Shown here: one piece after another, positions 1 to 53,305 of the stretch
Position numbering within the stretch: the stretch's first letter is position 1
How the letters are laid out: each line of letters opens with the position of its first letter
Virus record (IMG/VR): IMGVR_UViG_3300043256_000158
Span: 1 to 53,305 of that record
Source: a virus
Strand: one strand, 5' to 3'
Length of the DNA: 53,305 nucleotides
The notes under the pieces: model-generated
Seen by the model: only the letters and a program-made list of their open reading frames with translations
The model's database searches: none
Told to the model about the DNA's origin: nothing
Translations under genes and position numbers: made by a program

Positions 1-407
1 CGTTATCCCGGATGGATTGGCCGCATCGGCATCGCCATCGAAATTATCTTGATCCCAGCTTGCTTGGGCCACCTTGTTTTCGACCGTCGAACCGCTGTCG
101 TGTGTTCTCAATATCAAATTGATCGTACCGGCATCGCTCTGAAGCAATACTCCATTGGTTGCTGTGTTGTAGCCCATCTCCCGGACGCACCCGGTCTTAG
201 TGCCGCTCGCAAGCTCCAGCACCCCCGTCATATTTATGAATTGCGACTTACCGGGCTGGTACGGGAAGTGCTGATAGGTTTGACGAATCCGCTCGCCAGC
301 CGTGGTGTCGGTCGAGGTGAAATCGGTATAGGGCTTGTCCAGCGTCGGCGCGCTGAGCGCCATGGTCCCGCTCACGAGGCTATTCTGCCAGAACAGGGCC
401 TGCTGGT
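1..407. repeat. Terminal near-identical repeat, left copy
   Basis: This segment matches 52899-53305 base for base without gaps, apart from about 23 substitutions. About 18 of them are packed into one patch (about 195-258), where the encoded residues hardly change. The same minus-strand reading frame passes through both copies. The simplest reading is a circular or circularly permuted genome whose two contig ends come from slightly different members of a population. A true tandem duplication of this tail gene segment is the alternative. Confidence 0.9.
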
Positions 408-603
408 CGGCCATGATGAGCTTGCTGTCGAAAATCGTCTCGGGCTCGGAAACCCGCCATCGACCGAACGCATCACATGACGGGCCATCACCGGCATTGA
501 TCAGCACATGCTGGAGTTTAGCCAGCACACCGCCGACAGCACGCTCGGTCGCGGCGTAAATATCGCCTGTCCCGGGGAGTGTGGTGTTCGGATCAAGCGC
601 CAT
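1..603 (-). CDS. Tail structural protein, N-terminal part (continues at the other end of the window)
   Basis: The ATG at 603-601 overlaps the TGA of the upstream gene (ATGA), the junction style used throughout this cluster. The frame is open for 201 codons and leaves the window at position 1. Its last 135 or so codons match the first part of the frame at 53305-52152, so the complete protein is about 449 residues when the ends are joined. The sequence is rich in Ser, Thr, Gly, Asp and Asn and lacks cysteine clusters or membrane segments, as is usual for phage tail or fibre proteins. I recognise no domain. Its position inside the tail block supports a structural role, which is inference. Confidence 0.75.
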   Translation of the reverse strand, partial: MALDPNTTLPGTGDIYAATERAVGGVLAKLQHVLINAGDGPSCDAFGRWRVSEPETIFDSKLIMADQQALFWQNSLVSGTMALSAPTLDKPYTDFTSTDTTAGERIRQTYQHFPYQPGKSQFINMTGVLELASGTKTGCVREMGYNTATNGVLLQSDAGTINLILRTHDSGSTVENKVAQASWDQDNFDGDADAANPSGIT

Positions 604-1733
604 CAGCTCCATTCCCCACGGGTGAACGTCGTCCCGTCAGACGAGATTGCCGAAGTCGCAATATCCCCATCGTCGGCGTCGTTGCGCAATGTCTTGGTCG
701 TCGATGTCTGGGTGCCCTTGTTGCGAGCAAGAGCCATGAGCCAGCCGAGTTTGTCTACGATAGTCGCCGTAGCGGCAGGAACGCTCGAAGGTTCAGCATC
801 AGTGGTTGTTCTTAGAGCCGTGTCCACCTCGGCGTTGATGTTGGCGAGCGAAAGAGTATCAGGGATTTTGGTACCATCAAGGCTGTTGGAATCGTCGTAG
901 ATGGCCCGGATCATTTCCGACAAGCTAACCCCACTTGCCGGTGCGGCCGCGGCCTTGAGTGTCACGACACCCGGTGCACCAACCAGAATGTTGATCAGTT
1001 GCTTGATGTACTGCATCACTGTATCGCCAGTGGTCACCTCATCGGCCGCTGCGCCGTCATTCAACGCGCCGAGGACGTTCGCAAGAGCAAAGCCAGTCGC
1101 CGTGACCCACTCCGCATCACCACGGTCCCTAATGGCTTGCAAACTATCGGTGGATGGAACGAAGGTGGACCAGTCCTCGGTCGCGCTCACGAGGTGCGCC
1201 ATGATCGAACCGTTGACCGGATCGTCACCATCAGCCTGGGCAACCAGATGGTCGAGCTTTTGAACCACAAGCGCATCATTGGCCTCGGACTCGACCTCAC
1301 TCTTCATCCCCGTGCTCATACCACCGAGGTCTGTTAGGCCAGCACCGGCCGCACCGATGACGGCGGTATCTGACTTGATCGCCGCCACTTGCGTATCGGG
1401 AGCCGCACCGGACGCAAAGAACCACGTATAGGTGTCCTCCTCGACCACCTGAAATTCGGCCCACGCCGACAAGGCCCCGGCCACGTCAACACTGGCCTGC
1501 AACCGCCCCACAGTATCGGTATCGGTCGCGTCCAAGGTGATGGCATACCATCCCGCCTCGTCATGCGTACCGCCACCCGAATTCTTTGCCGCCATATTGC
1601 CACCGTTCTTGGACAGGCGGATATCGGTGTTGGCGATAGTCAGACCGGTCTCGGCCGTCTTGCCGTCCGTATCGTCTATGAACGGGCCTATGAGGACACT
1701 TTGAGAGGCCGTGGATTGCTTTAGATACAGCAT
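603..1733 (-). CDS. Tail or fibre structural protein
   Basis: This 376-residue protein starts with ATG right after the upstream TAG, with a GAGGG ribosome site about 8 bases away. The N-terminal 110 residues (GPFIDDTDG, then LSKNGG and DEAGWY) are of a kind I know from uncharacterised phage structural proteins, in which a domain with repeated 'ATDTDTVG'-like turns is followed by a longer linker. The C-terminus has a GWLMALARNKG segment and ends in a polar beta-rich tail. It is loosely similar in build to the protein at 43597-44757, so the two may be diverged paralogues. It lies in an overlapping run of tail genes. The exact role is unknown. Confidence 0.75.
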   Translation of the reverse strand: MLYLKQSTASQSVLIGPFIDDTDGKTAETGLTIANTDIRLSKNGGNMAAKNSGGGTHDEAGWYAITLDATDTDTVGRLQASVDVAGALSAWAEFQVVEEDTYTWFFASGAAPDTQVAAIKSDTAVIGAAGAGLTDLGGMSTGMKSEVESEANDALVVQKLDHLVAQADGDDPVNGSIMAHLVSATEDWSTFVPSTDSLQAIRDRGDAEWVTATGFALANVLGALNDGAAADEVTTGDTVMQYIKQLINILVGAPGVVTLKAAAAPASGVSLSEMIRAIYDDSNSLDGTKIPDTLSLANINAEVDTALRTTTDAEPSSVPAATATIVDKLGWLMALARNKGTQTSTTKTLRNDADDGDIATSAISSDGTTFTRGEWS

Positions 1734-2582
1734 CTAGGCGGCCCTCATGGAACGATAGTGCTTGTCGAAGATAGGGAGTGTCACACCCCCCGCCGCTACC
1801 GCGAACACCACCCCCGCCTCATCGAACATGCGGAACGGGCCGAAGGGGTCGCGATGTAAGGCTAACACTTGAGAAAACGGCAATAGCTTTGGATGAACAG
1901 ATATATAATATATTTGTCCATTGACTTCCTTCTCAACAGTACCGCGATTATTTCGCGCACCAAATGTTAGGTCAAAGCCAAAATCTGCAAAATTACTGCC
2001 ATCGCCCGATTGAGCATAAGTAAGCGCTCTTGCCGCACCAGTTTTGTGCAAGTCGTAATACATCGTAACGGCGCTGGCCCCAAGAGACTTCTTGCCCAGT
2101 ATTGTTATTATATGCGGTTCTCCATCCGTCAAGTCCGACTCCGCTGTCGTTAGTCTAACACTTAATTGGCTGCCTCCTTCGTCACGCATGAATACCCTGA
2201 TTTTTCCGTCAACGTTTTCATTTAAGGCTACACCCCAAGCAGTAACTGACCCAGTATTAAATACCCCTAAAATGTTTTGTGTCGCTGTTGAGGTGGTTTG
2301 AAAATAACAAGTAAGCGACCATTCTTTTATAAGATTGGCGGTATTTGCTCGTAATGGGTGGGCAAAGTAATCCCCGGAACCATCAAAGTTCATGGCCTGA
2401 CCAAGCCTGCTTCCCACAAGCGAGGGTGTTCCACTCTTTGCTAATAGCGCTCTTTGCCCAAAATCATAAAAACTCCACCAAGGAAGGAAATAGAAGGTAG
2501 GCCAAAACCACCCCCACTCCGGTGCGACCAGGGCGGGCTGTAGCGCCCACATCGGCGGCTTGATAAGGGATGGGTAGCCCAT
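1734..2582 (-). CDS. LamG/concanavalin-like tail protein
   Basis: This 282-residue protein starts at an ATG that overlaps the previous stop (TGATG). After an aromatic N-terminus (residues 1-45, many Trp, Phe and Tyr) it shows the layout of a LamG or concanavalin-A-like lectin domain: a MNFDGSGDYF strand at about 64-73, an 'EWSLTCYF' strand at about 86-94, and later strands ending in 'GQIYYISVHPKLL'. Such domains sit on phage tails and bind surface sugars. The gene lies among tail genes, so host recognition or virion decoration is a reasonable inference. The base composition of 1850-2500 is visibly more AT-rich than its neighbours, which suggests recent acquisition of this domain. Confidence 0.75.
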   Translation of the reverse strand: MGYPSLIKPPMWALQPALVAPEWGWFWPTFYFLPWWSFYDFGQRALLAKSGTPSLVGSRLGQAMNFDGSGDYFAHPLRANTANLIKEWSLTCYFQTTSTATQNILGVFNTGSVTAWGVALNENVDGKIRVFMRDEGGSQLSVRLTTAESDLTDGEPHIITILGKKSLGASAVTMYYDLHKTGAARALTYAQSGDGSNFADFGFDLTFGARNNRGTVEKEVNGQIYYISVHPKLLPFSQVLALHRDPFGPFRMFDEAGVVFAVAAGGVTLPIFDKHYRSMRAA

Positions 2583-3199
2583 CAGGCGCTCACGCCGTCC
2601 TTGTCGTAGGTAAGTCGCACCGTGGGACTGTCGGTTGGGGTGCCTGTCACACGCGCCATTACCAAAACGACGGGATATCCCATGACGGTCGACGCTTGGG
2701 CAAGGTTCACATCTTCTGCGGGATCGGCAAGATCAATCAAGAACTGGTTAATGACCGCAAGGGAATAAAGATCGTATGTCTCGCTGGTCTCTGGAGCATC
2801 GCTAAGAGCATGGTCCAAGACAATGGAGTCGTCAGAAGCGGCAGAACTCGTAATCAACCGCACCTCGGCAATCTCGCCGCCTGTCGTCATGACGAAGTAG
2901 CGGCCTGTTAGATCATCATCAGCCGTTTGAGCATCCGGGAAACCCGCCGCTGTATCCAGCGAGATATTCGAGGCATCCGTGACAACATCGGGGGTATTGC
3001 CCGAGGATATCTGGTGGCCACCTAATACCTGTATTTCCACCTCATCCGTGCCAGCACCATCCCAGTCGATGTTAATCACAGAAGACAAAAGCTCGCGGGG
3101 ATTCAGCGTAATGAAGATGGCTGCACCGCTGGTCGTGAACGCCTCGAAATTCCCATCTGCTGCAAGATCTTCAGATATTACTTTCCCTGCCCAGGCCAT
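2582..3199 (-). CDS. Phage structural protein, unknown
   Basis: This 205-residue acidic protein starts at an ATG overlapping the upstream TGA (TGATG) and ends overlapping the next start in the same way. It has alternating polar and hydrophobic segments typical of beta-rich virion proteins ('VEIQVLGGHQISSG', 'GRYFVMTTGGEIAEVRLITS') and no membrane segment or cysteine motif. I do not recognise a named family. The tight translational coupling on both sides indicates that it is made together with the adjacent tail proteins. Confidence 0.7.
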   Translation of the reverse strand: MAWAGKVISEDLAADGNFEAFTTSGAAIFITLNPRELLSSVINIDWDGAGTDEVEIQVLGGHQISSGNTPDVVTDASNISLDTAAGFPDAQTADDDLTGRYFVMTTGGEIAEVRLITSSAASDDSIVLDHALSDAPETSETYDLYSLAVINQFLIDLADPAEDVNLAQASTVMGYPVVLVMARVTGTPTDSPTVRLTYDKDGVSA

Positions 3200-3621
3200 C
3201 AGTTAGCCCTCGCTGCCGTTACAAGCCGGGGCCAGACCGGAGAAGGAAAATCAGGATCCGCGTCCTGCAATTCCTGCGCCCGCGTGATGCTCTCGACCCG
3301 CGCCACTTTCAATGCGGTGATGGTGGCACTGCCGCCGCCGAAAATGCTGGTGAACCGGACTGCCTCGCGGCCGAAGGGATTGACCTCGCCCATGTGCAGG
3401 ATGTTCCAAACCTCTTGCTGATCTGCCGTCGAAAGAGCAGCCCAACCAGCCTGATCCACAGCATTGTAAACCTCGCTGGCCGTCAGGCTGGCACGGTCAC
3501 GCGTGCGCGTGTCGGGAGACGGATAGATGCTGTTCAAGTCGTCGGCCGCCTCCTGGTCCGACATAGCGTCGTAGCCACGTCCCAGCGGATCGGTGGCGAG
3601 TTCGGTTTTGAGGTCAGCCAT
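3199..3621 (-). CDS. Conserved phage protein of the tail block
   Basis: This 140-residue protein has a pattern I know from many phages: 'LATDPLGRGY' near the N-terminus, then 'QQEVWNILHMGEVNPFGREAV' in the middle (about 88-108), then a glycine-rich 'IFGGGSATITAL' strand. Its function is not established. It starts with an ATG inside the last codons of the upstream gene (8-base overlap) and its stop overlaps the next start. In other phages such genes lie next to tail fibre genes, as here, so a structural or assembly role is likely. Confidence 0.75.
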   Translation of the reverse strand: MADLKTELATDPLGRGYDAMSDQEAADDLNSIYPSPDTRTRDRASLTASEVYNAVDQAGWAALSTADQQEVWNILHMGEVNPFGREAVRFTSIFGGGSATITALKVARVESITRAQELQDADPDFPSPVWPRLVTAARAN

Positions 3622-4129
3622 TGGGCATAGCCGCTTTCATGCGCGCCACCATCTGATTTGCCACATGCTTGGCCTCCACAGCCGCCTTCTGGGCCTTCTC
3701 AGTCCGTTTCTCGCGTGCGCCAATGGTTTCCTCACGCTTGACGACATCGGCCTCCAGCGCCTTCAGGGCCTCGTCACGGACCGCCAGACTGTTCTTGGCT
3801 TTCCGCCACTCCATCTCGATCTCCGCCTCACGATCGTTTAGCTTGGCGCGCTCTTCCTTCCTAGTCAGAGCCCATGCCTTCAAACCGGCGACCAGTTTCT
3901 CTTCGCGCTCGGCATAGTCATGCTCCGCGCGCCTGGCCCAAAGCTCGGCCTCCTCATGTTTCTTCTCGATATCCTTGGCCTTACCGTAGACAGCAGACGC
4001 TTTCACGAAGGCCGCAATCTTGGTGTCAAGCTGCTTGATGTAGCCCTCGAAGACCTTGCGGTTATCGAGGAACCGCAGGAACGCCAGGAAGTCCTTCTGA
4101 CCGTCGAAGTGTGGGATTCGGATATCCAT
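3614..4129 (-). CDS. Coiled-coil protein
   Basis: This 171-residue protein is mostly helical. From about residue 45 to the end it has long runs of Glu, Lys, Ala and Arg with heptad-like spacing ('EKKHEEAELWARRAEHDYAE', 'LKALEADVVKREETIG'), as expected for an extended coiled coil. I chose the second ATG (4129) because it lies about 8 bases after a strong GGAGGG; the first ATG (4135) is only one base from it. Coiled-coil proteins next to fibre genes can be tail chaperones or structural rods. No family is recognised. Confidence 0.7.
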   Translation of the reverse strand: MDIRIPHFDGQKDFLAFLRFLDNRKVFEGYIKQLDTKIAAFVKASAVYGKAKDIEKKHEEAELWARRAEHDYAEREEKLVAGLKAWALTRKEERAKLNDREAEIEMEWRKAKNSLAVRDEALKALEADVVKREETIGAREKRTEKAQKAAVEAKHVANQMVARMKAAMPNG

Positions 4130-4141
4130 GTTCATTCCCTC

Positions 4142-4399
4142 CTAGGGAACCACGCTGAGGGTGACGAAAAGCTCTCCACTTGACCAGGACCGCTCCTTGC
4201 CTGGAATAGTCGCAGGCGGTATGCCACTAGCACCTGCTGTAACGGCATCAGGCAAAACGGTCACTTTCAAAAGGACACTTTCCACCTTGTAAATGACCGA
4301 ATTTGCCTCAATGTGATCATTCTCTCGAAGAGGGTAATCGGCGGTGTTCAGAGTAAATAACGTTTCTCCGGTTCCATCCAAAACACAAACTGACCGCAT
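4142..4399 (-). CDS. Small phage protein, unknown
   Basis: This 85-residue protein is preceded by AAGGGG at 7-9 bases from its ATG. It is predicted to be beta-rich ('YPLRENDHIEANSVIYKVES') with no cysteine pair, membrane segment or known motif. It lies between a tailspike-like gene and a coiled-coil gene in a co-directional run and is probably a minor structural or assembly protein. That assignment rests on location only. Confidence 0.65.
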   Translation of the reverse strand: MRSVCVLDGTGETLFTLNTADYPLRENDHIEANSVIYKVESVLLKVTVLPDAVTAGASGIPPATIPGKERSWSSGELFVTLSVVP

Positions 4400-4410
4400 G
4401 ATTTATCCCC

Positions 4411-5325
4411 TTACGTCAGCGCTGATTCCTGTTGTTCGCCATCGCTGAAGTGATTGCCCGCCGCATAATCGGTCGCATTGAAGCCGAGTGTGGCGTTGTT
4501 CTGGAAAGACGCCTTGGCGATATCAAAGTAATTGTCGATGACGACATTACCACCGCCTCCGGCATCCCTGATATCGAAGATTGTGGTAGCACTCTGCCCC
4601 ACGCCCTCCTTCAGGAATACGTTGCCCCGAAAGGTGCTGTTCATCCAACCCTTGGTCGCGCCATCAGGACCGATGTGGTTGACGTTGGTCATGAACTGAT
4701 TGTTTTCGACCAGCCAGTGCTGCGGAAGGTGGTGGTCGGTGTTGTCCACGCTGATCGCATAGGCGCCCGATGTCGTCATCTGGTCGAAACGGCAATTCCT
4801 GATCGTGGCGTAGGTGCTGCCACCATCGACAACGATGCCGAGTTTACCGGTCGTAAAGATGCAATTCTCGACCGTCATGAAGTCGGGCCGGTCTGTGGTT
4901 CCATCTAACGACTTGTTCATATTGATCCCCCCGGCTCCCGTGGGACAATCGAACTCGATGTCCGTGAACGTCCAGCCGCGGGATTTCAGGTCGATGATCG
5001 GGCTGGTGTGCGTAGTCGGGCCCATCCAGGTAGCAAGGCCATTGGGGCCGATCTTGAAGCCGCGCACCGTCACAAAAGCCGCATCGGCATTGGCCGGCGT
5101 GGTATAGTTGCCGGTGAAATCACCCCCGGACAACATGATCGTGTCGTAGTGTGTCACCGTGGCGAACGCCTTGGTGAGCGTCTTGAACGGGCGCCTGTTG
5201 TTGAGGCCCCTGTTCTGATCGCTGCCGTTGGTCGAATCGACAAAGTATGTCTTGCCGAACTGTCGGCCCATCAGGGGAACACCCATGCTGGACAGGCCGC
5301 TGGGGAAATTGGTTAAGTTGCCCAT
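4411..5325 (-). CDS. Parallel beta-helix tailspike-like protein
   Basis: This 304-residue protein has the signs of a right-handed parallel beta-helix of the pectate-lyase type: a 'KTYFVDSTNGSDQNRGLNNR' entry (residues 25-44), 'PFKTLTKAF', and then repeated short strands with Asn ladders and turns ('VENCIFTTG', 'IRNCRFDQM', 'VENNQFMTN', 'VIDNYFDIA'). Such proteins are tailspikes or depolymerases that bind or cut surface polysaccharide. It has a good ribosome site (GGAGACTTCTA before ATG) and is the first gene after the capsid terminator at 5391-5424. A second, larger beta-helix protein is encoded at 44762-46453. Confidence 0.8.
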   Translation of the reverse strand: MGNLTNFPSGLSSMGVPLMGRQFGKTYFVDSTNGSDQNRGLNNRRPFKTLTKAFATVTHYDTIMLSGGDFTGNYTTPANADAAFVTVRGFKIGPNGLATWMGPTTHTSPIIDLKSRGWTFTDIEFDCPTGAGGINMNKSLDGTTDRPDFMTVENCIFTTGKLGIVVDGGSTYATIRNCRFDQMTTSGAYAISVDNTDHHLPQHWLVENNQFMTNVNHIGPDGATKGWMNSTFRGNVFLKEGVGQSATTIFDIRDAGGGGNVVIDNYFDIAKASFQNNATLGFNATDYAAGNHFSDGEQQESALT

Positions 5326-5390
5326 TAGAAGTCTCCATAGTTGCGCGCCGCAGCCGGAGCAGCCAGGGTTGGAGCCCCACGGCGCTGGAT

Positions 5391-5424
5391 AAAGAAAACG
5401 GACGGCCCCGAAAGACCGCCCGCT
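5391..5424 (-). terminator. Intrinsic terminator after the capsid gene
   Basis: On the minus strand, CGGGCGG (5422-5416) pairs with CCGTCCG (5405-5399) with one G-U pair. The stem is followed directly by TTTTCTTT. It lies 20 bases past the major capsid stop and before the tailspike-like gene, so it may limit transcription from capsid into tail genes. Confidence 0.7.
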
Positions 5425-5444
5425 AGTTCAGAGAAGAATTACGC

Positions 5445-6353
5445 TTAGGCGCCTGGCGAGCCGAAAATCCCCCGCCAGTCCGTCCACTTGAACGAATAAC
5501 GCTCGTAGCACTTGGCCTTTTGGTTGCTTGTGTCGAAGTCGTTGTCGCGAGTGAAGCTCATGCTCTCACGCTGAAAGTGCTGCAACCCATTCGGAGCATT
5601 GGTTCTGACGAACCACGAATCGGGGTCCGTCAAATAATGATTAACCTTCGGTGGGCCGCTGAAGACCCCCGTAGCCTTTATCACGTTGATCGCATTGTTG
5701 GCGGTATCGTTCTGCAATACCGAGCTCACAATGCGGTTAGCCTCAAACCAGAGCTGACGTGGAATAATGAATTCCCTCGGCAGAAGACTGATCTTCAAGC
5801 CACGGGCGTTAGTCGCGCCCATGATCTGAATAATCAGATCCTCGATTGAGGCTTCGGACATATCCGCTGCCACGGCCAGTTCGTTCGACTGATCGCCCGA
5901 AAGTGTTGGGTGATCGGTGGCCAGCATCTCCTTGCCGTCGCCGCCGGCAAACACGGAGTTGAAGCCGCGATTATAGACGTTCGCGCCGACATTCTCCTTG
6001 GTCTGCCTCATAGAAAACGCGAGACTCGCTCCTCGACGCTTACCGACCATCTCATAGAGGTTGTCTTGAATTTCCTCATGAGAGACGATAAATCCCAGCG
6101 CATAGGCTACGTGCGTATAGCGCGACACAACGCCCTGAGTGTCGGAATCGTAAGAGACCGAGGCACCTTCCGCCTTAACCGGAGCCAAACCGAACGACGT
6201 GGTCTCCACGTCCTCTTCGTAAGACTGCGAAGAGGACAGAGTTTTGAAAAGGTCTGTGTACTCGGTCGTGTGCTCGTCGTACACGATACCCCAATGCTTG
6301 TGAATCCCAGGCCATAAGGCTTTCGGATGCGTGCCAGTGGTAATGACTGCCAT
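5445..6353 (-). CDS. Major capsid protein (Mu gpT/HK97-fold type)
   Basis: This 302-residue protein resembles the Mu gpT-like group of HK97-fold major capsid proteins. It has an N-terminal arm ('WGIVYDEHTTEYTDLF'), a 'VSRYTHVAYALGFIVSHEEI' segment at about 93-112, a long helix, 'ATDHPTLSGDQSN' at about 145-157, and a C-terminal domain ending in 'YSFKWTDWRGIFGS'. It is preceded by AGGAGGG and follows scaffold and decoration-type genes in transcription order, the normal place for the main shell protein. An intrinsic terminator follows it. I am confident of the role and less so of the exact family. Confidence 0.88.
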   Translation of the reverse strand: MAVITTGTHPKALWPGIHKHWGIVYDEHTTEYTDLFKTLSSSQSYEEDVETTSFGLAPVKAEGASVSYDSDTQGVVSRYTHVAYALGFIVSHEEIQDNLYEMVGKRRGASLAFSMRQTKENVGANVYNRGFNSVFAGGDGKEMLATDHPTLSGDQSNELAVAADMSEASIEDLIIQIMGATNARGLKISLLPREFIIPRQLWFEANRIVSSVLQNDTANNAINVIKATGVFSGPPKVNHYLTDPDSWFVRTNAPNGLQHFQRESMSFTRDNDFDTSNQKAKCYERYSFKWTDWRGIFGSPGA

Positions 6354-6367
6354 CGTTCAGCCCTCCT

Positions 6368-7009
6368 CTATGTGCCCAAGATGCCGTCGTTAGTCTCGGC
6401 ACCTTCGGGTTGCATTGCATGAGTGGAGATAACGACTTCACACTTGGCGTGAACCAGCGTGGCGTCGTTGTCTTCGCGATTGACGAAGCGCGTCAGGATC
6501 AGCTGTTTCTGCGGGTCCTGGCCTTCATCCGAACCGTTCAGCTCCGTAGCAGACAGACCCGTTGTGGTGCTGCCCGTGCCCAATAGGATGTTGAAGCTCG
6601 CTCCGACCGCTGTCGCCGTGAGAATGGTGGCTGAGTCGGCCTGGATTTCATACACGATATCCGGGTCGTCACAGACGATCGCTACGCGCTCGGTATCATC
6701 GAGCCGATACTGGTTCTCCAGAGCCGTAGGATCGGCCGCAAAACCAATAATAACACCAGAGATTCTAATGCCATCTCCGGCCGCCGCGATATTAATCTCG
6801 GGCAAAGTCCCAATGCCAAATTTCCCGGCACCAGGGACTTCAACAACTGCGGTGTTTGACGTACCGGTAACAAGCACGCAATCACCGATGAACATATTCC
6901 CGCCGGAATAAGTGGAGGGAATGAAATAGGGGTTTGCCGCCCCATTGTATGACGCCCCGTTGCGGTGCTTGATCGGTCGCAACCCAGAGGGCGTGTCAAC
7001 ATTTGCCAT
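6368..7009 (-). CDS. Capsid-associated structural protein (decoration or stabilisation type)
   Basis: This 213-residue protein has a very strong ribosome site (AGGAGG five bases before the ATG). It starts 'MANVDTPSGLRPIKH', an opening I associate with phage capsid decoration or head-stabilising proteins encoded next to the major capsid gene. The body is beta-rich ('GIRISGVIIGFAADPTALEN') with no membrane segment. It lies 14 bases upstream of the capsid gene and is separated from the preceding gene by a hairpin terminator. The role is inferred from context and general resemblance. Confidence 0.7.
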   Translation of the reverse strand: MANVDTPSGLRPIKHRNGASYNGAANPYFIPSTYSGGNMFIGDCVLVTGTSNTAVVEVPGAGKFGIGTLPEINIAAAGDGIRISGVIIGFAADPTALENQYRLDDTERVAIVCDDPDIVYEIQADSATILTATAVGASFNILLGTGSTTTGLSATELNGSDEGQDPQKQLILTRFVNREDNDATLVHAKCEVVISTHAMQPEGAETNDGILGT

Positions 7010-7026
7010 GGAAACCTCCTGGCATG

Positions 7027-7049
7027 AAAATAGCCGCTCGAAAGCGGCC
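7027..7049 (-). terminator. Intrinsic terminator before the decoration gene
   Basis: On the minus strand GCCGC (7048-7044) pairs with GCGGC (7037-7033) around a TTTCGA loop, followed by TATTTTC. It sits between two capsid-region genes, only a few bases before the ribosome site of the next gene, so it probably acts as a partial terminator or an RNA end or stability element. Confidence 0.6.
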
Positions 7050-7073
7050 GGTTAATGAAAGCGGCAACCCGGA

Positions 7074-7655
7074 TCAGCGTTCGGCCGAGGTGTTCGGCCG
7101 GTAGTTAATGCCCGCATCAGGCGTATAGAACGCGCGCTGATCCTGAGCTGTCGTCTGTCTGGGTTCGCCGCGCCTAATAGCAGTGTCTATCTCATCTATT
7201 CGGCCCTGCTTTTGAGCTTGATCTTGCTCATAGAGCACTGTTGGGAGAGCCATGGCATAACCAGTCTGTGCGCCACCATAGCGAGACACACCAACATTCA
7301 CTGTGTCAGCCCCCTCGCGATCCTGAACAATCTCGCCGTCGCCTCCAACAAACTGATAACCAGCATCCAAAAACAACTGAATCCGGCCCGGGTCATCTGT
7401 AACCCGGCGACCAGTCATGCCAGATGGCACTTTGAAGCTAGTTCGCGGTTCGGCAGAGCCAATCGGCTTGCGCTCTTTGCGGCCGAAGCCGTGTCTCGTC
7501 TCACTCCTAGCCTCGCGCGAAGCATCGCGATCCCCCACACTCAAATCAGAGGGATGCGGCTCCTGCGTCTTCGAAGCCCATGCCTCAACTTGCTCAGAGG
7601 TGACTTGCTCCTGAGGCTCAGGATTTTTCCTCGGTCGGCCTGGTTTCCCAGCCAT
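7074..7655 (-). CDS. Capsid-region protein, unknown
   Basis: This 193-residue, very polar protein is preceded by AAGGAG with good spacing. The N-terminal 75 residues are Pro, Lys, Arg and Glu rich and probably disordered (it begins 'MAGKPGRPRKNPEPQEQ'). A folded part follows ('DPGRIQLFLDAGYQFVGGDG', then 'YGGAQTGYAMALPTVLYEQ') that I know as a generic motif in small proteins next to phage capsid genes. Function is unknown. Position between scaffold and capsid genes suggests a head morphogenesis role. Confidence 0.65.
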   Translation of the reverse strand: MAGKPGRPRKNPEPQEQVTSEQVEAWASKTQEPHPSDLSVGDRDASREARSETRHGFGRKERKPIGSAEPRTSFKVPSGMTGRRVTDDPGRIQLFLDAGYQFVGGDGEIVQDREGADTVNVGVSRYGGAQTGYAMALPTVLYEQDQAQKQGRIDEIDTAIRRGEPRQTTAQDQRAFYTPDAGINYRPNTSAER

Positions 7656-7767
7656 GGTTCGTCTCCTTTACAATCTTCACAGCCTTACGAATCTTTGAAC
7701 GAGAGACTGACCCCTCTTTCTTCGCGGTTCTAACAATTCGTTTATTCGCTGATGTAAATTTCGGCAT
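7618..7767 (-). CDS. Small basic protein
   Basis: The frame gives a 49-residue lysine- and arginine-rich protein if read from the ATG at 7767 ('MPKFTSANKRIVRTAKKEG...'). The longer open frame upstream of this ATG lies antiparallel in style and inside the scaffold gene and looks like noise. The start overlaps the end of the scaffold gene by 26 bases, and GGAAGG and GAGAAG lie in front of it. Its end overlaps the next gene. It is a plausible nucleic-acid-binding or head protein, but that is inference from charge only. Confidence 0.5.
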   Translation of the reverse strand: MPKFTSANKRIVRTAKKEGSVSRSKIRKAVKIVKETNHGWETRPTEEKS

Positions 7768-8623
7768 ACTCTTCTCGGCCTTCCTTGGTGTCCTCGTAGA
7801 GCCCCTGTTCAACAAACCGCTTGAACGCGCCCTGTTGAACCTCTTTTGGCACCTTTGACCATGCCGTCTTGCCGTTGCCGCCACCCCCGGGCCGGGCACC
7901 CTCGACAGCCGGAGCTTGCCGGCGCCGCTGGTTGCCGAAACGGTCGGGGAATTCCTTCTTCACCTCCGCCGTAATGCGCTTGAAGTAGGCTTCGCCGGTC
8001 AGTCCGGTACGCGCCACCTGCTTGACGATCGAGTCGGCAAAGGCCGCCATTTTGGGATCGAACCCATCATCGTTCTGGTCATACCAGGAATTATCGGGCA
8101 GCCAGGTATCATAAGCCGGATCGTTGACAGGCGCCGGTTTGGTCTCCTGCTTGGCCTCGGCCTTGACTTCCTGCTCCAAGTCTTTCATCTCGCCCTTGGC
8201 ACGGCGGTAGGCATCGGGATCGCCTTCCTCCACCGCCTTGTCGGCTTTGCTCTCCAGTTCCTTGAGGGCCTTCTGATAGGCGCGCTGGTCGGCCTTGGTC
8301 AGATGGGTTCCCAAGTCCTTGATGGTCTGCCCCAGGGTGCCGATCTGCCGGTTCTGCTTGGCTATCTCGGCGCTCTGCTTGGCTATCTCGGCCTTGAGTA
8401 TCTTGTCGCCACGGTCCTTCAGATATTCGTTGCGCTCGGTGAACGTCTTGGCGTCGAGCCAGGTCCCACCGCCGCTGTCATCCCACTCCTCCTCGGGCCG
8501 CCAGCCCATCTTGCGGGCTTCGGTCTCGTGCGAGTCGGCCTGCGCGTTGTCGGCCTGCTGTTGCTGGTCCTGGTTCTGGTCTTGGTCTTGCGTCTGATCT
8601 TGGGCTTCGCTCGTATCGCTCAT
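7742..8623 (-). CDS. Capsid scaffolding protein
   Basis: This 293-residue acidic protein has the make-up of a phage scaffold. The N-terminus is Gln and Asp rich with a repeated 'DQTQDQDQNQDQ' pattern, followed by 'ARKMGWRPEEEWDDSGG' (about 36-52), a motif I know from scaffold proteins of podovirus-like phages. A long charged helical region with heptads follows (about 75-160), then a C-terminal helical part. It lies between portal and capsid genes, the standard place. Its ATG is preceded by GAGGAAATGAG, immediately after the T-tract of a hairpin terminator. Confidence 0.8.
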   Translation of the reverse strand: MSDTSEAQDQTQDQDQNQDQQQQADNAQADSHETEARKMGWRPEEEWDDSGGGTWLDAKTFTERNEYLKDRGDKILKAEIAKQSAEIAKQNRQIGTLGQTIKDLGTHLTKADQRAYQKALKELESKADKAVEEGDPDAYRRAKGEMKDLEQEVKAEAKQETKPAPVNDPAYDTWLPDNSWYDQNDDGFDPKMAAFADSIVKQVARTGLTGEAYFKRITAEVKKEFPDRFGNQRRRQAPAVEGARPGGGGNGKTAWSKVPKEVQQGAFKRFVEQGLYEDTKEGREEYAEIYISE

Positions 8624-8637
8624 CTCATTTCCTCATG

Positions 8638-8663
8638 AAAAAGCCCCGCACATCAGGCGGGGC
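8638..8663 (-). terminator. Intrinsic terminator or attenuator just before the scaffold start
   Basis: On the minus strand GCCCCGC (8663-8657) pairs with GCGGGGC (8649-8643) over a 7-base loop, followed by TTTTT. The T-tract ends only about 14 bases before the scaffold ATG and the ribosome site comes right after it. Transcripts from the portal side would stop here unless read through, so it could separate two expression levels. Confidence 0.75.
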
Positions 8664-8698
8664 CGTTGCTATCTTGACTGGAATATGCTAAATTATCA

Positions 8699-8849
8699 GT
8701 GCTGCGGCAGCGGGGAAAGCAGACCCGCTCGGTTATCGGATAAAGTTCTAGACTTTAGCCGGTCGGCATTTGGGATAGGTGAAGCCGCGACGGCGGTGAT
8801 GTACGCAACGACAATTACGCCGAGCCGGAGTAGCGCCCGGCCCGCAGCA
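8699..8849. ncRNA. Structured element, copy 1 of 2
   Basis: This 151-base non-coding element shares its ends with 33337-33478. An outer helix can form between GTGCTGCGG (8699-8707) and CCGCAGCA (8842-8849). A hairpin GCGGG / CCCGC (8710-8714, 8724-8728) holds the loop GAAAGCAGA, and a 3' hairpin GCCGG / CCGGC sits near 8824-8842. In the other copy the first hairpin is GCGTG / CACGC with the same loop, a compensatory change that supports RNA structure. The middle differs between copies. It lies between the GroES-like and scaffold genes. I do not recognise the family, and the transcribed strand is not certain. Confidence 0.6.
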
Positions 8850-8851
8850 TC

Positions 8852-9247
8852 TCATGTCAGCACCGCCAGTATCTCCTTGTCATGGACCACCCGGATCAGG
8901 TCCGTAGGATCGGCCTCGCGCGTGATGCCGGCGTACTTCGATATCATCACCCGATCGCCAAGCTCCGGCTTGCGACCTTTCCAGTCCGGCAATGTAAAGG
9001 CATTGCCCCCACAGGCCAGCAAAGTCCCCTCCGTGGCAGCCATCTGATTCCGGTCGCGGCGCTCCTGTGGGATAAAGATGCCGCCGGAGGTGACTTCCTC
9101 CTTCGGGTCGAGGCGCACCACGCACTTGAACTCGACTGGCTCGATGCCGGTGTCGTTGATGTCCTCAGGCGCCCAATCCACGGGCATTCTAGTAGCCGGA
9201 ATGTCCGTCTTCACTGTCTTGAACTTCAGACTGACTCTCTTGCCCAT
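8852..9247 (-). CDS. GroES-like co-chaperonin
   Basis: This 131-residue protein carries the Cpn10 (GroES) pattern. A strand leads to a mobile-loop segment 'EEVTSGGIFIPQE' (about 69-81), then comes 'ATEGTLLACGGNAF' (corresponding to the GEVLAVG strand of GroES), 'LGDRVMISKYAG', and a final 'HDKEILAVL' matching the end of GroES. It is longer than bacterial GroES (about 97 residues) by an N-terminal extension. Phage co-chaperonins such as T4 gp31 work with host GroEL to fold the capsid protein. Its position beside scaffold and capsid genes fits that role. Confidence 0.82.
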   Translation of the reverse strand: MGKRVSLKFKTVKTDIPATRMPVDWAPEDINDTGIEPVEFKCVVRLDPKEEVTSGGIFIPQERRDRNQMAATEGTLLACGGNAFTLPDWKGRKPELGDRVMISKYAGITREADPTDLIRVVHDKEILAVLT

Positions 9248-9473
9248 CTCTTCCCTCTCTCATGTCGTAGAATGTCTCAATGCTCTCCAGGTCAAGGTCG
9301 GCCAAATCCTCCAGGTTCTGCAACTGAACCCGGGCCTCATCTGTCCAGTTCTCGCCGTTAGCCCACTGTTCGCGGATATGGGCCGCAAAGTCGCGCAGGT
9401 AGTGGTCAACCGCCTCGGTTACCGGATGACCCCGCCACGCTTGGAAGTCGTCTTTCGTCAATCTTGGGCGCAC
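9189..9473 (-). CDS. Small acidic protein, unknown
   Basis: This 94-residue protein starts at GTG with GAGGTGAGACT in front, overlapping the end of the upstream gene by 16 bases, and its own end overlaps the GroES-like gene by 59 bases. Residues 1-45 are helical ('LTKDDFQAWRGHPVTEAVDH'), a pattern I have seen in small phage proteins coded between portal and capsid genes. The C-terminal third is strongly acidic. The function is unknown. Confidence 0.6.
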   Translation of the reverse strand: MRPRLTKDDFQAWRGHPVTEAVDHYLRDFAAHIREQWANGENWTDEARVQLQNLEDLADLDLESIETFYDMREGRDGQESQSEVQDSEDGHSGY

Positions 9474-9802
9474 AGTCTCACCTCGTCCACGGCATCAATC
9501 GCCGCTATGGCCTCAACCCAATAAGTAGCCCATGCCGGCTGGATTGGATAAACAATTGCCACTGCATTGTTACCGGCAAGACAGGGATGATTTGGATGTC
9601 CAGTCGTGATCTGATCGGCGTTCACTCTCTTTGATTCACAAATTGCCTTCGCAACTTTAGTGATACGCTCCTCTTTTGGTGTTCGCGGTTCATGTGCCAC
9701 ACGAACAAGCCTGAAGAGTTCCTTCAATGCTACCGTGACTGCCTCATGTGCTGCTTTTGGCGACGGTAAGTTTTTTTCCTTCAATATCGGATTTGCGCTC
9801 AT
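9458..9802 (-). CDS. Small protein between portal and capsid genes, unknown
   Basis: I start this frame at the ATG at 9802 ('MSANPILKEKN'), giving 114 residues; an upstream ATG at 9832 lies deeper inside the portal gene. The 59-base overlap with the portal 3' end is long but coding-like on both frames. The protein has a helical middle ('HEAVTVALKELFRLVRVAHE') and a hydrophobic segment near the end ('NNAVAIVYPIQPAWATYW'). No family is recognised. Confidence 0.5.
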   Translation of the reverse strand: MSANPILKEKNLPSPKAAHEAVTVALKELFRLVRVAHEPRTPKEERITKVAKAICESKRVNADQITTGHPNHPCLAGNNAVAIVYPIQPAWATYWVEAIAAIDAVDEVRLCAQD

Positions 9803-11993
9803 TTGCCTCTCTCGCATCCATGGCCTTGCCAACTTCCAATCGGCACCGCAATTGCTCGCAAGCCTCGTCGCTCATGATCTTCATCGCCTCAAGTTCGATC
9901 TTATCAGAAGCCGCTTCAGCACTGGCCAAGTTAAGAATGGTTTTGGACTGAGATTCCGCAGCCTGGGCCAGCAATTTGCGCACTTCCGCCTTAACCTTCC
10001 CGGCTTCAGCCTCAGCTTTCATGCCACCAATCTGAAGTTCCTGGGCCTTGATCTCCAGCTCTTTCTTCTTGATCTCGATCTCGTCCGCGGCCTGGGCGAT
10101 GCCCGGATCGGGCGGCGGCTCATCGACCAGCAGTTCGTCGATATCCGCCACACCCACGGCACCGAAGATGCGCCGTCGCACACCCGAGGGGTCCACATAG
10201 GGGTCATCACGGTAGCCCTCCAGGAATTGCGCCTGCACCAAACGCTGGCCTTCCGTGACCATGTTGGGATCGGCCACGGGCAGGATATCCAGATCATCGA
10301 AGTTGTAGTCGTCCGGCGCGATCGCCTCGGGCTCATCCAGCAACGTGAAATACGTATCGGGCTCCAGATACAGCCTGTTGAGCCGGGCCAGCTTCTTGAA
10401 TTCGGACCTGAGCGAGCGGAACAGGCGCTTGTAAATGGCGGAGAACACCTTCATGCCCTGCTCGATGCGGGCTCTTGTGCGTCCCTCGCCTTCACCCGGC
10501 GGGCCTTCGTCACCAGTCATCACGTCCTTGACCGAGGTAATGTCCCGCGCCGCCTCAATCAGCAGCCCCAAAAGCTGGAACAGGACTGGCGACGGCCCTG
10601 GCCAGTCCATCTTAACGATATTGTCCCTGATCGCACCCCCGACGGAAATAACCCGCTTGAATTCACCAGGCCGGAAACGCGAATCCCCGCCCTTGATACG
10701 CATCGCCGCGCCGATGAAGCCCCCGCCCATGTTCTGCAAAGTGCCCGCGTCCAGCATGCGGTTGATCGAGCCGTTGATGGCCTCGCTCATGGGCCTCAAG
10801 AGCGAGCCGAAGCCGATATCGTAGAAAGAGCCGTCGAAAGCCGGGATGAAGCCGAACTTGGTGAAATACTTCGCGCCCTTGATGCGGGTGACCTTGTTCC
10901 CATCCCAGGTTACGGATTCGTCATCGAAGCGCGCCACAACTCGGACCGTCTTGCCGGTCTCCTTGTGAACCATGACGATGTAGGGCTCAGGATAGCCGTC
11001 CTCGTCCAAATCCTCCAGGCGGTGCTGCTCAAGGAATTCGTGGGGGCTGTCCTCATCGTTCGGCTCGGAACCCGCCGGCTGGCCCATGTCGAACTCGATG
11101 AATCTTCCATCCCGCATGCGCTCCTCGACCTCATGGGGATAGAGGCGGGTCACATGCGTAGCGCGCGGGCAGGTATCAAGCGACTTGGTGTCGTAATGGA
11201 CCACCAAATCATCGGGCAGCACGAGCTCGGAGACGTTCCGCCCAAGCGAGGGACTGAAATATGTCTTCCGGAATACACAGCCCAAGATCGGCAAGACATG
11301 CAGGAGCCGGTCGGTTTCCTCCTCCCACTCGACCATCTCATCGAGCAACTGATAGGACATATGGCGCCCGACCCGATCGGCGCGCTGCTTCTTGGCGCCG
11401 GGTGAAACTTTCCATTGCTGCTCGGGAGACTGTTGCTGGGCCTGGGGGTCTTGCTGCTCACCCATACCATTGGCAGGGGGCTGACCTATACTTTCGGGTA
11501 GGGCCCTGCCATCTTGCGAGGCAGCCTGGCCACCATTTGCACCCGGCAAACCAGGCTGCCCCTGTGACTGCTCCAGCGGCACCCCATCGTCATTGCCCCG
11601 CACCCGGCCCTTGACCACATCCGGGCCATTGATGATCGCCGGATAAGCCCTGGCGGCAAACTGGATGGCCGCGATGGTGAGCAACGGATATTTAATGTTG
11701 GCCGCTTTGGGCCAGGGAAAGTTCTTCTCCTCAACCACCTGCTTGGCCAACTTCATGGCCTCGTCGGTGGCCTCCTGCCAGTCCGAGCGGCTCTCCAAGT
11801 CAACCTGGAACTCGCGCAGCACCTTCTGCCCCAAGCGGCCCCGTTCCTCGTCGCCCATCTCCTCGGCGATGTTGTCCGAATCGATCAGCTCGTACAGACG
11901 CTTGCGGGAGGCGGCGGGCGTACGCTTGGGAGCGGATTCGCGCCAGTGGTAAGGCTTGGGGTCGCTCAGGACGGCTTTGGCAGTATTAGGCAT
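9744..11993 (-). CDS. Portal protein (P22-like)
   Basis: This 749-residue protein is close in length to P22 gp1 (725 residues) and has its plan: an N-terminal helical part with 'FPWPKAANIKYPLLTIAAIQ' (about 93-112), a stem and wing region, and a long helical C-terminal barrel-like tail rich in Glu, Lys, Ala and Gln (about 640-749). A Gln-, Pro- and Gly-rich insertion lies at about 135-200. The portal forms the dodecameric ring for DNA entry and for tail attachment. Order relative to terminase (upstream) and scaffold or capsid (downstream) agrees. Confidence 0.88.
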   Translation of the reverse strand: MPNTAKAVLSDPKPYHWRESAPKRTPAASRKRLYELIDSDNIAEEMGDEERGRLGQKVLREFQVDLESRSDWQEATDEAMKLAKQVVEEKNFPWPKAANIKYPLLTIAAIQFAARAYPAIINGPDVVKGRVRGNDDGVPLEQSQGQPGLPGANGGQAASQDGRALPESIGQPPANGMGEQQDPQAQQQSPEQQWKVSPGAKKQRADRVGRHMSYQLLDEMVEWEEETDRLLHVLPILGCVFRKTYFSPSLGRNVSELVLPDDLVVHYDTKSLDTCPRATHVTRLYPHEVEERMRDGRFIEFDMGQPAGSEPNDEDSPHEFLEQHRLEDLDEDGYPEPYIVMVHKETGKTVRVVARFDDESVTWDGNKVTRIKGAKYFTKFGFIPAFDGSFYDIGFGSLLRPMSEAINGSINRMLDAGTLQNMGGGFIGAAMRIKGGDSRFRPGEFKRVISVGGAIRDNIVKMDWPGPSPVLFQLLGLLIEAARDITSVKDVMTGDEGPPGEGEGRTRARIEQGMKVFSAIYKRLFRSLRSEFKKLARLNRLYLEPDTYFTLLDEPEAIAPDDYNFDDLDILPVADPNMVTEGQRLVQAQFLEGYRDDPYVDPSGVRRRIFGAVGVADIDELLVDEPPPDPGIAQAADEIEIKKKELEIKAQELQIGGMKAEAEAGKVKAEVRKLLAQAAESQSKTILNLASAEAASDKIELEAMKIMSDEACEQLRCRLEVGKAMDAREANERKSDIEGKKLTVAKSST

Positions 11994-12396
11994 CTAAAGT
12001 CCGTCCCTCTAATAATATAAGTTCTTGTGAAAAGTCCTTAACAAACGCTCGGGTCATCCTTTCGGCTTTCCGTTGTGCATCAACTCTCGTTAGTAATGCT
12101 TTCTCTTTGCTTCCGTCACTGGGATCAACACAGTAAGATTCAATACATGCATCCACCCAATACATTTCAATTTCATAGTAACGATGCCAAAATATGACGC
12201 GCAATAAAATTTTATCACCGACTTCTGCCTCTGATACCTGGCCAACACAGCGCCTATTTGTCTTAGACATCCCTGCACCACGTCCCCGAGTCCATTGCCA
12301 ATGTGCTTTCAGCCCATCATCATCCTGATGCAGAGCATCTACACCATAGCCGCGTTGCTTAGAGTCGCGATCATCGAAAAGAAAGCCATCTTGCAT
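11986..12396 (-). CDS. Small protein between terminase and portal, unknown
   Basis: I chose the ATG at 12396 ('MQDGFLFDDRDSKQRGYG'), which is 9 bases after AAGGA, giving 136 residues. The frame extends further upstream, but those codons have no ribosome site. The protein has a beta-like core with aromatic residues ('GDKILLRVIFWHRYYEIEMY', about 84-103). It overlaps the portal start. The region is more AT-rich than the flanking genes. No function can be assigned. Confidence 0.55.
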   Translation of the reverse strand: MQDGFLFDDRDSKQRGYGVDALHQDDDGLKAHWQWTRGRGAGMSKTNRRCVGQVSEAEVGDKILLRVIFWHRYYEIEMYWVDACIESYCVDPSDGSKEKALLTRVDAQRKAERMTRAFVKDFSQELILLEGRTLDA

Positions 12397-12454
12397 TGAG
12401 ATCATTCCTTGCGAACACAATCGTAGGCTCGGCATGCATCTTGCTGGTTCATGT

Positions 12455-12631
12455 TCAATACCCACTCACGCTGTCAGCCTGCGCAACATCCTCAAATTCC
12501 TCCGGCGCAATCTCCCGCGCCTCGCTGTCCGACAGATGAAACCATCTGCGTAGCACACGCAGTGGCGTGCCATTCTCGTAGGCCTGGCGGGCCTCAAGAA
12601 TAGCTTGCGGAGTCCGATCAGAAACATCCAT
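12455..12631 (-). CDS. Small helical protein, unknown
   Basis: Read from the ATG at 12631, this gives 58 residues with a helical, acidic character ('PQAILEARQAYENGTPLRVL', then 'DSEAREIAPEEFEDVAQ'). AAGGG lies just in front of the start. It overlaps the end of the next upstream small gene. It resembles the many small accessory proteins coded between terminase and portal genes; no family is recognised. Confidence 0.5.
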   Translation of the reverse strand: MDVSDRTPQAILEARQAYENGTPLRVLRRWFHLSDSEAREIAPEEFEDVAQADSVSGY

Positions 12632-12800
12632 CACCCTTGCCAAGCCTTTCAATTGTATAGACGCAACGCCGGCGTTCAGCACCAAGAACCCGCTCTTTTT
12701 CAGCCTCCGTCCAAAGAGTTACCGAATTTTCACCAACAACCGATGGAATACGCACCCAAAGTTCATCATCAACCACCTTCATCTCCAGAATCTTCGGCAT
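12618..12800 (-). CDS. Small protein, unknown
   Basis: This 60-residue protein starts with an ATG preceded by GAGGAGAGAGATA, a good ribosome site. The sequence 'MPKILEMKVVDDELWVRIPS' looks like two beta strands followed by a helix. It overlaps both neighbours slightly, as do the other small genes here, which supports translational coupling. The function is unknown. Confidence 0.5.
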   Translation of the reverse strand: MPKILEMKVVDDELWVRIPSVVGENSVTLWTEAEKERVLGAERRRCVYTIERLGKGDGCF

Positions 12801-12933
12801 TATCTCTCTCCTCTCGCTTCACCTGATCTGCATATATTTGCCGCAGACGTTGCTTCACCTGGTCCTCAAATTCAACCCGCGCCCATAAATAGCCGTCTTC
12901 CTGAACCATCAGTTCCCGAATCTTGTATTGCAT
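12769..12933 (-). CDS. Small protein, unknown
   Basis: Read from the ATG at 12933 ('MQYKIRELMVQEDGYLWARV'), with AAAGGA nine bases ahead, this gives a 54-residue charged protein. The two small proteins at 12618 and 12769 share a similar opening (strand, 'W.R' strand, then charged helix), so they may be a duplicated pair. It lies directly downstream of the large terminase gene. Confidence 0.5.
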   Translation of the reverse strand: MQYKIRELMVQEDGYLWARVEFEDQVKQRLRQIYADQVKREERDNAEDSGDEGG

Positions 12934-12961
12934 GGGCCGATATCCTTTCGTCTCTCTCGTC

Positions 12962-14251
12962 TCAGTACCCGCTGATGACGTTGCGGTCGTGCTCGGCTCG
13001 GTCGTCATGCCAATCATGCTGCTCTCCGTAGTCAACGACATCCGGCAGCCCCATGGCCAGATATCGGAAGGCATCGGCCCCGTGGCTGTGCTCGTCATGG
13101 CGCGGCCGGGGCTTGAAGGTGCTCATCTTCTCGTCCCACTCGGCCCGGTACTGCCGCAAGTGTTCAAGTCCGAGCTCACATTTCCCGACATCGAAATAGC
13201 ACCGCGGCAACAGGTTCCGCGCCGCGTTGATCCCATCCTCGATGGGACTGCGCGGCAGGACCCGCAAGTCCCGCGCGCCCAGGCTGTGCAATGTCGAGAG
13301 ACGGCTGCGGCCAGTGCCCCACTCATCGGCATCGGCATCGTGGGGCAGAATGGTGTCCATGTAGGTGTAGGGCTTCTCACGTAGCACCTTAACGTAGTGC
13401 TCGGCACCTACGCCCGTGGCCTCGTAGAAGTCGATGACTCGCACCTCGCGCCCGATGAGCTGGACGAACCAGATGCTCGTCGCATCACCTATACCCAGAT
13501 CCCAGGCCGTGACCACCGGATGCGCTGGGTCCCAGGGCACATTCCCGATCCGCCCTTCCCGCTCGGCCGCGGCCATCTGCTTGCCGTAGTACGCCCCGGC
13601 CAGCGCAGCCAGGAACGAGCATTCGTACTCCTGCTCGTATTCGTCCTCGCTCATCTCCCGGCGCGCGGCGTTCAGCACCGACTCGGACAGAATACCGGTC
13701 TCGCTTGCACGGTAGATCGCCGTGTACCAGTTGGGATTCTTACAGCCCTGGTCGTAACGGTCCCAGAAAGCATTGCGGCCCTTGGGGGTGCCAATGAAAA
13801 TAGCCCAGCCGTCACGGTCTGAAAGACACGGTATCAGTATCTCGGTCCACACCCGGGGGCGCATCTGGGCGTATTCGTCGAGCACCACGCCGTCCAGATA
13901 CACCCCGCGCAGAGCATCCGGATTGTCAGCCCCGTACAGCCGCACCCGCCTGCCACCAGGTAGATCGACGCGCAACTCCGCCTCGTTGACCTTACGGCCC
14001 GGGATCGGCTCCGTGTAGTGCTTCAGGTAGTCCCAGGCGACATCCTTGGCCTGCTTGTAGAGCGGCGCCATGTAGGCGAAGCGCGGGCGTTCCTTGGTGC
14101 ACCCGATAGCGCGACGGATCAATTCGTTGATGCACAGGACCGTCTTGCCGAGACGGCGGTGCGAAACCAGAACCGAGCGATGTTTGAGATTGGCGTGTAT
14201 CTGGGCCTGAACCGTCCGCGGCCGGTACGGGATCGTGATTAATTGTCCCAT
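12962..14251 (-). CDS. terL: Terminase large subunit
   Basis: This 429-residue protein has the ATPase and nuclease plan of TerL. A Walker A-like segment 'SHRRLGKTVLCINELI' lies at about 30-45, and a Walker B segment 'GVVLDEYAQM' with the catalytic Asp-Glu pair at about 122-131. The nuclease domain starts with 'VVTAWDLGIGDATSIWFVQL' (first acidic residue) and ends with 'HSHGADAFRYLAMGLPD' (last acidic residue). The enzyme cuts and pumps DNA into the prohead through the portal. It overlaps the small subunit gene by 13 bases. Confidence 0.93.
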   Translation of the reverse strand: MGQLITIPYRPRTVQAQIHANLKHRSVLVSHRRLGKTVLCINELIRRAIGCTKERPRFAYMAPLYKQAKDVAWDYLKHYTEPIPGRKVNEAELRVDLPGGRRVRLYGADNPDALRGVYLDGVVLDEYAQMRPRVWTEILIPCLSDRDGWAIFIGTPKGRNAFWDRYDQGCKNPNWYTAIYRASETGILSESVLNAARREMSEDEYEQEYECSFLAALAGAYYGKQMAAAEREGRIGNVPWDPAHPVVTAWDLGIGDATSIWFVQLIGREVRVIDFYEATGVGAEHYVKVLREKPYTYMDTILPHDADADEWGTGRSRLSTLHSLGARDLRVLPRSPIEDGINAARNLLPRCYFDVGKCELGLEHLRQYRAEWDEKMSTFKPRPRHDEHSHGADAFRYLAMGLPDVVDYGEQHDWHDDRAEHDRNVISGY

Positions 14252-14499
14252 CGCACCGTGATCTCACCCTGGATATTGGCCTCGATCGTCTGGGCGGGCT
14301 TACCATAGCCGCGGTCCAGCGCGGAGTTAATGGCCTTCACCCGCACATTCTCATCTTTGCTCTTGGTGAGGCTTATCAGGGCCTTGACGAGTTCCGGACC
14401 ATGTTTCCTGAATGCAGCCTTGATATCGGCCGTAACTTTGTTAGGCACCCCCTTCTTGCGACCACCTGTTCGAGGATCACCCTTTCCAGCCACGTCCAA
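14239..14499 (-). CDS. Probable terminase small subunit
   Basis: This protein of up to 86 residues starts at TTG (14499) or, with better spacing from AGAGG, at GTG (14493). It opens with the 'KGDPRTGGRKKGVPNKVT' segment common at the start of phage DNA-binding and terminase small subunit-like proteins, followed by helices ('LVKALISLTKSKDENVRVKA', 'INSALDRGYGKPAQ'). It directly precedes and overlaps TerL. The role in recognising the packaging site is inferred from position and fold type. Confidence 0.7.
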   Translation of the reverse strand: MDVAGKGDPRTGGRKKGVPNKVTADIKAAFRKHGPELVKALISLTKSKDENVRVKAINSALDRGYGKPAQTIEANIQGEITVRWDN

Positions 14500-14517
14500 A
14501 TACCTCTACTTTGCCTC

Positions 14518-14546
14518 TTGACACTTAGGACCGTTGGCCCTATATT
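14518..14546 (+). promoter_or_regulatory. Strong sigma70-type promoter
   Basis: TTGACA at 14518-14523 is followed after exactly 17 bases by TATATT at 14541-14546. An AGGAG ribosome site and the first gene of the three-gene plus-strand island (ATG at 14578) follow. It is the best promoter match I saw in the window and faces away from the terminase genes. Confidence 0.8.
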
Positions 14547-14577
14547 AATGATAGACACACTCATAGGAGTTAGAGAA

Positions 14578-14784
14578 ATGACCTACCGCGCTTACCTCAA
14601 TGATCCGCAAGTCCCACACATCCCCAAAATTCCCGTTTTCCCACGATCTCGGAAAACTGTCGTGTTCAAAACTATTCAGACTGCCTCACGCCGCCTCGAA
14701 CAGACCACGCGCTCCCACAAACACGATACGCGCGGTCTCATCTATGATACAGACGGCAATCTCGTTCACACCATCGCACTGTAA
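14578..14784 (+). CDS. Small basic protein, first gene of the plus-strand island
   Basis: This 68-residue protein is read from the ATG at 14578, eight bases after AGGAG and about 30 bases after a strong promoter. The longer open frame upstream runs antisense through the terminase gene and is not used. It is basic, with a proline-rich opening ('AYLNDPQVPHIPKIPVFPRS') and a beta-hairpin-like end ('LIYDTDGNLVHTI'). Small strongly transcribed phage proteins of this kind often act on host functions, but nothing identifies the target here. Confidence 0.7.
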   Translation: MTYRAYLNDPQVPHIPKIPVFPRSRKTVVFKTIQTASRRLEQTTRSHKHDTRGLIYDTDGNLVHTIAL

Positions 14785-14790
14785 CAAACC

Positions 14791-15078
14791 ATGACCATCT
14801 GCAAAAATTGCAAGTCCTGGTTCTGGTATGGCACTGGGCATCATTATAAAACGCCATACCGGATATGTAACCACCCAAGCAAGGGCGGCAAAGGGCGAGC
14901 CCCGCTAAAACACGAAACGAATACCTGCCAAAAGTTTAAACAACGTGAAACGCCGCCTGACTCAGAGTTGTTCACGGCGTTGAAAGCCCTCACAAACGAT
15001 ATCGACGCTGGATACGACCATAGAGATATTGACACTACCCAAGCCCGCACAGCCATCGCCAAGGCACGCGGAGCGTGA
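14791..15078 (+). CDS. Small zinc-binding-type protein
   Basis: This 95-residue protein starts six bases after the previous stop. Residues 1-50 carry a cysteine pattern C-x2-C ('MTICKNCKSWFWYG'), then 'ICNHP' and 'TCQKF', a layout I know from small phage proteins thought to bind zinc. The C-terminal half is a charged helix ('LFTALKALTNDIDAGYDH'). Its last bases overlap the next gene (GTGA), so the three island genes form one operon. Confidence 0.7.
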   Translation: MTICKNCKSWFWYGTGHHYKTPYRICNHPSKGGKGRAPLKHETNTCQKFKQRETPPDSELFTALKALTNDIDAGYDHRDIDTTQARTAIAKARGA

Positions 15079-15272
15079 CCCCCACCGAATTCCGCCACAT
15101 CCGCCACGCCCTGGGCCTCAGTGCCGAGGGCTTGGCGCGTCTGCTCCAAGTGAGTTCGGGCCGTACCGTACGTCGCTGGGAGGCTGGCAACCGGAACATT
15201 CCCGGCCCTGTACGGGCGCTTATGCTACTGTTGAACAGTGGCATTATCACACCCACCAATCTGATAAATTAA
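15075..15272 (+). CDS. Helix-turn-helix DNA-binding protein
   Basis: This 65-residue protein starts at GTG overlapping the previous TGA. It has an XRE/MqsA-antitoxin-like helix-turn-helix: 'FRHIRHALGLSAEGLARLL' followed by 'GRTVRRWEAGNRNIPGPVRA', where 'VRRWE.G' is the recognition-helix signature. It is probably a transcription regulator, perhaps of its own operon or of the adjacent late genes. It ends convergently with the small gene at 15269-15427. Confidence 0.75.
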   Translation: MTPTEFRHIRHALGLSAEGLARLLQVSSGRTVRRWEAGNRNIPGPVRALMLLLNSGIITPTNLIN

Positions 15273-15427
15273 CGCTTGCGCCTCGATGGCCGCACCTTAC
15301 CCACCGCCGCCACGGCTCGGGATGAGGCTTTGGCCGGTAGGCTGCGGCCAGGACGTACCTTACCTACGGCGGCACGGGCTTTTGCATTGGCCCAGCTCGG
15401 CAGTGTGGGACGGTAACGAGGCATCAT
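15269..15427 (-). CDS. Small very basic protein with an internal repeat
   Basis: A 52-residue frame starts at the ATG at 15427, overlapping the TGA of the next upstream gene (ATGATGA). Nearly a third of its residues are Lys or Arg. It contains two copies of the motif AVGKVRP (about residues 20-26 and 42-48), each followed by a short basic stretch. No acidic residue is present. It looks like a small nucleic-acid-binding or condensing protein, which is inference from composition. Confidence 0.55.
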   Translation of the reverse strand: MMPRYRPTLPSWANAKARAAVGKVRPGRSLPAKASSRAVAAVGKVRPSRRKR

Positions 15428-15576
15428 GCGTGCCCCTTGTGGCTCGGCTTCACATCCGCCGGCCGCGTCATCTTCTTGTGCCGAAACGGCGTATTGGCGA
15501 TCTTGGGCTTGACAGCCTTCTTCATGCCGTAGGCCCCAGCCATTTCCTTATGGCCCCTTGCGTAACCGTGCTTCAT
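15424..15576 (-). CDS. Small basic protein
   Basis: A 50-residue protein from the ATG at 15576, which lies eight bases after GGAG. It begins 'MKHGYARGHKEMAGAYGMKK' and is Lys, His and Arg rich throughout. Its stop overlaps the start of the next small basic gene. The pair lies downstream of the NusG-like gene at the far end of the leftward early block. The function is unknown. Confidence 0.6.
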   Translation of the reverse strand: MKHGYARGHKEMAGAYGMKKAVKPKIANTPFRHKKMTRPADVKPSHKGHA

Positions 15577-15675
15577 GGCAGTTCTCCAATAGAAAAACCG
15601 AACTGGGTTTTGCATACCAGTCCGGCTCCGCCTAGGCCATTGAGCCTGCATTCCATATTCACTCCTTTCGGGAAA

Positions 15676-16200
15676 TTAAGGCAAACTCCGTAGTATGGGT
15701 GAAAGCGCTTCCGGGTGGAGACTGACTTGCACCTCGCCTTTGAACAGGCCAAGCCATACCTTCACTTCGTACCCGCTGTCAAGCTCTATGACGGCCTTCA
15801 AGCCCTCCAATATGCCCTCGGTTATCCTTACTCTTTGCCCTCGTCGATACCGCTTGCGCTGCTCGGTAGTTTCCTTCGGGGGCTTTTTGAGCATGCCCTT
15901 GTCGTCAGCCCGCAAACGCAATTCCTCGATGACGGGAACAGGAATTTCCAAGGGCTCGCCATTGCAATAAACGACGGTCGAAACCCCAATGGTGTTGTTG
16001 ATGTCGTAGACCGTCTGGCCATTCCTCACCGCGGCGAAAACGTAACGGCAGAAATAGGGCCTCATAACCAGTTTCGTACGCCGGGCGTGCTTCACCACAG
16101 CTGGATAATGCAGATACAGCGTCTTGAAGCCCTGGAATTGCAACAGGCGGTTTACCAAGCCCTCTTTTTGTACCTGCGTATAAACTGCATACCAAATCAC
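15676..16200 (-). CDS. NusG/RfaH-like transcription elongation factor
   Basis: This 174-residue protein has the two-part plan of NusG and RfaH. The N-terminal NGN-like domain starts 'MIWYAVYTQVQKEGLVNRLL' (the 'WY.V.T....E' signature) and continues to 'VMRPYFCRYVFAAV', the typical 'PLFPGYVF' strand. The C-terminal part has a KOW-like stretch 'RRGQRVRITEGILEGLKAVI' (about 118-137). Such proteins bind RNA polymerase and modify pausing and termination. Here it lies near the end of the leftward early block, before the late genes, where several hairpin terminators occur. A phage antiterminator role is inference. Confidence 0.82.
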   Translation of the reverse strand: MIWYAVYTQVQKEGLVNRLLQFQGFKTLYLHYPAVVKHARRTKLVMRPYFCRYVFAAVRNGQTVYDINNTIGVSTVVYCNGEPLEIPVPVIEELRLRADDKGMLKKPPKETTEQRKRYRRGQRVRITEGILEGLKAVIELDSGYEVKVWLGLFKGEVQVSLHPEALSPILRSLP

Positions 16201-16248
16201 AATGCTGATCCCGCATCCTTAAGACAGCAGATTATGGTATCATACATG

Positions 16249-16680
16249 TCAACCATTCCTGCTGATGCTCGATTTCGCTTTCAGAACCTGTAGCTTGTCA
16301 AAACGCTTCCTTGACCTTTCCCGACAGACAATTAACTGCTTCTTGAGTTTCTTGATATCGCTGTCAGCCCAGCGGAGCCTTTGGGATTGATAGCTGCCCC
16401 CGCAATAATCAGTAACAAGATCAGTTGGGCTTGGCAGACTACGATCTAGATACTGAGCACAACCATCACCGCCGATAACGTCGATTTTTTCTGGCGCAAC
16501 AAGGCAACGGCCCGTGACTTTTTCCCAATCAAGACACGCATCGGCACCGTGTAGTTTGCGACAAGCCTTCTGCCAACAGCGCAACGTTGGTTTATCGTTA
16601 AATTCCGTTGCCTCCCAATCCGTAGGCTCGTTGGGACGAAAATACACGCACCACGCGCAGACACCATTTTCACGATGCAT
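16249..16680 (-). CDS. Cysteine-rich protein, probably zinc-binding
   Basis: This 143-residue protein has about ten cysteines: 'VCAWCVYF' near the N-terminus, then 'LRCWQKACRKLHG', 'ADACLDW', 'GRCLVAP', 'GGDGCAQYL' and 'DYCGGSYQ'. The C-terminal third is a basic helix ('DIKKLKKQLIVCRERSRKRF'). Its ATG is preceded by TAGGAG with good spacing. The pattern resembles metal-binding phage proteins of unknown role. It lies upstream of the NusG-like gene, 49 bases apart. Confidence 0.65.
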   Translation of the reverse strand: MHRENGVCAWCVYFRPNEPTDWEATEFNDKPTLRCWQKACRKLHGADACLDWEKVTGRCLVAPEKIDVIGGDGCAQYLDRSLPSPTDLVTDYCGGSYQSQRLRWADSDIKKLKKQLIVCRERSRKRFDKLQVLKAKSSISRNG

Positions 16681-16989
16681 TAATTGTCTCCTAGCATAGA
16701 TTTTGTCAGTCAGCTTCTTCCAAGCTTAACCTCATTGCCTTTTCCTCCACAACACAACCCGTCCTGGTGGTCTACCATAGGACACTGGTTAATCTGTGAT
16801 GGCGCTCTCTTGCGGCTCTACCTTGCAGGTGCAACTTACGGCTGCCAGTCGCTAATACCACGTAGGAGTAACCTGTTTCTCACCATGCCCTATGCAAAGC
16901 ATGGATCAGACCGGGTTGTGTCTCGTCAGTCCGAGAGCCAAGTCCATTTTGCAGATCGGGAATGGACAACCGTGAGCACGACATCAAAC
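16681..16989. other. Stretch without a convincing gene
   Basis: About 300 bases separate the cysteine-rich gene from the small-RNA-like locus. Open frames exist on both strands but have no ribosome site or protein-like composition. On the minus strand two very short frames (9 and 22 codons, the first after GGAGG) lie in the leader of the gene at 16680, so this could be a transcribed leader. I see no clear promoter here. Confidence 0.4.
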
Positions 16990-17095
16990 TTGACAGCCTC
17001 ACAAATATATGTGAGCATGCAGTTGCCCTTTGCGCGGCAACCGCTCTGCCAAGACCGGCACGGACTCGCGCTAGAGACGTGCCGGTTTTCATTTC
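16990..17095 (+). ncRNA. Candidate small RNA with its own terminator
   Basis: TTGACA at 16990-16995 is followed by a palindrome CTCACA-N6-TGTGAG (16998-17015). Then come a perfect hairpin GTTGCC / GGCAAC (17022-17027, 17036-17041) and an intrinsic terminator (17054-17090). The likely transcript of about 70-75 bases would hold just these two stem-loops. The -10 region is weak, so the promoter is uncertain. Both flanking genes are on the other strand, which is why a plus-strand terminator here needs its own transcript. Confidence 0.45.
17054..17095 (+). terminator. Intrinsic terminator
   Basis: ACCGGCACG (17054-17062) pairs with CGTGCCGGT (17078-17086) over a 15-base loop, followed by TTTCATTTC. 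The nine-pair GC-rich stem with a T-rich tail functions only on the plus strand; read on the minus strand it is followed by CTTGGCAG. Confidence 0.7.
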
Positions 17096-17385
17096 ACCAC
17101 CTCAAGCTTCGGCCCTGCCAGATATGCCTTGGCGGCGCCTTCGTCCAGGTAATTTTCCCATATCCACTGATTCAAAAATGTGGTCGCCATGAGGCGGTAG
17201 AGAAAATCCGTGTCGGTATCGTCCATGGCCGACTGATAGCCTAGCCAGCCCGCGATAATCTCCCGTGGGTCTGCGCCGGCCTTGACGGCCTTGTCCCACT
17301 TTTCCTCTGCCTTGGGCCTGCTGCCAGGATTCAACCGGCCCCGACAGCCCTTGGCCAGTTGCCAGAATTCGTTGAAATTGGTCAT
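17089..17385 (-). CDS. Small protein resembling the C-terminal domain of phage replication proteins
   Basis: Read from the ATG at 17385, which overlaps the upstream TGA (ATGA), this is a 98-residue protein. It begins 'MTNFNEFWQLAKGCRGRLNP' and continues 'AEEKWDKAVKAGADPREIIA' and 'TTFLNQWIWENYLDE'. This matches the pattern 'FW..YPRK...A...W.KAL..G..PEEII.GL..Y' and 'WLNQ.RWED' that closes many phage replication initiator or loader proteins. Here it stands alone. A replication role is a guess from that resemblance. Confidence 0.6.
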   Translation of the reverse strand: MTNFNEFWQLAKGCRGRLNPGSRPKAEEKWDKAVKAGADPREIIAGWLGYQSAMDDTDTDFLYRLMATTFLNQWIWENYLDEGAAKAYLAGPKLEVVK

Positions 17386-17705
17386 TTGTCCCACTCGAAT
17401 TTGGGCGCGGCGGCGAGCATGGCGCGGTATCTCACTATGCAATCCCATGCGCGGGCTTTTGGATCGCCCAGGCAAGTTATCTTGTCCATGGCAAGAAAAA
17501 CCGCGTGAGGCAGATGCTCCGTTGTCTTGTCCGGCCATATCCGCCAGCCCTCTTCAGCGGCGGCTTCGAGGAAGGCCGGGATTACTTCATCAGTACGGGC
17601 AAGGGATTTGTGTTGAAAGCCAGCTTTTGCCCATTTGTCCGCCTTATCCCAGAGTGCCCATGCTTCTGGGTCAATCGCCCGCGCCACCTTTTCCCTTATG
17701 TCCAT
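17382..17705 (-). CDS. Phage protein of unknown function
   Basis: A 107-residue protein starting at the ATG at 17705, which overlaps the TGA of the small upstream gene (TGATG). It begins 'MDIREKVARAIDPEAWALWD', a typical opening of small phage proteins in early regions, and ends 'AWDCIVRYRAMLAAAPKFEW'. It is helical and has no known catalytic motif. It is coupled to its neighbours on both sides. Confidence 0.65.
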   Translation of the reverse strand: MDIREKVARAIDPEAWALWDKADKWAKAGFQHKSLARTDEVIPAFLEAAAEEGWRIWPDKTTEHLPHAVFLAMDKITCLGDPKARAWDCIVRYRAMLAAAPKFEWDK

Positions 17706-17788
17706 CACGCCGCCTCATCCTTCTTGGGGGGCTCGGCCAGGGCCAAGCTGGACAGGAGGATGAGCGCGTGGGCGACGAGGGCTTTCAT
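17705..17788 (-). CDS. Tiny protein with a signal-peptide-like N-terminus
   Basis: A 27-residue frame starts at the ATG at 17788, overlapping the methyltransferase TGA (ATGA), and stops at TGATG with the next gene. It reads 'MKALVAHALILLSSLALAEP' then a short charged tail: a basic start, a hydrophobic core and an ALA-like cleavage site. It would be a membrane-inserted or exported peptide. Both junctions support real translation, although the protein is very short. Confidence 0.5.
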   Translation of the reverse strand: MKALVAHALILLSSLALAEPPKKDEAA

Positions 17789-18681
17789 GGAATCGCCATC
17801 ATGATTTTCGCTGCGACTTCCGGGACAATGGCATTCCCGAAGGCGTGCAGTTTAGCCACTCGCTGGGGTATCCCATGAGCCAGCAAACAAATTCCGGGTT
17901 TAACGCGCCTCCCGTTTGAGTGCTCAGCGCCGTCCCACCCTGAGCGTAGAGATTCTTGCGATGCCCCGTATCGTCCGCACAGGGTGTCGTCCAAAGCGCC
18001 ACCTCGTCTGGTAGGTCGTTGCTCCAGTTCGGGTCCAGATACCTCTTGGCTTGCGCCCCTCGCGGCGTTCCGTCTCGAGCCTGCGGCGTGCTCCACAGAG
18101 CCGCTTTCACGGCTGTTGATAGACCGTCCCCACTGGTCTTGCTTGCTCCTTTCCTGTTGTGTAGCCCACGCACACTGACTGTAGGCCACAACCCAGACCC
18201 GATCCCGCCTGTGCGGCGCATCGACGGCACAAGCTGGAAGTATAATCGGCGGGCATACTTCGTACCCTTGGCTTTCCAGGTCAGCACACACTCGGTCGAT
18301 TGAAAGCCGGGGTGTTCCAGTAGGGTTCTCGTAAACGACGCGGCGCGCTCCGATTTCGGCAATAAGCCGAGCCATTTCCGGCCAGAGATAACGGTCATCC
18401 GATTCGCCGCGCATGGCTCCGGCAATGGAAGTAGGCTGACAGGGCGGGCCTCCGGTGAGCAGGGCATAGTCATCGGGCAGTCCGGCAAGCCTAGCGGCGA
18501 AAGCGAAGCCTCCGATTCCGGCGAACAGGTGGACCTGGCCGAATCCCTTAAGGTCATCGCCCGAGACCTCCCGGATATCCCGTTCGTCCACCTCGCCGGC
18601 GGGGATGTGGCTGGCTTCGATGAGGTTTCGCAGCCATTGGGCGCAGTACGGCTCGATCTCGTTGTAATAGGCCCATGTCAC
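17785..18681 (-). CDS. DNA (cytosine-5) methyltransferase
   Basis: This 298-residue protein starts at GTG (18681) eight bases after GGAGG, overlapping the GcrA stop (GTGA). It has C5-methyltransferase motifs: 'HLFAGIGGF' (SAM-binding, about 50-58), 'TGGPPCQPTSIAG' with the catalytic Pro-Cys (about 75-87), 'VVYENPTGTP' in place of the usual ENV, 'PHRRDRVWVVAYS', and a C-terminal 'FGNAIVPEVAAKI'. A segment like the usual motif II-III ('NEIEPYCAQWLRNLI' to 'DERDIREV') lies before motif I, so the motif order looks permuted, as in a group of related phage enzymes I know. It probably protects phage DNA or alters host methylation. Confidence 0.85.
   Translation of the reverse strand: MTWAYYNEIEPYCAQWLRNLIEASHIPAGEVDERDIREVSGDDLKGFGQVHLFAGIGGFAFAARLAGLPDDYALLTGGPPCQPTSIAGAMRGESDDRYLWPEMARLIAEIGARRVVYENPTGTPRLSIDRVCADLESQGYEVCPPIILPACAVDAPHRRDRVWVVAYSQCAWATQQERSKQDQWGRSINSRESGSVEHAAGSRRNAARGASQEVSGPELEQRPTRRGGALDDTLCGRYGASQESLRSGWDGAEHSNGRRVKPGICLLAHGIPQRVAKLHAFGNAIVPEVAAKIMMAIP
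17799..18557 (-). CDS. Overprinted second frame inside the methyltransferase gene
   Basis: A 252-codon frame lies entirely inside the methyltransferase gene in another minus-strand frame. It is not noise-like. Its C-terminal half has 'ECVLTWKAKGTKYARRLYFQ', 'GSGLWPTVSVRG', 'STPQARDGTPRG' and 'LNPEFVCWLMGYPSEWLNC'. I know these motifs ('LTWK', 'WPTP.ARD', 'LNP.FV.WLMG.P..W') from phage proteins annotated as methyltransferase-associated or hypothetical. No good ribosome site is seen near its first ATG; the true start may lie further in. Both frames seem conserved, so the locus is probably dual-coding. Confidence 0.6.
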   Translation of the reverse strand: MTLRDSARSTCSPESEASLSPLGLPDCPMTMPCSPEARPVSLLPLPEPCAANRMTVISGRKWLGLLPKSERAASFTRTLLEHPGFQSTECVLTWKAKGTKYARRLYFQLVPSMRRTGGIGSGLWPTVSVRGLHNRKGASKTSGDGLSTAVKAALWSTPQARDGTPRGAQAKRYLDPNWSNDLPDEVALWTTPCADDTGHRKNLYAQGGTALSTQTGGALNPEFVCWLMGYPSEWLNCTPSGMPLSRKSQRKS

Positions 18682-19115
18682 GCCGCCTTCCTCCGCCACG
18701 GCTTGACCCAGCACCTGGCATGATGCGCCTCGCAGTAGCTCGACCCGCGCTTGGCCTTATTGCCGCAGCGCGGCGCGTCGGCGTAGAACTTGAAGTCGAC
18801 CCCCTTCTCGCCCTCGATCCAGGCGCAGAGCGCCCGGCGCGTCGGAGGCACGCTTGCCTCGCTCTCTGGCGCCGGCAGAGGCACGGCTGCGGCGCTTGCC
18901 CCGGTCGCCTGGGCGGCAATCTCCTTGCGCGGCGCCACTGCTGGGCCCCCGGTGCGGATCGGCGAGCCCCGGCCAGGCAGGCCGAGCCGGTGCGCCTTGC
19001 CCACCACGGAACCCTTGGTCACGCCCAGCTTGTCGCCGATCAGCCGGGCCGACATGCCGTCCAGCCAGAGCTCGCGCAGTTGCGCCTCGCGCGCCTCGGT
19101 CCAGGACAAGATCAT
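18678..19115 (-). CDS. gcrA: GcrA family cell-cycle regulator
   Basis: A 145-residue protein starting at the ATG at 19115, overlapping the upstream TGA (ATGA). It opens 'MILSWTEAREAQLRELWLDG', then 'SARLIGDKLGVTKGSVVGKA' and 'HRLGLPGR', the signature DNA-binding domain of GcrA. A Pro- and Ala-rich linker leads to a C-terminal domain with Cys and His residues ('APRCGNKAKRGSSYCEAHHA'). In Caulobacter, GcrA works with sigma70 at promoters carrying methylated GANTC sites. A phage copy next to a DNA methyltransferase could redirect host cell-cycle transcription, which is inference. Confidence 0.9.
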   Translation of the reverse strand: MILSWTEAREAQLRELWLDGMSARLIGDKLGVTKGSVVGKAHRLGLPGRGSPIRTGGPAVAPRKEIAAQATGASAAAVPLPAPESEASVPPTRRALCAWIEGEKGVDFKFYADAPRCGNKAKRGSSYCEAHHARCWVKPWRRKAA

Positions 19116-19357
19116 GTCCTCAATCCCGCCAATCGCTCCGCTTCTCTCCGAATTCCATGGCTGATGCTGGTATGATCGCGCTTGAAATAAGCGGCAATGG
19201 ATTGCTGCTTGGCATCGGGAATTCGATGATAAAGCCGGTAAAATGCTCTGTACCGTGCCGCTACAATTTCCGCTTGCTGCCTGCGTCCCATGATTGCCGC
19301 GAACGGAATCCCCGTTTCCGCCGCCACCTCGTCTATGATGCGCGCGAAGTCTTTCAT
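19112..19357 (-). CDS. Stand-alone DnaA domain IV-like protein
   Basis: This 81-residue protein corresponds to the DNA-binding C-terminal domain of DnaA: 'IIDEVAAETGIPFAAIMGRR', then a helix 'AEIVAARYRAFYRLYHRIPD', then 'SIAAYFKRDHTSISHGIRR', where 'RDHTSISHG' matches the DnaA signature that reads the DnaA box. The ATPase domain is absent. It overlaps the next gene (GcrA) and the previous one by ATGA-type junctions. It may bind DnaA boxes in phage or host DNA, either to recruit or to block initiation; this is inference. Confidence 0.8.
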   Translation of the reverse strand: MKDFARIIDEVAAETGIPFAAIMGRRQQAEIVAARYRAFYRLYHRIPDAKQQSIAAYFKRDHTSISHGIRREAERLAGLRT

Positions 19358-19761
19358 GCCGCCCGTGTCCCGCCCATTGTCTCACTGTCCAGAAAATCGA
19401 GTCGTTGCGTGCTGGCCCTGAGAGGCATCAGGACACGTAGGAAGCCTTCCACCTCTTCAATCCGCTTGGCGGTGTAGACGAGCGCCCCTGCCAGCGTCAG
19501 GCGTGGGTGGAGGGCCTTCTGTGGCTTTGACAGCGTGCCGCCAGGTGCTTTCAGCTCGATACAGATGGTGCGGCCGCGGTAGACGACGAGAATATCTGGC
19601 CAGCCGGGCTTGTAGCCCATGGCCTTGAGATGTGCACCGCGTACCTTGCCGCCGCCGCCGGCCGGAATCGTCGTCCACACGGCATCATCGGGCAGGGCCA
19701 GGTCGAGGAATTGTGCGACTGCAATATGCAGGGACTCTTCGGGGTGGTTGCGACGGGTCAT
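19354..19761 (-). CDS. VRR-NUC domain nuclease
   Basis: This 135-residue protein is a small PD-(D/E)XK nuclease of the VRR-NUC type. It has 'SLHIAVAQFLDLAL' at the N-terminus, 'AMGYKPGWPDILVVYRGRTI' with the Pro-Asp, then 'CIELKAPGGTLSKPQKAL' with the Glu-x-Lys and the Gln-Lys, and 'AGALVYTAKRIEEVEGFL'. Phage members are thought to act as Holliday-junction or flap nucleases in recombination and DNA processing. It stands in the coupled early chain next to the DnaA-like gene. Confidence 0.85.
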   Translation of the reverse strand: MTRRNHPEESLHIAVAQFLDLALPDDAVWTTIPAGGGGKVRGAHLKAMGYKPGWPDILVVYRGRTICIELKAPGGTLSKPQKALHPRLTLAGALVYTAKRIEEVEGFLRVLMPLRASTQRLDFLDSETMGGTRAA

Positions 19762-19786
19762 ATCACCACCTCAAACCCGGACCACG

Positions 19787-19972
19787 TCAAACGCACTTAA
19801 TTAACGTAAAGCGTAAAGCCCCAATCCGAATTGATCGGCGATGTCCATTGCGCTCACTAAACAAACTATTCCGGTTCCACTTCACATTGACCTGCCATCG
19901 TCTCGGGAGCGGGACATATAGGAAACTTGCATTTAGACCGTCAGCCGGGTAGATATCTTTCCACGTCTTCAC
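19787..19972 (-). CDS. Small basic protein, unknown
   Basis: I start at GTG 19972, seven bases after GGAGG and overlapping the TGA of the previous small gene (GTGA), giving 61 residues. It reads 'KTWKDIYPADGLNASFLYVP' at the start and is basic toward the end ('RNGHRRSIRIGALRFTLIKC'). No motif is recognised. A 26-base gap separates it from the nuclease gene downstream. Confidence 0.6.
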   Translation of the reverse strand: MKTWKDIYPADGLNASFLYVPLPRRWQVNVKWNRNSLFSERNGHRRSIRIGALRFTLIKCV

Positions 19973-20064
19973 GCCCTCACCTCCACGCGCCCATCCATGC
20001 GCTTCTGCCACCGCCTGTCGAAGCCGCGGCTTTGCATCTTTGCCCCACGCCTGCGGTGGGTCAT
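19969..20064 (-). CDS. 31-residue basic protein similar to the HNH protein's C-terminal tail
   Basis: A short frame starts at the ATG at 20064 (overlapping the upstream TGA) and ends in a GTGA junction with the next gene. Its sequence contains 'MQSRGFDRRWQKRMDGRVEV', which closely follows the end of the HNH protein at 20243-20596 ('LASRGFEKRLRKYMDGTVEV'). The shared pattern is SRGF-x2-R-x2-K-x-MDG-x-VEVR. This suggests a partial duplication of the HNH gene's 3' end kept as a separate, translationally coupled micro-gene. Confidence 0.5.
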   Translation of the reverse strand: MTHRRRGAKMQSRGFDRRWQKRMDGRVEVRA

Positions 20065-20246
20065 GTTAATACAACGCTATCCCGTTCAATCATGCGGACC
20101 GCAGGGTGGTAATAACCGCCCGTAAGTTTATGCGGGCCACAATGAACAGAGCCGATCCCGTAACTTTCGCTTTCGTGCCCACAGAACGGACAGACCATGA
20201 CCCGTGGTGTTCGTTTGTTCACATCTGGGTCAATAACCTCAATCAC
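20061..20246 (-). CDS. Small zinc-ribbon protein
   Basis: A 61-residue protein starting at GTG overlapping the HNH gene stop (GTGA). It holds 'VMVCPFCGHESESYGIGSVH' followed by 'CGPHK', a single zinc-binding knuckle of the C-x2-C...H/C type. Such small proteins are common in phage early regions, and some counter host restriction, but I cannot assign a role. Confidence 0.65.
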   Translation of the reverse strand: MIEVIDPDVNKRTPRVMVCPFCGHESESYGIGSVHCGPHKLTGGYYHPAVRMIERDSVVLT

Positions 20247-20596
20247 GTCCTCACCTCCACTGTCCCATCCATATACTTCCGTAGTCGTTTCTCGAAGCCA
20301 CGTGAGGCCAGCTTAGAAAAACGTCGCTTCTTGACCCCGAGGTGATATTTTCGCTGCCGATCGGCCTTCCTCACCATGCGGATGTCCACCGCCGAAATTT
20401 TCTTGTGGCACCGCACCCGCACGGCACGTAAATTCTCCGGTGTATCGGCGCCGCCAAGGGCAAGCGCGGTGATGTGGTCAAATTGGTAGCCTTCACGCCG
20501 CGTGAGCTTGACGTTACAGCCGCAGGCGCAGTGCAATTTCTGCCGGCGGAGAATGCCGAGGTAGGTACAGCGGGGAAATTTGCGGCGGCGGGTCAT
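20243..20596 (-). CDS. HNH endonuclease
   Basis: This 117-residue protein has a compact HNH nuclease core: 'LHCACGCNVKLTRREGYQFD' with a Cys-x-Cys-x-Cys cluster, 'HITALALGGADTPENLRAV' (the first His and the Asn), and 'RVRCHKKISAVD' (the final His). A basic C-terminal tail follows. It may be a homing nuclease or a packaging-related nicking enzyme. The start overlaps the stop of the preceding 51-residue gene (ATGA). Confidence 0.82.
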   Translation of the reverse strand: MTRRRKFPRCTYLGILRRQKLHCACGCNVKLTRREGYQFDHITALALGGADTPENLRAVRVRCHKKISAVDIRMVRKADRQRKYHLGVKKRRFSKLASRGFEKRLRKYMDGTVEVRT

Positions 20597-20748
20597 GGCG
20601 ATTGTTCCACCTGCTCCAGCCGTTCTTTCGCCGCTGCGACGATCTCCAAAACATGCGCCGGGCGCTGGTCAAGCAGCCAAACCTTACGCTTGCGCGAGTA
20701 ATGGCACCGGATCGGGCCAAGAATTCGCTTGGCGCGGTCGAGGGTCAT
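20593..20748 (-). CDS. Small 51-residue protein
   Basis: A short frame starts at the ATG at 20748, overlapping the TGA of the upstream gene, and ends overlapping the HNH start. It reads 'MTLDRAKRILGPIRCHYSRK' and then a helix ('AHVLEIVAAAKERLEQVEQS'). Both ATGA junctions and the coding-like composition support it. No family is recognised. Confidence 0.6.
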   Translation of the reverse strand: MTLDRAKRILGPIRCHYSRKRKVWLLDQRPAHVLEIVAAAKERLEQVEQSP

Positions 20749-20933
20749 CGCAGCTTTACCGGAAGTGGTTTCACACGGGTTTCCCGAAAATTGCCCGTCA
20801 CGTCCAAGATGAAGTCCCTCGTGGCCGGACCACTTCGCTTGTATGCCCGCTCGAAAAGCTTCATTGCTTTTTCCATAGGCACCTCGGGGTCGGCCAGCGC
20901 ATCGAAGGCTTGCGCGTGCGTGACGTGGGTCAT
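20745..20933 (-). CDS. Small helical protein, unknown
   Basis: A 62-residue protein from the ATG at 20933, which overlaps the upstream TGA (GCATGACC). It reads 'MTHVTHAQAFDALADPEVPM', then 'EKAMKLFERAYKRSGPATRD', and ends basic. It is translationally coupled on both sides. The function is unknown. Confidence 0.6.
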   Translation of the reverse strand: MTHVTHAQAFDALADPEVPMEKAMKLFERAYKRSGPATRDFILDVTGNFRETRVKPLPVKLR

Positions 20934-21277
20934 GCCATACCGATCTCTGTAAGGCGGATGATGACCTGCGTTTGCCGCCACTTCTTGCTTATTTTCGGGC
21001 CTTGCTTTACTCGCTCCCAAGCATGACGCGGTGCAATTTCGGCAGCACAGAGTTTCGCCAATTTCAAACTCGGAAAGCAGCCGATGATAAAACCTGTTGA
21101 AAGATGGTTTAGTACGAAGTTGTCAACAGACCACCTGACATAAGAACGGTGCTTGAAATTGTCGATCCCAAACGGCCCGTTGGTGTAGCCCTTCACATTG
21201 ACTTTATGCCGGACACCATCTATATGGCAGTCCACTTGGAAGCAGCTCTTTGCCCATTTTTCTGCCAGTTTGGTCAT
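20930..21277 (-). CDS. Phage protein, unknown
   Basis: I start at the ATG at 21277 ('MTKLAEKWAKSCFQVDCHID'), which overlaps the stop of the preceding 41-residue gene (GTATGA), giving 115 residues. The protein is basic with beta-like segments ('VRHKVNVKGYTNGPFGIDNF') and a helix ('PSLKLAKLCAAEIAPRHAWE'). The base composition is more AT-rich than its neighbours. No motif is recognised. Confidence 0.6.
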   Translation of the reverse strand: MTKLAEKWAKSCFQVDCHIDGVRHKVNVKGYTNGPFGIDNFKHRSYVRWSVDNFVLNHLSTGFIIGCFPSLKLAKLCAAEIAPRHAWERVKQGPKISKKWRQTQVIIRLTEIGMA

Positions 21278-21399
21278 ACCAACTTCCACATCAAAACCGT
21301 GTACCCGAGTATGTCCTGCGGGCAGTCCCCGAACGCCCAGCCCTGCGCCAGCTTCACCAGCCAGCCAGAGGGGCCGTGGAGGGAGGCGTAGATGGTCAT
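21274..21399 (-). CDS. Small 41-residue protein
   Basis: A short frame from the ATG at 21399 overlaps the stop of the previous gene (TGATG) and ends in an ATGA junction. It reads 'MTIYASLHGPSGWLVKLAQG', then 'WAFGDCPQDILGYTVLM', with a marked hydrophobic and aromatic content. The two perfect coupling junctions are the main support. Confidence 0.5.
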   Translation of the reverse strand: MTIYASLHGPSGWLVKLAQGWAFGDCPQDILGYTVLMWKLV

Positions 21400-21494
21400 C
21401 ACAGCATCGTCGCCTGTTTTGGAGGCTTGGGCGGCTCGACGAAGAAGTCCGGCTGATCGTAAGCCTTGCGGATGCGGGCGCGGGCGGCGGTCAT
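21399..21494 (-). CDS. Small 31-residue protein
   Basis: A frame from the ATG at 21494 overlaps the upstream TGA (ATGA) and ends TGATG with the next start. It reads 'MTAARARIRKAYDQPDFFVE' followed by a Pro- and Lys-rich tail. The coupling on both sides suggests it is translated, but 31 codons are too few for any family call. Confidence 0.45.
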   Translation of the reverse strand: MTAARARIRKAYDQPDFFVEPPKPPKQATML

Positions 21495-21736
21495 GCTGCC
21501 TCGGCTAATGCCTTGGCGCGGGTAATCGGAACAGCAAACTCGCCAAATTCCGGGTCGTTGACGATGAAGCACTCGACCTCGAAAATCGCAGGATCATGGG
21601 TCGGGGTCGCGGCCCATTGGGCCTTTTTCTGGCCACCTTGCAGGTTGCCGCCGGGTCTGATTTGTAGGGTTTGCCGCTCTGCCTCGTAGGTGCGTCCATG
21701 CGCCCAAAATCCCGGGTAGTTGACTTGGATTTTCAT
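21491..21736 (-). CDS. Small protein, unknown
   Basis: An 81-residue protein ('MKIQVNYPGFWAHGRTYEAE' at the start, 'EVECFIVNDPEFGEFAVPIT' near the end). It looks like a small beta-barrel or OB-like fold with a final helix. No ribosome site is clear in front of the ATG. Its stop overlaps the next start. No family is recognised. Confidence 0.6.
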   Translation of the reverse strand: MKIQVNYPGFWAHGRTYEAERQTLQIRPGGNLQGGQKKAQWAATPTHDPAIFEVECFIVNDPEFGEFAVPITRAKALAEAA

Positions 21737-21768
21737 GGCCGGTTTTTTCTATGTTGAATGCACAAAAG

Positions 21769-21951
21769 TCACAGTTCCGCCCCCCCCGAAAAAGCCGCCG
21801 ACCCCTGGATGACGGGATGGCCAAAACCAGGGGCCGGCGCAAGTTCAGGGAGGTCCCGCCGCTGTGGCTGCGACGGGTCGTACAGCCCGGCGTCGGATTC
21901 CGGGCCGGCGCGCAAGGCGCGCTCACCGGCTGGGGGCCGGTGTTCTGTCAT
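21769..21951 (-). CDS. Small protein, uncertain
   Basis: A 60-residue frame from the ATG at 21951, nine bases after GAGG, overlapping the end of the zinc-ribbon gene by 29 bases. It reads 'MTEHRPPAGERALRAGPESD' and is Pro, Gly and Arg rich, so it may be disordered. A longer plus-strand frame covers the same stretch but lacks a ribosome site and runs against the whole block, so I prefer this one. Confidence 0.4.
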   Translation of the reverse strand: MTEHRPPAGERALRAGPESDAGLYDPSQPQRRDLPELAPAPGFGHPVIQGSAAFSGGAEL

Positions 21952-22144
21952 GAGATTTTGCCTCGTTGCGGGATGGGGTGGCACAGTGCCCGCAGGTCAC
22001 GGCCCCCGGCGCGTTGCCCTTGCCGCAGGCCGGGCAGAGCCAGCCGGTGAGCGGTTTGCCGAACAATTTTTCCAGGTTCGCAATACCGGGCTGGTTTTGA
22101 GCCCGCGTGATCGTTGCCTTTATGTCTTTCGGTTTGGTGCCCAT
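21923..22144 (-). CDS. Small zinc-ribbon protein
   Basis: A 73-residue protein with an N-terminal helix ('DIKATITRAQNQPGIANLEK') and a zinc-ribbon 'LCPACGKGNAPGAVTCGHCA' (C-x2-C-x11-C-x2-C). It starts directly after the TAG of the membrane-protein gene. It is probably a nucleic-acid or protein-binding module of the early block; the target is unknown. Confidence 0.7.
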   Translation of the reverse strand: MGTKPKDIKATITRAQNQPGIANLEKLFGKPLTGWLCPACGKGNAPGAVTCGHCATPSRNEAKSHDRTPAPSR

Positions 22145-22429
22145 CTAGTTCCCCGTCTTCCACTCGTCCTGCCGGTATTGCTCTTCACCCCCCGCCAGCA
22201 GACCGGAGCCAATTTCCGGCGCTGGGCATGGGTAACCCCCTTCATCGCCGTAGGTGCGCGGCTCCTTGACGTGCCGCCGCCGTGCGGTGCGGGCGCGCTC
22301 GAAAAGCTGCCAGATTGCCGCACCGCCCAGCCAGGTCCCTACCGTGAGCACGCCCCAGAAGATGACGTTCGCGATGACACCCGCGAAGTCCTGAAGCGTC
22401 GAGGTGATCGTGCCGAGAATGGCGGTCAT
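22145..22429 (-). CDS. Small membrane protein
   Basis: A 94-residue protein with a hydrophobic segment at about residues 14-42 ('FAGVIANVIFWGVLTVGTWL'), followed by a basic stretch ('RARTARRRHVKE') and a polar C-terminal tail. This is a single-pass protein with the basic side probably in the cytoplasm. It overlaps the repressor-like gene by a GTAGCATGACC-type junction. Possible roles include superinfection exclusion, but there is no direct evidence. Confidence 0.65.
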   Translation of the reverse strand: MTAILGTITSTLQDFAGVIANVIFWGVLTVGTWLGGAAIWQLFERARTARRRHVKEPRTYGDEGGYPCPAPEIGSGLLAGGEEQYRQDEWKTGN

Positions 22430-22647
22430 GCTACCCCCGTTTCGTCACCGCGAAAGTCTTGAGGAAGTTGGATACCTTTTTTGTTGGCCATCGCGGTAAT
22501 GTGAGGTCGCCAGCGCCAAGGAACACCGTTGACCTTCCATTTGTACACGGCTTCACGATCAACAACTTTGCCGCTCCGCTCGCTCAATTGAGCGGCTACA
22601 ACGGTTCCGTCCCCCAGACCCTCGATAAGACGCGCGTGTTCCTTCAT
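22426..22647 (-). CDS. Cro/CI-like DNA-binding protein
   Basis: This 73-residue protein has the pattern of a small Cro-like regulator: 'LIEGLGDGTVVAAQLSERSG', then 'VVDREAVYKWKVNGVPWRWR' and 'PHITAMANKKGIQLPQDF'. The 'VYKWK..GVPWRWRP.I' part is typical of Cro-like helix-turn-helix proteins coded first in the early region of proteobacterial phages. There is no ribosome site, and a promoter -10 box lies only 9 bases upstream, so the mRNA is probably leaderless, as with lambda cI from PRM. It most likely controls the divergent promoters beside it. Confidence 0.8.
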   Translation of the reverse strand: MKEHARLIEGLGDGTVVAAQLSERSGKVVDREAVYKWKVNGVPWRWRPHITAMANKKGIQLPQDFRGDETGVA

Positions 22648-22656
22648 GGCGGGAGC

Positions 22657-22685
22657 ATTGTCAGAGAATAATTCTGAATTGTCAA
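22657..22685 (-). promoter_or_regulatory. Leftward early promoter
   Basis: On the minus strand TTGACA (22685-22680) is followed after 17 bases by GACAAT (22662-22657). The predicted start falls 2-4 bases before the ATG of the Cro-like gene at 22647, giving a leaderless message. A perfect palindrome AGAATAATTCT (22664-22674) sits between the two boxes. Confidence 0.65.
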
Positions 22686-22710
22686 CCAGAATATTTTCCC
22701 TATATATATA

Positions 22711-22760
22711 TCCGAGAAATTATCCGAATTAACGCTTGACATGTCCGATTTTAACTCGGA
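22711..22760. promoter_or_regulatory. Operator-like TCCGA repeats
   Basis: TCCGA occurs at 22711-22715, 22723-22727 and 22744-22748, with the inverse TCGGA at 22756-22760. The last pair forms an inverted repeat inside the rightward promoter spacer. The preceding tract TATATATATA is AT-rich. These are likely sites for the Cro-like protein or the XRE regulator at 23543. Confidence 0.5.
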
Positions 22761-22764
22761 TACT
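22736..22764 (+). promoter_or_regulatory. Rightward early promoter
   Basis: TTGACA at 22736-22741 is followed after 17 bases by GATACT at 22759-22764. The first ATG of the right arm is at 22791, five bases after GGAGG. The -35 and -10 boxes are divergent from the leftward promoter and share the operator-like repeats. Confidence 0.65.
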
Positions 22765-22790
22765 CCCCTCCGTTAACCACGGAGGCACGC

Positions 22791-22901
22791 ATGTCCTGGA
22801 TGCCCGGCCTACCAGAGCGGATAGCGGACAAGATCGTTCCGGAGCCCAATAGCGGGTGCTGGCTTTGGCCGGCTCCGCTGGTCCGCACCGGGACCCCGTG
22901 A
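22791..22901 (+). pseudogene. HNH endonuclease N-terminal remnant
   Basis: A 36-codon frame with a strong ribosome site (GGAGG, five bases) reads 'ERIADKIVPEPNSGCWLWPA' and then stops. This is the typical opening of phage HNH endonucleases ('...V.PEPNSGCWLW.G...'), whose remaining catalytic part is missing. It may be the 5' end of a nuclease gene cut off by deletion, now serving as the leader peptide of the right arm. Confidence 0.6.
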
Positions 22902-22902
22902 C

Positions 22903-23175
22903 ATGGACACTCCCGACACCAGCCTGTCCGACGCGGCGATGCCGATTATCAACCCCTGGGTGATCGTTCACCAGCCGGGCGGTAAGGGCAGCAGCATCGA
23001 AACGATTTTGGCCGGACAGCCCGATAGCACCTACCGGAGTTTCGGTTTGGTGATCGCCGATATTATCCGGCACGTAGCCAATGCCTATGCCGTGGATGAA
23101 GCCGATGTTCTGGAATGGGTTCATCGCGAAATGGACAATCCCACGACGGATATCAAAAGGCTGCTGCAATCATGA
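22903..23175 (+). CDS. DUF5076-like phage protein
   Basis: A 90-residue protein. The C-terminal two-thirds match the pattern I know as DUF5076: 'FGLVIADIIRHVANAYAVDE', then 'ADVLEWVHREMDNPTTDI'. The start may be the ATG at 22903 or the one at 22939 (residue 13). It follows the HNH remnant by one base and overlaps the next gene (ATGA). The function is not known. Confidence 0.7.
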   Translation: MDTPDTSLSDAAMPIINPWVIVHQPGGKGSSIETILAGQPDSTYRSFGLVIADIIRHVANAYAVDEADVLEWVHREMDNPTTDIKRLLQS

Positions 23176-23546
23176 CCGCAACCGACACTCTCACCGCACA
23201 GCCGACGCCGGGGCCATGGCGGGTTGAACTTATGAAGCGCGCTTCTGGCTGGTTAATTCATGGGCCACAAGGTGAGTCGATTACAGACGGACCCATTTGG
23301 ACAAAGCATTTTGCAGCAGAATCAAAGGCCAACGCATATTTTATCGCCGCCGCCCCCGCCACCGCCGCCGAACGCGACCGGCTCAGGGAAGTGAATGCGG
23401 AGTTGGTGAGGACGTTGGAAGCCCTGCTGCACGAAACCGAGTTGGCGGGCAATGCTAATGCTGACGATTACGGCTGGCCGACTGTAGTGCCCCAAGCCCG
23501 TGCCGCCCTCGCCACCGCGCGCGGAGAGAAGGTGGGCGAGCCATGA
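23172..23546 (+). CDS. Phage protein with an AAN-AYFIAAAP motif
   Basis: A 124-residue protein starting at the ATG at 23172, overlapping the previous TGA. It begins 'TAQPTPGPWRVELMKRASGW' and contains 'AAESKANAYFIAAAPATAAE' followed by a long helix. The combination 'PTPGPW ... AN..FIAAAP....ERD.L' is very common in small phage early proteins of unknown function. It is translationally coupled on both sides. Confidence 0.75.
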   Translation: MTATDTLTAQPTPGPWRVELMKRASGWLIHGPQGESITDGPIWTKHFAAESKANAYFIAAAPATAAERDRLREVNAELVRTLEALLHETELAGNANADDYGWPTVVPQARAALATARGEKVGEP

Positions 23547-23800
23547 CCTTAGGCGCGCGGCTACGAATTGCTCGTGAGAATGAGGGCTTGAGCCAGGGCC
23601 AAGTGGCGAAACTCTGTCGGCTCGACCCAAGCACAATCTCATTCTTTGAGTGTGGGAAACGAACTCCAGTAGCGCGCAACATCCTCAAGCTGGCCGAGGC
23701 GCTGAACGTCTCAACAGACGAATTGCTTGGTCGGCGCGATATCGCGATTCGGGTTGTACCGTGTCCAAACTGCGGTGGCACTGGAAGGGTACTAACATGA
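23543..23800 (+). CDS. XRE-family regulator with a C-terminal zinc knuckle
   Basis: An 85-residue protein with a classic helix-turn-helix of the XRE family at residues 1-62 ('LRIARENEGLSQGQVAKLCR', 'LDPSTISFFECGKRTPVARN', then 'ILKLAEALNVSTDELLG'). The last 14 residues are 'PCPNCGGTGRVLT', one half of a DnaJ-type zinc motif. The pairing of a repressor fold with half a zinc-finger is unusual. It may act on the promoters at 22657-22764. Confidence 0.8.
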   Translation: MTLGARLRIARENEGLSQGQVAKLCRLDPSTISFFECGKRTPVARNILKLAEALNVSTDELLGRRDIAIRVVPCPNCGGTGRVLT

Positions 23801-23859
23801 GCAAACTTGCCCACTTCTATTGGCAGCTCCTGCCCAAGCCCCCCGAGCCCACGCCATGA
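23797..23859 (+). CDS. 20-residue peptide
   Basis: A 20-codon frame begins at an ATG overlapping the regulator stop (ATGA) and ends overlapping the next start (ATGA). It reads 'MSKLAHFYWQLLPKPPEPTP'. It could be a tiny protein or simply a device to carry ribosomes to the next gene. Only the junctions support it. Confidence 0.35.
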   Translation: MSKLAHFYWQLLPKPPEPTP

Positions 23860-24125
23860 CCGACCGCCCCGTCATAACCCAAATCCGCCAGCTCGCCGAC
23901 ACCCTGCGCGTCAGGGCCAGCCTGGAAAGCGCGAAGGCCGAGGAATACTGCACCCGTGAGTATCTGGATGAGTTTGCGCGCGACCTTGAGAAGCTGTGTG
24001 GCGATACTCTTACTCTTGCCCTGACGGCCCTGGATATTTTGGAGCGTGAGCGTGAAGAGGAATACGAGGCCAAGCGGTACGGCAACAGGCAGCGCAGGAG
24101 CGCGGAAGCGGAGAGTTTGAGGTGA
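23856..24125 (+). CDS. Helical phage protein, unknown
   Basis: An 89-residue, charged, helical protein from the ATG at 23856. It reads 'ITQIRQLADTLRVRASLESA' and later 'LTALDILEREREEEYEAKRY', suggesting a coiled coil. It is joined to the next gene by a GTGA overlap. No family is recognised. Confidence 0.6.
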   Translation: MTDRPVITQIRQLADTLRVRASLESAKAEEYCTREYLDEFARDLEKLCGDTLTLALTALDILEREREEEYEAKRYGNRQRRSAEAESLR

Positions 24126-24283
24126 TAGTTGTGAAATGGAAGATCAATACCGGATATCCCGGTGCTAGCCATGAGGGTGAATGGGAAGTCGAGGACGATA
24201 TCACCGACGATGAGTTGCACCAAATGATGGAAGAAACAGTGAACGACTACATCGATGCTTGGTGGAAGAAGTCGTCCCGATGA
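24122..24283 (+). CDS. Small acidic protein, unknown
   Basis: A 53-residue frame starts at GTG 24122, overlapping the previous TGA, and ends in an ATGA junction. It reads 'VKWKINTGYPGASHEGEWEV', then an acidic helix ('DDITDDELHQMMEETVND') and 'AWWKK'. The strand-then-acidic-helix layout with 'TG..GA.HE.E' is one I associate with small phage proteins near replication genes; the function is unknown. Confidence 0.6.
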   Translation: MIVVKWKINTGYPGASHEGEWEVEDDITDDELHQMMEETVNDYIDAWWKKSSR

Positions 24284-24945
24284 ACACCCTCATAGCCGAA
24301 CTAGAGGCCGCGACGGAGGGGAGTCGGGAGTTGGACGGGCGCATCCACGAAGCAATTGGGTGGGTGCGTCTGGACACTTACGATGAATGCTCACAATTCA
24401 CACCAGGAGCACGGTGGGTTGGCGGAGCAGAATACTATGAATCCATGATTCGATATTATTTCCCGCCCGACCTTCGCCAGCAATGGGAAGAAATGTACCG
24501 AGATGAAACAGGAGAAGACCCACCTAAATGGAATGAGGAAAAAGCCAAAGATTGGTGGATGTCAGACCCTCATGATGAGCAATACCCATCAGATTACACC
24601 AACTCCCTCGACGCCGCGCTGACCTTGATGCCGGACACAGCTATAAATTTCCACTTATTCAGTTTTATAGGCCACGGTGTTGCCGAGTTCGGCAAGACGG
24701 CATGGGGGTTCGGGTTTGCCGACACTGCACAATTGATGGGTGCGCGCGCTGCCAAAGAAGACATTGAGCGCATGAAACACGCAGTGGGATGGGGCGAGTT
24801 TGTGGGGCCGCCGGTAATAAAAATGGAAAAAGCCATAGCAGGCCACTTCATAGAGTTTAATTGTCAGTGTGCCGCCACCCCCGCCCTCGCCCTTTGCATA
24901 GCCGCCCTCCGCGCCTGTCGTCAGGCAATGGAGAAGGTGACATGA
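24280..24945 (+). CDS. Phage protein with a SLDAALTLMP motif
   Basis: A 221-residue protein from the ATG at 24280 (ATGA overlap). It begins 'MNTLIAELEAATEGSRELDG' and contains 'RIHEAIGW', 'YTNSLDAALTLMPDTA' (about 105-120) and 'ATPALALCIAALRACRQ' at the end. These landmarks belong to a widespread family of phage early proteins ('LD..IA.ALGW ... YT.SLDAAL.LVP ... A..AALAL..A.L.A') of unknown role. The middle contains an extra acidic and aromatic insert. Confidence 0.75.
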   Translation: MNTLIAELEAATEGSRELDGRIHEAIGWVRLDTYDECSQFTPGARWVGGAEYYESMIRYYFPPDLRQQWEEMYRDETGEDPPKWNEEKAKDWWMSDPHDEQYPSDYTNSLDAALTLMPDTAINFHLFSFIGHGVAEFGKTAWGFGFADTAQLMGARAAKEDIERMKHAVGWGEFVGPPVIKMEKAIAGHFIEFNCQCAATPALALCIAALRACRQAMEKVT

Positions 24946-25145
24946 CCCGCGCCGCCGCCACCGCCCGTTACTGGCTTGCCGCGAGTCTCGCGATGGAGGC
25001 CCATCGCAGCCGGCGCCGGAACTGCCTGGCCCTGCAAACGCTCGACGACATATGCAACTTCCCGCCCAGCGAGCGCCTTGCCTGTGCCGCCGGAGGAACA
25101 CTGGTCACGTTGGGGGAAGAAACGGGAGAACGCCGTGAAAATTGA
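24942..25145 (+). CDS. Small basic protein, unknown
   Basis: A 67-residue protein from the ATG at 24942, overlapping the previous stop. It reads 'MTRAAATARYWLAASLAMEA' and 'CLALQTLDDICNFPPSERLA', a helical pair. Its end overlaps the next gene by 11 bases. No function is known. Confidence 0.55.
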   Translation: MTRAAATARYWLAASLAMEAHRSRRRNCLALQTLDDICNFPPSERLACAAGGTLVTLGEETGERREN

Positions 25146-25365
25146 CGCCAGGAGTTCAGAAGGGAACGCCTTTGCAATCATGGGATACGTGCAGCAGGTA
25201 TTCCGGGATACAGATCAAATGGACAAATGGCCGGAAGCCGAGAGACGCATGAAGTCCGGCAATTATGACAATCTGTGTGACGTGGCCGAAGAGGTAACGG
25301 ACGGCTCCATAACGATTGTCAACCGACATGGCGAGGTGCGGGAGAAGATGGAGGGAAGGGAATGA
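25135..25365 (+). CDS. Small protein, unknown
   Basis: I start at GTG 25135, seven bases after GGAG, giving 76 residues ('KIDARSSEGNAFAIMGYVQQ' at the start). The part 'SSEGNAFAIMG.....F...' resembles a short phage family in which 'EGNA..I...V' precedes a helical region. It ends with an ATGA junction to the Gp157-like gene. Confidence 0.6.
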   Translation: MKIDARSSEGNAFAIMGYVQQVFRDTDQMDKWPEAERRMKSGNYDNLCDVAEEVTDGSITIVNRHGEVREKMEGRE

Positions 25366-25871
25366 CACACGAGCCGAAATTACGTCAGCAACTCGCGCAT
25401 CATCAATACCTCCGCGAACAACTGGCTGTTCAGTTTCCCGACGCCGACGAAGAAACCCTGTGTGATACCCTGGAGGGCATGACGAATTTGACCGACATGC
25501 TGGCAGAGTTGATTCGCTCGTCGCTCGATGACCAGGCCATGGTGATGACACTCAAGCAACGCATGGCCGATATGGGCGAACGCCGTACACGCTTTGAAAC
25601 CCGGAGCCAGAAAAAGCGCGATCTGGCCTGCTCGGTTATGGAGCGCGCCGACATCCAGAAAATAGCCGAGGCCGACTTGACCGTGAGCCTGCGAGCCAGC
25701 CCGCCCGGTTTGATGGTAACGGACGAGAAGGCTATTCCGGCAGACTACTGGATAGCACAGGAACCGAAACTGGACCGTAGCGGACTTCGCAAAATGTTGC
25801 AGAACGGAACAGATGTCCCCGGCGTGACCCTTGGAAACACACCCCTGACCATAAGCGTCAGGACGAAATGA
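25362..25871 (+). CDS. Gp157-like protein
   Basis: A 169-residue protein with the plan of the siphovirus Gp157 family: an acidic, helical N-terminal region ('EETLCDTLEGMTNLTDMLAE'), a coiled stretch with 'MADMGERRTRFETRSQKKRD', and a C-terminal part 'DLTVSLRASPPGLMVTDEKA' followed by 'IPADYWIAQEPKLDRSGLRK'. Members were first linked to phage resistance in Streptococcus thermophilus and are often coded beside SSB or recombination genes, as here. Confidence 0.8.
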   Translation: MTHEPKLRQQLAHHQYLREQLAVQFPDADEETLCDTLEGMTNLTDMLAELIRSSLDDQAMVMTLKQRMADMGERRTRFETRSQKKRDLACSVMERADIQKIAEADLTVSLRASPPGLMVTDEKAIPADYWIAQEPKLDRSGLRKMLQNGTDVPGVTLGNTPLTISVRTK

Positions 25872-25878
25872 GGAGAAG

Positions 25879-26565
25879 ATGATGAGCCTTAATTTATCGA
25901 CTGGCGGAGAGTTCTCGCCCTTTCTCAAATACAACGCCAAGGCCGGTCGTTGGTTTGTCCGTGGCGATAATGGAACCGACGTTGAGATTTCCACCCCCCG
26001 GTTTGCCATTGATCTTGAGAACATCAGGACTGGGTGGATACTTTTCCCGCCGGCTTCACCCCCGTTATTCGTGTGGGACATAAACGGCACGAGAGCGCCG
26101 AAACCGGAAGGCGCTTACAAAGACGGCTTCAAGGTTTTTATCATGGGGACCGAAATCCAACCGGCGCTCGCGAATCAAAATCTTGGTGTCCGTGAATGGA
26201 CTTCCAATGCCTATGCGGCCAAGGCCGGTCTGATGACCCTCCATCAACAATATGAAGAGGGCAAGGGGCAGAATCCGAACAAGGTGCCTGTCGTCCGTTG
26301 CATCAATGTCAAGATCATCAAGGGCGATTACGGAGACAGCTTCGAGCCGGTCTTTACCATAGAAACCTGGGTTGAGCGGGGCCGAGTGCCACAGCTTACC
26401 GCAGCGGTAACCGCCGACTTACAACAGCCGGTACAGCCTGGCAACAACCAGCCTGCCGGTCCCGGTGAGAAAGCAGCGGCCGTGGCCGTAAGGGCCGAGG
26501 CGGGCATGACGCCACAGCCGATGGAAACTAGTGAAGATGATCTGAACGATCCAGTGCCCTTTTGA
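25879..26565 (+). CDS. Single-stranded DNA-binding-like protein
   Basis: A 228-residue protein with two good ATGs (25879, 25882) after GAGGAGAAG. The N-terminal 170 residues form a folded core ('EFSPFLKYNAKAGRWFVRG', 'WTSNAYAAKAGLMTLHQQYE', 'VPVVRCINVKIIKGDYGDSF'). A Gln- and Pro-rich linker then leads to an acidic tip ending 'DDLNDPVPF'. The flexible linker with an acidic Pro-Phe tip is the hallmark of SSB proteins, and similar unassigned phage proteins start the same way. Binding ssDNA in replication or recombination is inferred. Confidence 0.65.
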   Translation: MMSLNLSTGGEFSPFLKYNAKAGRWFVRGDNGTDVEISTPRFAIDLENIRTGWILFPPASPPLFVWDINGTRAPKPEGAYKDGFKVFIMGTEIQPALANQNLGVREWTSNAYAAKAGLMTLHQQYEEGKGQNPNKVPVVRCINVKIIKGDYGDSFEPVFTIETWVERGRVPQLTAAVTADLQQPVQPGNNQPAGPGEKAAAVAVRAEAGMTPQPMETSEDDLNDPVPF

Positions 26566-26580
26566 GCTAGGTGGTGAGTG

Positions 26581-26763
26581 ATGAAAAAAATTATTAATTG
26601 TGGCCCAGGTAAGGATGGGATCACGCCGTCATTGGCTTGTCGCTTTCCCCCCAACCAGAGAGAAGCAATCCAAATATATGCCGCCACGGTCGATATTAGT
26701 GAGGCTGAGGCTGTCCGTCAGCTTATACAGCTGGCATTGGATGAGTTACGTTCTGAGCCATGA
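26581..26763 (+). CDS. Ribbon-helix-helix type regulator
   Basis: A 60-residue protein from the ATG at 26581. The region 'LACRFPPNQREAIQIYAATV' to 'DISEAEAVRQLIQLALDELR' has the strand-helix-helix pattern of CopG/Arc-type DNA-binding proteins. It probably regulates genes of the right arm. It overlaps the next gene (ATGA). Confidence 0.65.
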   Translation: MKKIINCGPGKDGITPSLACRFPPNQREAIQIYAATVDISEAEAVRQLIQLALDELRSEP

Positions 26764-27251
26764 CCATCCCTTCTGTCCACTGTGAGGCCCGCCTGAAGGG
26801 CATTGCCAAGCGCCATGACAAAGGTGGCGACTGGGCACAGATCACGCTTCAGGTCCAGCCGGAGGACCTCCCAAACGAGCTTTGGCAGGCACCGTTAGGC
26901 ACGATCTTCATGGTGGCCTTCGCGCGCGTGGGCGACAACGGACGGCCTGTTGAGCAGGAGACCAAGAAAGCCACGCTAAAGCGCCCTGGCCAGCCATTTT
27001 CCAAAATGCCTCGGTCGCAACAGGCGGGCATTTTATGTAAGGATATTATTTTTCAGAAATGGGTCAGAAAAGAAGGTCAACCATTTAGATATTCCGAAAG
27101 TCCTGATGGCGCTCGCTCATTTGTGCTGAATGAATGCCATATCCGTTCCCGACGTGAACTCAACGCATCGGATAGTGCCGCAGAGAAATGGGACAACTTG
27201 GTAAGGCAGTTCATGAACGTAACGGGCCGGGCACCGGAGGCGAGAGGGTAA
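26760..27251 (+). CDS. Phage protein next to the SSB-like gene, unknown
   Basis: A 163-residue protein. The N-terminal half ('GIAKRHDKGGDWAQITLQVQ', 'PEDLPNELWQAPLGTIFMVA') looks like an OB-like or beta domain seen in proteins coded with phage SSB or recombination genes. The C-terminal half is helical ('QQAGILCKDIIFQKWVRKEG'). A recombination or replication accessory role is plausible from context only. Confidence 0.65.
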   Translation: MTIPSVHCEARLKGIAKRHDKGGDWAQITLQVQPEDLPNELWQAPLGTIFMVAFARVGDNGRPVEQETKKATLKRPGQPFSKMPRSQQAGILCKDIIFQKWVRKEGQPFRYSESPDGARSFVLNECHIRSRRELNASDSAAEKWDNLVRQFMNVTGRAPEARG

Positions 27252-27253
27252 GC

Positions 27254-27619
27254 ATGAAGATAGGTGACAAACTCTGGTCGTTCGACGGCAACAGACGGCA
27301 CTATGCGGGCAAGGGTTTAAGCGCGCGCATCATCTATCGTGAGCACTTCTATCCTGTCGAGATCATTGGTGAGACGAGTCGTTCGTGGGTTATCGGGTGC
27401 GAGGGGTCAAAAAATGAAATTTTTAAGGTGCCAAAATCAGACCCGTCCCGCGAAAAACACGGGGAATTTTCTATGCGCCCCATGCTCTTTACAGAGCAAG
27501 CGGTTAACGACGAATGCTGGTGTCAAGAAAACCGGCACAAGATCGTTCGTAAGATTGAGCAAGAGAATGACACCACAATTCTCCGCCGTGTAGCTGAGAT
27601 AATTGGCTTTGAAGCATGA
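27254..27619 (+). CDS. Phage protein with an SRSWVIG motif
   Basis: A 121-residue protein from the ATG at 27254, preceded by GAGGGTAAGC. It begins 'MKIGDKLWSFDGNRRHY' and contains 'EIIGETSRSWVIG' (about 36-48), 'IFKVPKS' and a helical C-terminus. The pattern 'I.GET.RSW.......KVPK' occurs in small proteins of many proteobacterial phages. The function is unknown. Confidence 0.7.
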   Translation: MKIGDKLWSFDGNRRHYAGKGLSARIIYREHFYPVEIIGETSRSWVIGCEGSKNEIFKVPKSDPSREKHGEFSMRPMLFTEQAVNDECWCQENRHKIVRKIEQENDTTILRRVAEIIGFEA

Positions 27620-27912
27620 CCCTTCCGGCGACGGCGCTGCGGGCAGATACCATCCCAGGGTGTCTTGGGATGAAGCCCTATCGTGAAATGGGCTTGGCGC
27701 GGCGCCGTCACCCGAACGGTGCATGTCCGGGTCATGCCCGACTAGGGGAATGCGCCCCGACAGCGAGCCTATACGGCAGAGCTGATGACAGAGTAGGACG
27801 CACGAGCCGGTCTAATGACCTACTGTCACGTATCGAGCAGGGGTGGGAAGCCCCGCACAGAATCCCCGGTGCATCCGGGGGCGGGCCGCCGCGGCACAGC
27901 GTTGGCGCATAA
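27616..27912 (+). CDS. Doubtful open frame over a structured RNA-like region
   Basis: A 98-codon frame opens with ATGA overlapping the previous stop, so it could be translated. The product is Arg, Gly and Pro rich and unlike its neighbours. The DNA below it forms at least eight GC-rich hairpins within about 270 bases, so I think the stretch is mainly a structured RNA and the frame is secondary. Both possibilities are kept. Confidence 0.25.
   Translation: MTLPATALRADTIPGCLGMKPYREMGLARRRHPNGACPGHARLGECAPTASLYGRADDRVGRTSRSNDLLSRIEQGWEAPHRIPGASGGGPPRHSVGA
27630..27905 (+). ncRNA. Hairpin-rich, possible structured RNA
   Basis: Paired segments include GACGGCGC/GCGCCGTC (27630-27637 with 27702-27709), which encloses CATCCCA/TGGGATG (27651-27657, 27666-27672) and AAGCCC/GGGCTT (27673-27678, 27690-27695). 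Next come CGGG/CCCG (27728-27731, 27737-27740), GGGG/CCCC (27745-27748, 27755-27758) and TGACA-GA-GTAGG/CCTACTGTCA (27786-27797, 27819-27828). Last are GGGG/CCCC (27840-27843, 27851-27854) and CCCCGG/CCGGGG (27864-27869, 27875-27880). I do not recognise the class. A remnant of a group II intron or another ornate phage RNA are possibilities. Confidence 0.5.
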
Positions 27913-27930
27913 ACGAGGGTATGAGCTATG
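27907..27930 (+). repeat. Leader motif, copy 1
   Basis: GCATAAACGAGGGT is followed by ATGAGCTATG, ending in the start codon of the gene at 27928. Copies 2 (29393-29418) and 3 (29697-29720) have the same order: GCATAAACGAG, a few bases, TGAGCCATG. It is a gene-leader repeat that includes the ribosome site. Confidence 0.7.
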
Positions 27931-28200
27931 GGTCAGGATCAAATAGACCACGATCAAATAGACCGGGATCAAGCGGAGCAACATGCAAGGCGCATCGCAG
28001 ACGCGGTGGCCATTAATCGAAATCTCGCACGGCTCCAAGCAGCCGAGCATATCGTTGCGGAGCAGGCAAAGGACGAGGCGCTGTGGTGCGTCTGCGACCG
28101 AATTTCGGAAGCGCACCTTCAACAAGAACTTCGGCGCTTGCATGAAGCAATTGAGGGCAAGACCGGCAATCAGTGTGCCCGCGAAGCCCTGGCGCAATAA
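27928..28200 (+). CDS. Small helical protein with an N-terminal DQID repeat
   Basis: A 90-residue protein starting at the end of leader motif copy 1. The first 15 residues are 'MGQDQIDHDQIDRDQ', made by a short tandem DNA repeat (GATCAAATAGACC-like units). The rest is helical ('HARRIADAVAINRNLARLQA', 'EAHLQQELRRLHEAIEGK') with two isolated cysteines. No family is recognised. Confidence 0.55.
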   Translation: MGQDQIDHDQIDRDQAEQHARRIADAVAINRNLARLQAAEHIVAEQAKDEALWCVCDRISEAHLQQELRRLHEAIEGKTGNQCAREALAQ

Positions 28201-28256
28201 CCAGCTTATGTGCGCCAAGCCCGGCCAGCAGCCCGCAGCTTTAGGAGAGTGAGAGG

Positions 28257-28439
28257 ATGGACAATTTGAAGCCCTGCCCTTTCTGTGGCGATGAGCCAAT
28301 TGCAGACATATGGCACGGGGGAGGCCCCGAGAAAACAATGGTTTCTTGCATATCAGATGCGTGTCATGTCGCGCCTTGCGTGACAGGAGAGACCTTATCC
28401 GAGGCCGTTGAGCGTTGGAACACGCGAGCAACCCCATGA
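28257..28439 (+). CDS. Lar-like restriction alleviation family protein
   Basis: A 60-residue protein with the Lar-family layout: '[19 protein letters not shown]', a central '[15 protein letters not shown]', and '[13 protein letters not shown]' at the end. Prophage Rac Lar modulates type I restriction in E. coli; many phage members are uncharacterised. A GGAGAGTGAGAGG ribosome site precedes the ATG. Its end overlaps the next gene (ATGA). Protection against host restriction is possible but not shown. Confidence 0.75.
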
Positions 28440-28924
28440 CCCCCCCTCGCCAAGGCTCCGGTGGACAGGCCGCCCCCGACCCCGGCGCGATTGATTTGGA
28501 ACTGTACAGGCAACGGCTACGAGCGCGTTATCCTGACGAGGACAACCCTATCGAGGACAATGACGATGATGTTGGTGACCTCATCGCCGCCGTCGAGGCC
28601 CTGCGCGCCCAACTTGGCGAGCAGGATGGTCCTTGTTATTATTGCGGCCAACCAACGAATAGTTGGGCGGGAAATCCAAGCAAATGGCCACTAATGTTCT
28701 GCCATAAAGAAGAGCCAGGAGTTTCAAAACATCACCACGTTGGCTGCATGACGAAGAAGCTGGCTAGCGCCGAAGCCGCCGAGGCCAGGGTGGCGGAGAT
28801 GGAGGGGGCACTGGGAAGACTTTTGGAATTTGCGGATAGAACCGGCCAAGGTTGTGCAAAGCAAGTTGAAGACGCCCGCGCCACCCTGGCCTCACGCCCA
28901 CCCAGGAGGAGACTTAAGCAATGA
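28436..28924 (+). CDS. Phage protein with a central Cys/His cluster
   Basis: A 162-residue protein from the ATG at 28436. Residues 1-60 are acidic ('[20 protein letters not shown]'). A metal-binding-like cluster follows, '[15 protein letters not shown]', then '[18 protein letters not shown]'. The C-terminal part is a helical, Ala- and Glu-rich segment. The zinc cluster embedded between helices resembles other small early phage proteins. The function is unknown. Confidence 0.6.
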
Positions 28925-29367
28925 GCAACTATCTTGAGCATTTGGATCGCGAATGGGCCGCCATGGGATGGCCTACGAGCGGCGACGATGACCCGCAAGT
29001 CTGGATATACAACCACCTCAAGAAGCTTCTTGAAGCCTTCGACGGTGAGGGACATTCGGGCACGAGCGCGCCCTACACGGTAAGCCTGTTCGAGAAGCTG
29101 GCGCTGTTCAAGCCCCTTGGCCCCCTGACTGGTGAGGATAACGAGTGGATGGAAGTCATCGGAGGCACATTTCAGAACCGCCGATGCTCCCACGTCTTCA
29201 AGGAGAATGGCGAAGCCTATGACATTGAGGGCAAGATGTTTGAGGAGCCTGACGGCTCGCGCTTCACCAGCCGGGATAGTCGCGTGCCGGTAATTTTCCC
29301 CTACACACCGACAACGGAAATCGTGAAAGTGGTCGCCCCCGCCCAGGAGGAGGCAGCCAAGCCGTGA
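28921..29367 (+). CDS. Conserved phage protein, unknown function
   Basis: A 148-residue protein that I recognise as a widespread phage family: '[18 protein letters not shown]', 'FDGEGHSGTSAPYTVSLFEK', 'LGPLTGEDNEWMEVIGGTFQ' and 'NRRCSHVFKENGEAYDIEGK', ending 'DSRVPVIFPYTPTTEIVKV'. The function of the family is not established. It overlaps the previous stop (ATGA). Confidence 0.8.
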   Translation: MSNYLEHLDREWAAMGWPTSGDDDPQVWIYNHLKKLLEAFDGEGHSGTSAPYTVSLFEKLALFKPLGPLTGEDNEWMEVIGGTFQNRRCSHVFKENGEAYDIEGKMFEEPDGSRFTSRDSRVPVIFPYTPTTEIVKVVAPAQEEAAKP

Positions 29368-29392
29368 GCGCGCCGTGCCGCCCCAGAGGCGT

Positions 29393-29418
29393 GCATAAAC
29401 GAGCAGAGTTGAGCCATG
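29393..29418 (+). repeat. Leader motif, copy 2
   Basis: GCATAAACGAG followed by CAGAGT and TGAGCCATG, ending in the start of the gene at 29416. It differs from copies 1 and 3 by a few bases in the spacer. Confidence 0.7.
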
Positions 29419-29697
29419 AAAGACCTTGTGCAGATTATCAAAGATAATCCGGGCTGTGTAGCAATCATCGATAACGACAGTTGGACGCTACATCGCAAAC
29501 ATCCATACGGGCCAGATTCACCTGACGAGGACACTGTGCCATACGAGGAAGTGGCAGCATGGCACGAAGCTAATCAGCTTGCGAGCGATGGTGAGATAGC
29601 CCCACTCGGGGAGGGCGACGGCTTGGGACCTTGCTACGGAGGCGACGTGCTTGAAGCGCTGGCCCAAATCGTCGGCATGACAGTGGAACCTGTGTAG
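29416..29697 (+). CDS. Acidic phage protein, unknown
   Basis: A 93-residue acidic protein with leader motif copy 2 in front. It reads 'MKDLVQIIKDNPGCVAIIDN', then 'DSWTLHRKHPYGPDSPDEDT' and a C-terminal helix 'DVLEALAQIVGMTVEPV'. It has no known motif. Its stop codon abuts leader motif copy 3. Confidence 0.6.
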   Translation: MKDLVQIIKDNPGCVAIIDNDSWTLHRKHPYGPDSPDEDTVPYEEVAAWHEANQLASDGEIAPLGEGDGLGPCYGGDVLEALAQIVGMTVEPV

Positions 29698-29720
29698 CAT
29701 AAACGAGGGATTGAGCCATG
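29697..29720 (+). repeat. Leader motif, copy 3
   Basis: GCATAAACGAGGGAT followed by TGAGCCATG, ending in the start of the gene at 29718. It is nearly identical to copy 1. Confidence 0.7.
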
Positions 29721-30014
29721 AGCCTTGAATGTAGCGAGTGCGAACGAGACCTGCGAGGCGGGCACGCCGAGGACTGCTCACACCATCCTAAAAAGGCGCC
29801 TATGACTGATCGGGAGCGTGAGAACTTTGATAACTCCTATAGCCGGATGTGGACAGAGATTTTCCGAGCGCGCGAGGCCAGAGACAAGGCGGTGAAGTTC
29901 GAGGACGCATCCCGCGATTTGATGATTGCCATACGGCACGATCTTGGGAACGACACTATGGTTTCGGCCCGGACACACGAAGCTCTAAAGCGCGCCGAAG
30001 CCGAGTCCGATTAG
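29718..30014 (+). CDS. Small protein with an N-terminal Cys cluster, last gene of the right arm
   Basis: A 98-residue protein with 'LECSECERDLRGGHAEDCSH' at the N-terminus (C-x2-C...C-x-H), likely to bind a metal, followed by a charged helical part ('DKAVKFEDASRDLMIAIRHD'). It uses leader motif copy 3. The plus-strand block ends here, converging with the lipase gene, with no obvious terminator between. Confidence 0.6.
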   Translation: MSLECSECERDLRGGHAEDCSHHPKKAPMTDRERENFDNSYSRMWTEIFRAREARDKAVKFEDASRDLMIAIRHDLGNDTMVSARTHEALKRAEAESD

Positions 30015-30043
30015 GAGCCCTACCGCCCCCGCGCCTCGGCTAT

Positions 30044-30754
30044 CTATGTGCGCCAAGCGCGGTCGCCGCCAAGACGCACGGCGCGTTCCAGCGCAGCCAC
30101 ATAACGGCTCACGCCATGGCGTGAGAGCGGGGTGGGTGGCCACCACTTTACAGGTTTGAGAAGAGTCGCCTTTACGGGGTGGACGAGGCTAAATGACAGC
30201 GGATGGCGCGGCGCCCAATCGCCCCTCATGACGAAGCGCTTGATCGGGCAGCCTATTGCATTCGCCGCCTCCCGGTTCACGGACTTGGGCGCGCCGAACG
30301 TCACCAGCCCAGCGAGTTTGTAGCCGCGTTCGGCCAAGACCCTGTCGCCATACCACCAACTTGCGAATTGGGTTACCACGGCACCGCCCAAGGAATGGCC
30401 GGTTACGAAGACCGGCAGATCGTCCGCCACGTCCTCGACGAGTTCCCGCGCGGAATGGCGCACCATGTTGAGATGGCGCTCGTACCCGGAATGGACCCGT
30501 CCCTTGCCCGCCCAACGGACCAGCGCGCCCACGTTTGAAAAGATATCCCGCACATGGAAATTCGTTGCCTCGGTCCCACGAAAAACCAGCCCGGCCCACT
30601 TCCTATTGGAAACCAACATCCCCTCGGTATCGTTGCGGTCGAATTTCGCTATCAACTGGAAGCCGGTGGCGCGGAGACGTGTCTCGATATCCGGCCAGGA
30701 CCCGTAGACGAGCTCCGAGAGCCGGGCCAGTTCGAGTGCGGGCGTCGGGGTCAT
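30044..30754 (-). CDS. Class 3 lipase-like hydrolase
   Basis: A 236-residue protein with the alpha/beta-hydrolase plan of class 3 lipases. 'KWAGLVFRGTEATNFHVRDI' gives the strand with the oxyanion 'RGT', 'KGRVHSGYERHLN' follows, and then the nucleophile elbow 'PVFVTGHSLGGAVVTQFASW' (Ser in GHSLGG). 'LVTFGAPKSVNREAAN' and candidate Asp and His residues near 'GDWAPRHP' complete the set. No signal peptide is seen. It closes the lysis region, so attack on the host outer membrane or release of phage is plausible. It overlaps the broken lipoprotein gene (ATGA). Confidence 0.85.
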   Translation of the reverse strand: MTPTPALELARLSELVYGSWPDIETRLRATGFQLIAKFDRNDTEGMLVSNRKWAGLVFRGTEATNFHVRDIFSNVGALVRWAGKGRVHSGYERHLNMVRHSARELVEDVADDLPVFVTGHSLGGAVVTQFASWWYGDRVLAERGYKLAGLVTFGAPKSVNREAANAIGCPIKRFVMRGDWAPRHPLSFSLVHPVKATLLKPVKWWPPTPLSRHGVSRYVAALERAVRLGGDRAWRT

Positions 30755-30942
30755 TGCCCCTCCAGGAACCGCTGGAGCCCCTGTAGGGTGATCGGGTCCT
30801 CCCCGTTGCCCCCACAGAGCAGATCGACGCCGCGCCTGTCAGTCGGGCTCTCCAGCCGATTGTAGGCCCCAACAGTCATCCCGCAGGCCGATTGGATCAG
30901 CACTTGGGCCGTGGTGTCGTTGGCGGCCTTGACCTTCTTTAT
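30751..30942 (-). pseudogene. Lipoprotein gene, 3' fragment (interrupted by the IS)
   Basis: The codons before the IS read 'IKKVKAANDTTAQVLIQSAC', then 'GAYNRLESPTDRRGVDLLCG', and end overlapping the lipase start. The 5' part is at 33218-33309. When the IS and one copy of TTCTTTAT are removed, the frame joins exactly at 'IKK' to give one protein of about 91 residues. It is related in style to small phage lipoproteins of the lysis region. Confidence 0.8.
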
Positions 30943-30967
30943 GGCGTTATTATACTTGACGTACCCA
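30943..30967. repeat. IS left terminal inverted repeat
   Basis: The 25-base end reads inward GGCGTTATTATACTTGACGT and then ACCCA. It differs from the right end at positions 5, 16 and 17. The TTGACG of the internal promoter lies inside it. Confidence 0.9.
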
Positions 30968-30994
30968 CTTCCGATCCCATATATAATGGGTACG
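30956..30994 (+). promoter_or_regulatory. IS promoter with inverted operator repeat
   Basis: TTGACG (30956-30961) is followed after 18 bases by TATATA (30980-30985). CGTACCCA (30960-30967) and its exact inverse TGGGTACG (30987-30994) flank the -10 region. The arrangement suggests control by a protein that binds the IS end, for example the transposase itself. Confidence 0.6.
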
Positions 30995-31009
30995 CGAAAG
31001 GGGTTGGTC

Positions 31010-31303
31010 ATGCACTCAATGTTATTCATCGCCACTATTCCCGCCGAAAAGCACGACTGGGCCGAATTCTTAGAGCATGCAGACCGAGAGTTAGCCCAAG
31101 CCCAAAATATCGGGCGGCTTGCCGAAAATGTGTGGCTCTTGAACATGCGGAAATCTGTTGAGCCGTTTGGCCGACTTGTCTATTTGGCCGAACGCGCGGG
31201 AATTTCCTATGGTCTCTTGCCATTTGAACACGAGCCCGAATGGCTTCCGGCCGACTTCGATCCCAATACCATTCTGGCCCATAGGCGGGGCGATAGAGGT
31301 TAG
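31010..31303 (+). CDS. IS passenger protein, unknown
   Basis: A 97-residue acidic protein from the ATG at 31010 (or 31019), within reach of the IS promoter. It reads 'AEKHDWAEFLEHADRELAQA' and 'PFGRLVYLAERAGISYGLLP', mostly helical. It ends three bases before the transposase gene, so it is probably co-transcribed. I do not recognise a family; a regulator of transposition is one possibility. Confidence 0.6.
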   Translation: MHSMLFIATIPAEKHDWAEFLEHADRELAQAQNIGRLAENVWLLNMRKSVEPFGRLVYLAERAGISYGLLPFEHEPEWLPADFDPNTILAHRRGDRG

Positions 31304-31305
31304 TC

Positions 31306-32247
31306 ATGTCCATACTTTCATCAGTCCATTTCCATAACGAAGGAGCGGCCTACGAGTTTGTCGAGGCCCGCGTTTGGCCCAACGGGCGTGTATGCCCTCA
31401 CTGCGGCGTTGTTGACGAAAGCGGCAAGCTCAAGGGCAAGAGCACCCGCATAGGCACCTACAAGTGCTACGCCTGCCGGAAGCCATTTACCGTCAAGGTC
31501 GGGACCATCTTCGAGGCGAGCCACGTCAAGCTGCATATCTGGCTTCAGGCGATGTTTCTTCTTTGCTCCAGCAAGAAGGGCATCAGCTCGAACCAATTGC
31601 ACCGGACCTTGGGCGTTACTCTCAAGACCGCTTGGTTCATGGGTCATCGCATCAGAGAAGCAATGCGTGATGGTGATCTCTCGCCGTTTGGCAGTGACGG
31701 CGGCGCTGTCGAGGTCGATGAGACCTTCATCGGCCATGACAAAACCATCAAGCCAAAGGGCCAGAAGAAAGGCCGGGGCTACCACCACAAGCACAAGGTT
31801 CTGTCGTTGGTCGAGCGCGGGGGCAAGGTTCGCAGCATGGTTATCAATGATCTCAAAGCTGATACCGTCGCGCCCCTGGTTCGCGAGAATATGTCTCACG
31901 AGGCGCGCCTGATGACCGACGAAGCCCCTTACTACACCAAGGTCGGGCGCGAATTCGCGGGGCATGGCGTTGTTCACCATGCCCGTGGTGAGTATGGACG
32001 CGGCCCAATCCACACCAACACCATCGAAGGCTATTTCAGCATCTTCAAGCGTGGCATGAAGGGCATCTATCAGCATTGCAGCAAGGATCATCTGCACCGA
32101 TATCTTGCAGAGTATGATTTCAGGTATAGCAACCGCTCGGCCCTTGGCGTCGAGGATGAAGATCGCACTGAGCGCGCCCTTCGTGGTATCGTGGGCCGGC
32201 GCCTGACCTATCGAACGACTAACCGGCAAGTAAGCCAGCATGGCTAA
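31306..32247 (+). CDS. IS1595-family transposase
   Basis: A 313-residue transposase. The N-terminal zinc-ribbon is 'RVCPHCGVVDESGKLKG...' with 'YKCYACRKPFTVKVGTIFE' (about 55-73). The DDE-type core has 'VEVDETFIGH' with the first Asp, 'RLMTDEAPYYTKVGREFAGH' with the second, and 'NTIEGYFSIFKRGMKGIYQH' where the third acidic residue sits. The order and the 'TNTIEG.FS..KRG..G.Y' motif are typical of IS1595. It looks intact. Confidence 0.93.
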   Translation: MSILSSVHFHNEGAAYEFVEARVWPNGRVCPHCGVVDESGKLKGKSTRIGTYKCYACRKPFTVKVGTIFEASHVKLHIWLQAMFLLCSSKKGISSNQLHRTLGVTLKTAWFMGHRIREAMRDGDLSPFGSDGGAVEVDETFIGHDKTIKPKGQKKGRGYHHKHKVLSLVERGGKVRSMVINDLKADTVAPLVRENMSHEARLMTDEAPYYTKVGREFAGHGVVHHARGEYGRGPIHTNTIEGYFSIFKRGMKGIYQHCSKDHLHRYLAEYDFRYSNRSALGVEDEDRTERALRGIVGRRLTYRTTNRQVSQHG

Positions 32248-32446
32248 ACCGAAACGCAAACCAGACGACAAAACGCAGTCCGAACGCTTCAAGGAAAAAG
32301 CCCGCGAGATCGAAGCGGACGAAACCGGCGAAGTGTTTGAGGAAGCGTTCAAGAAGATTGTTCCGTCAAAACTTCCGGCTTCGGCAAAATCACCATCATC
32401 GGTTCCAAAGCCTCATAAAAAGGACCGATGCGCGGATCGTTCATAA
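32240..32446 (+). CDS. Small IS1595-associated protein
   Basis: A 68-residue, highly charged protein that overlaps the transposase stop ('MAKPKRKPDDKTQSERFKEK', then 'AREIEADETGEVFEEAFKK'). I know small proteins of this type coded directly after IS1595 transposases in alphaproteobacteria. Its 3' end overlaps the convergent DUF3800 gene by about 100 bases. The function is unknown. Confidence 0.6.
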   Translation: MAKPKRKPDDKTQSERFKEKAREIEADETGEVFEEAFKKIVPSKLPASAKSPSSVPKPHKKDRCADRS

Positions 32447-33110
32447 GTTTCTTCTTGATGATGAATGTGCATACGTCTGCGATTTGCAGCGCCTTTGACT
32501 CTGGCTTCCCCGCGAAGTGGACACCTTCACGTATCCGTTCGAATGGAAAGTAAGTCAGCAATGGTGCGGTTTCCCTGACCCATTTCGGATCACGATAAAG
32601 TTGGTGAGCCTTTCTGGTTAGCGCGCGGATAGCGTCGTTGTCCTCACCAATCAAAAGCGTGATTTCATTACTCGCTGCTTTGCGCATAAACTCTTCTATC
32701 GACTCGCAAAACCGCGCGTAGGTATCTGAATAAAGCTGTAATTCGATTTGTCTCGCAGTGAACTTTCCCGGGTCAAAGAAACGCCAAGCATGTTTCCGAT
32801 CTTGATACCCGAACGGTACGGGTATTCCGAATTTTTCGGGGATAGCGGCTAAATCAGCGAGGATTTCAAGTCTCTTTTCTAGCGACCATTTATCGCGCTT
32901 GAAATATCGTCCGCCGCTCCATAATTCCATTGCGTGAAAGATAAAGTCGTCCCAATCCCCTTTCGGGATATGTTTTTGAACGAGTGCGTCGATATACTCC
33001 TCAACGGGAATCAACTGCTCGTCGGCATGAACGATAACACCACCAATCACAATGAACGGCTCTTGCTGGGCGTTAAACAATCCAGCATCGTCAAAATAGG
33101 TAAGGCGCAT
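32349..33110 (-). CDS. DUF3800 protein (IS passenger)
   Basis: A 253-residue protein from the ATG at 33110, nine bases after AGAGGA; a longer frame from 33176 has no ribosome site. It has the DUF3800 landmarks: 'RLTYFDDAGLFNAQQEP' with early acidic residues, 'FIVIGGVIVHADEQLIPVEE', and 'PESKALQIADVCTFIIKKKL' at the end. DUF3800 is related in fold to RNase H-like proteins and is often carried on mobile elements. It reads against the transposase. A role in defence or nucleic-acid processing is only suggested by the family. Confidence 0.8.
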   Translation of the reverse strand: MRLTYFDDAGLFNAQQEPFIVIGGVIVHADEQLIPVEEYIDALVQKHIPKGDWDDFIFHAMELWSGGRYFKRDKWSLEKRLEILADLAAIPEKFGIPVPFGYQDRKHAWRFFDPGKFTARQIELQLYSDTYARFCESIEEFMRKAASNEITLLIGEDNDAIRALTRKAHQLYRDPKWVRETAPLLTYFPFERIREGVHFAGKPESKALQIADVCTFIIKKKLMNDPRIGPFYEALEPMMVILPKPEVLTEQSS

Positions 33111-33192
33111 CAACCGTTGTCCTCTTAAGGGCACGCCCGCGATGCTTTTTACATTCCGACTTGCGGGGGGCTTCATCTTACACCCCCGTCCC

Positions 33193-33217
33193 TGGGTACG
33201 GGAAGTATAATATCGCC
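33193..33217. repeat. IS right terminal inverted repeat
   Basis: On the minus strand it reads GGCGATATTATACTTCCCGT then ACCCA, matching the left end at 22 of 25 bases. It is followed by the second TTCTTTAT target repeat at 33218-33225. Confidence 0.9.
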
Positions 33218-33309
33218 TTCTTTATGCCCAGGTCGATCACGGCGGCCTGTTGGACGGTACAGGCCCCGAGCAGCAGAAACAGGAGGACGCCGGGGAAAAA
33301 GTTGAGCAT
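33218..33309 (-). pseudogene. Lipoprotein gene, 5' fragment (interrupted by the IS)
   Basis: The start ATG at 33309 lies seven bases after AAGGAG. The sequence reads 'MLNFFPGVLLFLLLGACTVQ', a signal peptide with the lipobox LLGAC, then 'QAAVIDLGIKK', where the IS begins. Read through into the IS, the frame adds about 13 foreign codons and stops at 33178. The 3' part is at 30751-30942. The product would be a small outer-membrane lipoprotein of the lysis region, perhaps an outer spanin-like or unrelated lipoprotein. Confidence 0.8.
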
Positions 33310-33336
33310 ATCGTTCTCCTTCGTGTTAGGATCCGG

Positions 33337-33478
33337 GTGCTGCGGCGGCGTGGAAAGCAGACACGCGTGGCCTGAAGTTGGGACTATTCGAGATGGGATT
33401 GCCGCCCACAGGGTTGCCAGTGGTGGAAACCGAGAGGCCACAGCCCAACGAAGCCGGAGTAGCGCCCGGCCCGCAGCA
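33337..33478. ncRNA. Structured element, copy 2 of 2
   Basis: The ends match 8699-8849. The outer helix joins GTGCTGCGG (33337-33345) and CCGCAGCA (33471-33478). The hairpin GCGTG / CACGC (33348-33352, 33362-33366) holds the identical loop GAAAGCAGA, and the 3' hairpin GCCGG AGTAGCGC CCGGC is identical. The middle can form GTGGCCT / AGGCCAC (33367-33373, 33435-33441) crossed by GTTGGG / CCCAAC, a possible pseudoknot. It lies in the leader of the broken lipoprotein gene, between it and the M15 peptidase gene. Confidence 0.6.
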
Positions 33479-33633
33479 CGCCAGGATATGACCCGGATAC
33501 CCCTAGTGGTCGCAATGCCGGGTATGGCCGTGGGAGTCGTGACGCGAAAGACCCGCCAAGGGCTGCGGTGACAGCACAAAGGTCAAGAGACAGTTGCAAA
33601 TGTCGCAGCCGGTGGGATCCCGGCAGTTCTCCT

Positions 33634-34038
33634 TCACTCGTAAGTCCAAAGCCGCCTCCGCAAATCGTCGAGATGCAAATAGCGCCCCCTATAAGGGCCG
33701 TGTTGTAATGGGCCGAACCCCAGCATGTCTGCGGCCAAAGCTGCGCTTATCAGTGTCACAACCGCCGGGCTGGCGACCTTGATGTCCGCCGCGCGGCCTG
33801 TCGTGTGAGGGCCACTGCTCCCGGTCTTTTTCTTGCTCACCAGCACGTTGTATTCCGGGCAGCGATACCCCGAATTCACCACCATGGGCCGCCCGAACAG
33901 GTTCCTTGTCCGCTGTAGCTTGTCCATAAATTGCGGGTCCATCTTGGCAAGCCCGCCGCAGGAGCACAGGCCCTTGGCAAAACCCTTGCAGGCGAATTCT
34001 CGCTCGGAGAAGTTGGCATAGTCGGACCAGTCGATCAT
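33634..34038 (-). CDS. M15-type peptidase endolysin
   Basis: A 134-residue protein from the ATG at 34038, which overlaps the upstream TGA (ATGA). It has the D-Ala-D-Ala carboxypeptidase-like motif set of M15 endolysins: 'FSEREFACKGFAKGLCSCGG' near the start, 'MVVNSGYRCPEYN' (about 52-64), 'SSGPHTTGRAADIKVASP' with the zinc-binding His and Asp, and 'RYLHLDDL' with the final His. It cuts peptide bridges in the cell wall. A cysteine-rich N-terminal part is common in phage members. Confidence 0.88.
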   Translation of the reverse strand: MIDWSDYANFSEREFACKGFAKGLCSCGGLAKMDPQFMDKLQRTRNLFGRPMVVNSGYRCPEYNVLVSKKKTGSSGPHTTGRAADIKVASPAVVTLISAALAADMLGFGPLQHGPYRGRYLHLDDLRRRLWTYE

Positions 34039-34346
34039 TTCCGCCGCGCCTTTTCCGCCAACAGTTCGTCGATCTTTTGCTGCACCTCCAAAAGCTGCTT
34101 TTCCCAAGCCGCTTGGCTTACCCTGTCCCCAGCGTTCTTCGTTTGCTCGACCAGGAACTTCAGCTTGATGAATTCCGTCCTCCAGCGATCAAGGGTGTTC
34201 TCGGCAGCCATTGCGAAAGTGTGCCGGGGCGCCCACGGCACATAGTCTTTAAGCACGGCCACCGCACCCCCGAAGGCGACAATTGTCGTGGCCATCAAGG
34301 CGATACGCAGCCAGCCGTTGCGTTTAGAACGTGTTTTCTCAGCCAT
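34035..34346 (-). CDS. Membrane-anchored coiled-coil protein (inner spanin-like)
   Basis: A 103-residue protein from the ATG at 34346 (TGATG overlap). A basic N-terminus ('AEKTRSKRNGW') leads to a transmembrane segment 'LRIALMATTIVAFGGAVAVL' (about 12-31). The rest is a periplasmic helical region with heptads ('QLLEVQQKIDELLAEKA'). The layout is that of an Rz-type inner spanin or of a small holin-like lysis protein. It is coupled to the M15 peptidase gene. The assignment is from topology and position. Confidence 0.65.
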   Translation of the reverse strand: MAEKTRSKRNGWLRIALMATTIVAFGGAVAVLKDYVPWAPRHTFAMAAENTLDRWRTEFIKLKFLVEQTKNAGDRVSQAAWEKQLLEVQQKIDELLAEKARRK

Positions 34347-34675
34347 CAATCCCTCTTGTGCAAAACGTAGTGCGCGCCAAAACTTTCCTTGTCGTCAGCA
34401 GGCGCAATCGTCCAGCCCAGCAATGCAAGGTGATTGCGTAAACGGGAAATGGTCACCGTGATCACATTCTCCGGTACAGCCGGCGGATTTGACGTGCCCC
34501 CATAAACCCACTCCACGAGGTCATTGACCGATTTCGGGCCGGTAAGCAGGGCACTCATGATGCTTGCTGATATCGGCCCGAGTGAGCGGGTGCCGCGATC
34601 GGTGATGACGTTGCTCTCGACAAGCCGCAGGCCAGAAATCTCCAGCGGGTGCCCGCAGACCGGGCAGTCCGTCAC
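34346..34675 (-). CDS. Winged-helix protein with an N-terminal zinc-ribbon
   Basis: A 109-residue protein starting at GTG 34675 (GTGA overlap). It opens 'DCPVCGHPLEISG', a small zinc knuckle, followed by a winged-helix domain: 'ASIMSALLTGPKSVNDLVEW', 'VYGGTSNPPAVPENVITVTI' and 'SRLRNHLALLGWTIAP'. Proteins of this kind resemble OmpR-type DNA-binding domains and occur in phage genomes. Its place inside the lysis genes is unusual; it could control late or lysis timing. Confidence 0.7.
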   Translation of the reverse strand: MTDCPVCGHPLEISGLRLVESNVITDRGTRSLGPISASIMSALLTGPKSVNDLVEWVYGGTSNPPAVPENVITVTISRLRNHLALLGWTIAPADDKESFGAHYVLHKRD

Positions 34676-35027
34676 GCCCCCGTTCCCTGGGGCCGTGCCG
34701 GTTTAACCTGGCGCCAGCCTTCGCCGGCGGCGACCAGGCAGCTAATGCCCTGGGGCGTGGTTATGATGATGGTCCAGGTCCGGCCATCGTCCGTAGTCAG
34801 CACCTCGACCAACGCGCCCTGATTCGTTATCCCGGCAGCGACAGGAACCTCCTGATACCGTCCCGCTAAGTTTTCCAATGCCGTGCCGCGCAAAGCACAG
34901 GCGCGTTGCACCGGAGGCGGCGATGCCCTTACGACTGGCTGAATGACCGGCTCGGTGGCGGCGCAGGCGGCGAGACCGAGCATGAAAAAGGCCGCCAACG
35001 GGCGGCTCAGGGGAAAGGGGTGCGCAT
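34672..35027 (-). CDS. Lipoprotein gene with an apparent -1 frameshift near its start
   Basis: The main frame (34998-34672) gives a lipobox protein ending '...FFMLGLAACAATEPV' and a core 'GALVEVLTTDDGRTWTIIIT' with 'GISCLVAAGEGWRQV'. Its only good ATG in frame (34983) is too close to the lipobox cysteine. A strong ribosome site and ATG at 35027 start another frame, 'MRTPFP', which meets TGA at 35007. A -1 shift at the heptamer TTTCCCC (35016-35010) would join the two and give a normal lipoprotein signal 'MRTPFPLSRPLAAFFMLGLA' plus 'AC'. A hairpin follows 3 bases after the TGA. A sequencing error in the G/C run is the other explanation. Confidence 0.6.
34985..35006 (-). terminator. Hairpin with T-tract at the lipoprotein gene start
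   Basis: On the minus strand GCCGCC (35006-35001) pairs with GGCGGC (34996-34991) over CGTT, followed by CTTTTT. It lies inside the leader or the 5' end of the lipoprotein gene. It could be an intrinsic terminator for the tail block or a stimulator of the possible frameshift. Confidence 0.6.
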
Positions 35028-35037
35028 GGGGGTCTCC

Positions 35038-36630
35038 TTACAGTTCAGCGCTCGCTGTCCAGTGAAAGGCTTTCAATTCGTCAGCCGCACCGCTTGTGGC
35101 AAAAGCAGCATGGCACCCGCTATCGCCAATATCCTCCAGCGTAATATCGAAATCCGCTCCACTCGTAAGGTCACGGTATTTGCCACTTGCTCCCGTGCTG
35201 CTATAGCCGGTCATGGTAGGTGCGGCACGCTTTACAGTTCTGAAAGAAATACTCAAACTGCCATTCGCCACGGGATCGGTAAACCGAATGGCCCCAGCCT
35301 CAGTTGAGGTGCCGACAGCAACTCCCTGGTTATAAGACTGCTCCCAGAACCGCTGGCAAAGGATCAGTTCCTCTCCATGCAAGCGCCGCTGGAATGCAGT
35401 GGCGTTCGGACCGAACTCAAGCTGAATATCGGTGATGTAGATGAAATCCCCGATCGTGGTGGTTACGTCATCAATCCAGATGAACACGGCTATGTTGGTC
35501 GCGCTTGCCGTGTCGATCGAAATGTTCTCGATCTTGAAGGTCTGGAACGATGCCGTGAGAGCGGCTAGGCTGGCGGGTGTATTCTCATAGGTCCAGTTGG
35601 TCACTAGCGTTGGATTGGTTCCCGCCGCTTCCCAGGCGCTTACCGGGTCCGAAGTCACGGCGTCGGCAGTGGAATCCCACGCGATCACCGCCGCGCGCAG
35701 ATTGGCAATGGATGTGCCGGTGCGCCGTGCCTTGAAGGAGAGGCTGCACACGCCACCGATCAAGGCCTCTGCGTCCTTGGCCTCGATAATTTGTAGAATG
35801 CCGAACTTCTTGTTGGCCGTCTCCACATCCAGCTTGATCGCCGCATAGGAGCCGGTCGGGACGGTCGTTGTCTCCTGGCTTACATCGGCTGCATCGTTGC
35901 CGTCCGAGAGAAGCACCCAATGATCGAGCAGAACGGTATCATCGTTGTTGGCCGGCGTCGTCGCGCTGGTAAAGCTGGTCCCGCGCTGGGTAATCCGGAA
36001 ATCGCCGTTGATGAGAACATTGGTAACCGTCGTGGTCTTGGTGGCAACCGGGGTCAAAAGCTGGAAATTCGTGCCATCGTATTTCCACATATGCCAAGCG
36101 CCGGACTCCAAATCTCCGTCTGCCAAGTCGAGGTCGTGATTCTTCTTGATGGTCTTGGCGCCTAAGGCACTGGCACCCGATTGCCCACCCGTAATATTGA
36201 GAGTCGCCGATCCGGTATTGGTGAAATTAACTTTTGCGGTAAAGGTATCCCCATCGGCATAGGCCGATATGGTACGGTTTACCGTGAGCGCATAGGCGTT
36301 AGCCGAGCCGGTGGTGTCCAGAGTGGAACGGAACGTATCATCGGCCCAATTATCCACCCCGCCCCTGACCGGATCGGCAGACCAAATCTGTACGTCGGCC
36401 GAGTCCGAAAGCGTGACCTTGTAGTCCTGATCCTTCAGGAAGATGGCACCAAAGCGGCCAGCGGAATCCGCTACTACGGGGTTGGCGTTTGCCGAAGTCA
36501 GTGCATCGTCGCTGTAAGTGTCCAAATTGGACGACGTGCCGCTTTCGAAGAATTCCAGCTTTGCGCCAGCCTCAACGCCGCCGGAACTGTCCTGCACCTC
36601 GACGCGAGGCAGGTGAAAAAGATTGGCCAT
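35038..36630 (-). CDS. Tail fibre or receptor-binding-type protein
   Basis: A 530-residue protein. It starts 'MANLFHLPRVEVQDSSGGVE', then 'AGAKLEFFESGTSSNLDTYS' and 'NPVVADSAGRFGAIFLKD.DY', the typical N-terminal module of phage tail fibres or spikes that attach to the virion. A middle beta-rich part with 'VLINGDFRITQRGTSFTS' (about 207-224) and 'DIQLEFGPNATAFQRR' (about 393-408) is a carbohydrate-binding-like fold seen in such fibres. It ends 10 bases from the lipoprotein start codon. The role in host binding is inferred. Confidence 0.78.
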   Translation of the reverse strand: MANLFHLPRVEVQDSSGGVEAGAKLEFFESGTSSNLDTYSDDALTSANANPVVADSAGRFGAIFLKDQDYKVTLSDSADVQIWSADPVRGGVDNWADDTFRSTLDTTGSANAYALTVNRTISAYADGDTFTAKVNFTNTGSATLNITGGQSGASALGAKTIKKNHDLDLADGDLESGAWHMWKYDGTNFQLLTPVATKTTTVTNVLINGDFRITQRGTSFTSATTPANNDDTVLLDHWVLLSDGNDAADVSQETTTVPTGSYAAIKLDVETANKKFGILQIIEAKDAEALIGGVCSLSFKARRTGTSIANLRAAVIAWDSTADAVTSDPVSAWEAAGTNPTLVTNWTYENTPASLAALTASFQTFKIENISIDTASATNIAVFIWIDDVTTTIGDFIYITDIQLEFGPNATAFQRRLHGEELILCQRFWEQSYNQGVAVGTSTEAGAIRFTDPVANGSLSISFRTVKRAAPTMTGYSSTGASGKYRDLTSGADFDITLEDIGDSGCHAAFATSGAADELKAFHWTASAEL

Positions 36631-36639
36631 GGATTTTCC

Positions 36640-39600
36640 TTATTGACTGTCAGCCGTCACGCTACCGGGAGAACGTGCCCGCAGATTCGGATGAACTTTG
36701 CTGCGCTTTTTGTACTCGCGTAAATCCTCAGTCAGACCTTTAATCTGCTCACGGTGCTGTTTCACAATATCCTTACGCTCGCCCGTATCAAGCCTGCGGT
36801 TGCGAAGTCCCCGCCTCATGGCGCGGTGCTGTTCCTTAATCTCGAAGACCTTGCGGCGAATGTTGCGGCCCCGGCTGGCCTCCGGATCGACCGGGTAGAT
36901 ATTAATGCCCACTCCTCGTCCCGCAGCCTGCTCGAGCGAGAGCGGCGGATCGCCGTAGTAATTTGGGGTGCCGGTCAAGCTGCGCTGCATGTGACCGGCT
37001 ACACCCTGGTCGGTCAGAAATGACGGGCCACCCATGCGCCAGGCATACATCATCAGCTTGTAAAGCTGCTCGCGCGGCGGGTCCGTGTCCTTAACGATCT
37101 CGCGGCCCGTCCAGGGGTCAACTCCTGTCAACATTGCGGCGCCGATTTGTGGCACCGGCCCGCCAAGCACGCCGAGCTCCGAGAAGAAGTCATTCACAGA
37201 GCCTTCGTAGTCCCCGGTCGCGAGCTCCATGGTGTTCCGTGCCACGCGCTCATGCAGTCCCCACGGAAGAAAATAGCCGTAGTTCGTGAATGCCCAGCGA
37301 CCGGACTCGTCCCGGTAGGGGAAGATGTAGACGTGACCCTGGTCCTGCATCCACCGCGGCAGGGCCTTGCGCAGCTTGTCCACGTCTTCCGGGGTCACAT
37401 CGTTGAGGCTCGCCACCAGCATGTCGCCCAGGACGTAGGGCAGGATGAAATACTTGGCCATCTTGCCCGGATGCCTGATGGCCCCTTTCATGACCGCTGG
37501 GAAAGCCTTGAAATAGAAGGTGATGAAGGGTGCCCCTATGGGCCGCGTGCGAAGCGAGCGCACGAGGTTGGGGACAAGCGAATAGTCGAACAAGGTCTCC
37601 TGGGCGGCTGCTACCGCGTCCCGCTCCGTCATGCCTTCGCGCTCCATGGCGTCGATGATCTTGACCACCTTCCCCCAAGTCTCGGAGAACTGGTAGAGAT
37701 CGCCCGGTTTGTTGGCGAGACGCGCAAGGGGTTCGCCCATCTTGGCCAGCTTGCCGGTGACGCCGCCCTTCTCGCCGCGCACCCGTAGGAGATCGGGCCG
37801 GATGCGGTACAATTCCTCCGCCGTGAAGGTCGAGGCCGGGACACCGTGCTTGACCGCGATGCGGTAGTATTTGCCGTTCTTCCTGATCTGGTGGAAGGCA
37901 CGGGTGTACAAGATCGGCAGGCGCTGGAAGGGCACGCCCGAAATGTCCAGCAGCACGCCATTGGAGACCATGTTGCGCACTTGGGTCGGCGGGTTGAAAG
38001 GCACCTTCATCATCTTCCAGAAGGCATTGAACTTGGCCAGTTTGTCGAAGGTCTTGTCGTAAGCGCCTTTCTCACCCACCCACATGCCCGAGGCACCCAC
38101 GATATCATCGTGGATCTCCTTGCGCACCACCAGGCCCCGCAGATCGCCATAGCGCGGGTTGTCGGGCATCTGGCGGAAGTCCTTGGGCACGCCCTTGACG
38201 GCGCCAAGCGCGCTGTCGGCGATGGCATCCATGCCGTCCGCGATTTCCTTGGCGCGGGCGCGCTGCTCTACATTAGGCATGGTCCCTGCGCGGCGCCGGA
38301 GCAACCCGGCCTCGGATTTCAGCCAGTAGGGCGTGACCTTGCGAGGGCGTTTCATGCCCGGCGCGGTCCATTCAACAATGCTCTCGGGCAGCACCCACTC
38401 GGGATTCTGGGAGAGATCACGCAGGAAGTCGATCATCGCCAGGTCGCGCGCCGGCAAGGACATGGCCTTGGTGACCAGGAAGCCCACGTCCTTGACTTCG
38501 CCGAGGTAGAGATCACGGTATTCCTCAGGCAGATCGGTGCGCTTCTTGAGATAGCCCTGGTCGCTCACCTTGAGGCCGGCACCGAAGCCCGAACGCTCCA
38601 TCAAGTGCTTGAGGTAGACCCGCGGCAGATAGGCGTCCGCATGACGGTCGTAGGCTTCCTGGGACAGCAGGCCACGGCGCACAAGCTCCCGGCCCACCTT
38701 CTTGATGCTGGACTTGGCCGCCACGGTGGCTCCGCGCACACTGGGCGGCAGGCTCTTGGGATCGGCACCTTCGGTCGTCAGATAGTCGAGAGCCGCACGC
38801 TGGGCCTCCACGGGGGCTTTACGGAGGACATCGTTGAGGCGCCCGGCCATGCGGTTGGTGCGATAGATGGTCCCCTGCGTCTCGCCACGCTTGCCCAGGT
38901 ACTCCGCGCGCTCCGGTAGGCGCCCCATGGTCGGGTCCTTGAAGGGGTAGCCCTTCAGATAGCGTGCGAAGGGGCTGTACTGGCCCTCGGCCAGCCAGTC
39001 GATGATCTGATCTGCGTTGCGCTGCCATTGCTTTTGCAGGGCCGGGAGTGGGCCGGGAAAGGTAAATAGCTCCGTTTGCCCCCGCCCGGCCACGTCGAAC
39101 AGCCCCTCGTCGGCGGGCTTCTGCACCGCTGTGCCCCTAATGCGCTTGTCGGCCTGGACCTCGACGAATTCCTTGCCGCTCGTGCGCTCGGCACCGGGGA
39201 GGACGATCTGGGGGCCTTGGGGAGTGGCCTCTGTGGTGGGCTGGCGCCTTTCCTCTGCGGCAAATTCCTTGGCCAGTGCCCTAGCATCCGGGAAATTATC
39301 GAAGCGGTTTTGGCTGGCCCAGGCGCCGGAACGCATACTGCCGACAGAAAATGACCCGTTCGGGTTGACGCGGATTTGAAAATCCCCGTGTTCCTCGACA
39401 AGTCTGCCAATGCGAGGAACCCCGGGCGCCGGTTCGACCGGCGGCGTTAGATCTGGGAGTTTGCCTTCTCCCGCAGCCGCAGCGCCCGCTCTTGCAGGTT
39501 CCTGGACGAGTTGTTCGGGGGCCGCACCACGCACCGCCTGCTCATAACTGATCGTATTCGCAAGTGCCTCGGTGTCAAGCTGCTCGATACTTTCCTGCGG

Positions 39601-40944
39601 GATACCGAGACGGTCGGCGTAGTCCTCCAATTCGGCACGGTCGATCTCAGCCTCGGCCTTGCCGCGCACCTCCACGACATCGCCCACGTCCCGCTCGGAG
39701 TACACCGTCTGCCCGCGCAGGTCCCGGTCGAGGGCTTGGTACAGGTCGTCGATGGTCGAGTCCGGCTTGAGGTAGCCCGCTTCCGCGGCAGCCTCGCGGG
39801 CATAGTCCGGTGACAGACCATCGCCGCGCACGAGCCGGTTGCGGAACGGCTTGTCACGGTGCCAACGGTGCGCGTCCATGGCCTTGAGCTCGCCGGTCTG
39901 ATCCTGCACGCCGCCCATCTTGGAAACGAATTCGGCCAGCGTCAGAGGCTTGCGGCGGATGCGCTGCTTCGGGATCGGCTTGCCGCCGAAGCCTTCGGCC
40001 TCGCGCACCGTGACTGGCTCATCGAGTACTGCCGTGCTAGGCTGTGCCCGTGGGGCCGCTTCCTGAGAAACCCCTTCTGGACGCAGTTCTGGACTTGGCG
40101 CGGGACCCGGTGGTGTGGCTCGCACTGGTTCCGATACTGGTGCCGGTTCTGTGGGCGGCTGCACGCGCTCTGTCAGCTCTAGGATATCTTCTGGCGTGGC
40201 TGTGCGCGGTGCTATGGTGGGTTCTTGCCGTGGGACCCTTGCCGCGCGGCGGCGCAAATCCCGCAGACTCACCTGACCACGCCCGCCCATCAGCCCCAGG
40301 GTCCCGAGCGTTACCGCCCCCGCCGTAACGTCTGAAACGTCCCCGCCCTCGACCGCCGCCTGGGTGCCGCCGATGGTGGCTAGCGCGCCGACTCTTTCAG
40401 GGCGCTTGAGGGGTCCTGCGGCCTCGAAGACCTTGCCCATGAGCGCGCCCTTGGCTGCCGCCAGGGGCACTTCCTCCGGCTTGTCGGCGGCCCGCAGGGC
40501 TTCAACGGCGGCAAAGCCCTTCGAAGCAGTGCCGAACAACCGCGTGCCCGAGACGAGTTCCGCAATCATCTCCGGGGCCGCACCAAGGCCCTGATAGATT
40601 TTGGCGAGTACGTTGTCGTCCATGTACGGAAGGGCGTCCCCGTACATTTTCTGGGCGAGGCCACGCAATTGCTCTACCTCGTCGCGAAAGAGGCGCTTCC
40701 CTTCCCTATCCGTCGCGCCGAGCCGACCGATGACTTCAAGAGCGTTGGCACCCAAATCGTAGAGACCGCCGCCCGATTGCAGATAGCCGCCGTAGAGGTT
40801 CCGCACCGGGGCCTTGATAGCCTGTTCGTAAAAGGTCTCTGCCGCCGAAGGTTCCTCCGCCAGCCCCTTGGTGCGCGCCTTGAGACTTTCCAGTGTGGTA
40901 GGGACCAGATCGGCACGCGCGCGCAATTCTTTGAGCGTAGTCAC
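36640..40944 (-). CDS. Very large internal virion-type protein
   Basis: This 1434-residue protein is the largest in the window. The N-terminus has helices with a small-residue hydrophobic stretch. A Pro-, Glu- and Arg-rich region lies at about 220-340, and a long mostly helical middle follows. Around residues 980-1330 lies a conserved-looking block with 'PFNPPTQVRNMVSNGVLLDI', 'RAFHQIRKNGKYYRIAVKHG' and 'GAPFITFYFKAFPAVMKGAI', of the type called large polyvalent protein-associated domains in phages. Giant proteins at this place in podovirus-like genomes are ejected with the DNA. I see no clear lysozyme motif. Confidence 0.7.
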   Translation of the reverse strand: MTTLKELRARADLVPTTLESLKARTKGLAEEPSAAETFYEQAIKAPVRNLYGGYLQSGGGLYDLGANALEVIGRLGATDREGKRLFRDEVEQLRGLAQKMYGDALPYMDDNVLAKIYQGLGAAPEMIAELVSGTRLFGTASKGFAAVEALRAADKPEEVPLAAAKGALMGKVFEAAGPLKRPERVGALATIGGTQAAVEGGDVSDVTAGAVTLGTLGLMGGRGQVSLRDLRRRAARVPRQEPTIAPRTATPEDILELTERVQPPTEPAPVSEPVRATPPGPAPSPELRPEGVSQEAAPRAQPSTAVLDEPVTVREAEGFGGKPIPKQRIRRKPLTLAEFVSKMGGVQDQTGELKAMDAHRWHRDKPFRNRLVRGDGLSPDYAREAAAEAGYLKPDSTIDDLYQALDRDLRGQTVYSERDVGDVVEVRGKAEAEIDRAELEDYADRLGIPQESIEQLDTEALANTISYEQAVRGAAPEQLVQEPARAGAAAAGEGKLPDLTPPVEPAPGVPRIGRLVEEHGDFQIRVNPNGSFSVGSMRSGAWASQNRFDNFPDARALAKEFAAEERRQPTTEATPQGPQIVLPGAERTSGKEFVEVQADKRIRGTAVQKPADEGLFDVAGRGQTELFTFPGPLPALQKQWQRNADQIIDWLAEGQYSPFARYLKGYPFKDPTMGRLPERAEYLGKRGETQGTIYRTNRMAGRLNDVLRKAPVEAQRAALDYLTTEGADPKSLPPSVRGATVAAKSSIKKVGRELVRRGLLSQEAYDRHADAYLPRVYLKHLMERSGFGAGLKVSDQGYLKKRTDLPEEYRDLYLGEVKDVGFLVTKAMSLPARDLAMIDFLRDLSQNPEWVLPESIVEWTAPGMKRPRKVTPYWLKSEAGLLRRRAGTMPNVEQRARAKEIADGMDAIADSALGAVKGVPKDFRQMPDNPRYGDLRGLVVRKEIHDDIVGASGMWVGEKGAYDKTFDKLAKFNAFWKMMKVPFNPPTQVRNMVSNGVLLDISGVPFQRLPILYTRAFHQIRKNGKYYRIAVKHGVPASTFTAEELYRIRPDLLRVRGEKGGVTGKLAKMGEPLARLANKPGDLYQFSETWGKVVKIIDAMEREGMTERDAVAAAQETLFDYSLVPNLVRSLRTRPIGAPFITFYFKAFPAVMKGAIRHPGKMAKYFILPYVLGDMLVASLNDVTPEDVDKLRKALPRWMQDQGHVYIFPYRDESGRWAFTNYGYFLPWGLHERVARNTMELATGDYEGSVNDFFSELGVLGGPVPQIGAAMLTGVDPWTGREIVKDTDPPREQLYKLMMYAWRMGGPSFLTDQGVAGHMQRSLTGTPNYYGDPPLSLEQAAGRGVGINIYPVDPEASRGRNIRRKVFEIKEQHRAMRRGLRNRRLDTGERKDIVKQHREQIKGLTEDLREYKKRSKVHPNLRARSPGSVTADSQ

Positions 40945-40945
40945 G

Positions 40946-42043
40946 CTAATATCCCAACGCCTTCAGTCGCGCATTGAGCCGGTCCTTTTCGTCCTGCGTC
41001 AATTCCTTATTGCCGTAGATCATGGCCATCACTCCATCAATGCCCATGCTCTCGATGGATCCTTCGCCTATTGGAAGTTTCACGCCTTCCAAAGACGGCT
41101 TACGGCCCGGAACGGGCAGCGTTTCTCCCGGCCCAAGACCGCCCTGAAGCGGCGTGACGGAGGCCAGCGGCGGCGTGGCTGCTTTGGCCGGGCTTATGGC
41201 GCCTAGACCAGCGCCCCCCTCAACCGGCCCTGCTTCCGGTTGGCCAAAATTCTCACCATGCACGTAGGTCGTAATCTCATCGGCGATCTTGCGTGCCTGG
41301 GGCTCATCCATGGTGAAGTCGCGGCGGTTAGACGTGTAGATTTTCGTCCAGGTCTCTTGCGGAGTATCGTTGACCGAGGACTTGGCCCACCGCATGGCCG
41401 CAGCCATGGTCACATCCTTACCCTCGGCTTTGAGGGCTTCCCGGTAGGCCTTGGCAATCTTGACCAGAGACGGAGTCTCTCCACCCTTGCGTGTCGCCAG
41501 AGCGATACGAATTTTCTGCGCCTCGGCCTCCTCCGAGAGAACATCCGTCTGATCCAGTGCCTCTTTGAGCTTTCCCGCCTTGGCAAGCGTCGAGTGGACC
41601 CACTCCATGTCGAGGGTCTGCGGCACGTTGTCCATCGGCATCCCGGCCTGCTGGGCTTGCTGTACGGCCATGGCATAAGCCTGCTGCTGTTCCAGCGGGC
41701 TTCTCGCGTTCACCACGGGCATGAGCAAGTTGGCGATCATCTCGCCTTGCCGTTTGGCTTCATCGCGTTTCGCCTTCGGGATTTTCAACAACTCGCCCAG
41801 CATACTGGGATCGAGCCCAAGAGCTTCCTGGGCTCCCGGCCCAAGGCCCGCTTCGGCGCCGACTCCCGGCATGATCTCGCTCAACTGACCTTGCCGCTGT
41901 ACCTCGCCTTGCGCCGACTGCATCTGGAATTCACGCAGCTTGTTCAGAGTGCGCGCACCCTTCAACTGTTCGGCCCGTTGCAACGCTCCTTGGATGTCCG
42001 GCCCCTGGACCTGTAGTGCGGGGAAACTGCTGAATTGCGGCAT
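40946..42043 (-). CDS. Helical virion protein, likely ejection related
   Basis: A 365-residue, Gln-, Ala- and Lys-rich protein starting at the ATG at 42043 (TGATG overlap with the upstream gene). It begins 'MPQFSSFPALQVQGPDIQGA', has long helices ('PLEQQQAYAMAVQQAQQAGM') and a Pro- and Gly-rich C-terminal linker, and ends in a 'NKELTQDEKDRLNARLKALG' segment. The build resembles internal core or DNA-ejection proteins found beside a giant internal protein in P22- or T7-like phages. The assignment is by context. Confidence 0.6.
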   Translation of the reverse strand: MPQFSSFPALQVQGPDIQGALQRAEQLKGARTLNKLREFQMQSAQGEVQRQGQLSEIMPGVGAEAGLGPGAQEALGLDPSMLGELLKIPKAKRDEAKRQGEMIANLLMPVVNARSPLEQQQAYAMAVQQAQQAGMPMDNVPQTLDMEWVHSTLAKAGKLKEALDQTDVLSEEAEAQKIRIALATRKGGETPSLVKIAKAYREALKAEGKDVTMAAAMRWAKSSVNDTPQETWTKIYTSNRRDFTMDEPQARKIADEITTYVHGENFGQPEAGPVEGGAGLGAISPAKAATPPLASVTPLQGGLGPGETLPVPGRKPSLEGVKLPIGEGSIESMGIDGVMAMIYGNKELTQDEKDRLNARLKALGY

Positions 42044-42546
42044 CAGAAAACCCTCCCCCAATCGATACCCGCGAGTGCGCCGGCCGCATCATTGATCCCT
42101 GTCTGCCAAGCATTGGCGGCCCCCACAGTGCCGCTTGCCTGCGCCTCAGCGCCGGTCAGGATGCTTTGCCCCAGTGCGTTACTGGACTGCCCAACCTGTC
42201 CCGCCGCCACCGAGCCGATCTGACCACTTTGGAAGGCAGACGTTTGCCCAATCCCAGCAAGAGACGCCAGCCTGTTCGCATAGTTTCCAAATTCCGACGT
42301 TGCCAACCCCTGCCCGTAACGCTCCAGTTCACGCATCATCCCGCCGGACATGAGCATGCCCTTGGAAGCCGCCGAACGGTCAAGCGCGCGTATGCCCTCG
42401 TCGTAGCGAAACTCATAGCCGGGCGACTTGAAGAAGCTCGAATAATCAGGTGCGGTGCCGTCCTGCATGCCAGTGGATATCTGCCCCTCGATCTGGGCAA
42501 TCTCCGCGTCGATGCCCTCGATGGTGTCAGGAAATTCAGGCATCAC
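42043..42546 (-). CDS. Phage protein of the DNA-transfer or ejection type
   Basis: A 167-residue protein with the pattern 'SPGYEFRYDEGIRALDRSAA', 'SKGMLMSGGMMRELERYGQG' and 'EFGNYANRLASLAGIGQTSA', which I recognise from a group of phage proteins (often called DNA transfer proteins) coded near internal virion genes. The C-terminus is Gly-, Ala- and Gln-rich. It overlaps the next and previous genes by a few bases. Confidence 0.7.
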   Translation of the reverse strand: MMPEFPDTIEGIDAEIAQIEGQISTGMQDGTAPDYSSFFKSPGYEFRYDEGIRALDRSAASKGMLMSGGMMRELERYGQGLATSEFGNYANRLASLAGIGQTSAFQSGQIGSVAAGQVGQSSNALGQSILTGAEAQASGTVGAANAWQTGINDAAGALAGIDWGRVF

Positions 42547-43145
42547 ACACCTCCAATGCCGCCGGGCTCACTGGTCGTCTCACGATCTGCTCGGGACGAA
42601 TCGTCTCTATCTCGGTCTCTATCAAAGGCTCCCGATTCTCGGTTCGATTCCCTGATCTGCTCTGTAGTCAGCGCAGGAGACGGCGCGTTCAGCCGGGCTT
42701 GCGTCAAAGCCAAGTTCCGTTCCCGCGCCTCGTCGCCGCTGCCATTGCCTATGCTGGACAGGGCAGTACCCACGCCTGCCGCCCCAACCGCCGCTTGCTG
42801 AACAGGCGAGGCCGTGCCGTTAACTCCACTCATGAGCCGTGCCTTCTCCGCGCGAAGTTCATTCAAGCGGCCCTGCAACTGCACGACGCTTTGGCCGCCG
42901 GGAATGAAGAGATCATTGAGGGTGCGCAGCGCCGCCCCACCGGAGGCACGGTAAGGTGCCAGATCGGCGCGGCCGACATTGAAAACCTCCTTCGAGAAGC
43001 CGATAGCCTCACGCCCCAACTCTGCGGCAACTCGCGCTGCTTCGACCTGCGTGCCCGCGGCGGACTCGGCGGCAGAGGCAGCCTGGGAAGCACCAAAAAG
43101 AGAGAGAGCCCCGCCGATAATGGGGCCGATCACGGAAGCTACCAT
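42543..43145 (-). CDS. Virion-associated protein with a hydrophobic N-terminus
   Basis: A 200-residue protein. The first 25 residues are hydrophobic and glycine-rich ('VASVIGPIIGGALSLFGASQ'), followed by an Ala-rich helix ('TQVEAARVAAELGREAIGFS') and 'RADLAPYRASGGAALRTLND'. The C-terminal quarter is very charged and repeats 'DRDRDRDDSS'. In related phages this module and the next one (42043) are parts of one longer protein, so here they may be split. A role in DNA ejection is a guess from position. Confidence 0.6.
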   Translation of the reverse strand: MVASVIGPIIGGALSLFGASQAASAAESAAGTQVEAARVAAELGREAIGFSKEVFNVGRADLAPYRASGGAALRTLNDLFIPGGQSVVQLQGRLNELRAEKARLMSGVNGTASPVQQAAVGAAGVGTALSSIGNGSGDEARERNLALTQARLNAPSPALTTEQIRESNRESGAFDRDRDRDDSSRADRETTSEPGGIGGV

Positions 43146-43600
43146 TATGTCAACCTCTTGCAGAAAATACGTTCCTTGGCACCGTAGCCCTTGCGCTCGT
43201 AAAGATTCGCCATGACTTCAGGCCTCAACGACTCCATCGCGCCCATCTCCATGGTCAGACACCCCTTGCGTTTGGCCCAATCTTCCATGCCCCGCCGAAG
43301 CAATGTCCCCAATTCGCCGCCGCGGTGTGCAGGCTCGACCCACCAGAACAACTCCTGTGCGCTCAGGTGCTCGGAATTGAACCAGCAAGGGTAGGCCAGC
43401 GCGGCGGCCATCGCGACCGCCCCCATGGGACCATCGCCGACCAGGACCACCGCCTGATCGCTGGCCATGAAGTCAGTGACCACCTTGACGAAACAGCGTG
43501 GGTTATAGTGGAACCATCTGTCGAGTCCGGACACTGCGAAAAATGCCGGCCCCATGGTTTCAATACGCGACAAATCCTCCAGCGTAGCGGGACGTATCAC
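43145..43600 (-). CDS. GNAT-type acetyltransferase-like protein
   Basis: A 151-residue protein of the GNAT fold. It reads 'MIRPATLEDLSRIETMGPAF', has a central strand 'AVAMAAALAYPCWF', and a motif A-like segment 'LFWWVEPAHRGGELGTLLRR' (R-x2-G-x-G/L-type acetyl-CoA site), then 'LTMEMGAMESLRPEVMANLY' and 'ERKGYGAKERIFCKRL'. Such small GNAT proteins occur in tail or internal-protein clusters of podovirus-like phages. The substrate is unknown. Overlaps on both sides show coupling. Confidence 0.8.
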   Translation of the reverse strand: MIRPATLEDLSRIETMGPAFFAVSGLDRWFHYNPRCFVKVVTDFMASDQAVVLVGDGPMGAVAMAAALAYPCWFNSEHLSAQELFWWVEPAHRGGELGTLLRRGMEDWAKRKGCLTMEMGAMESLRPEVMANLYERKGYGAKERIFCKRLT

Positions 43601-44757
43601 CGCTTGTCACTTGGCACTCGGCTGGTCGCCTGCGGCGGTAGCAGCCGCATGATCGCCCATGCGAGACTTCGGACATCGTTGATGTTGACGCTCGCAACGC
43701 CGGCCACTCCGCTGTCCGGTGGGATACCGCCTAACCACGCACCCACATCAACCCGACCCGAAGGAATAATATGGTAAAATTCGGTCGTAACGGCTGCCGG
43801 CAACGCAGGAGTGAACGTCAAAGTGTCCGAAGCTGCATCAAAGGCGGTGATGAGCCGGAACAGTCTCTCGTTTGATCCATCCCCGCCCGAACCAAAGACG
43901 ATGGTACCTGAGACAAAAGAACCATCACCAGTGGTAAAGGCAGCGTCCACCATCGTAGTAGTAGTACCGCTATCAGCCGTGCCATTTCTCAGACCCGACG
44001 CTGCCCACCGTCCTAATTGATTTGCAGCGATAGTATCATTATCAATTGCTTCTATATTGATATCGGGAATACCAGCGGTAGTTGCTTGAACCGCTGTGTC
44101 GAGCCACGCAAGTACATTTGTGTCTATTTTATTGGCCACCGTAAAAGTGAGACTATCGGTCTTAGCCTTAATGGCATCGAGAAGTAGGTCGAGCCGCCCG
44201 CCGTTGATCCAATCGGTAAGAGCACCCATTCGTGCAGCAGTTACCTCGTTGGTTGCAGCTAGTTTAGTATCAAGATCGAGGCCCCCTGCGTCACTGATCG
44301 GCAATCCACCGGCGCCGTCAGCAACAACAGCAGGTAATGCCGTCCCGGCCAACCCACGAGTTGCGCTAAATGCGTCGTCAATCATCAGCGCGTTAAGACC
44401 TGCCACACGGAATCCGATCTCTGGTCCGGCAAAGGGAAGAGTGCTATCCGTTTCGCCCGTGATCCAACCAAATCCCTCGGTATCGTTGTTGGCATCGCCA
44501 CCCGACGCTGGTATCTCAATCGAATACATGCCTTGGTTGGCCCCCTCTTCCAACCAGTCGTGATCGTCACCTGTAGTCGGCGTGATAGCGGTCGTCGTCA
44601 TTACGCCCGCCGTGGTACAGAAATTCCACGCAACAGCCATGCCTGATTCGTTGTAAGCAATCGCATCTTCGATGGTGACAAAATCCGTCTTGTCAACAAG
44701 GGGCATTTTCGATACCGGAACCTGGACTGCCGTGTCTACATCCATCCAGATGGTCAT
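43597..44757 (-). CDS. Tail or fibre structural protein
   Basis: A 386-residue acidic protein. The N-terminal 110 residues resemble the domain of the protein at 603-1733 in layout ('MYSIEIPASGG' corresponds to 'WYAITLDATD'). The middle is Ala- and Asp-rich and helical ('LTDWINGGRLDLLLDAIKAK'). A beta-rich C-terminal domain with 'IVFGSGGDGSNERLFRLITA' and 'YHIIPSGRVDVGAWLGGI' follows. Its stop overlaps the GNAT gene start. It is probably a component of the tail or fibre. Confidence 0.72.
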   Translation of the reverse strand: MTIWMDVDTAVQVPVSKMPLVDKTDFVTIEDAIAYNESGMAVAWNFCTTAGVMTTTAITPTTGDDHDWLEEGANQGMYSIEIPASGGDANNDTEGFGWITGETDSTLPFAGPEIGFRVAGLNALMIDDAFSATRGLAGTALPAVVADGAGGLPISDAGGLDLDTKLAATNEVTAARMGALTDWINGGRLDLLLDAIKAKTDSLTFTVANKIDTNVLAWLDTAVQATTAGIPDINIEAIDNDTIAANQLGRWAASGLRNGTADSGTTTTMVDAAFTTGDGSFVSGTIVFGSGGDGSNERLFRLITAFDAASDTLTFTPALPAAVTTEFYHIIPSGRVDVGAWLGGIPPDSGVAGVASVNINDVRSLAWAIMRLLPPQATSRVPSDKR

Positions 44758-44761
44758 CTAC

Positions 44762-46453
44762 CTATGCCTGCGCTGCATAATAGTAATAAGGATTACCCTC
44801 ACCCACAGACCCTGCAATCGCGCCCATGTTTGGCGGGCTGGCATAAGAGTCACCGTTCACGTCGGTCGAGACCCCAAGCCCGGTCGCGCCCGCCCCGACT
44901 GCCGCCGAGGCAACTTTCAGGCGATAGTCATCGTTTGCCGCGTCAACGAATTTGGGGTCGGCATCCACGGTGTTCTGGCCCAGGCTCTCAGCAGTCGTGT
45001 AGGTGCCGTCGTTGATCTCGGTTCTCGAATAGTTCGTGCCGTCGATTGTAACGACGCTCGTTCCCGACGAATTCCGCCATAGGTTGTTTTGATCTACGGC
45101 ACCCGTGACCACAGCAGAATGCTGATAAGCCTGGTTGGCGATGGTCAGCACGCAGATGGTGTTGCGAACATCGACATTATCCGCGTCCGCGTTTAGCAGA
45201 CGAACACCCTCATCGCTCACATCCAGGTAGATCGTGCAGTGGTAGATTTTCACCGAGGTGTAGGAGCCGCCTGGCTCAATCCGTATGCCCTCCTTGAGAG
45301 AGCCGGTATAGTTCCGGGAGGCGTTGCCGTTCTTCGCGATGAGATTTGCAAATATTTCCCAGGTCGAACCCACGTCCCCTTGTACCCACACCCCCACACT
45401 GCCGTTGCCGGTTACCTTGTTGCGAAAGAATTTCAGTCCACCCACGGTGCCGTTCTTATGGGTCTGCACCCCACGAATGTGATTGTCTACGATATCGTTG
45501 TCCTGAACGAGCGAGCCCGCGAACGTGCAGGTCTTCAGGTCAACCCCATCCTCATGATTGTCGTGGAGATTGCAATTTTGGCAAGTATATTTGGCGCTCA
45601 CGCTGGACTGGACTTGGAACCCGTCCTCAGCATTGTCATCACACTCAATCAACTCGCAAAGATTGTCGTCGCCGGTAGACGCGAAGTTTACCCCATGCCC
45701 AATGTTATTCGCGTTCGCATCGCCGCTCGTAAACAATTTGCCGTTGCTGAACGACCTACCGTTTTTAACCGTGCAATTCGAGCATGAGTTAGTGAACTTA
45801 ATGCCGTCAAAGTTGGCAAAGGAACTGGAAAGGCCGTCGAAAATGCAGTTATCGGAAGTGCCGCTGAACTGTGCATTGATGGAATTCGCGTACTTCGGGG
45901 CCAGGGTCTCACAGGTGACGTAGTTTTTGCTCGAAACATTGATGCACTGGCTTCGCCGGGAAACTTCGACGAGGGCGTAAAGCGAGTCGGGATCAGAGGT
46001 GGCGTAGATGTACAGCTTGTTATCGGAATCATCCCAATAGAAATCCCCTGAACCGATGGCACCGAAAGACGCTACACTGCCGTAGTCGCTGGCGTTCTGG
46101 CCGGTTCCCTGGTTCATCTTTGAACCATCTAGGTAGACGTTCCTGGCCTCCCACGACACTGCCGCTTCCCACACGTTGCCGGAAGTGTTCGTCCATCCCG
46201 TGACCACATCAGCACCGTTGATGATCGGCAGAGCACTCGAGCCATAAGCCGTGAACGTGATCGGACTGCCGCTAGACCCGGACGAAGGCGGAGTCAAGGT
46301 CTCACGCCATTCCTCGCCACGCTTGAAGGCGATGCTATCGCCAGCCGAAAAGCTCGCGGCATTGACCTTGCTTATGGTTTGCCAAGCAGTTCCTTCACTG
46401 GTCCCAGCCGCAGCATCGCTGCCACCAGTCGCATCAACAAAATAGTCAGTCAT
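44762..46453 (-). CDS. Parallel beta-helix tailspike
   Basis: A 563-residue protein. It begins 'MTDYFVDATGGSDAAAGTSE' and 'GTAWQTISKVNAASFSAGDS', the usual opening of right-handed beta-helix proteins of the pectate-lyase type. The body repeats short strands with Asn or Cys ladders ('KNGRSFSNG', 'QNCNLHDNHEDGVDLKTC', 'NDIVDNHIRGVQTH', 'VDVRNTICVL'). It ends with 'DVNGDSYASPPNMGAIAGSV', a common closing module. It is likely to recognise or cleave surface polysaccharide. A detached copy of the closing module is coded at 46873-47004. Confidence 0.85.
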   Translation of the reverse strand: MTDYFVDATGGSDAAAGTSEGTAWQTISKVNAASFSAGDSIAFKRGEEWRETLTPPSSGSSGSPITFTAYGSSALPIINGADVVTGWTNTSGNVWEAAVSWEARNVYLDGSKMNQGTGQNASDYGSVASFGAIGSGDFYWDDSDNKLYIYATSDPDSLYALVEVSRRSQCINVSSKNYVTCETLAPKYANSINAQFSGTSDNCIFDGLSSSFANFDGIKFTNSCSNCTVKNGRSFSNGKLFTSGDANANNIGHGVNFASTGDDNLCELIECDDNAEDGFQVQSSVSAKYTCQNCNLHDNHEDGVDLKTCTFAGSLVQDNDIVDNHIRGVQTHKNGTVGGLKFFRNKVTGNGSVGVWVQGDVGSTWEIFANLIAKNGNASRNYTGSLKEGIRIEPGGSYTSVKIYHCTIYLDVSDEGVRLLNADADNVDVRNTICVLTIANQAYQHSAVVTGAVDQNNLWRNSSGTSVVTIDGTNYSRTEINDGTYTTAESLGQNTVDADPKFVDAANDDYRLKVASAAVGAGATGLGVSTDVNGDSYASPPNMGAIAGSVGEGNPYYYYAAQA

Positions 46454-46691
46454 GGGGTCTGGTGCTCATTATCAATGAGTCGAGACGACGAGTAATTCCA
46501 ACGGCTATAGTGCGAGCCTCAGACTCAGAAATTACGATCCCAGTCACACGGGCATCAGAAAAATAATCAACAAGCTCATCCACGACCGCCCAAAACACCT
46601 GCTCCTCCATAAAACGAGCACTAGCCATAACTGATATCTTACAGCTGCCAGCAATTTTATTACCAAAAATTAGTCCATGAGAATCATTCAT
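46446..46691 (-). CDS. Small protein, unknown
   Basis: An 81-residue protein from the ATG at 46691. It has a helix ('MEEQVFWAVVDELVDYFSDA') and a beta-like start ('SHGLIFGNKIAGSCKISVMA'). It overlaps the tailspike start by 8 bases and the preceding membrane-protein gene by the same number. It is more AT-rich than the tail genes. Its coupling to the membrane protein suggests the pair acts together, but no family is recognised. Confidence 0.55.
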   Translation of the reverse strand: MNDSHGLIFGNKIAGSCKISVMASARFMEEQVFWAVVDELVDYFSDARVTGIVISESEARTIAVGITRRLDSLIMSTRPHD

Positions 46692-46815
46692 TATCGGACC
46701 TGTTTCTCTCCAACGCCTGACGAAGCTGGCGCAACTGTTCAGCAATAGCAAGTAACACAAAGATCACGATCACCAGTTCGAATAATATTCCGATTAGCAA
46801 GATTGTTTCATTCAT
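46684..46815 (-). CDS. Single-pass small membrane protein
   Basis: A 43-residue frame from the ATG at 46815 (or 46818), after GAGGTCA. It reads 'MNETILLIGILFELVIVIFV' then 'LLAIAEQLRQLRQALERN': a 21-residue hydrophobic helix followed by a charged helix. A short membrane protein inside the late region could be a holin or an assembly factor; there is no further evidence. Confidence 0.6.
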   Translation of the reverse strand: MNETILLIGILFELVIVIFVLLAIAEQLRQLRQALERNRSDNE

Positions 46816-46872
46816 CATTGACCTCATAAACAGAGCCCTTCAAACGGGCCTCCTTGTCTCTCTTAGAAGGTA

Positions 46873-47004
46873 TCACACACTCCCTGCTATTGCACCCATG
46901 TTCGGAGGTGATCCGTAAGGGTCGCCGTTGACATCGGTCGTAACTCCGAGCCCGGTGCTGGAGAATCCGCACGGCTCGTCAACGGCGTCTTGGTCAAAGA
47001 ACAT
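46873..47004 (-). CDS. 43-residue detached tailspike C-terminal module
   Basis: A short frame from the ATG at 47004, six bases after TAGGAG. It reads 'FSSTGLGVTTDVNGDPYGSP' then 'PNMGAIAGSV' and closely matches the end of the tailspike at 44762 ('TGLGVSTDVNGDSYASPPNM'). It is preceded by a short unrelated lead. It is either a remnant of a replaced second spike or a small stand-alone module with its own ribosome site. Confidence 0.6.
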   Translation of the reverse strand: MFFDQDAVDEPCGFSSTGLGVTTDVNGDPYGSPPNMGAIAGSV

Positions 47005-47022
47005 GACTGACTCCTACTGCCA

Positions 47023-49632
47023 TCAATGATCCGCAGCCTGGGCATCCAGGTGCGCGGCCACGAAAGACCGCTTCACCGGATCGGCTACCGTCAAGCGATA
47101 TATTCGCTGCCGGGCCTGGCCCATTCGCAACCAGCGCAGCCGTTGCAAGTAGGCACCGATCTTGCCCATGGAGCGGGCAGGCTTGCGTTCCGACCAGGAA
47201 TGCCCGCCATCATCGGAGTAATCGAGCCACACCTGAGGATCGCTGCCCTGTCCCGACGTCAGTCCCGTTCCTGTTTCAATATCCAACTCGAAACGGCGGT
47301 GGAATATGCGCTTGCGATCCTTGTAGACCGGCGGCCCCGTGGCCTGGCCCTGCATGGTGACGCCATATTCCTGGTAGGTATCGAGGTCCAACTCCCCGAT
47401 CTTGCCGTCCTGAAAATCTCCCACCAGATGCTTGCCGTAAGCGTTGACGTAGACACTCGCCCGCCAGCGTCCCAGCCCGAAGCTCTCGCGCTCATGCCAC
47501 AAGCCCGTCGTGATATCGTAAACCCAGGTGGTCTTTTCGGTCGGGAAGGTCAGCACGTAGAACTTGTGCCCGGCCATGGTGTAGATGAAGGCACAGGCAT
47601 CCTCAATCACCGCATAGTCCCTGAAAGCCTCTTCGACCCCATGCTGCGATATCCGTTGGGGAACATAACCATCCACACGGTAGACGATCCGGTCCTCGGC
47701 TAGCCAGAAGATCGCATTGTCATCCTCGGCTACGGAAAAGGCCGCGGCACAGCCGCGCTCAATGAACCCGCCCTCGAAACGTGTAAACGGGAAATCCGAG
47801 GCACCAGAGTTGTACCAGACCTCGATTGTCTCGGCACCAAATTGCCACAACTCACGCCGGTTGCTTATGATTGAAATTGTGTTATCCGGATCACCCTCGG
47901 CGGTGGCGATATCGGTTGCCGTGTAGAGCGTACCATCGTTCAGGTTGGATAAGAACCACTGCCCCGTCCCGGCACGGTTGAAAATGAAATACTGGTCCTG
48001 GAAGTCCACTACGTCGGCAGGGAAAAAGTCGTCGTCCGTGATCTCCACCAAGCCACCTGTCGTCGTATAAATCCAGCCGTTCGTTCCGTCCACGATGGCA
48101 AGCTGCAGCGTGGTCGCCGCGTTATGTGACATGGAGACCTTGCCGAAGCAGTCGGGCGTTTGGCCGGTCCCGTCACCGCCGGGCATCTGAAAAGCGCCCG
48201 CCATGGTGAGGTTGTTCTGATCGACCTGTACGTCACCCGAGGTCGTGATAACCACGGCCAAGCCGTTGGGACCCGAGCCCGTGCCGGGTAGTGCCCTTAT
48301 TACAATCCAGTCGCCGTTGGGACCGGTAACGAAGCCGAAATATCGCTGCACAGGCAACCAATATTCATAAATTGTATCGTTGGTCCGCCCCACCATGAAC
48401 ATCTTGCAAACCGTAAGCAGGCCGAGATCACGATACATTCCACTAAACGTAATTCCCTGTGGAAAGCTGTCCTCAGTGTTGACCGCGATTTGAAGACCAT
48501 CGTAGGAAGCAGTGCTTAAATCCCAAGCAGTGCTAAGAGTGTATTGCTTCACATTATTATTGCCCAAGATATACATCTTGGTGCCATTATCTGTAAAAGT
48601 AACATCAACCGGCGTTGCTCCCTCATCGGTCGTATTAAAGGATACATTGTCGTAGGAAGCCGTGCTCAAGTCCCATGCCGTTGAAAGACTGTATTGATAT
48701 ACCGGGTCACCAACAGTGTCGGACCCAACTATGTACATCTTCGTGCCATCGTCCTTGAAGGCTATGCCGTTGGGCGAAGTTTCTTCTGTGGAAACATCAA
48801 GAGTGACACTATCGTAAGAACCAGTGCTTAAGTCCCAGGCGGTAGAAAGTGAGTATTGAAAGACAGCATCAGCATCGCTATCGAGAATGAACAACTTCGT
48901 GCCGTCACTGCTGAAAGCCAGCCCCGTAGGACTATCACCTTGAGCACTAACGTCCAATTCAACATTATCGTAAGACGCCGTGCTTAGAGCAAATGGGGTG
49001 CCTAGCGTATATTGATAAACAGCATCGTCTGGCGTCCCACCGAACACGCCAGTAATGTACATCTTGGTGCCATCCGGCTTGAAAACAATATTAGTGGGAA
49101 CAGTAGTTTGGCCGGAAACGTCAAGAGAAATGCTGGAATAGGTGGGCTGAAAAATACAGTGGTCGTTAATCATCGTTATAACCGCATCGGCCGTGGCCGC
49201 ATTGCTGGTTATCCAATTAACAGAACCACCAAGAACCTCTGTCCCACCAACCGTGATCGAGGTGATCTGGTTCGTGCCAGCCGATTCCGTGCCGTTCGTG
49301 ATCTGGAAAGTCGCGGACGCCTCGCCGGATACCCCCGGCTCTCCGGCCCCACCCTTCTGAATGCTGCCTAAAGCAGTTGCCCTCCCCGTCGAGTCGATAC
49401 TGTAGAGCACACAGGCAGAAACAGCATAGAGCACGCCATCCATGACTTCGGCGCCGCGGATCGGGCCGTCACCAACAGGATTGGCCCATTCCTTGATACC
49501 CGGCGTGCCATAGACGACCACGGGGTCCTTGGCATCTTTGGGCGCGGCTTCAGCGTACAGATTGACGACACGTTGCGCTGAGAGCGGAAGAGCACGGGCC
49601 TGATAGCTCTGGACAGCGAACTGGACCTGCAT
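47023..49632 (-). CDS. P22 gp10-like stabilisation protein with an inserted beta-propeller-like repeat domain
   Basis: An 869-residue protein. The two ends look like the P22 gp10 family of DNA-stabilisation tail proteins: 'YQARALPLSAQRVVNLYAEA' at the N-terminus, and 'ISNRRELWQFGAETIEVWYN', 'GYVPQRISQHGVEEAFRDYA' and 'WRASVYVNAYGKHLVGDFQD' later. P22 gp10 has 472 residues. Here about 250 residues (about 165-410) are inserted that consist of five repeats of about 48 residues, each like 'SYDxVxLDVS ... DGTKMYIxG ... VYQYSLSTAWDLSTA'. Such repeats form propeller-like domains. It is probably part of the tail hub with an added surface-binding part. Confidence 0.8.
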   Translation of the reverse strand: MQVQFAVQSYQARALPLSAQRVVNLYAEAAPKDAKDPVVVYGTPGIKEWANPVGDGPIRGAEVMDGVLYAVSACVLYSIDSTGRATALGSIQKGGAGEPGVSGEASATFQITNGTESAGTNQITSITVGGTEVLGGSVNWITSNAATADAVITMINDHCIFQPTYSSISLDVSGQTTVPTNIVFKPDGTKMYITGVFGGTPDDAVYQYTLGTPFALSTASYDNVELDVSAQGDSPTGLAFSSDGTKLFILDSDADAVFQYSLSTAWDLSTGSYDSVTLDVSTEETSPNGIAFKDDGTKMYIVGSDTVGDPVYQYSLSTAWDLSTASYDNVSFNTTDEGATPVDVTFTDNGTKMYILGNNNVKQYTLSTAWDLSTASYDGLQIAVNTEDSFPQGITFSGMYRDLGLLTVCKMFMVGRTNDTIYEYWLPVQRYFGFVTGPNGDWIVIRALPGTGSGPNGLAVVITTSGDVQVDQNNLTMAGAFQMPGGDGTGQTPDCFGKVSMSHNAATTLQLAIVDGTNGWIYTTTGGLVEITDDDFFPADVVDFQDQYFIFNRAGTGQWFLSNLNDGTLYTATDIATAEGDPDNTISIISNRRELWQFGAETIEVWYNSGASDFPFTRFEGGFIERGCAAAFSVAEDDNAIFWLAEDRIVYRVDGYVPQRISQHGVEEAFRDYAVIEDACAFIYTMAGHKFYVLTFPTEKTTWVYDITTGLWHERESFGLGRWRASVYVNAYGKHLVGDFQDGKIGELDLDTYQEYGVTMQGQATGPPVYKDRKRIFHRRFELDIETGTGLTSGQGSDPQVWLDYSDDGGHSWSERKPARSMGKIGAYLQRLRWLRMGQARQRIYRLTVADPVKRSFVAAHLDAQAADH

Positions 49633-49665
49633 TATCCTAAGACATTCCTATCAAGAGGTTGTGGC

Positions 49666-49833
49666 ATGATGAACTTGGCTTGCAGCAACGACGGTAAGCG
49701 TTTGTTGATCCTCGATGACTCAGAAACGCTCTGGGAAGCCACACTGGACAGCGGCAAGCAATGGACAAACCAGAATTGGGCCGATCCTTCTACAGTTCGG
49801 CTCGTCAGTCGCCCCAACTGTGAATCAAGTTAG
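49666..49833 (+). CDS. Lone plus-strand small protein in the tail block, uncertain
   Basis: A 55-codon frame from the ATG at 49666 with AGAGGTTGTGGC in front. It reads 'MMNLACSNDGKRLLILDDSE' and 'TLWEATLDSGKQWTNQNWAD' and looks protein-like. It lies in the gap between two minus-strand tail genes and its end overlaps the 3' end of the gene at 49805. No promoter is seen. The minus-strand frame at the same place looks less convincing. Confidence 0.45.
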   Translation: MMNLACSNDGKRLLILDDSETLWEATLDSGKQWTNQNWADPSTVRLVSRPNCESS

Positions 49834-50779
49834 GCGCAAAATACACGCTCTCCGGCTCCTGATCCCATTGGGTCATCTCGTTGAGCATCGTCGTTCCGCC
49901 CTGCATAATCATCTGCGCCGAGACTTGTCCGGCCGCGCCATAGGAAGGCAGCAACCGCTTGGCCAGGTTCCACACGATGGTGTCTAGCCATTCAGTGGGC
50001 AGATCGGCATTGTTCCCGCTCGCATCGAAGTCCTGGAGGGGCAGCAAGCAGGATAGACGGATCGTGCGGTCTACCGTATTGGGAACCGGCCAGAGATAAA
50101 TCGTGCCACGGGCGTTCCTGTGCTCGGGGTGATAGTAAACGATGTTGGTTTCGCCCTCGTTCGTCTTGTTCGGAAGGCGCTGATATTCCTCATGGCTGTT
50201 CAGGATGATCGGCGTGTCCTGGTCGCTGTTTTCGTCGCGCCTGCGCACATCCACAATCCGCAGGGGCCGCGCCAAGTCGTTGGTGTAAGCATAGAGTTTG
50301 TTATCTTCCGCGGCTGCCCCCGTGAGTGCGTCGTCAACCGTGATCTGAGTAGAGGAATCCACCGATGCAATCGTAGTCCACTGCATGGTGTCATCGTCGA
50401 GCACGATCCCGCACTTGTCGGCTGCCGTCATGTCGGTGGAACTCGTGACCGAGAGTATCGTCTGCCCGCTTGCCTCGTCACCACTGAGCGTCGTGCGGAC
50501 GATCTCGTTGTCCTCAGCTGCGTTCTGGCTCGATGACGGCCCCAGCTCGTAGGAAGCCCTTGAGGGCACTACAAATAGCGTGGCTTCTCTCCGCGACCAA
50601 AGATGAGTGCCTTGGCCCTGCCAGTGCTTGACCATGCGCTCCAATTGGCGGATACCGTATTGAAGCGCCTCCGCATTAGGCGTCTCGCCTTCCTCAACCG
50701 CACCCAACAGGACAAGCGAATCAGTGACGATTTCGTTGCGGGTCTGGTTGAAGTCCGTTGATCCGGAAAGGGTAGGCAT
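49805..50779 (-). CDS. Head-tail adaptor (P22 gp4-like tail accessory factor)
   Basis: A 324-residue protein. The N-terminus 'FNQTRNEIVTDSLVLLGAVE' with 'EALQYGIRQLERMVKHWQGQ' and 'GTHLWSRREATLFVVPSRAS' is typical of the phage adaptor or tail-accessory family that binds below the portal (P22 gp4 type). A later 'RLPNKTNEGETNIVYYHPEH' and 'YLWPVPNTVDRTIRLSCLLP' complete the pattern. A 60-residue beta-rich insertion (about 95-160) is present. It lies next to the gp10-like gene, as in P22. Confidence 0.82.
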   Translation of the reverse strand: MPTLSGSTDFNQTRNEIVTDSLVLLGAVEEGETPNAEALQYGIRQLERMVKHWQGQGTHLWSRREATLFVVPSRASYELGPSSSQNAAEDNEIVRTTLSGDEASGQTILSVTSSTDMTAADKCGIVLDDDTMQWTTIASVDSSTQITVDDALTGAAAEDNKLYAYTNDLARPLRIVDVRRRDENSDQDTPIILNSHEEYQRLPNKTNEGETNIVYYHPEHRNARGTIYLWPVPNTVDRTIRLSCLLPLQDFDASGNNADLPTEWLDTIVWNLAKRLLPSYGAAGQVSAQMIMQGGTTMLNEMTQWDQEPESVYFAPNLIHSWGD

Positions 50780-50782
50780 TAT

Positions 50783-50953
50783 TTACGTATCCTCCTCTTG
50801 AGGATGCATTTCTTGACAAGCGCACGGCCTACACAGCACCGACTGAGAAAATATTGTTTCATATAGTTCATCACACTCCCAACACCGATGTAATTCCTTG
50901 TCCAGGCGTGGAAGCCCCCCTGGGTTCGGCTCAACAATTTCACTATTTGTCAT
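50783..50953 (-). CDS. Small zinc-ribbon protein
   Basis: A 56-residue frame from the ATG at 50953, which overlaps the upstream TGA (ATGA). It has a classic zinc-ribbon 'HRCWECDELYETIFSQSVLC' followed by 'RPCACQ' (C-x2-C-x14-C-x2-C) and an acidic tail. It ends just before the adaptor gene. Small zinc proteins at this place are known in phages but have no established role. Confidence 0.65.
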   Translation of the reverse strand: MTNSEIVEPNPGGLPRLDKELHRCWECDELYETIFSQSVLCRPCACQEMHPQEEDT

Positions 50954-51198
50954 AGGTCACCCGCCACTACTTCATTGTCGGTCAGAAACTTATCCGGCGG
51001 CTCTGGGTTCGCGTCCGGCACGTCCTGGCGGTCCTGCACCGAACGGATCAGGTCTTGCGGGTGACGTTCTTCCCAGGACTGAATACGAACCGTCTGGCCC
51101 GTCCATTCCTTCCTGGCTTGCGTGCTCTTGATCTTGAATCCTGTGCGCCGGCAATAAATATTGTACGCGCCAGGAAGCCAGTAATCAGCCTTGCCCAT
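50950..51198 (-). CDS. Small phage protein, unknown
   Basis: An 82-residue protein. The segment 'ADYWLPGAYNIYCRRTGFKI' followed by 'KSTQARKEWTGQTVRIQSWE' and 'ERHPQDLIRSVQDRQDVPDA' is common among small proteins near phage tail genes; it is typical of a family that may be a tail assembly factor. It ends with an ATGA junction. Confidence 0.7.
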   Translation of the reverse strand: MGKADYWLPGAYNIYCRRTGFKIKSTQARKEWTGQTVRIQSWEERHPQDLIRSVQDRQDVPDANPEPPDKFLTDNEVVAGDL

Positions 51199-51200
51199 GA

Positions 51201-51587
51201 CTATGACTTCCGCAACCAGAAAACTATCGAGCCCGCTTCGCCGGTGCCCATACCAGAGGTGTCAATATCAATATCACCAGTCTTGCCCGTACCCGCATTG
51301 TTAGGCAAGCCCCCCTCAGCAAAGAAGTTGTAATTGACCCATTCGTCGCCCGGGATCGATAGGGCGTCCACATTGGTATTCGCGTCCCATTCGAGCATCA
51401 GACTAAAGCCGTTCAGATGCGCCTGAATTTTCATGATCTTGAGATCGGTAAAGGAACCACTGTAATCCGAGGCATCGATCAGAAGTGTGTCGGTCACATC
51501 CGAACCATTGTCGCCGATCAGTATGGTTTTGACGACAAGGTTACGCTCGCCGTCCACAATGGTCTGCTTCGTGATGAAGATGGTCAT
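51201..51587 (-). CDS. Virion structural protein, unknown
   Basis: A 128-residue beta-rich protein ('VDGERNLVVKTILIGDNGSD' near the start, 'LSIPGDEWVNYNFFAEGGLP' in the middle, and 'TGDIDIDTSGMGTGEAGSIV' near the end). The closing 'GD..I.T.G......AY/SIV...RK' layout is familiar from small structural proteins of podovirus-like phages. It is coupled to its neighbour by a one-base overlap. Confidence 0.7.
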   Translation of the reverse strand: MTIFITKQTIVDGERNLVVKTILIGDNGSDVTDTLLIDASDYSGSFTDLKIMKIQAHLNGFSLMLEWDANTNVDALSIPGDEWVNYNFFAEGGLPNNAGTGKTGDIDIDTSGMGTGEAGSIVFWLRKS

Positions 51588-51937
51588 TATGGTAACTCCG
51601 CGTAGGTCAGGGTGCCGGCAACAGCCGTGCCGCCCGATAGTTCAAGGTTCAACAGAGTGTTGACCGCCGTCTTGAACCAGCCAATTTCCGAGAACGGCAG
51701 CGTGAAACCTGAATTGGTCGTGAGGTTCATCACGCCGGTCAGTGCCGTCCCGCCCGCACCGTCCTCAAAGCGAATATTCACTGCCCCCGCCGCGATCAGC
51801 ACGCATCCGAGCACAAGTATCTTGTTGCTTGCAACTGCGACAATGATCGTATTATCACCCGCAGAGTTCACATCAACAGGGACATACTTGGGCGTCAACA
51901 CGGCAGGCAGGAGATAATCGGGGAGACGGGGCATCAA
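51587..51937 (-). CDS. Virion structural protein, unknown
   Basis: A 116-residue protein. It has a strongly beta-type pattern ('DNTIIVAVASNKILVLGCVL', 'AGAVNIRFEDGAGGTALTGV', 'GFTLPFSEIGWFKTAVNTLL'), which I know from small phage head-tail or fibre-associated proteins with a jelly-roll-like fold. It overlaps both neighbours. Confidence 0.68.
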   Translation of the reverse strand: MMPRLPDYLLPAVLTPKYVPVDVNSAGDNTIIVAVASNKILVLGCVLIAAGAVNIRFEDGAGGTALTGVMNLTTNSGFTLPFSEIGWFKTAVNTLLNLELSGGTAVAGTLTYAELP

Positions 51938-52152
51938 CCTACTCCGAGCAGGGGGAGATATTTACCGGCTCCGGCACCGCGAACCGGAATGCCACTATAG
52001 AGCCCCCAGAGATGTGCCCTATCGGTAGCCCCAATCGTACCGTCTGCAAATGGTAAGATGTGATCGAATGGATCGCACCAATTGAATGCGGACAGTAAAT
52101 TGGCATCGCTCGCGTCTAGTTCGTTCTGGACAAAATGCGGTATTAAAACCAT
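51934..52152 (-). CDS. Small structural-region protein, unknown
   Basis: A 72-residue protein ('VLIPHFVQNELDASDANLLS', 'DGTIGATDRAHLWGLYSGIP'). It starts right at the end of the large tail gene and ends in an ATGA-type junction. No family is recognised. Confidence 0.6.
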   Translation of the reverse strand: MVLIPHFVQNELDASDANLLSAFNWCDPFDHILPFADGTIGATDRAHLWGLYSGIPVRGAGAGKYLPLLGVG

Positions 52153-53305
52153 TACATCTGCATCTGCATCGTTATCGAGGCTTCCAAAGTGGCGGCATCG
52201 ACGCCGGAAACCGGGCGGATACAGAGCGCAATCACGTCCTGAGTTCCATCGATCTGGGAACCGAGGGATAGCGTGTTCGTGATGTCGAATAAGTGGTCGA
52301 GCGCAGCGCCGCCGCCACTGCCACTGGTGGCATACCCGCCGGCTATGATAAGCCCGGTCGAGCCAATCGTTACCTTGTTGGCCGTGATACCAACTGCCCG
52401 CTGGAAACCGCTGTTGTCCTCGTCCGAGAAACTAAGTGCAGTGCTGGCCACCGTGGGATTATGGATCAGCAGCCATTCCAGCTTCTCGCTTGCTGTCTCA
52501 ATCAGGAACCCAACATCTTTGACCCTCGTCCGGCCGCCGATGTGAGTCGCCTTTCGTCTGAGGGCCAGAACGCAATGGATCGAGTTCTCCGCATCGGTAG
52601 TGTAGGCCGCACCCTCGGTCGAATGATAGCTGATCAACCCGGTGTCGTTGGTCCCACCCTCGGACATGACGGCGGCACAAATGCAGCGCATCGAGCACAC
52701 GCCCGACGACGTGGTTGTTACGATCCTATACCTGACCGGCAGATTGGGCGTCGAGGTCCACGGGATCGCGATGGTGTTAGCGGCCAGAAATTCATGAGCG
52801 TATTGGATCACCCCGGCGATTTCGAAGCCGACCCGTACCCGTCCGGCCGAAAGCCACTGAAAATCGACTACCAGGATGACATCCTTCGTCCAGTCCATCG
52901 TTATTCCGGATGGATTGGCCGCATCGGCATCGCCATCGAAATTATCTTGATCCCAGCTTGCTTGGGCCACCTTGTTTTCGACCGTCGAACCGCTGTCGTG
53001 TGTTCTCAATATCAAATTAATCGTACCGGCATCGCTCTGAAGCAATACTCCATTGGTTGCTGTGTTGTAGCCCATCTCCCGGACGCAGCCGGTCTTGGTG
53101 CCCGAGACCAGTTCGAGAACGCCAGTCATGTTTACGAACTGCGATTTGCCAGGCTGGTACGGAAAGTGCTGATAGGTTTGGCGAATCCGCTCGCCAGCCG
53201 TGGTGTCGGTCGAGGTGAAATCGGTATAGGGCTTGTCCAGCGTCGGCGCGCTGAGCGCCATGGTCCCGCTCACGAGGCTATTCTGCCAGAACAGGGCCTG
53301 CTGGT
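52152..53305 (-). CDS. Tail structural protein, C-terminal part (continues from position 1-603)
   Basis: The frame enters at the right edge of the window and runs to a stop at 52152. The first 135 or so codons repeat the frame at 1-407. If the ends are joined, the full protein starts at 603 and has about 449 residues. It is beta-rich: 'INLILRTHDSGSTVENKVAQ', 'ILVVDFQWLSAGRVRVGFEI', 'IPWTSTPNLPVRYRIVTTTS'. It ends in 'DVIALCIRPVSGVDAATLEA', a common closing pattern of phage structural proteins. The complete function is unknown. Confidence 0.78.
   Translation of the reverse strand, partial: QQALFWQNSLVSGTMALSAPTLDKPYTDFTSTDTTAGERIRQTYQHFPYQPGKSQFVNMTGVLELVSGTKTGCVREMGYNTATNGVLLQSDAGTINLILRTHDSGSTVENKVAQASWDQDNFDGDADAANPSGITMDWTKDVILVVDFQWLSAGRVRVGFEIAGVIQYAHEFLAANTIAIPWTSTPNLPVRYRIVTTTSSGVCSMRCICAAVMSEGGTNDTGLISYHSTEGAAYTTDAENSIHCVLALRRKATHIGGRTRVKDVGFLIETASEKLEWLLIHNPTVASTALSFSDEDNSGFQRAVGITANKVTIGSTGLIIAGGYATSGSGGGAALDHLFDITNTLSLGSQIDGTQDVIALCIRPVSGVDAATLEASITMQMQM
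52899..53305. repeat. Terminal near-identical repeat, right copy
   Basis: This segment matches 1-407 with about 23 substitutions and no gaps. About 18 of the differences cluster in a stretch of some 60 bases (about 53093-53156); outside this patch the copies are about 98 percent identical. See the left copy for the interpretation. Confidence 0.9.

Follow-up and report, generated by a model that had tools for sequence, protein, structure and literature searches.

Two copies of a structured element in a phage genome

The stretch of viral DNA analysed here (the window; 53,305 nt, positions 1 to 53,305 of IMG/VR record IMGVR_UViG_3300043256_000158) carries two copies of an element on its plus strand, while the neighbouring genes, namely a GroES-like gene, an ORF at the usual place of the scaffold gene and an endolysin gene, all lie on the opposite strand. 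Copy 1 occupies 8699-8850 and copy 2 occupies 33337-33479. An initial annotation had located both correctly. The closing stem (P1) lies at 8699-8707/8842-8849 in copy 1 and at 33337-33345/33471-33479 in copy 2; the sequence together with the frame of the family described below adds one last pair to P1 of copy 1 (G8699-U8850, a G-U pair), which thus joins 8699-8707 with 8842-8850. In copy 1, P1 is followed by a 2-nt linker (CA, 8708-8709), of which the C is invariant across the family and the second base is G or A, by the P2 hairpin GCGGG-GAAAGCAGA-CCCGC (8710-8728), with a covarying stem and a near-invariant loop, by a hypervariable insert of 94 nt (8729-8822) and by the P3 hairpin GCCGG-AGTAGCGC-CCGGC (8824-8841), which abuts P1. 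Copy 2 consists of P2 (GCGTG-GAAAGCAGA-CACGC, 33348-33366), an insert of 85 nt (33367-33451) and P3 (GCCGG-AGTAGCGC-CCGGC, 33453-33470). The conserved ends described earlier were found again, the 3' 27 nt being identical and the 5' 30 nt 90% identical between the copies, and so were the differing middles, which are unrelated to each other, and the paired change from GCGGG/CCCGC to GCGTG/CACGC around GAAAGCAGA, which is real.

The GroES-like co-chaperonin gene (phrog_3188) spans 8852-9247, with the portal gene to one side of it and the ORF in the scaffold position to the other. The GroES/scaffold junction recurs in L519, a phage whose portal is 58% identical, but there it lacks the element. Elsewhere in the window, a 300-nt direct repeat (1-300 and 52899-53198, 92%) lies at both contig ends and may reflect either related genes or an imperfect terminal repeat, and two 60-nt copies that are 73% alike (19969-20028 and 20243-20302) are spaced 274 nt apart.

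Stem covariation and strand bias

Across the family, the 5' and 3' ends pair over 7-9 bp to form P1, which closes the RNA. Among members selected to have at least 4 P1 pairs, pairing holds in 99-100% up to pair 5, in 90% at pair 7 and in 64% at pair 9, and then falls to background. P2 and P3 each comprise 5 bp and carry near-invariant loops, GAAAGCAGA in P2 and AGUAGCGM in P3, with the hypervariable insert between the two hairpins and P3 abutting P1. In a set of 60 diverse trimmed copies, we counted 314 cells in which both sides of a pair had changed, compared with 88.7 after shuffling and no more than 89 after sliding the partners, and 95.4% of cells were paired as opposed to 34-42% with slid partners. 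This covariation is overwhelming, bears out the selection on RNA structure that had been proposed from the two copies, and tells us, as far as comparison of sequences can, that the element is a genuine RNA. Since the search anchors fix the loops in the 60-copy set, we also ran a stem-only search in which the stems were fixed, the loops were left free and P1 had to reach at least 5 bp; it returned at least 117 distinct matches, nearly all with the same two loops. At interior positions of P1, P2 and P3, G-U exceeds A-C by 50:16 (p=2e-5), which identifies the plus strand as the RNA. Purines predominate in the inserts on this strand, making up more than half of the bases in 92% of them.

A widespread family

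The anchors GGAAAGCAGAC and GGAGTAGCG, placed 70-100 nt apart, gave 102 matches in IMG/VR, and wider spacings gave many more; a reversed-sequence control gave none. In total, 242 copies with 210 distinct middles, mostly from IMG/VR, passed an independent test for P1, P2 and P3 pairing; we refer to them as type I. Isolated phages with type I elements include the Pseudomonas phages PotUPM1, Persinger, D14H and Orimi01/Orisa and the Ochrobactrum phage POI1126, and more diverged versions occur in Sulfitobacter phage pCB2047-A and Synechococcus phage Ssp-JY40. Bacterial genomes yielded 20 pattern matches, 8 of them with correct P1, P2 and P3 (all Proteobacteria), and plasmids yielded only weak, chance-like matches. 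In one contig (L076, reverse strand, 7458 and 7602) two elements stand in tandem, the second beginning directly after P1 of the first.

None of the Rfam 15 models matched the window at or above its gathering score, and both copies gave only chance-level matches at relaxed E-values. Searches with 20 relatives returned only tRNA, C4, isrK and an IS1222 element, none of which is the RNA itself. We found no description of the element in the open-access literature; subscription papers or preprints could hold one. Of the checks suggested by the initial annotation, the Rfam search thus leaves the novelty standing and the search for homologues found many with supported covariation (the 242 structure-checked copies), whereas the expected common gene context did not materialize, as the homologues share no neighbouring gene and their orientation is mixed. 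Judged by sequence comparison, the element apparently belongs to a large undescribed class of phage RNAs present in hundreds of phages, and such a widespread class would have stayed unannotated even in textbook phages.

Promoter-like sites and gene context

A sigma-70-like site with its start on P1 was found in 45 of 205 members, compared with 0-6 of 205 at other offsets and 6 of 210 on the mirror strand, corresponding to an approximately 15-fold enrichment (overall p=5e-19), and a clear promoter is seen in only about one fifth of type I members. In the window, the site of copy 1 (8666-8694, plus strand) consists of TTGCTA, a 17-nt spacer and the extended -10 TGcTAAATT, while that of copy 2 (33302-33332, plus strand) consists of TTGAGC, a 19-nt spacer and the extended -10 TGtTAGGAT; both end 4 nt before P1. 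Their own scores are 12.1, among the best of the 205 elements, and 9.0, respectively. Because a strict consensus scan lists neither of them (copy 1 has 8/12 consensus matches), the promoter evidence resides in the family-wide position and not in the two window sites alone. Immediately upstream of the copy 1 site lies an intrinsic terminator of the minus-strand operon (8664-8642, minus strand).

That the promoter-like site starts exactly at the first stem argues that the element is an RNA gene of its own. Only 10 of 209 members have a terminator-like site no more than 100 nt from P1; in Pseudomonas phage Persinger, a terminator hairpin follows P1 immediately. All 17 tRNA genes found within 500 nt of a type I element are on the same strand. 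Otherwise, the neighbours of the homologues share neither family nor orientation: by crude ORF calls, both flanking genes run with the element in 55 cases and both against it in 42, while 35 pairs are convergent and 32 divergent. The two copies had been taken to lie in leaders of late genes and to act as a regulator, processing signal or anti-termination site; the genes in question are encoded on the minus strand, opposite to the RNA, and this, together with the mixed context and the promoter-like sites at P1, speaks against such a reading. On gene context and promoter position we rejected a leader or antitermination element of late genes.

The insert is hypervariable and exchanged

Inserts are about 30 to about 200 nt long, and most of them are unrelated to one another (167 of 210 are singletons). 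In two pairs of contigs (L134/L231 and L190/L191), flanks that are 94-98% identical enclose unrelated inserts; conversely, in four pairs (L005/L016, L199/L223, L210/L247 and L207/L243) inserts that are 88-97% identical sit between unrelated flanks. At one locus of P. aeruginosa phages, a long outer stem is kept while its interior varies between phages, being type I in D14H, a version with an enlarged P2 in phi297, AUS531phi and D14P, and the sister type described below (type II) in YMC P52; phages CF63a and Atpa001 are without the element. BR153a has an unrelated interior within the same outer stem, and this RNA-like insert (L277, 918-1037) is possibly yet another family. Taking the contig pairs and this locus together, we conclude that both inserts and entire elements are exchanged.

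The inserts are hardly more stable than expected, with a mean z of -0.43 against -0.18 for control DNA (p=0.03), only marginally beyond shuffles; a strongly folded insert, and with it a structured decoy, therefore finds little support. Complementarity between the two window inserts and the phage's own transcripts reaches 10-12 nt (shuffled mean 11), which is no excess over chance, and we rejected an antisense role against the phage's own genes on these grounds. Nine inserts (L171, L172, L183, L196, L203, L211, L232, L238 and L267) share the 3' motif GAGAAAGGCxxTGTCGGCCTTTGAGGATAGCC and a CACCTGAAAAACC box, and may be of a single type directed at the same target.

Probable loop-loop contact and tRNA likeness

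In one member, L490, both loops have changed together, to GAAAGUAGA and AGUAACGC, with the compensatory replacement of C6/G5 by U6/A5, as expected if C6 of the P2 loop pairs with G5 of the P3 loop. In addition, position 3 of P2 co-varies with position 4 of P3 (p=5e-4, based on few variants and uncorrected for phylogeny). Together with the loops recovered in the unbiased search, this co-variation makes the pseudoknot that had been suggested for copy 2 likely as a loop-loop contact across the family, and it is probable that the P2 and P3 loops of type I touch.

The arrangement recalls tRNA and the tRNA-like domain of tmRNA, with which the element has in common a closing stem, a 2-nt linker, a short D-like hairpin and a 5-bp T-like hairpin that abuts the stem; the probable contact of its loops would match the tRNA elbow, and a large insert stands where tRNA has its anticodon arm, which is also the case in tmRNA. 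It differs in that it is without the T-loop consensus and that P1 comprises 7-9 bp of free sequence. CCA 3' of P1 shows no clear enrichment among family members, and ARAGORN made no tRNA or tmRNA call spanning the frame in 215 windows, its only two tRNA calls being inside inserts. We therefore regard the tRNA-like fold as a topological analogy. T arms resembling those of tRNA were found in 13 of 210 inserts, as opposed to 0.6 in shuffled sequences and none on the opposite strand.

A sister family in phages P1, D3 and HK620

Type II RNAs follow the plan P1, AAU, GCGCA-GGCUGA-UGCGC, variable insert, AAG, GCCGG-AGAUCAGCA-CCGGC, P1, and have no matching family in Rfam. P3 of the YMC type (CCGGAGATCAGCACCGG) was found in at least 120 IMG/VR contigs, and at least 99 distinct type II inserts pass the structure check. 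The two loops could form 5 bp with each other (GCUGA/UCAGC), a complementarity that does not vary. A 39-nt query representing one type II 5' end found matches in 226 phage records of GenBank, those of P1, HK620 and D3 among them, and in 1,004 of the 5,426 complete genomes of E. coli; both counts are sequence matches, structure-checked in part. A position within tRNA gene clusters is seen for some members, chiefly those of type II. In phages P1 and D3 the type II RNA is located inside a tRNA gene cluster, and in HK620 between qut and the late terminator; all 15 tRNA genes within 500 nt of type II elements share their strand. Promoter-like sites are little enriched (5 of 99), and type II is therefore probably processed out of longer transcripts. 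Directly upstream of type II in P1, HK620 and other enterobacterial phages lies a long-range stem, ACAGGTAAGAGCATT...AGTGCTCTTACC, with a variable interior that holds a T arm in P1 (L425 around 2350-2500, L427 around 2380-2500, L342 and L287); it looks like a third RNA unit in tandem.

A proposed tRNA-like clamp for exchanged effectors

The reading we favour, though tentatively, is that the element is a small non-coding phage RNA gene of about 150 nt, in which a tRNA-like clamp displays an exchanged insert, probably directed against a host factor. In such an RNA, P3 would be stacked on P1, and contact between the loops of P2 and P3 would create a tRNA-like elbow or L-shape, with P1 corresponding to the acceptor, P2 to the D arm, P3 to the T arm and the insert to a replacement of the anticodon arm. 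The clamp would stabilize the RNA and might be recognized by conserved host RNA machinery, whereas the insert would be the effector, serving to bind or decoy some host factor. The likeliest candidate would be a factor of defence or RNA processing that is not the same in every host. A target of this kind would explain the fast exchange of inserts, and genes in conflict with host defence are expected to show just this pattern, with cassettes replaced rapidly at sites that stay the same.

Two of the alternatives, both of which we consider unlikely, assign the work to one part of the molecule. Many phage RNAs act by base-pairing with mRNAs, and the clamp could be a stability scaffold that presents the insert as a guide or seed for host or phage mRNAs. 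The near absence of structure in the inserts beyond that of shuffled sequence would suit such a role, but the window inserts match their own phage's transcripts at chance level only and most members are without an Hfq-type terminator. Alternatively, the RNA could act through its clamp alone, on the ribosome, RNase P or another tRNA-handling enzyme, with the insert as a tolerated spacer, to which the conserved loops and junction, the tRNA-like topology and the adjacent same-strand tRNA genes would point; a spacer, however, should drift or shrink, yet intact cassettes are shared between unrelated sites and inserts are purine-biased on one strand.

The remaining readings are far less probable. 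An intergenic position, and the location of the HK620 type II RNA between qut and the late terminator, are what a cis-acting leader, antitermination or processing signal would show, but we hold this to be very improbable given that no downstream gene is shared, that the four flank orientations occur in similar numbers, that promoter-like sites begin at P1 and that the window neighbours are on the opposite strand. Slightly less probable still is a mobile DNA element or recombination site with IS200/IS605-like ends folding as single-stranded DNA: near-identical inserts at unrelated sites and element-free sites in relatives would fit, whereas the covarying stems, the G-U excess on one strand, the variation of the P1 sequence from element to element and the promoter-like sites fixed to P1 would not, and no transposase is prominent among the neighbour clusters, which are annotated in part. 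Least of all do we expect a self-cleaving or processing ribozyme. Phage ribozymes adjoining tRNAs do exist, as the theta ribozymes illustrate (PMC10879173), and the two conserved loops probably interact; on the other hand, no Rfam ribozyme matched even at relaxed E-values, few junction bases are conserved and conservation resides in the hairpin loops. We also considered a CsrA/RsmA sponge, as both loops contain GGA and the element adjoins a csrA-like gene in D14H relatives, and rejected it because GGA is lost in several variants, for example in P3 of Persinger, P3 of POI1126 and P2 of the Synechococcus phage. A retron, DGR or intron was set aside, no reverse transcriptase or interrupted gene having been seen near the elements in an unsystematic look.

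Returning to the clamp with exchanged inserts, a broader and more doubtful version of this reading is that phages of Proteobacteria carry two or more sister families of cassette RNAs shaped like tRNA, in which two interacting hairpins form a conserved clamp for hypervariable effectors that phages swap like anti-defence genes. If true, they would be the RNA counterpart of an anti-CRISPR locus, unnoticed in P1, D3 and HK620 and present in about one fifth of E. coli genomes. A fixed frame with an exchanged middle makes the testable prediction that the middle determines the target, and if that target is host defence or the tRNA machinery, the family would offer a large natural collection of inhibitory RNAs and exemplify a new kind of conflict between phage and host.

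Comparison with known systems

YrlA and other bacterial Y RNAs combine an end-paired stem with a tRNA-like module. The element shares this combination, and some of its inserts contain T arms, but it has two hairpins with probably interacting loops and no Rfam match. Racr RNA anti-CRISPRs are phage small RNAs that inhibit host defence (PMC10651486), which is the kind of function proposed here for the clamp RNA; the difference is that Racrs mimic CRISPR repeats. The Pas/STnc100 RNAs are sRNAs of lambdoid prophages whose neighbours include tRNA genes and further structured RNAs (PMC13192938). They differ from the element in having a 3' terminator stem-loop and a probable Hfq site, with no P1/P2/P3 clamp described, and the 3' intrinsic terminator with poly-U that characterizes them has a terminator-like counterpart in only the 10 of 209 members mentioned above. 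Nearest in kind, though not in structure, are GOLLD and ROOL, which are phage-borne and often near tRNA genes, GOLLD being made up of one conserved and one variable half, in some cases with a tRNA in the linker (PMC12286853). The element resembles them in being phage-borne and often close to tRNA genes. Their Rfam models matched neither the window nor the 20 relatives, and they measure 600-800 nt, compared with about 150 nt here, with other sequence and helices; in the element, by contrast, a closed clamp encloses the variable part, which is exchanged as a cassette.
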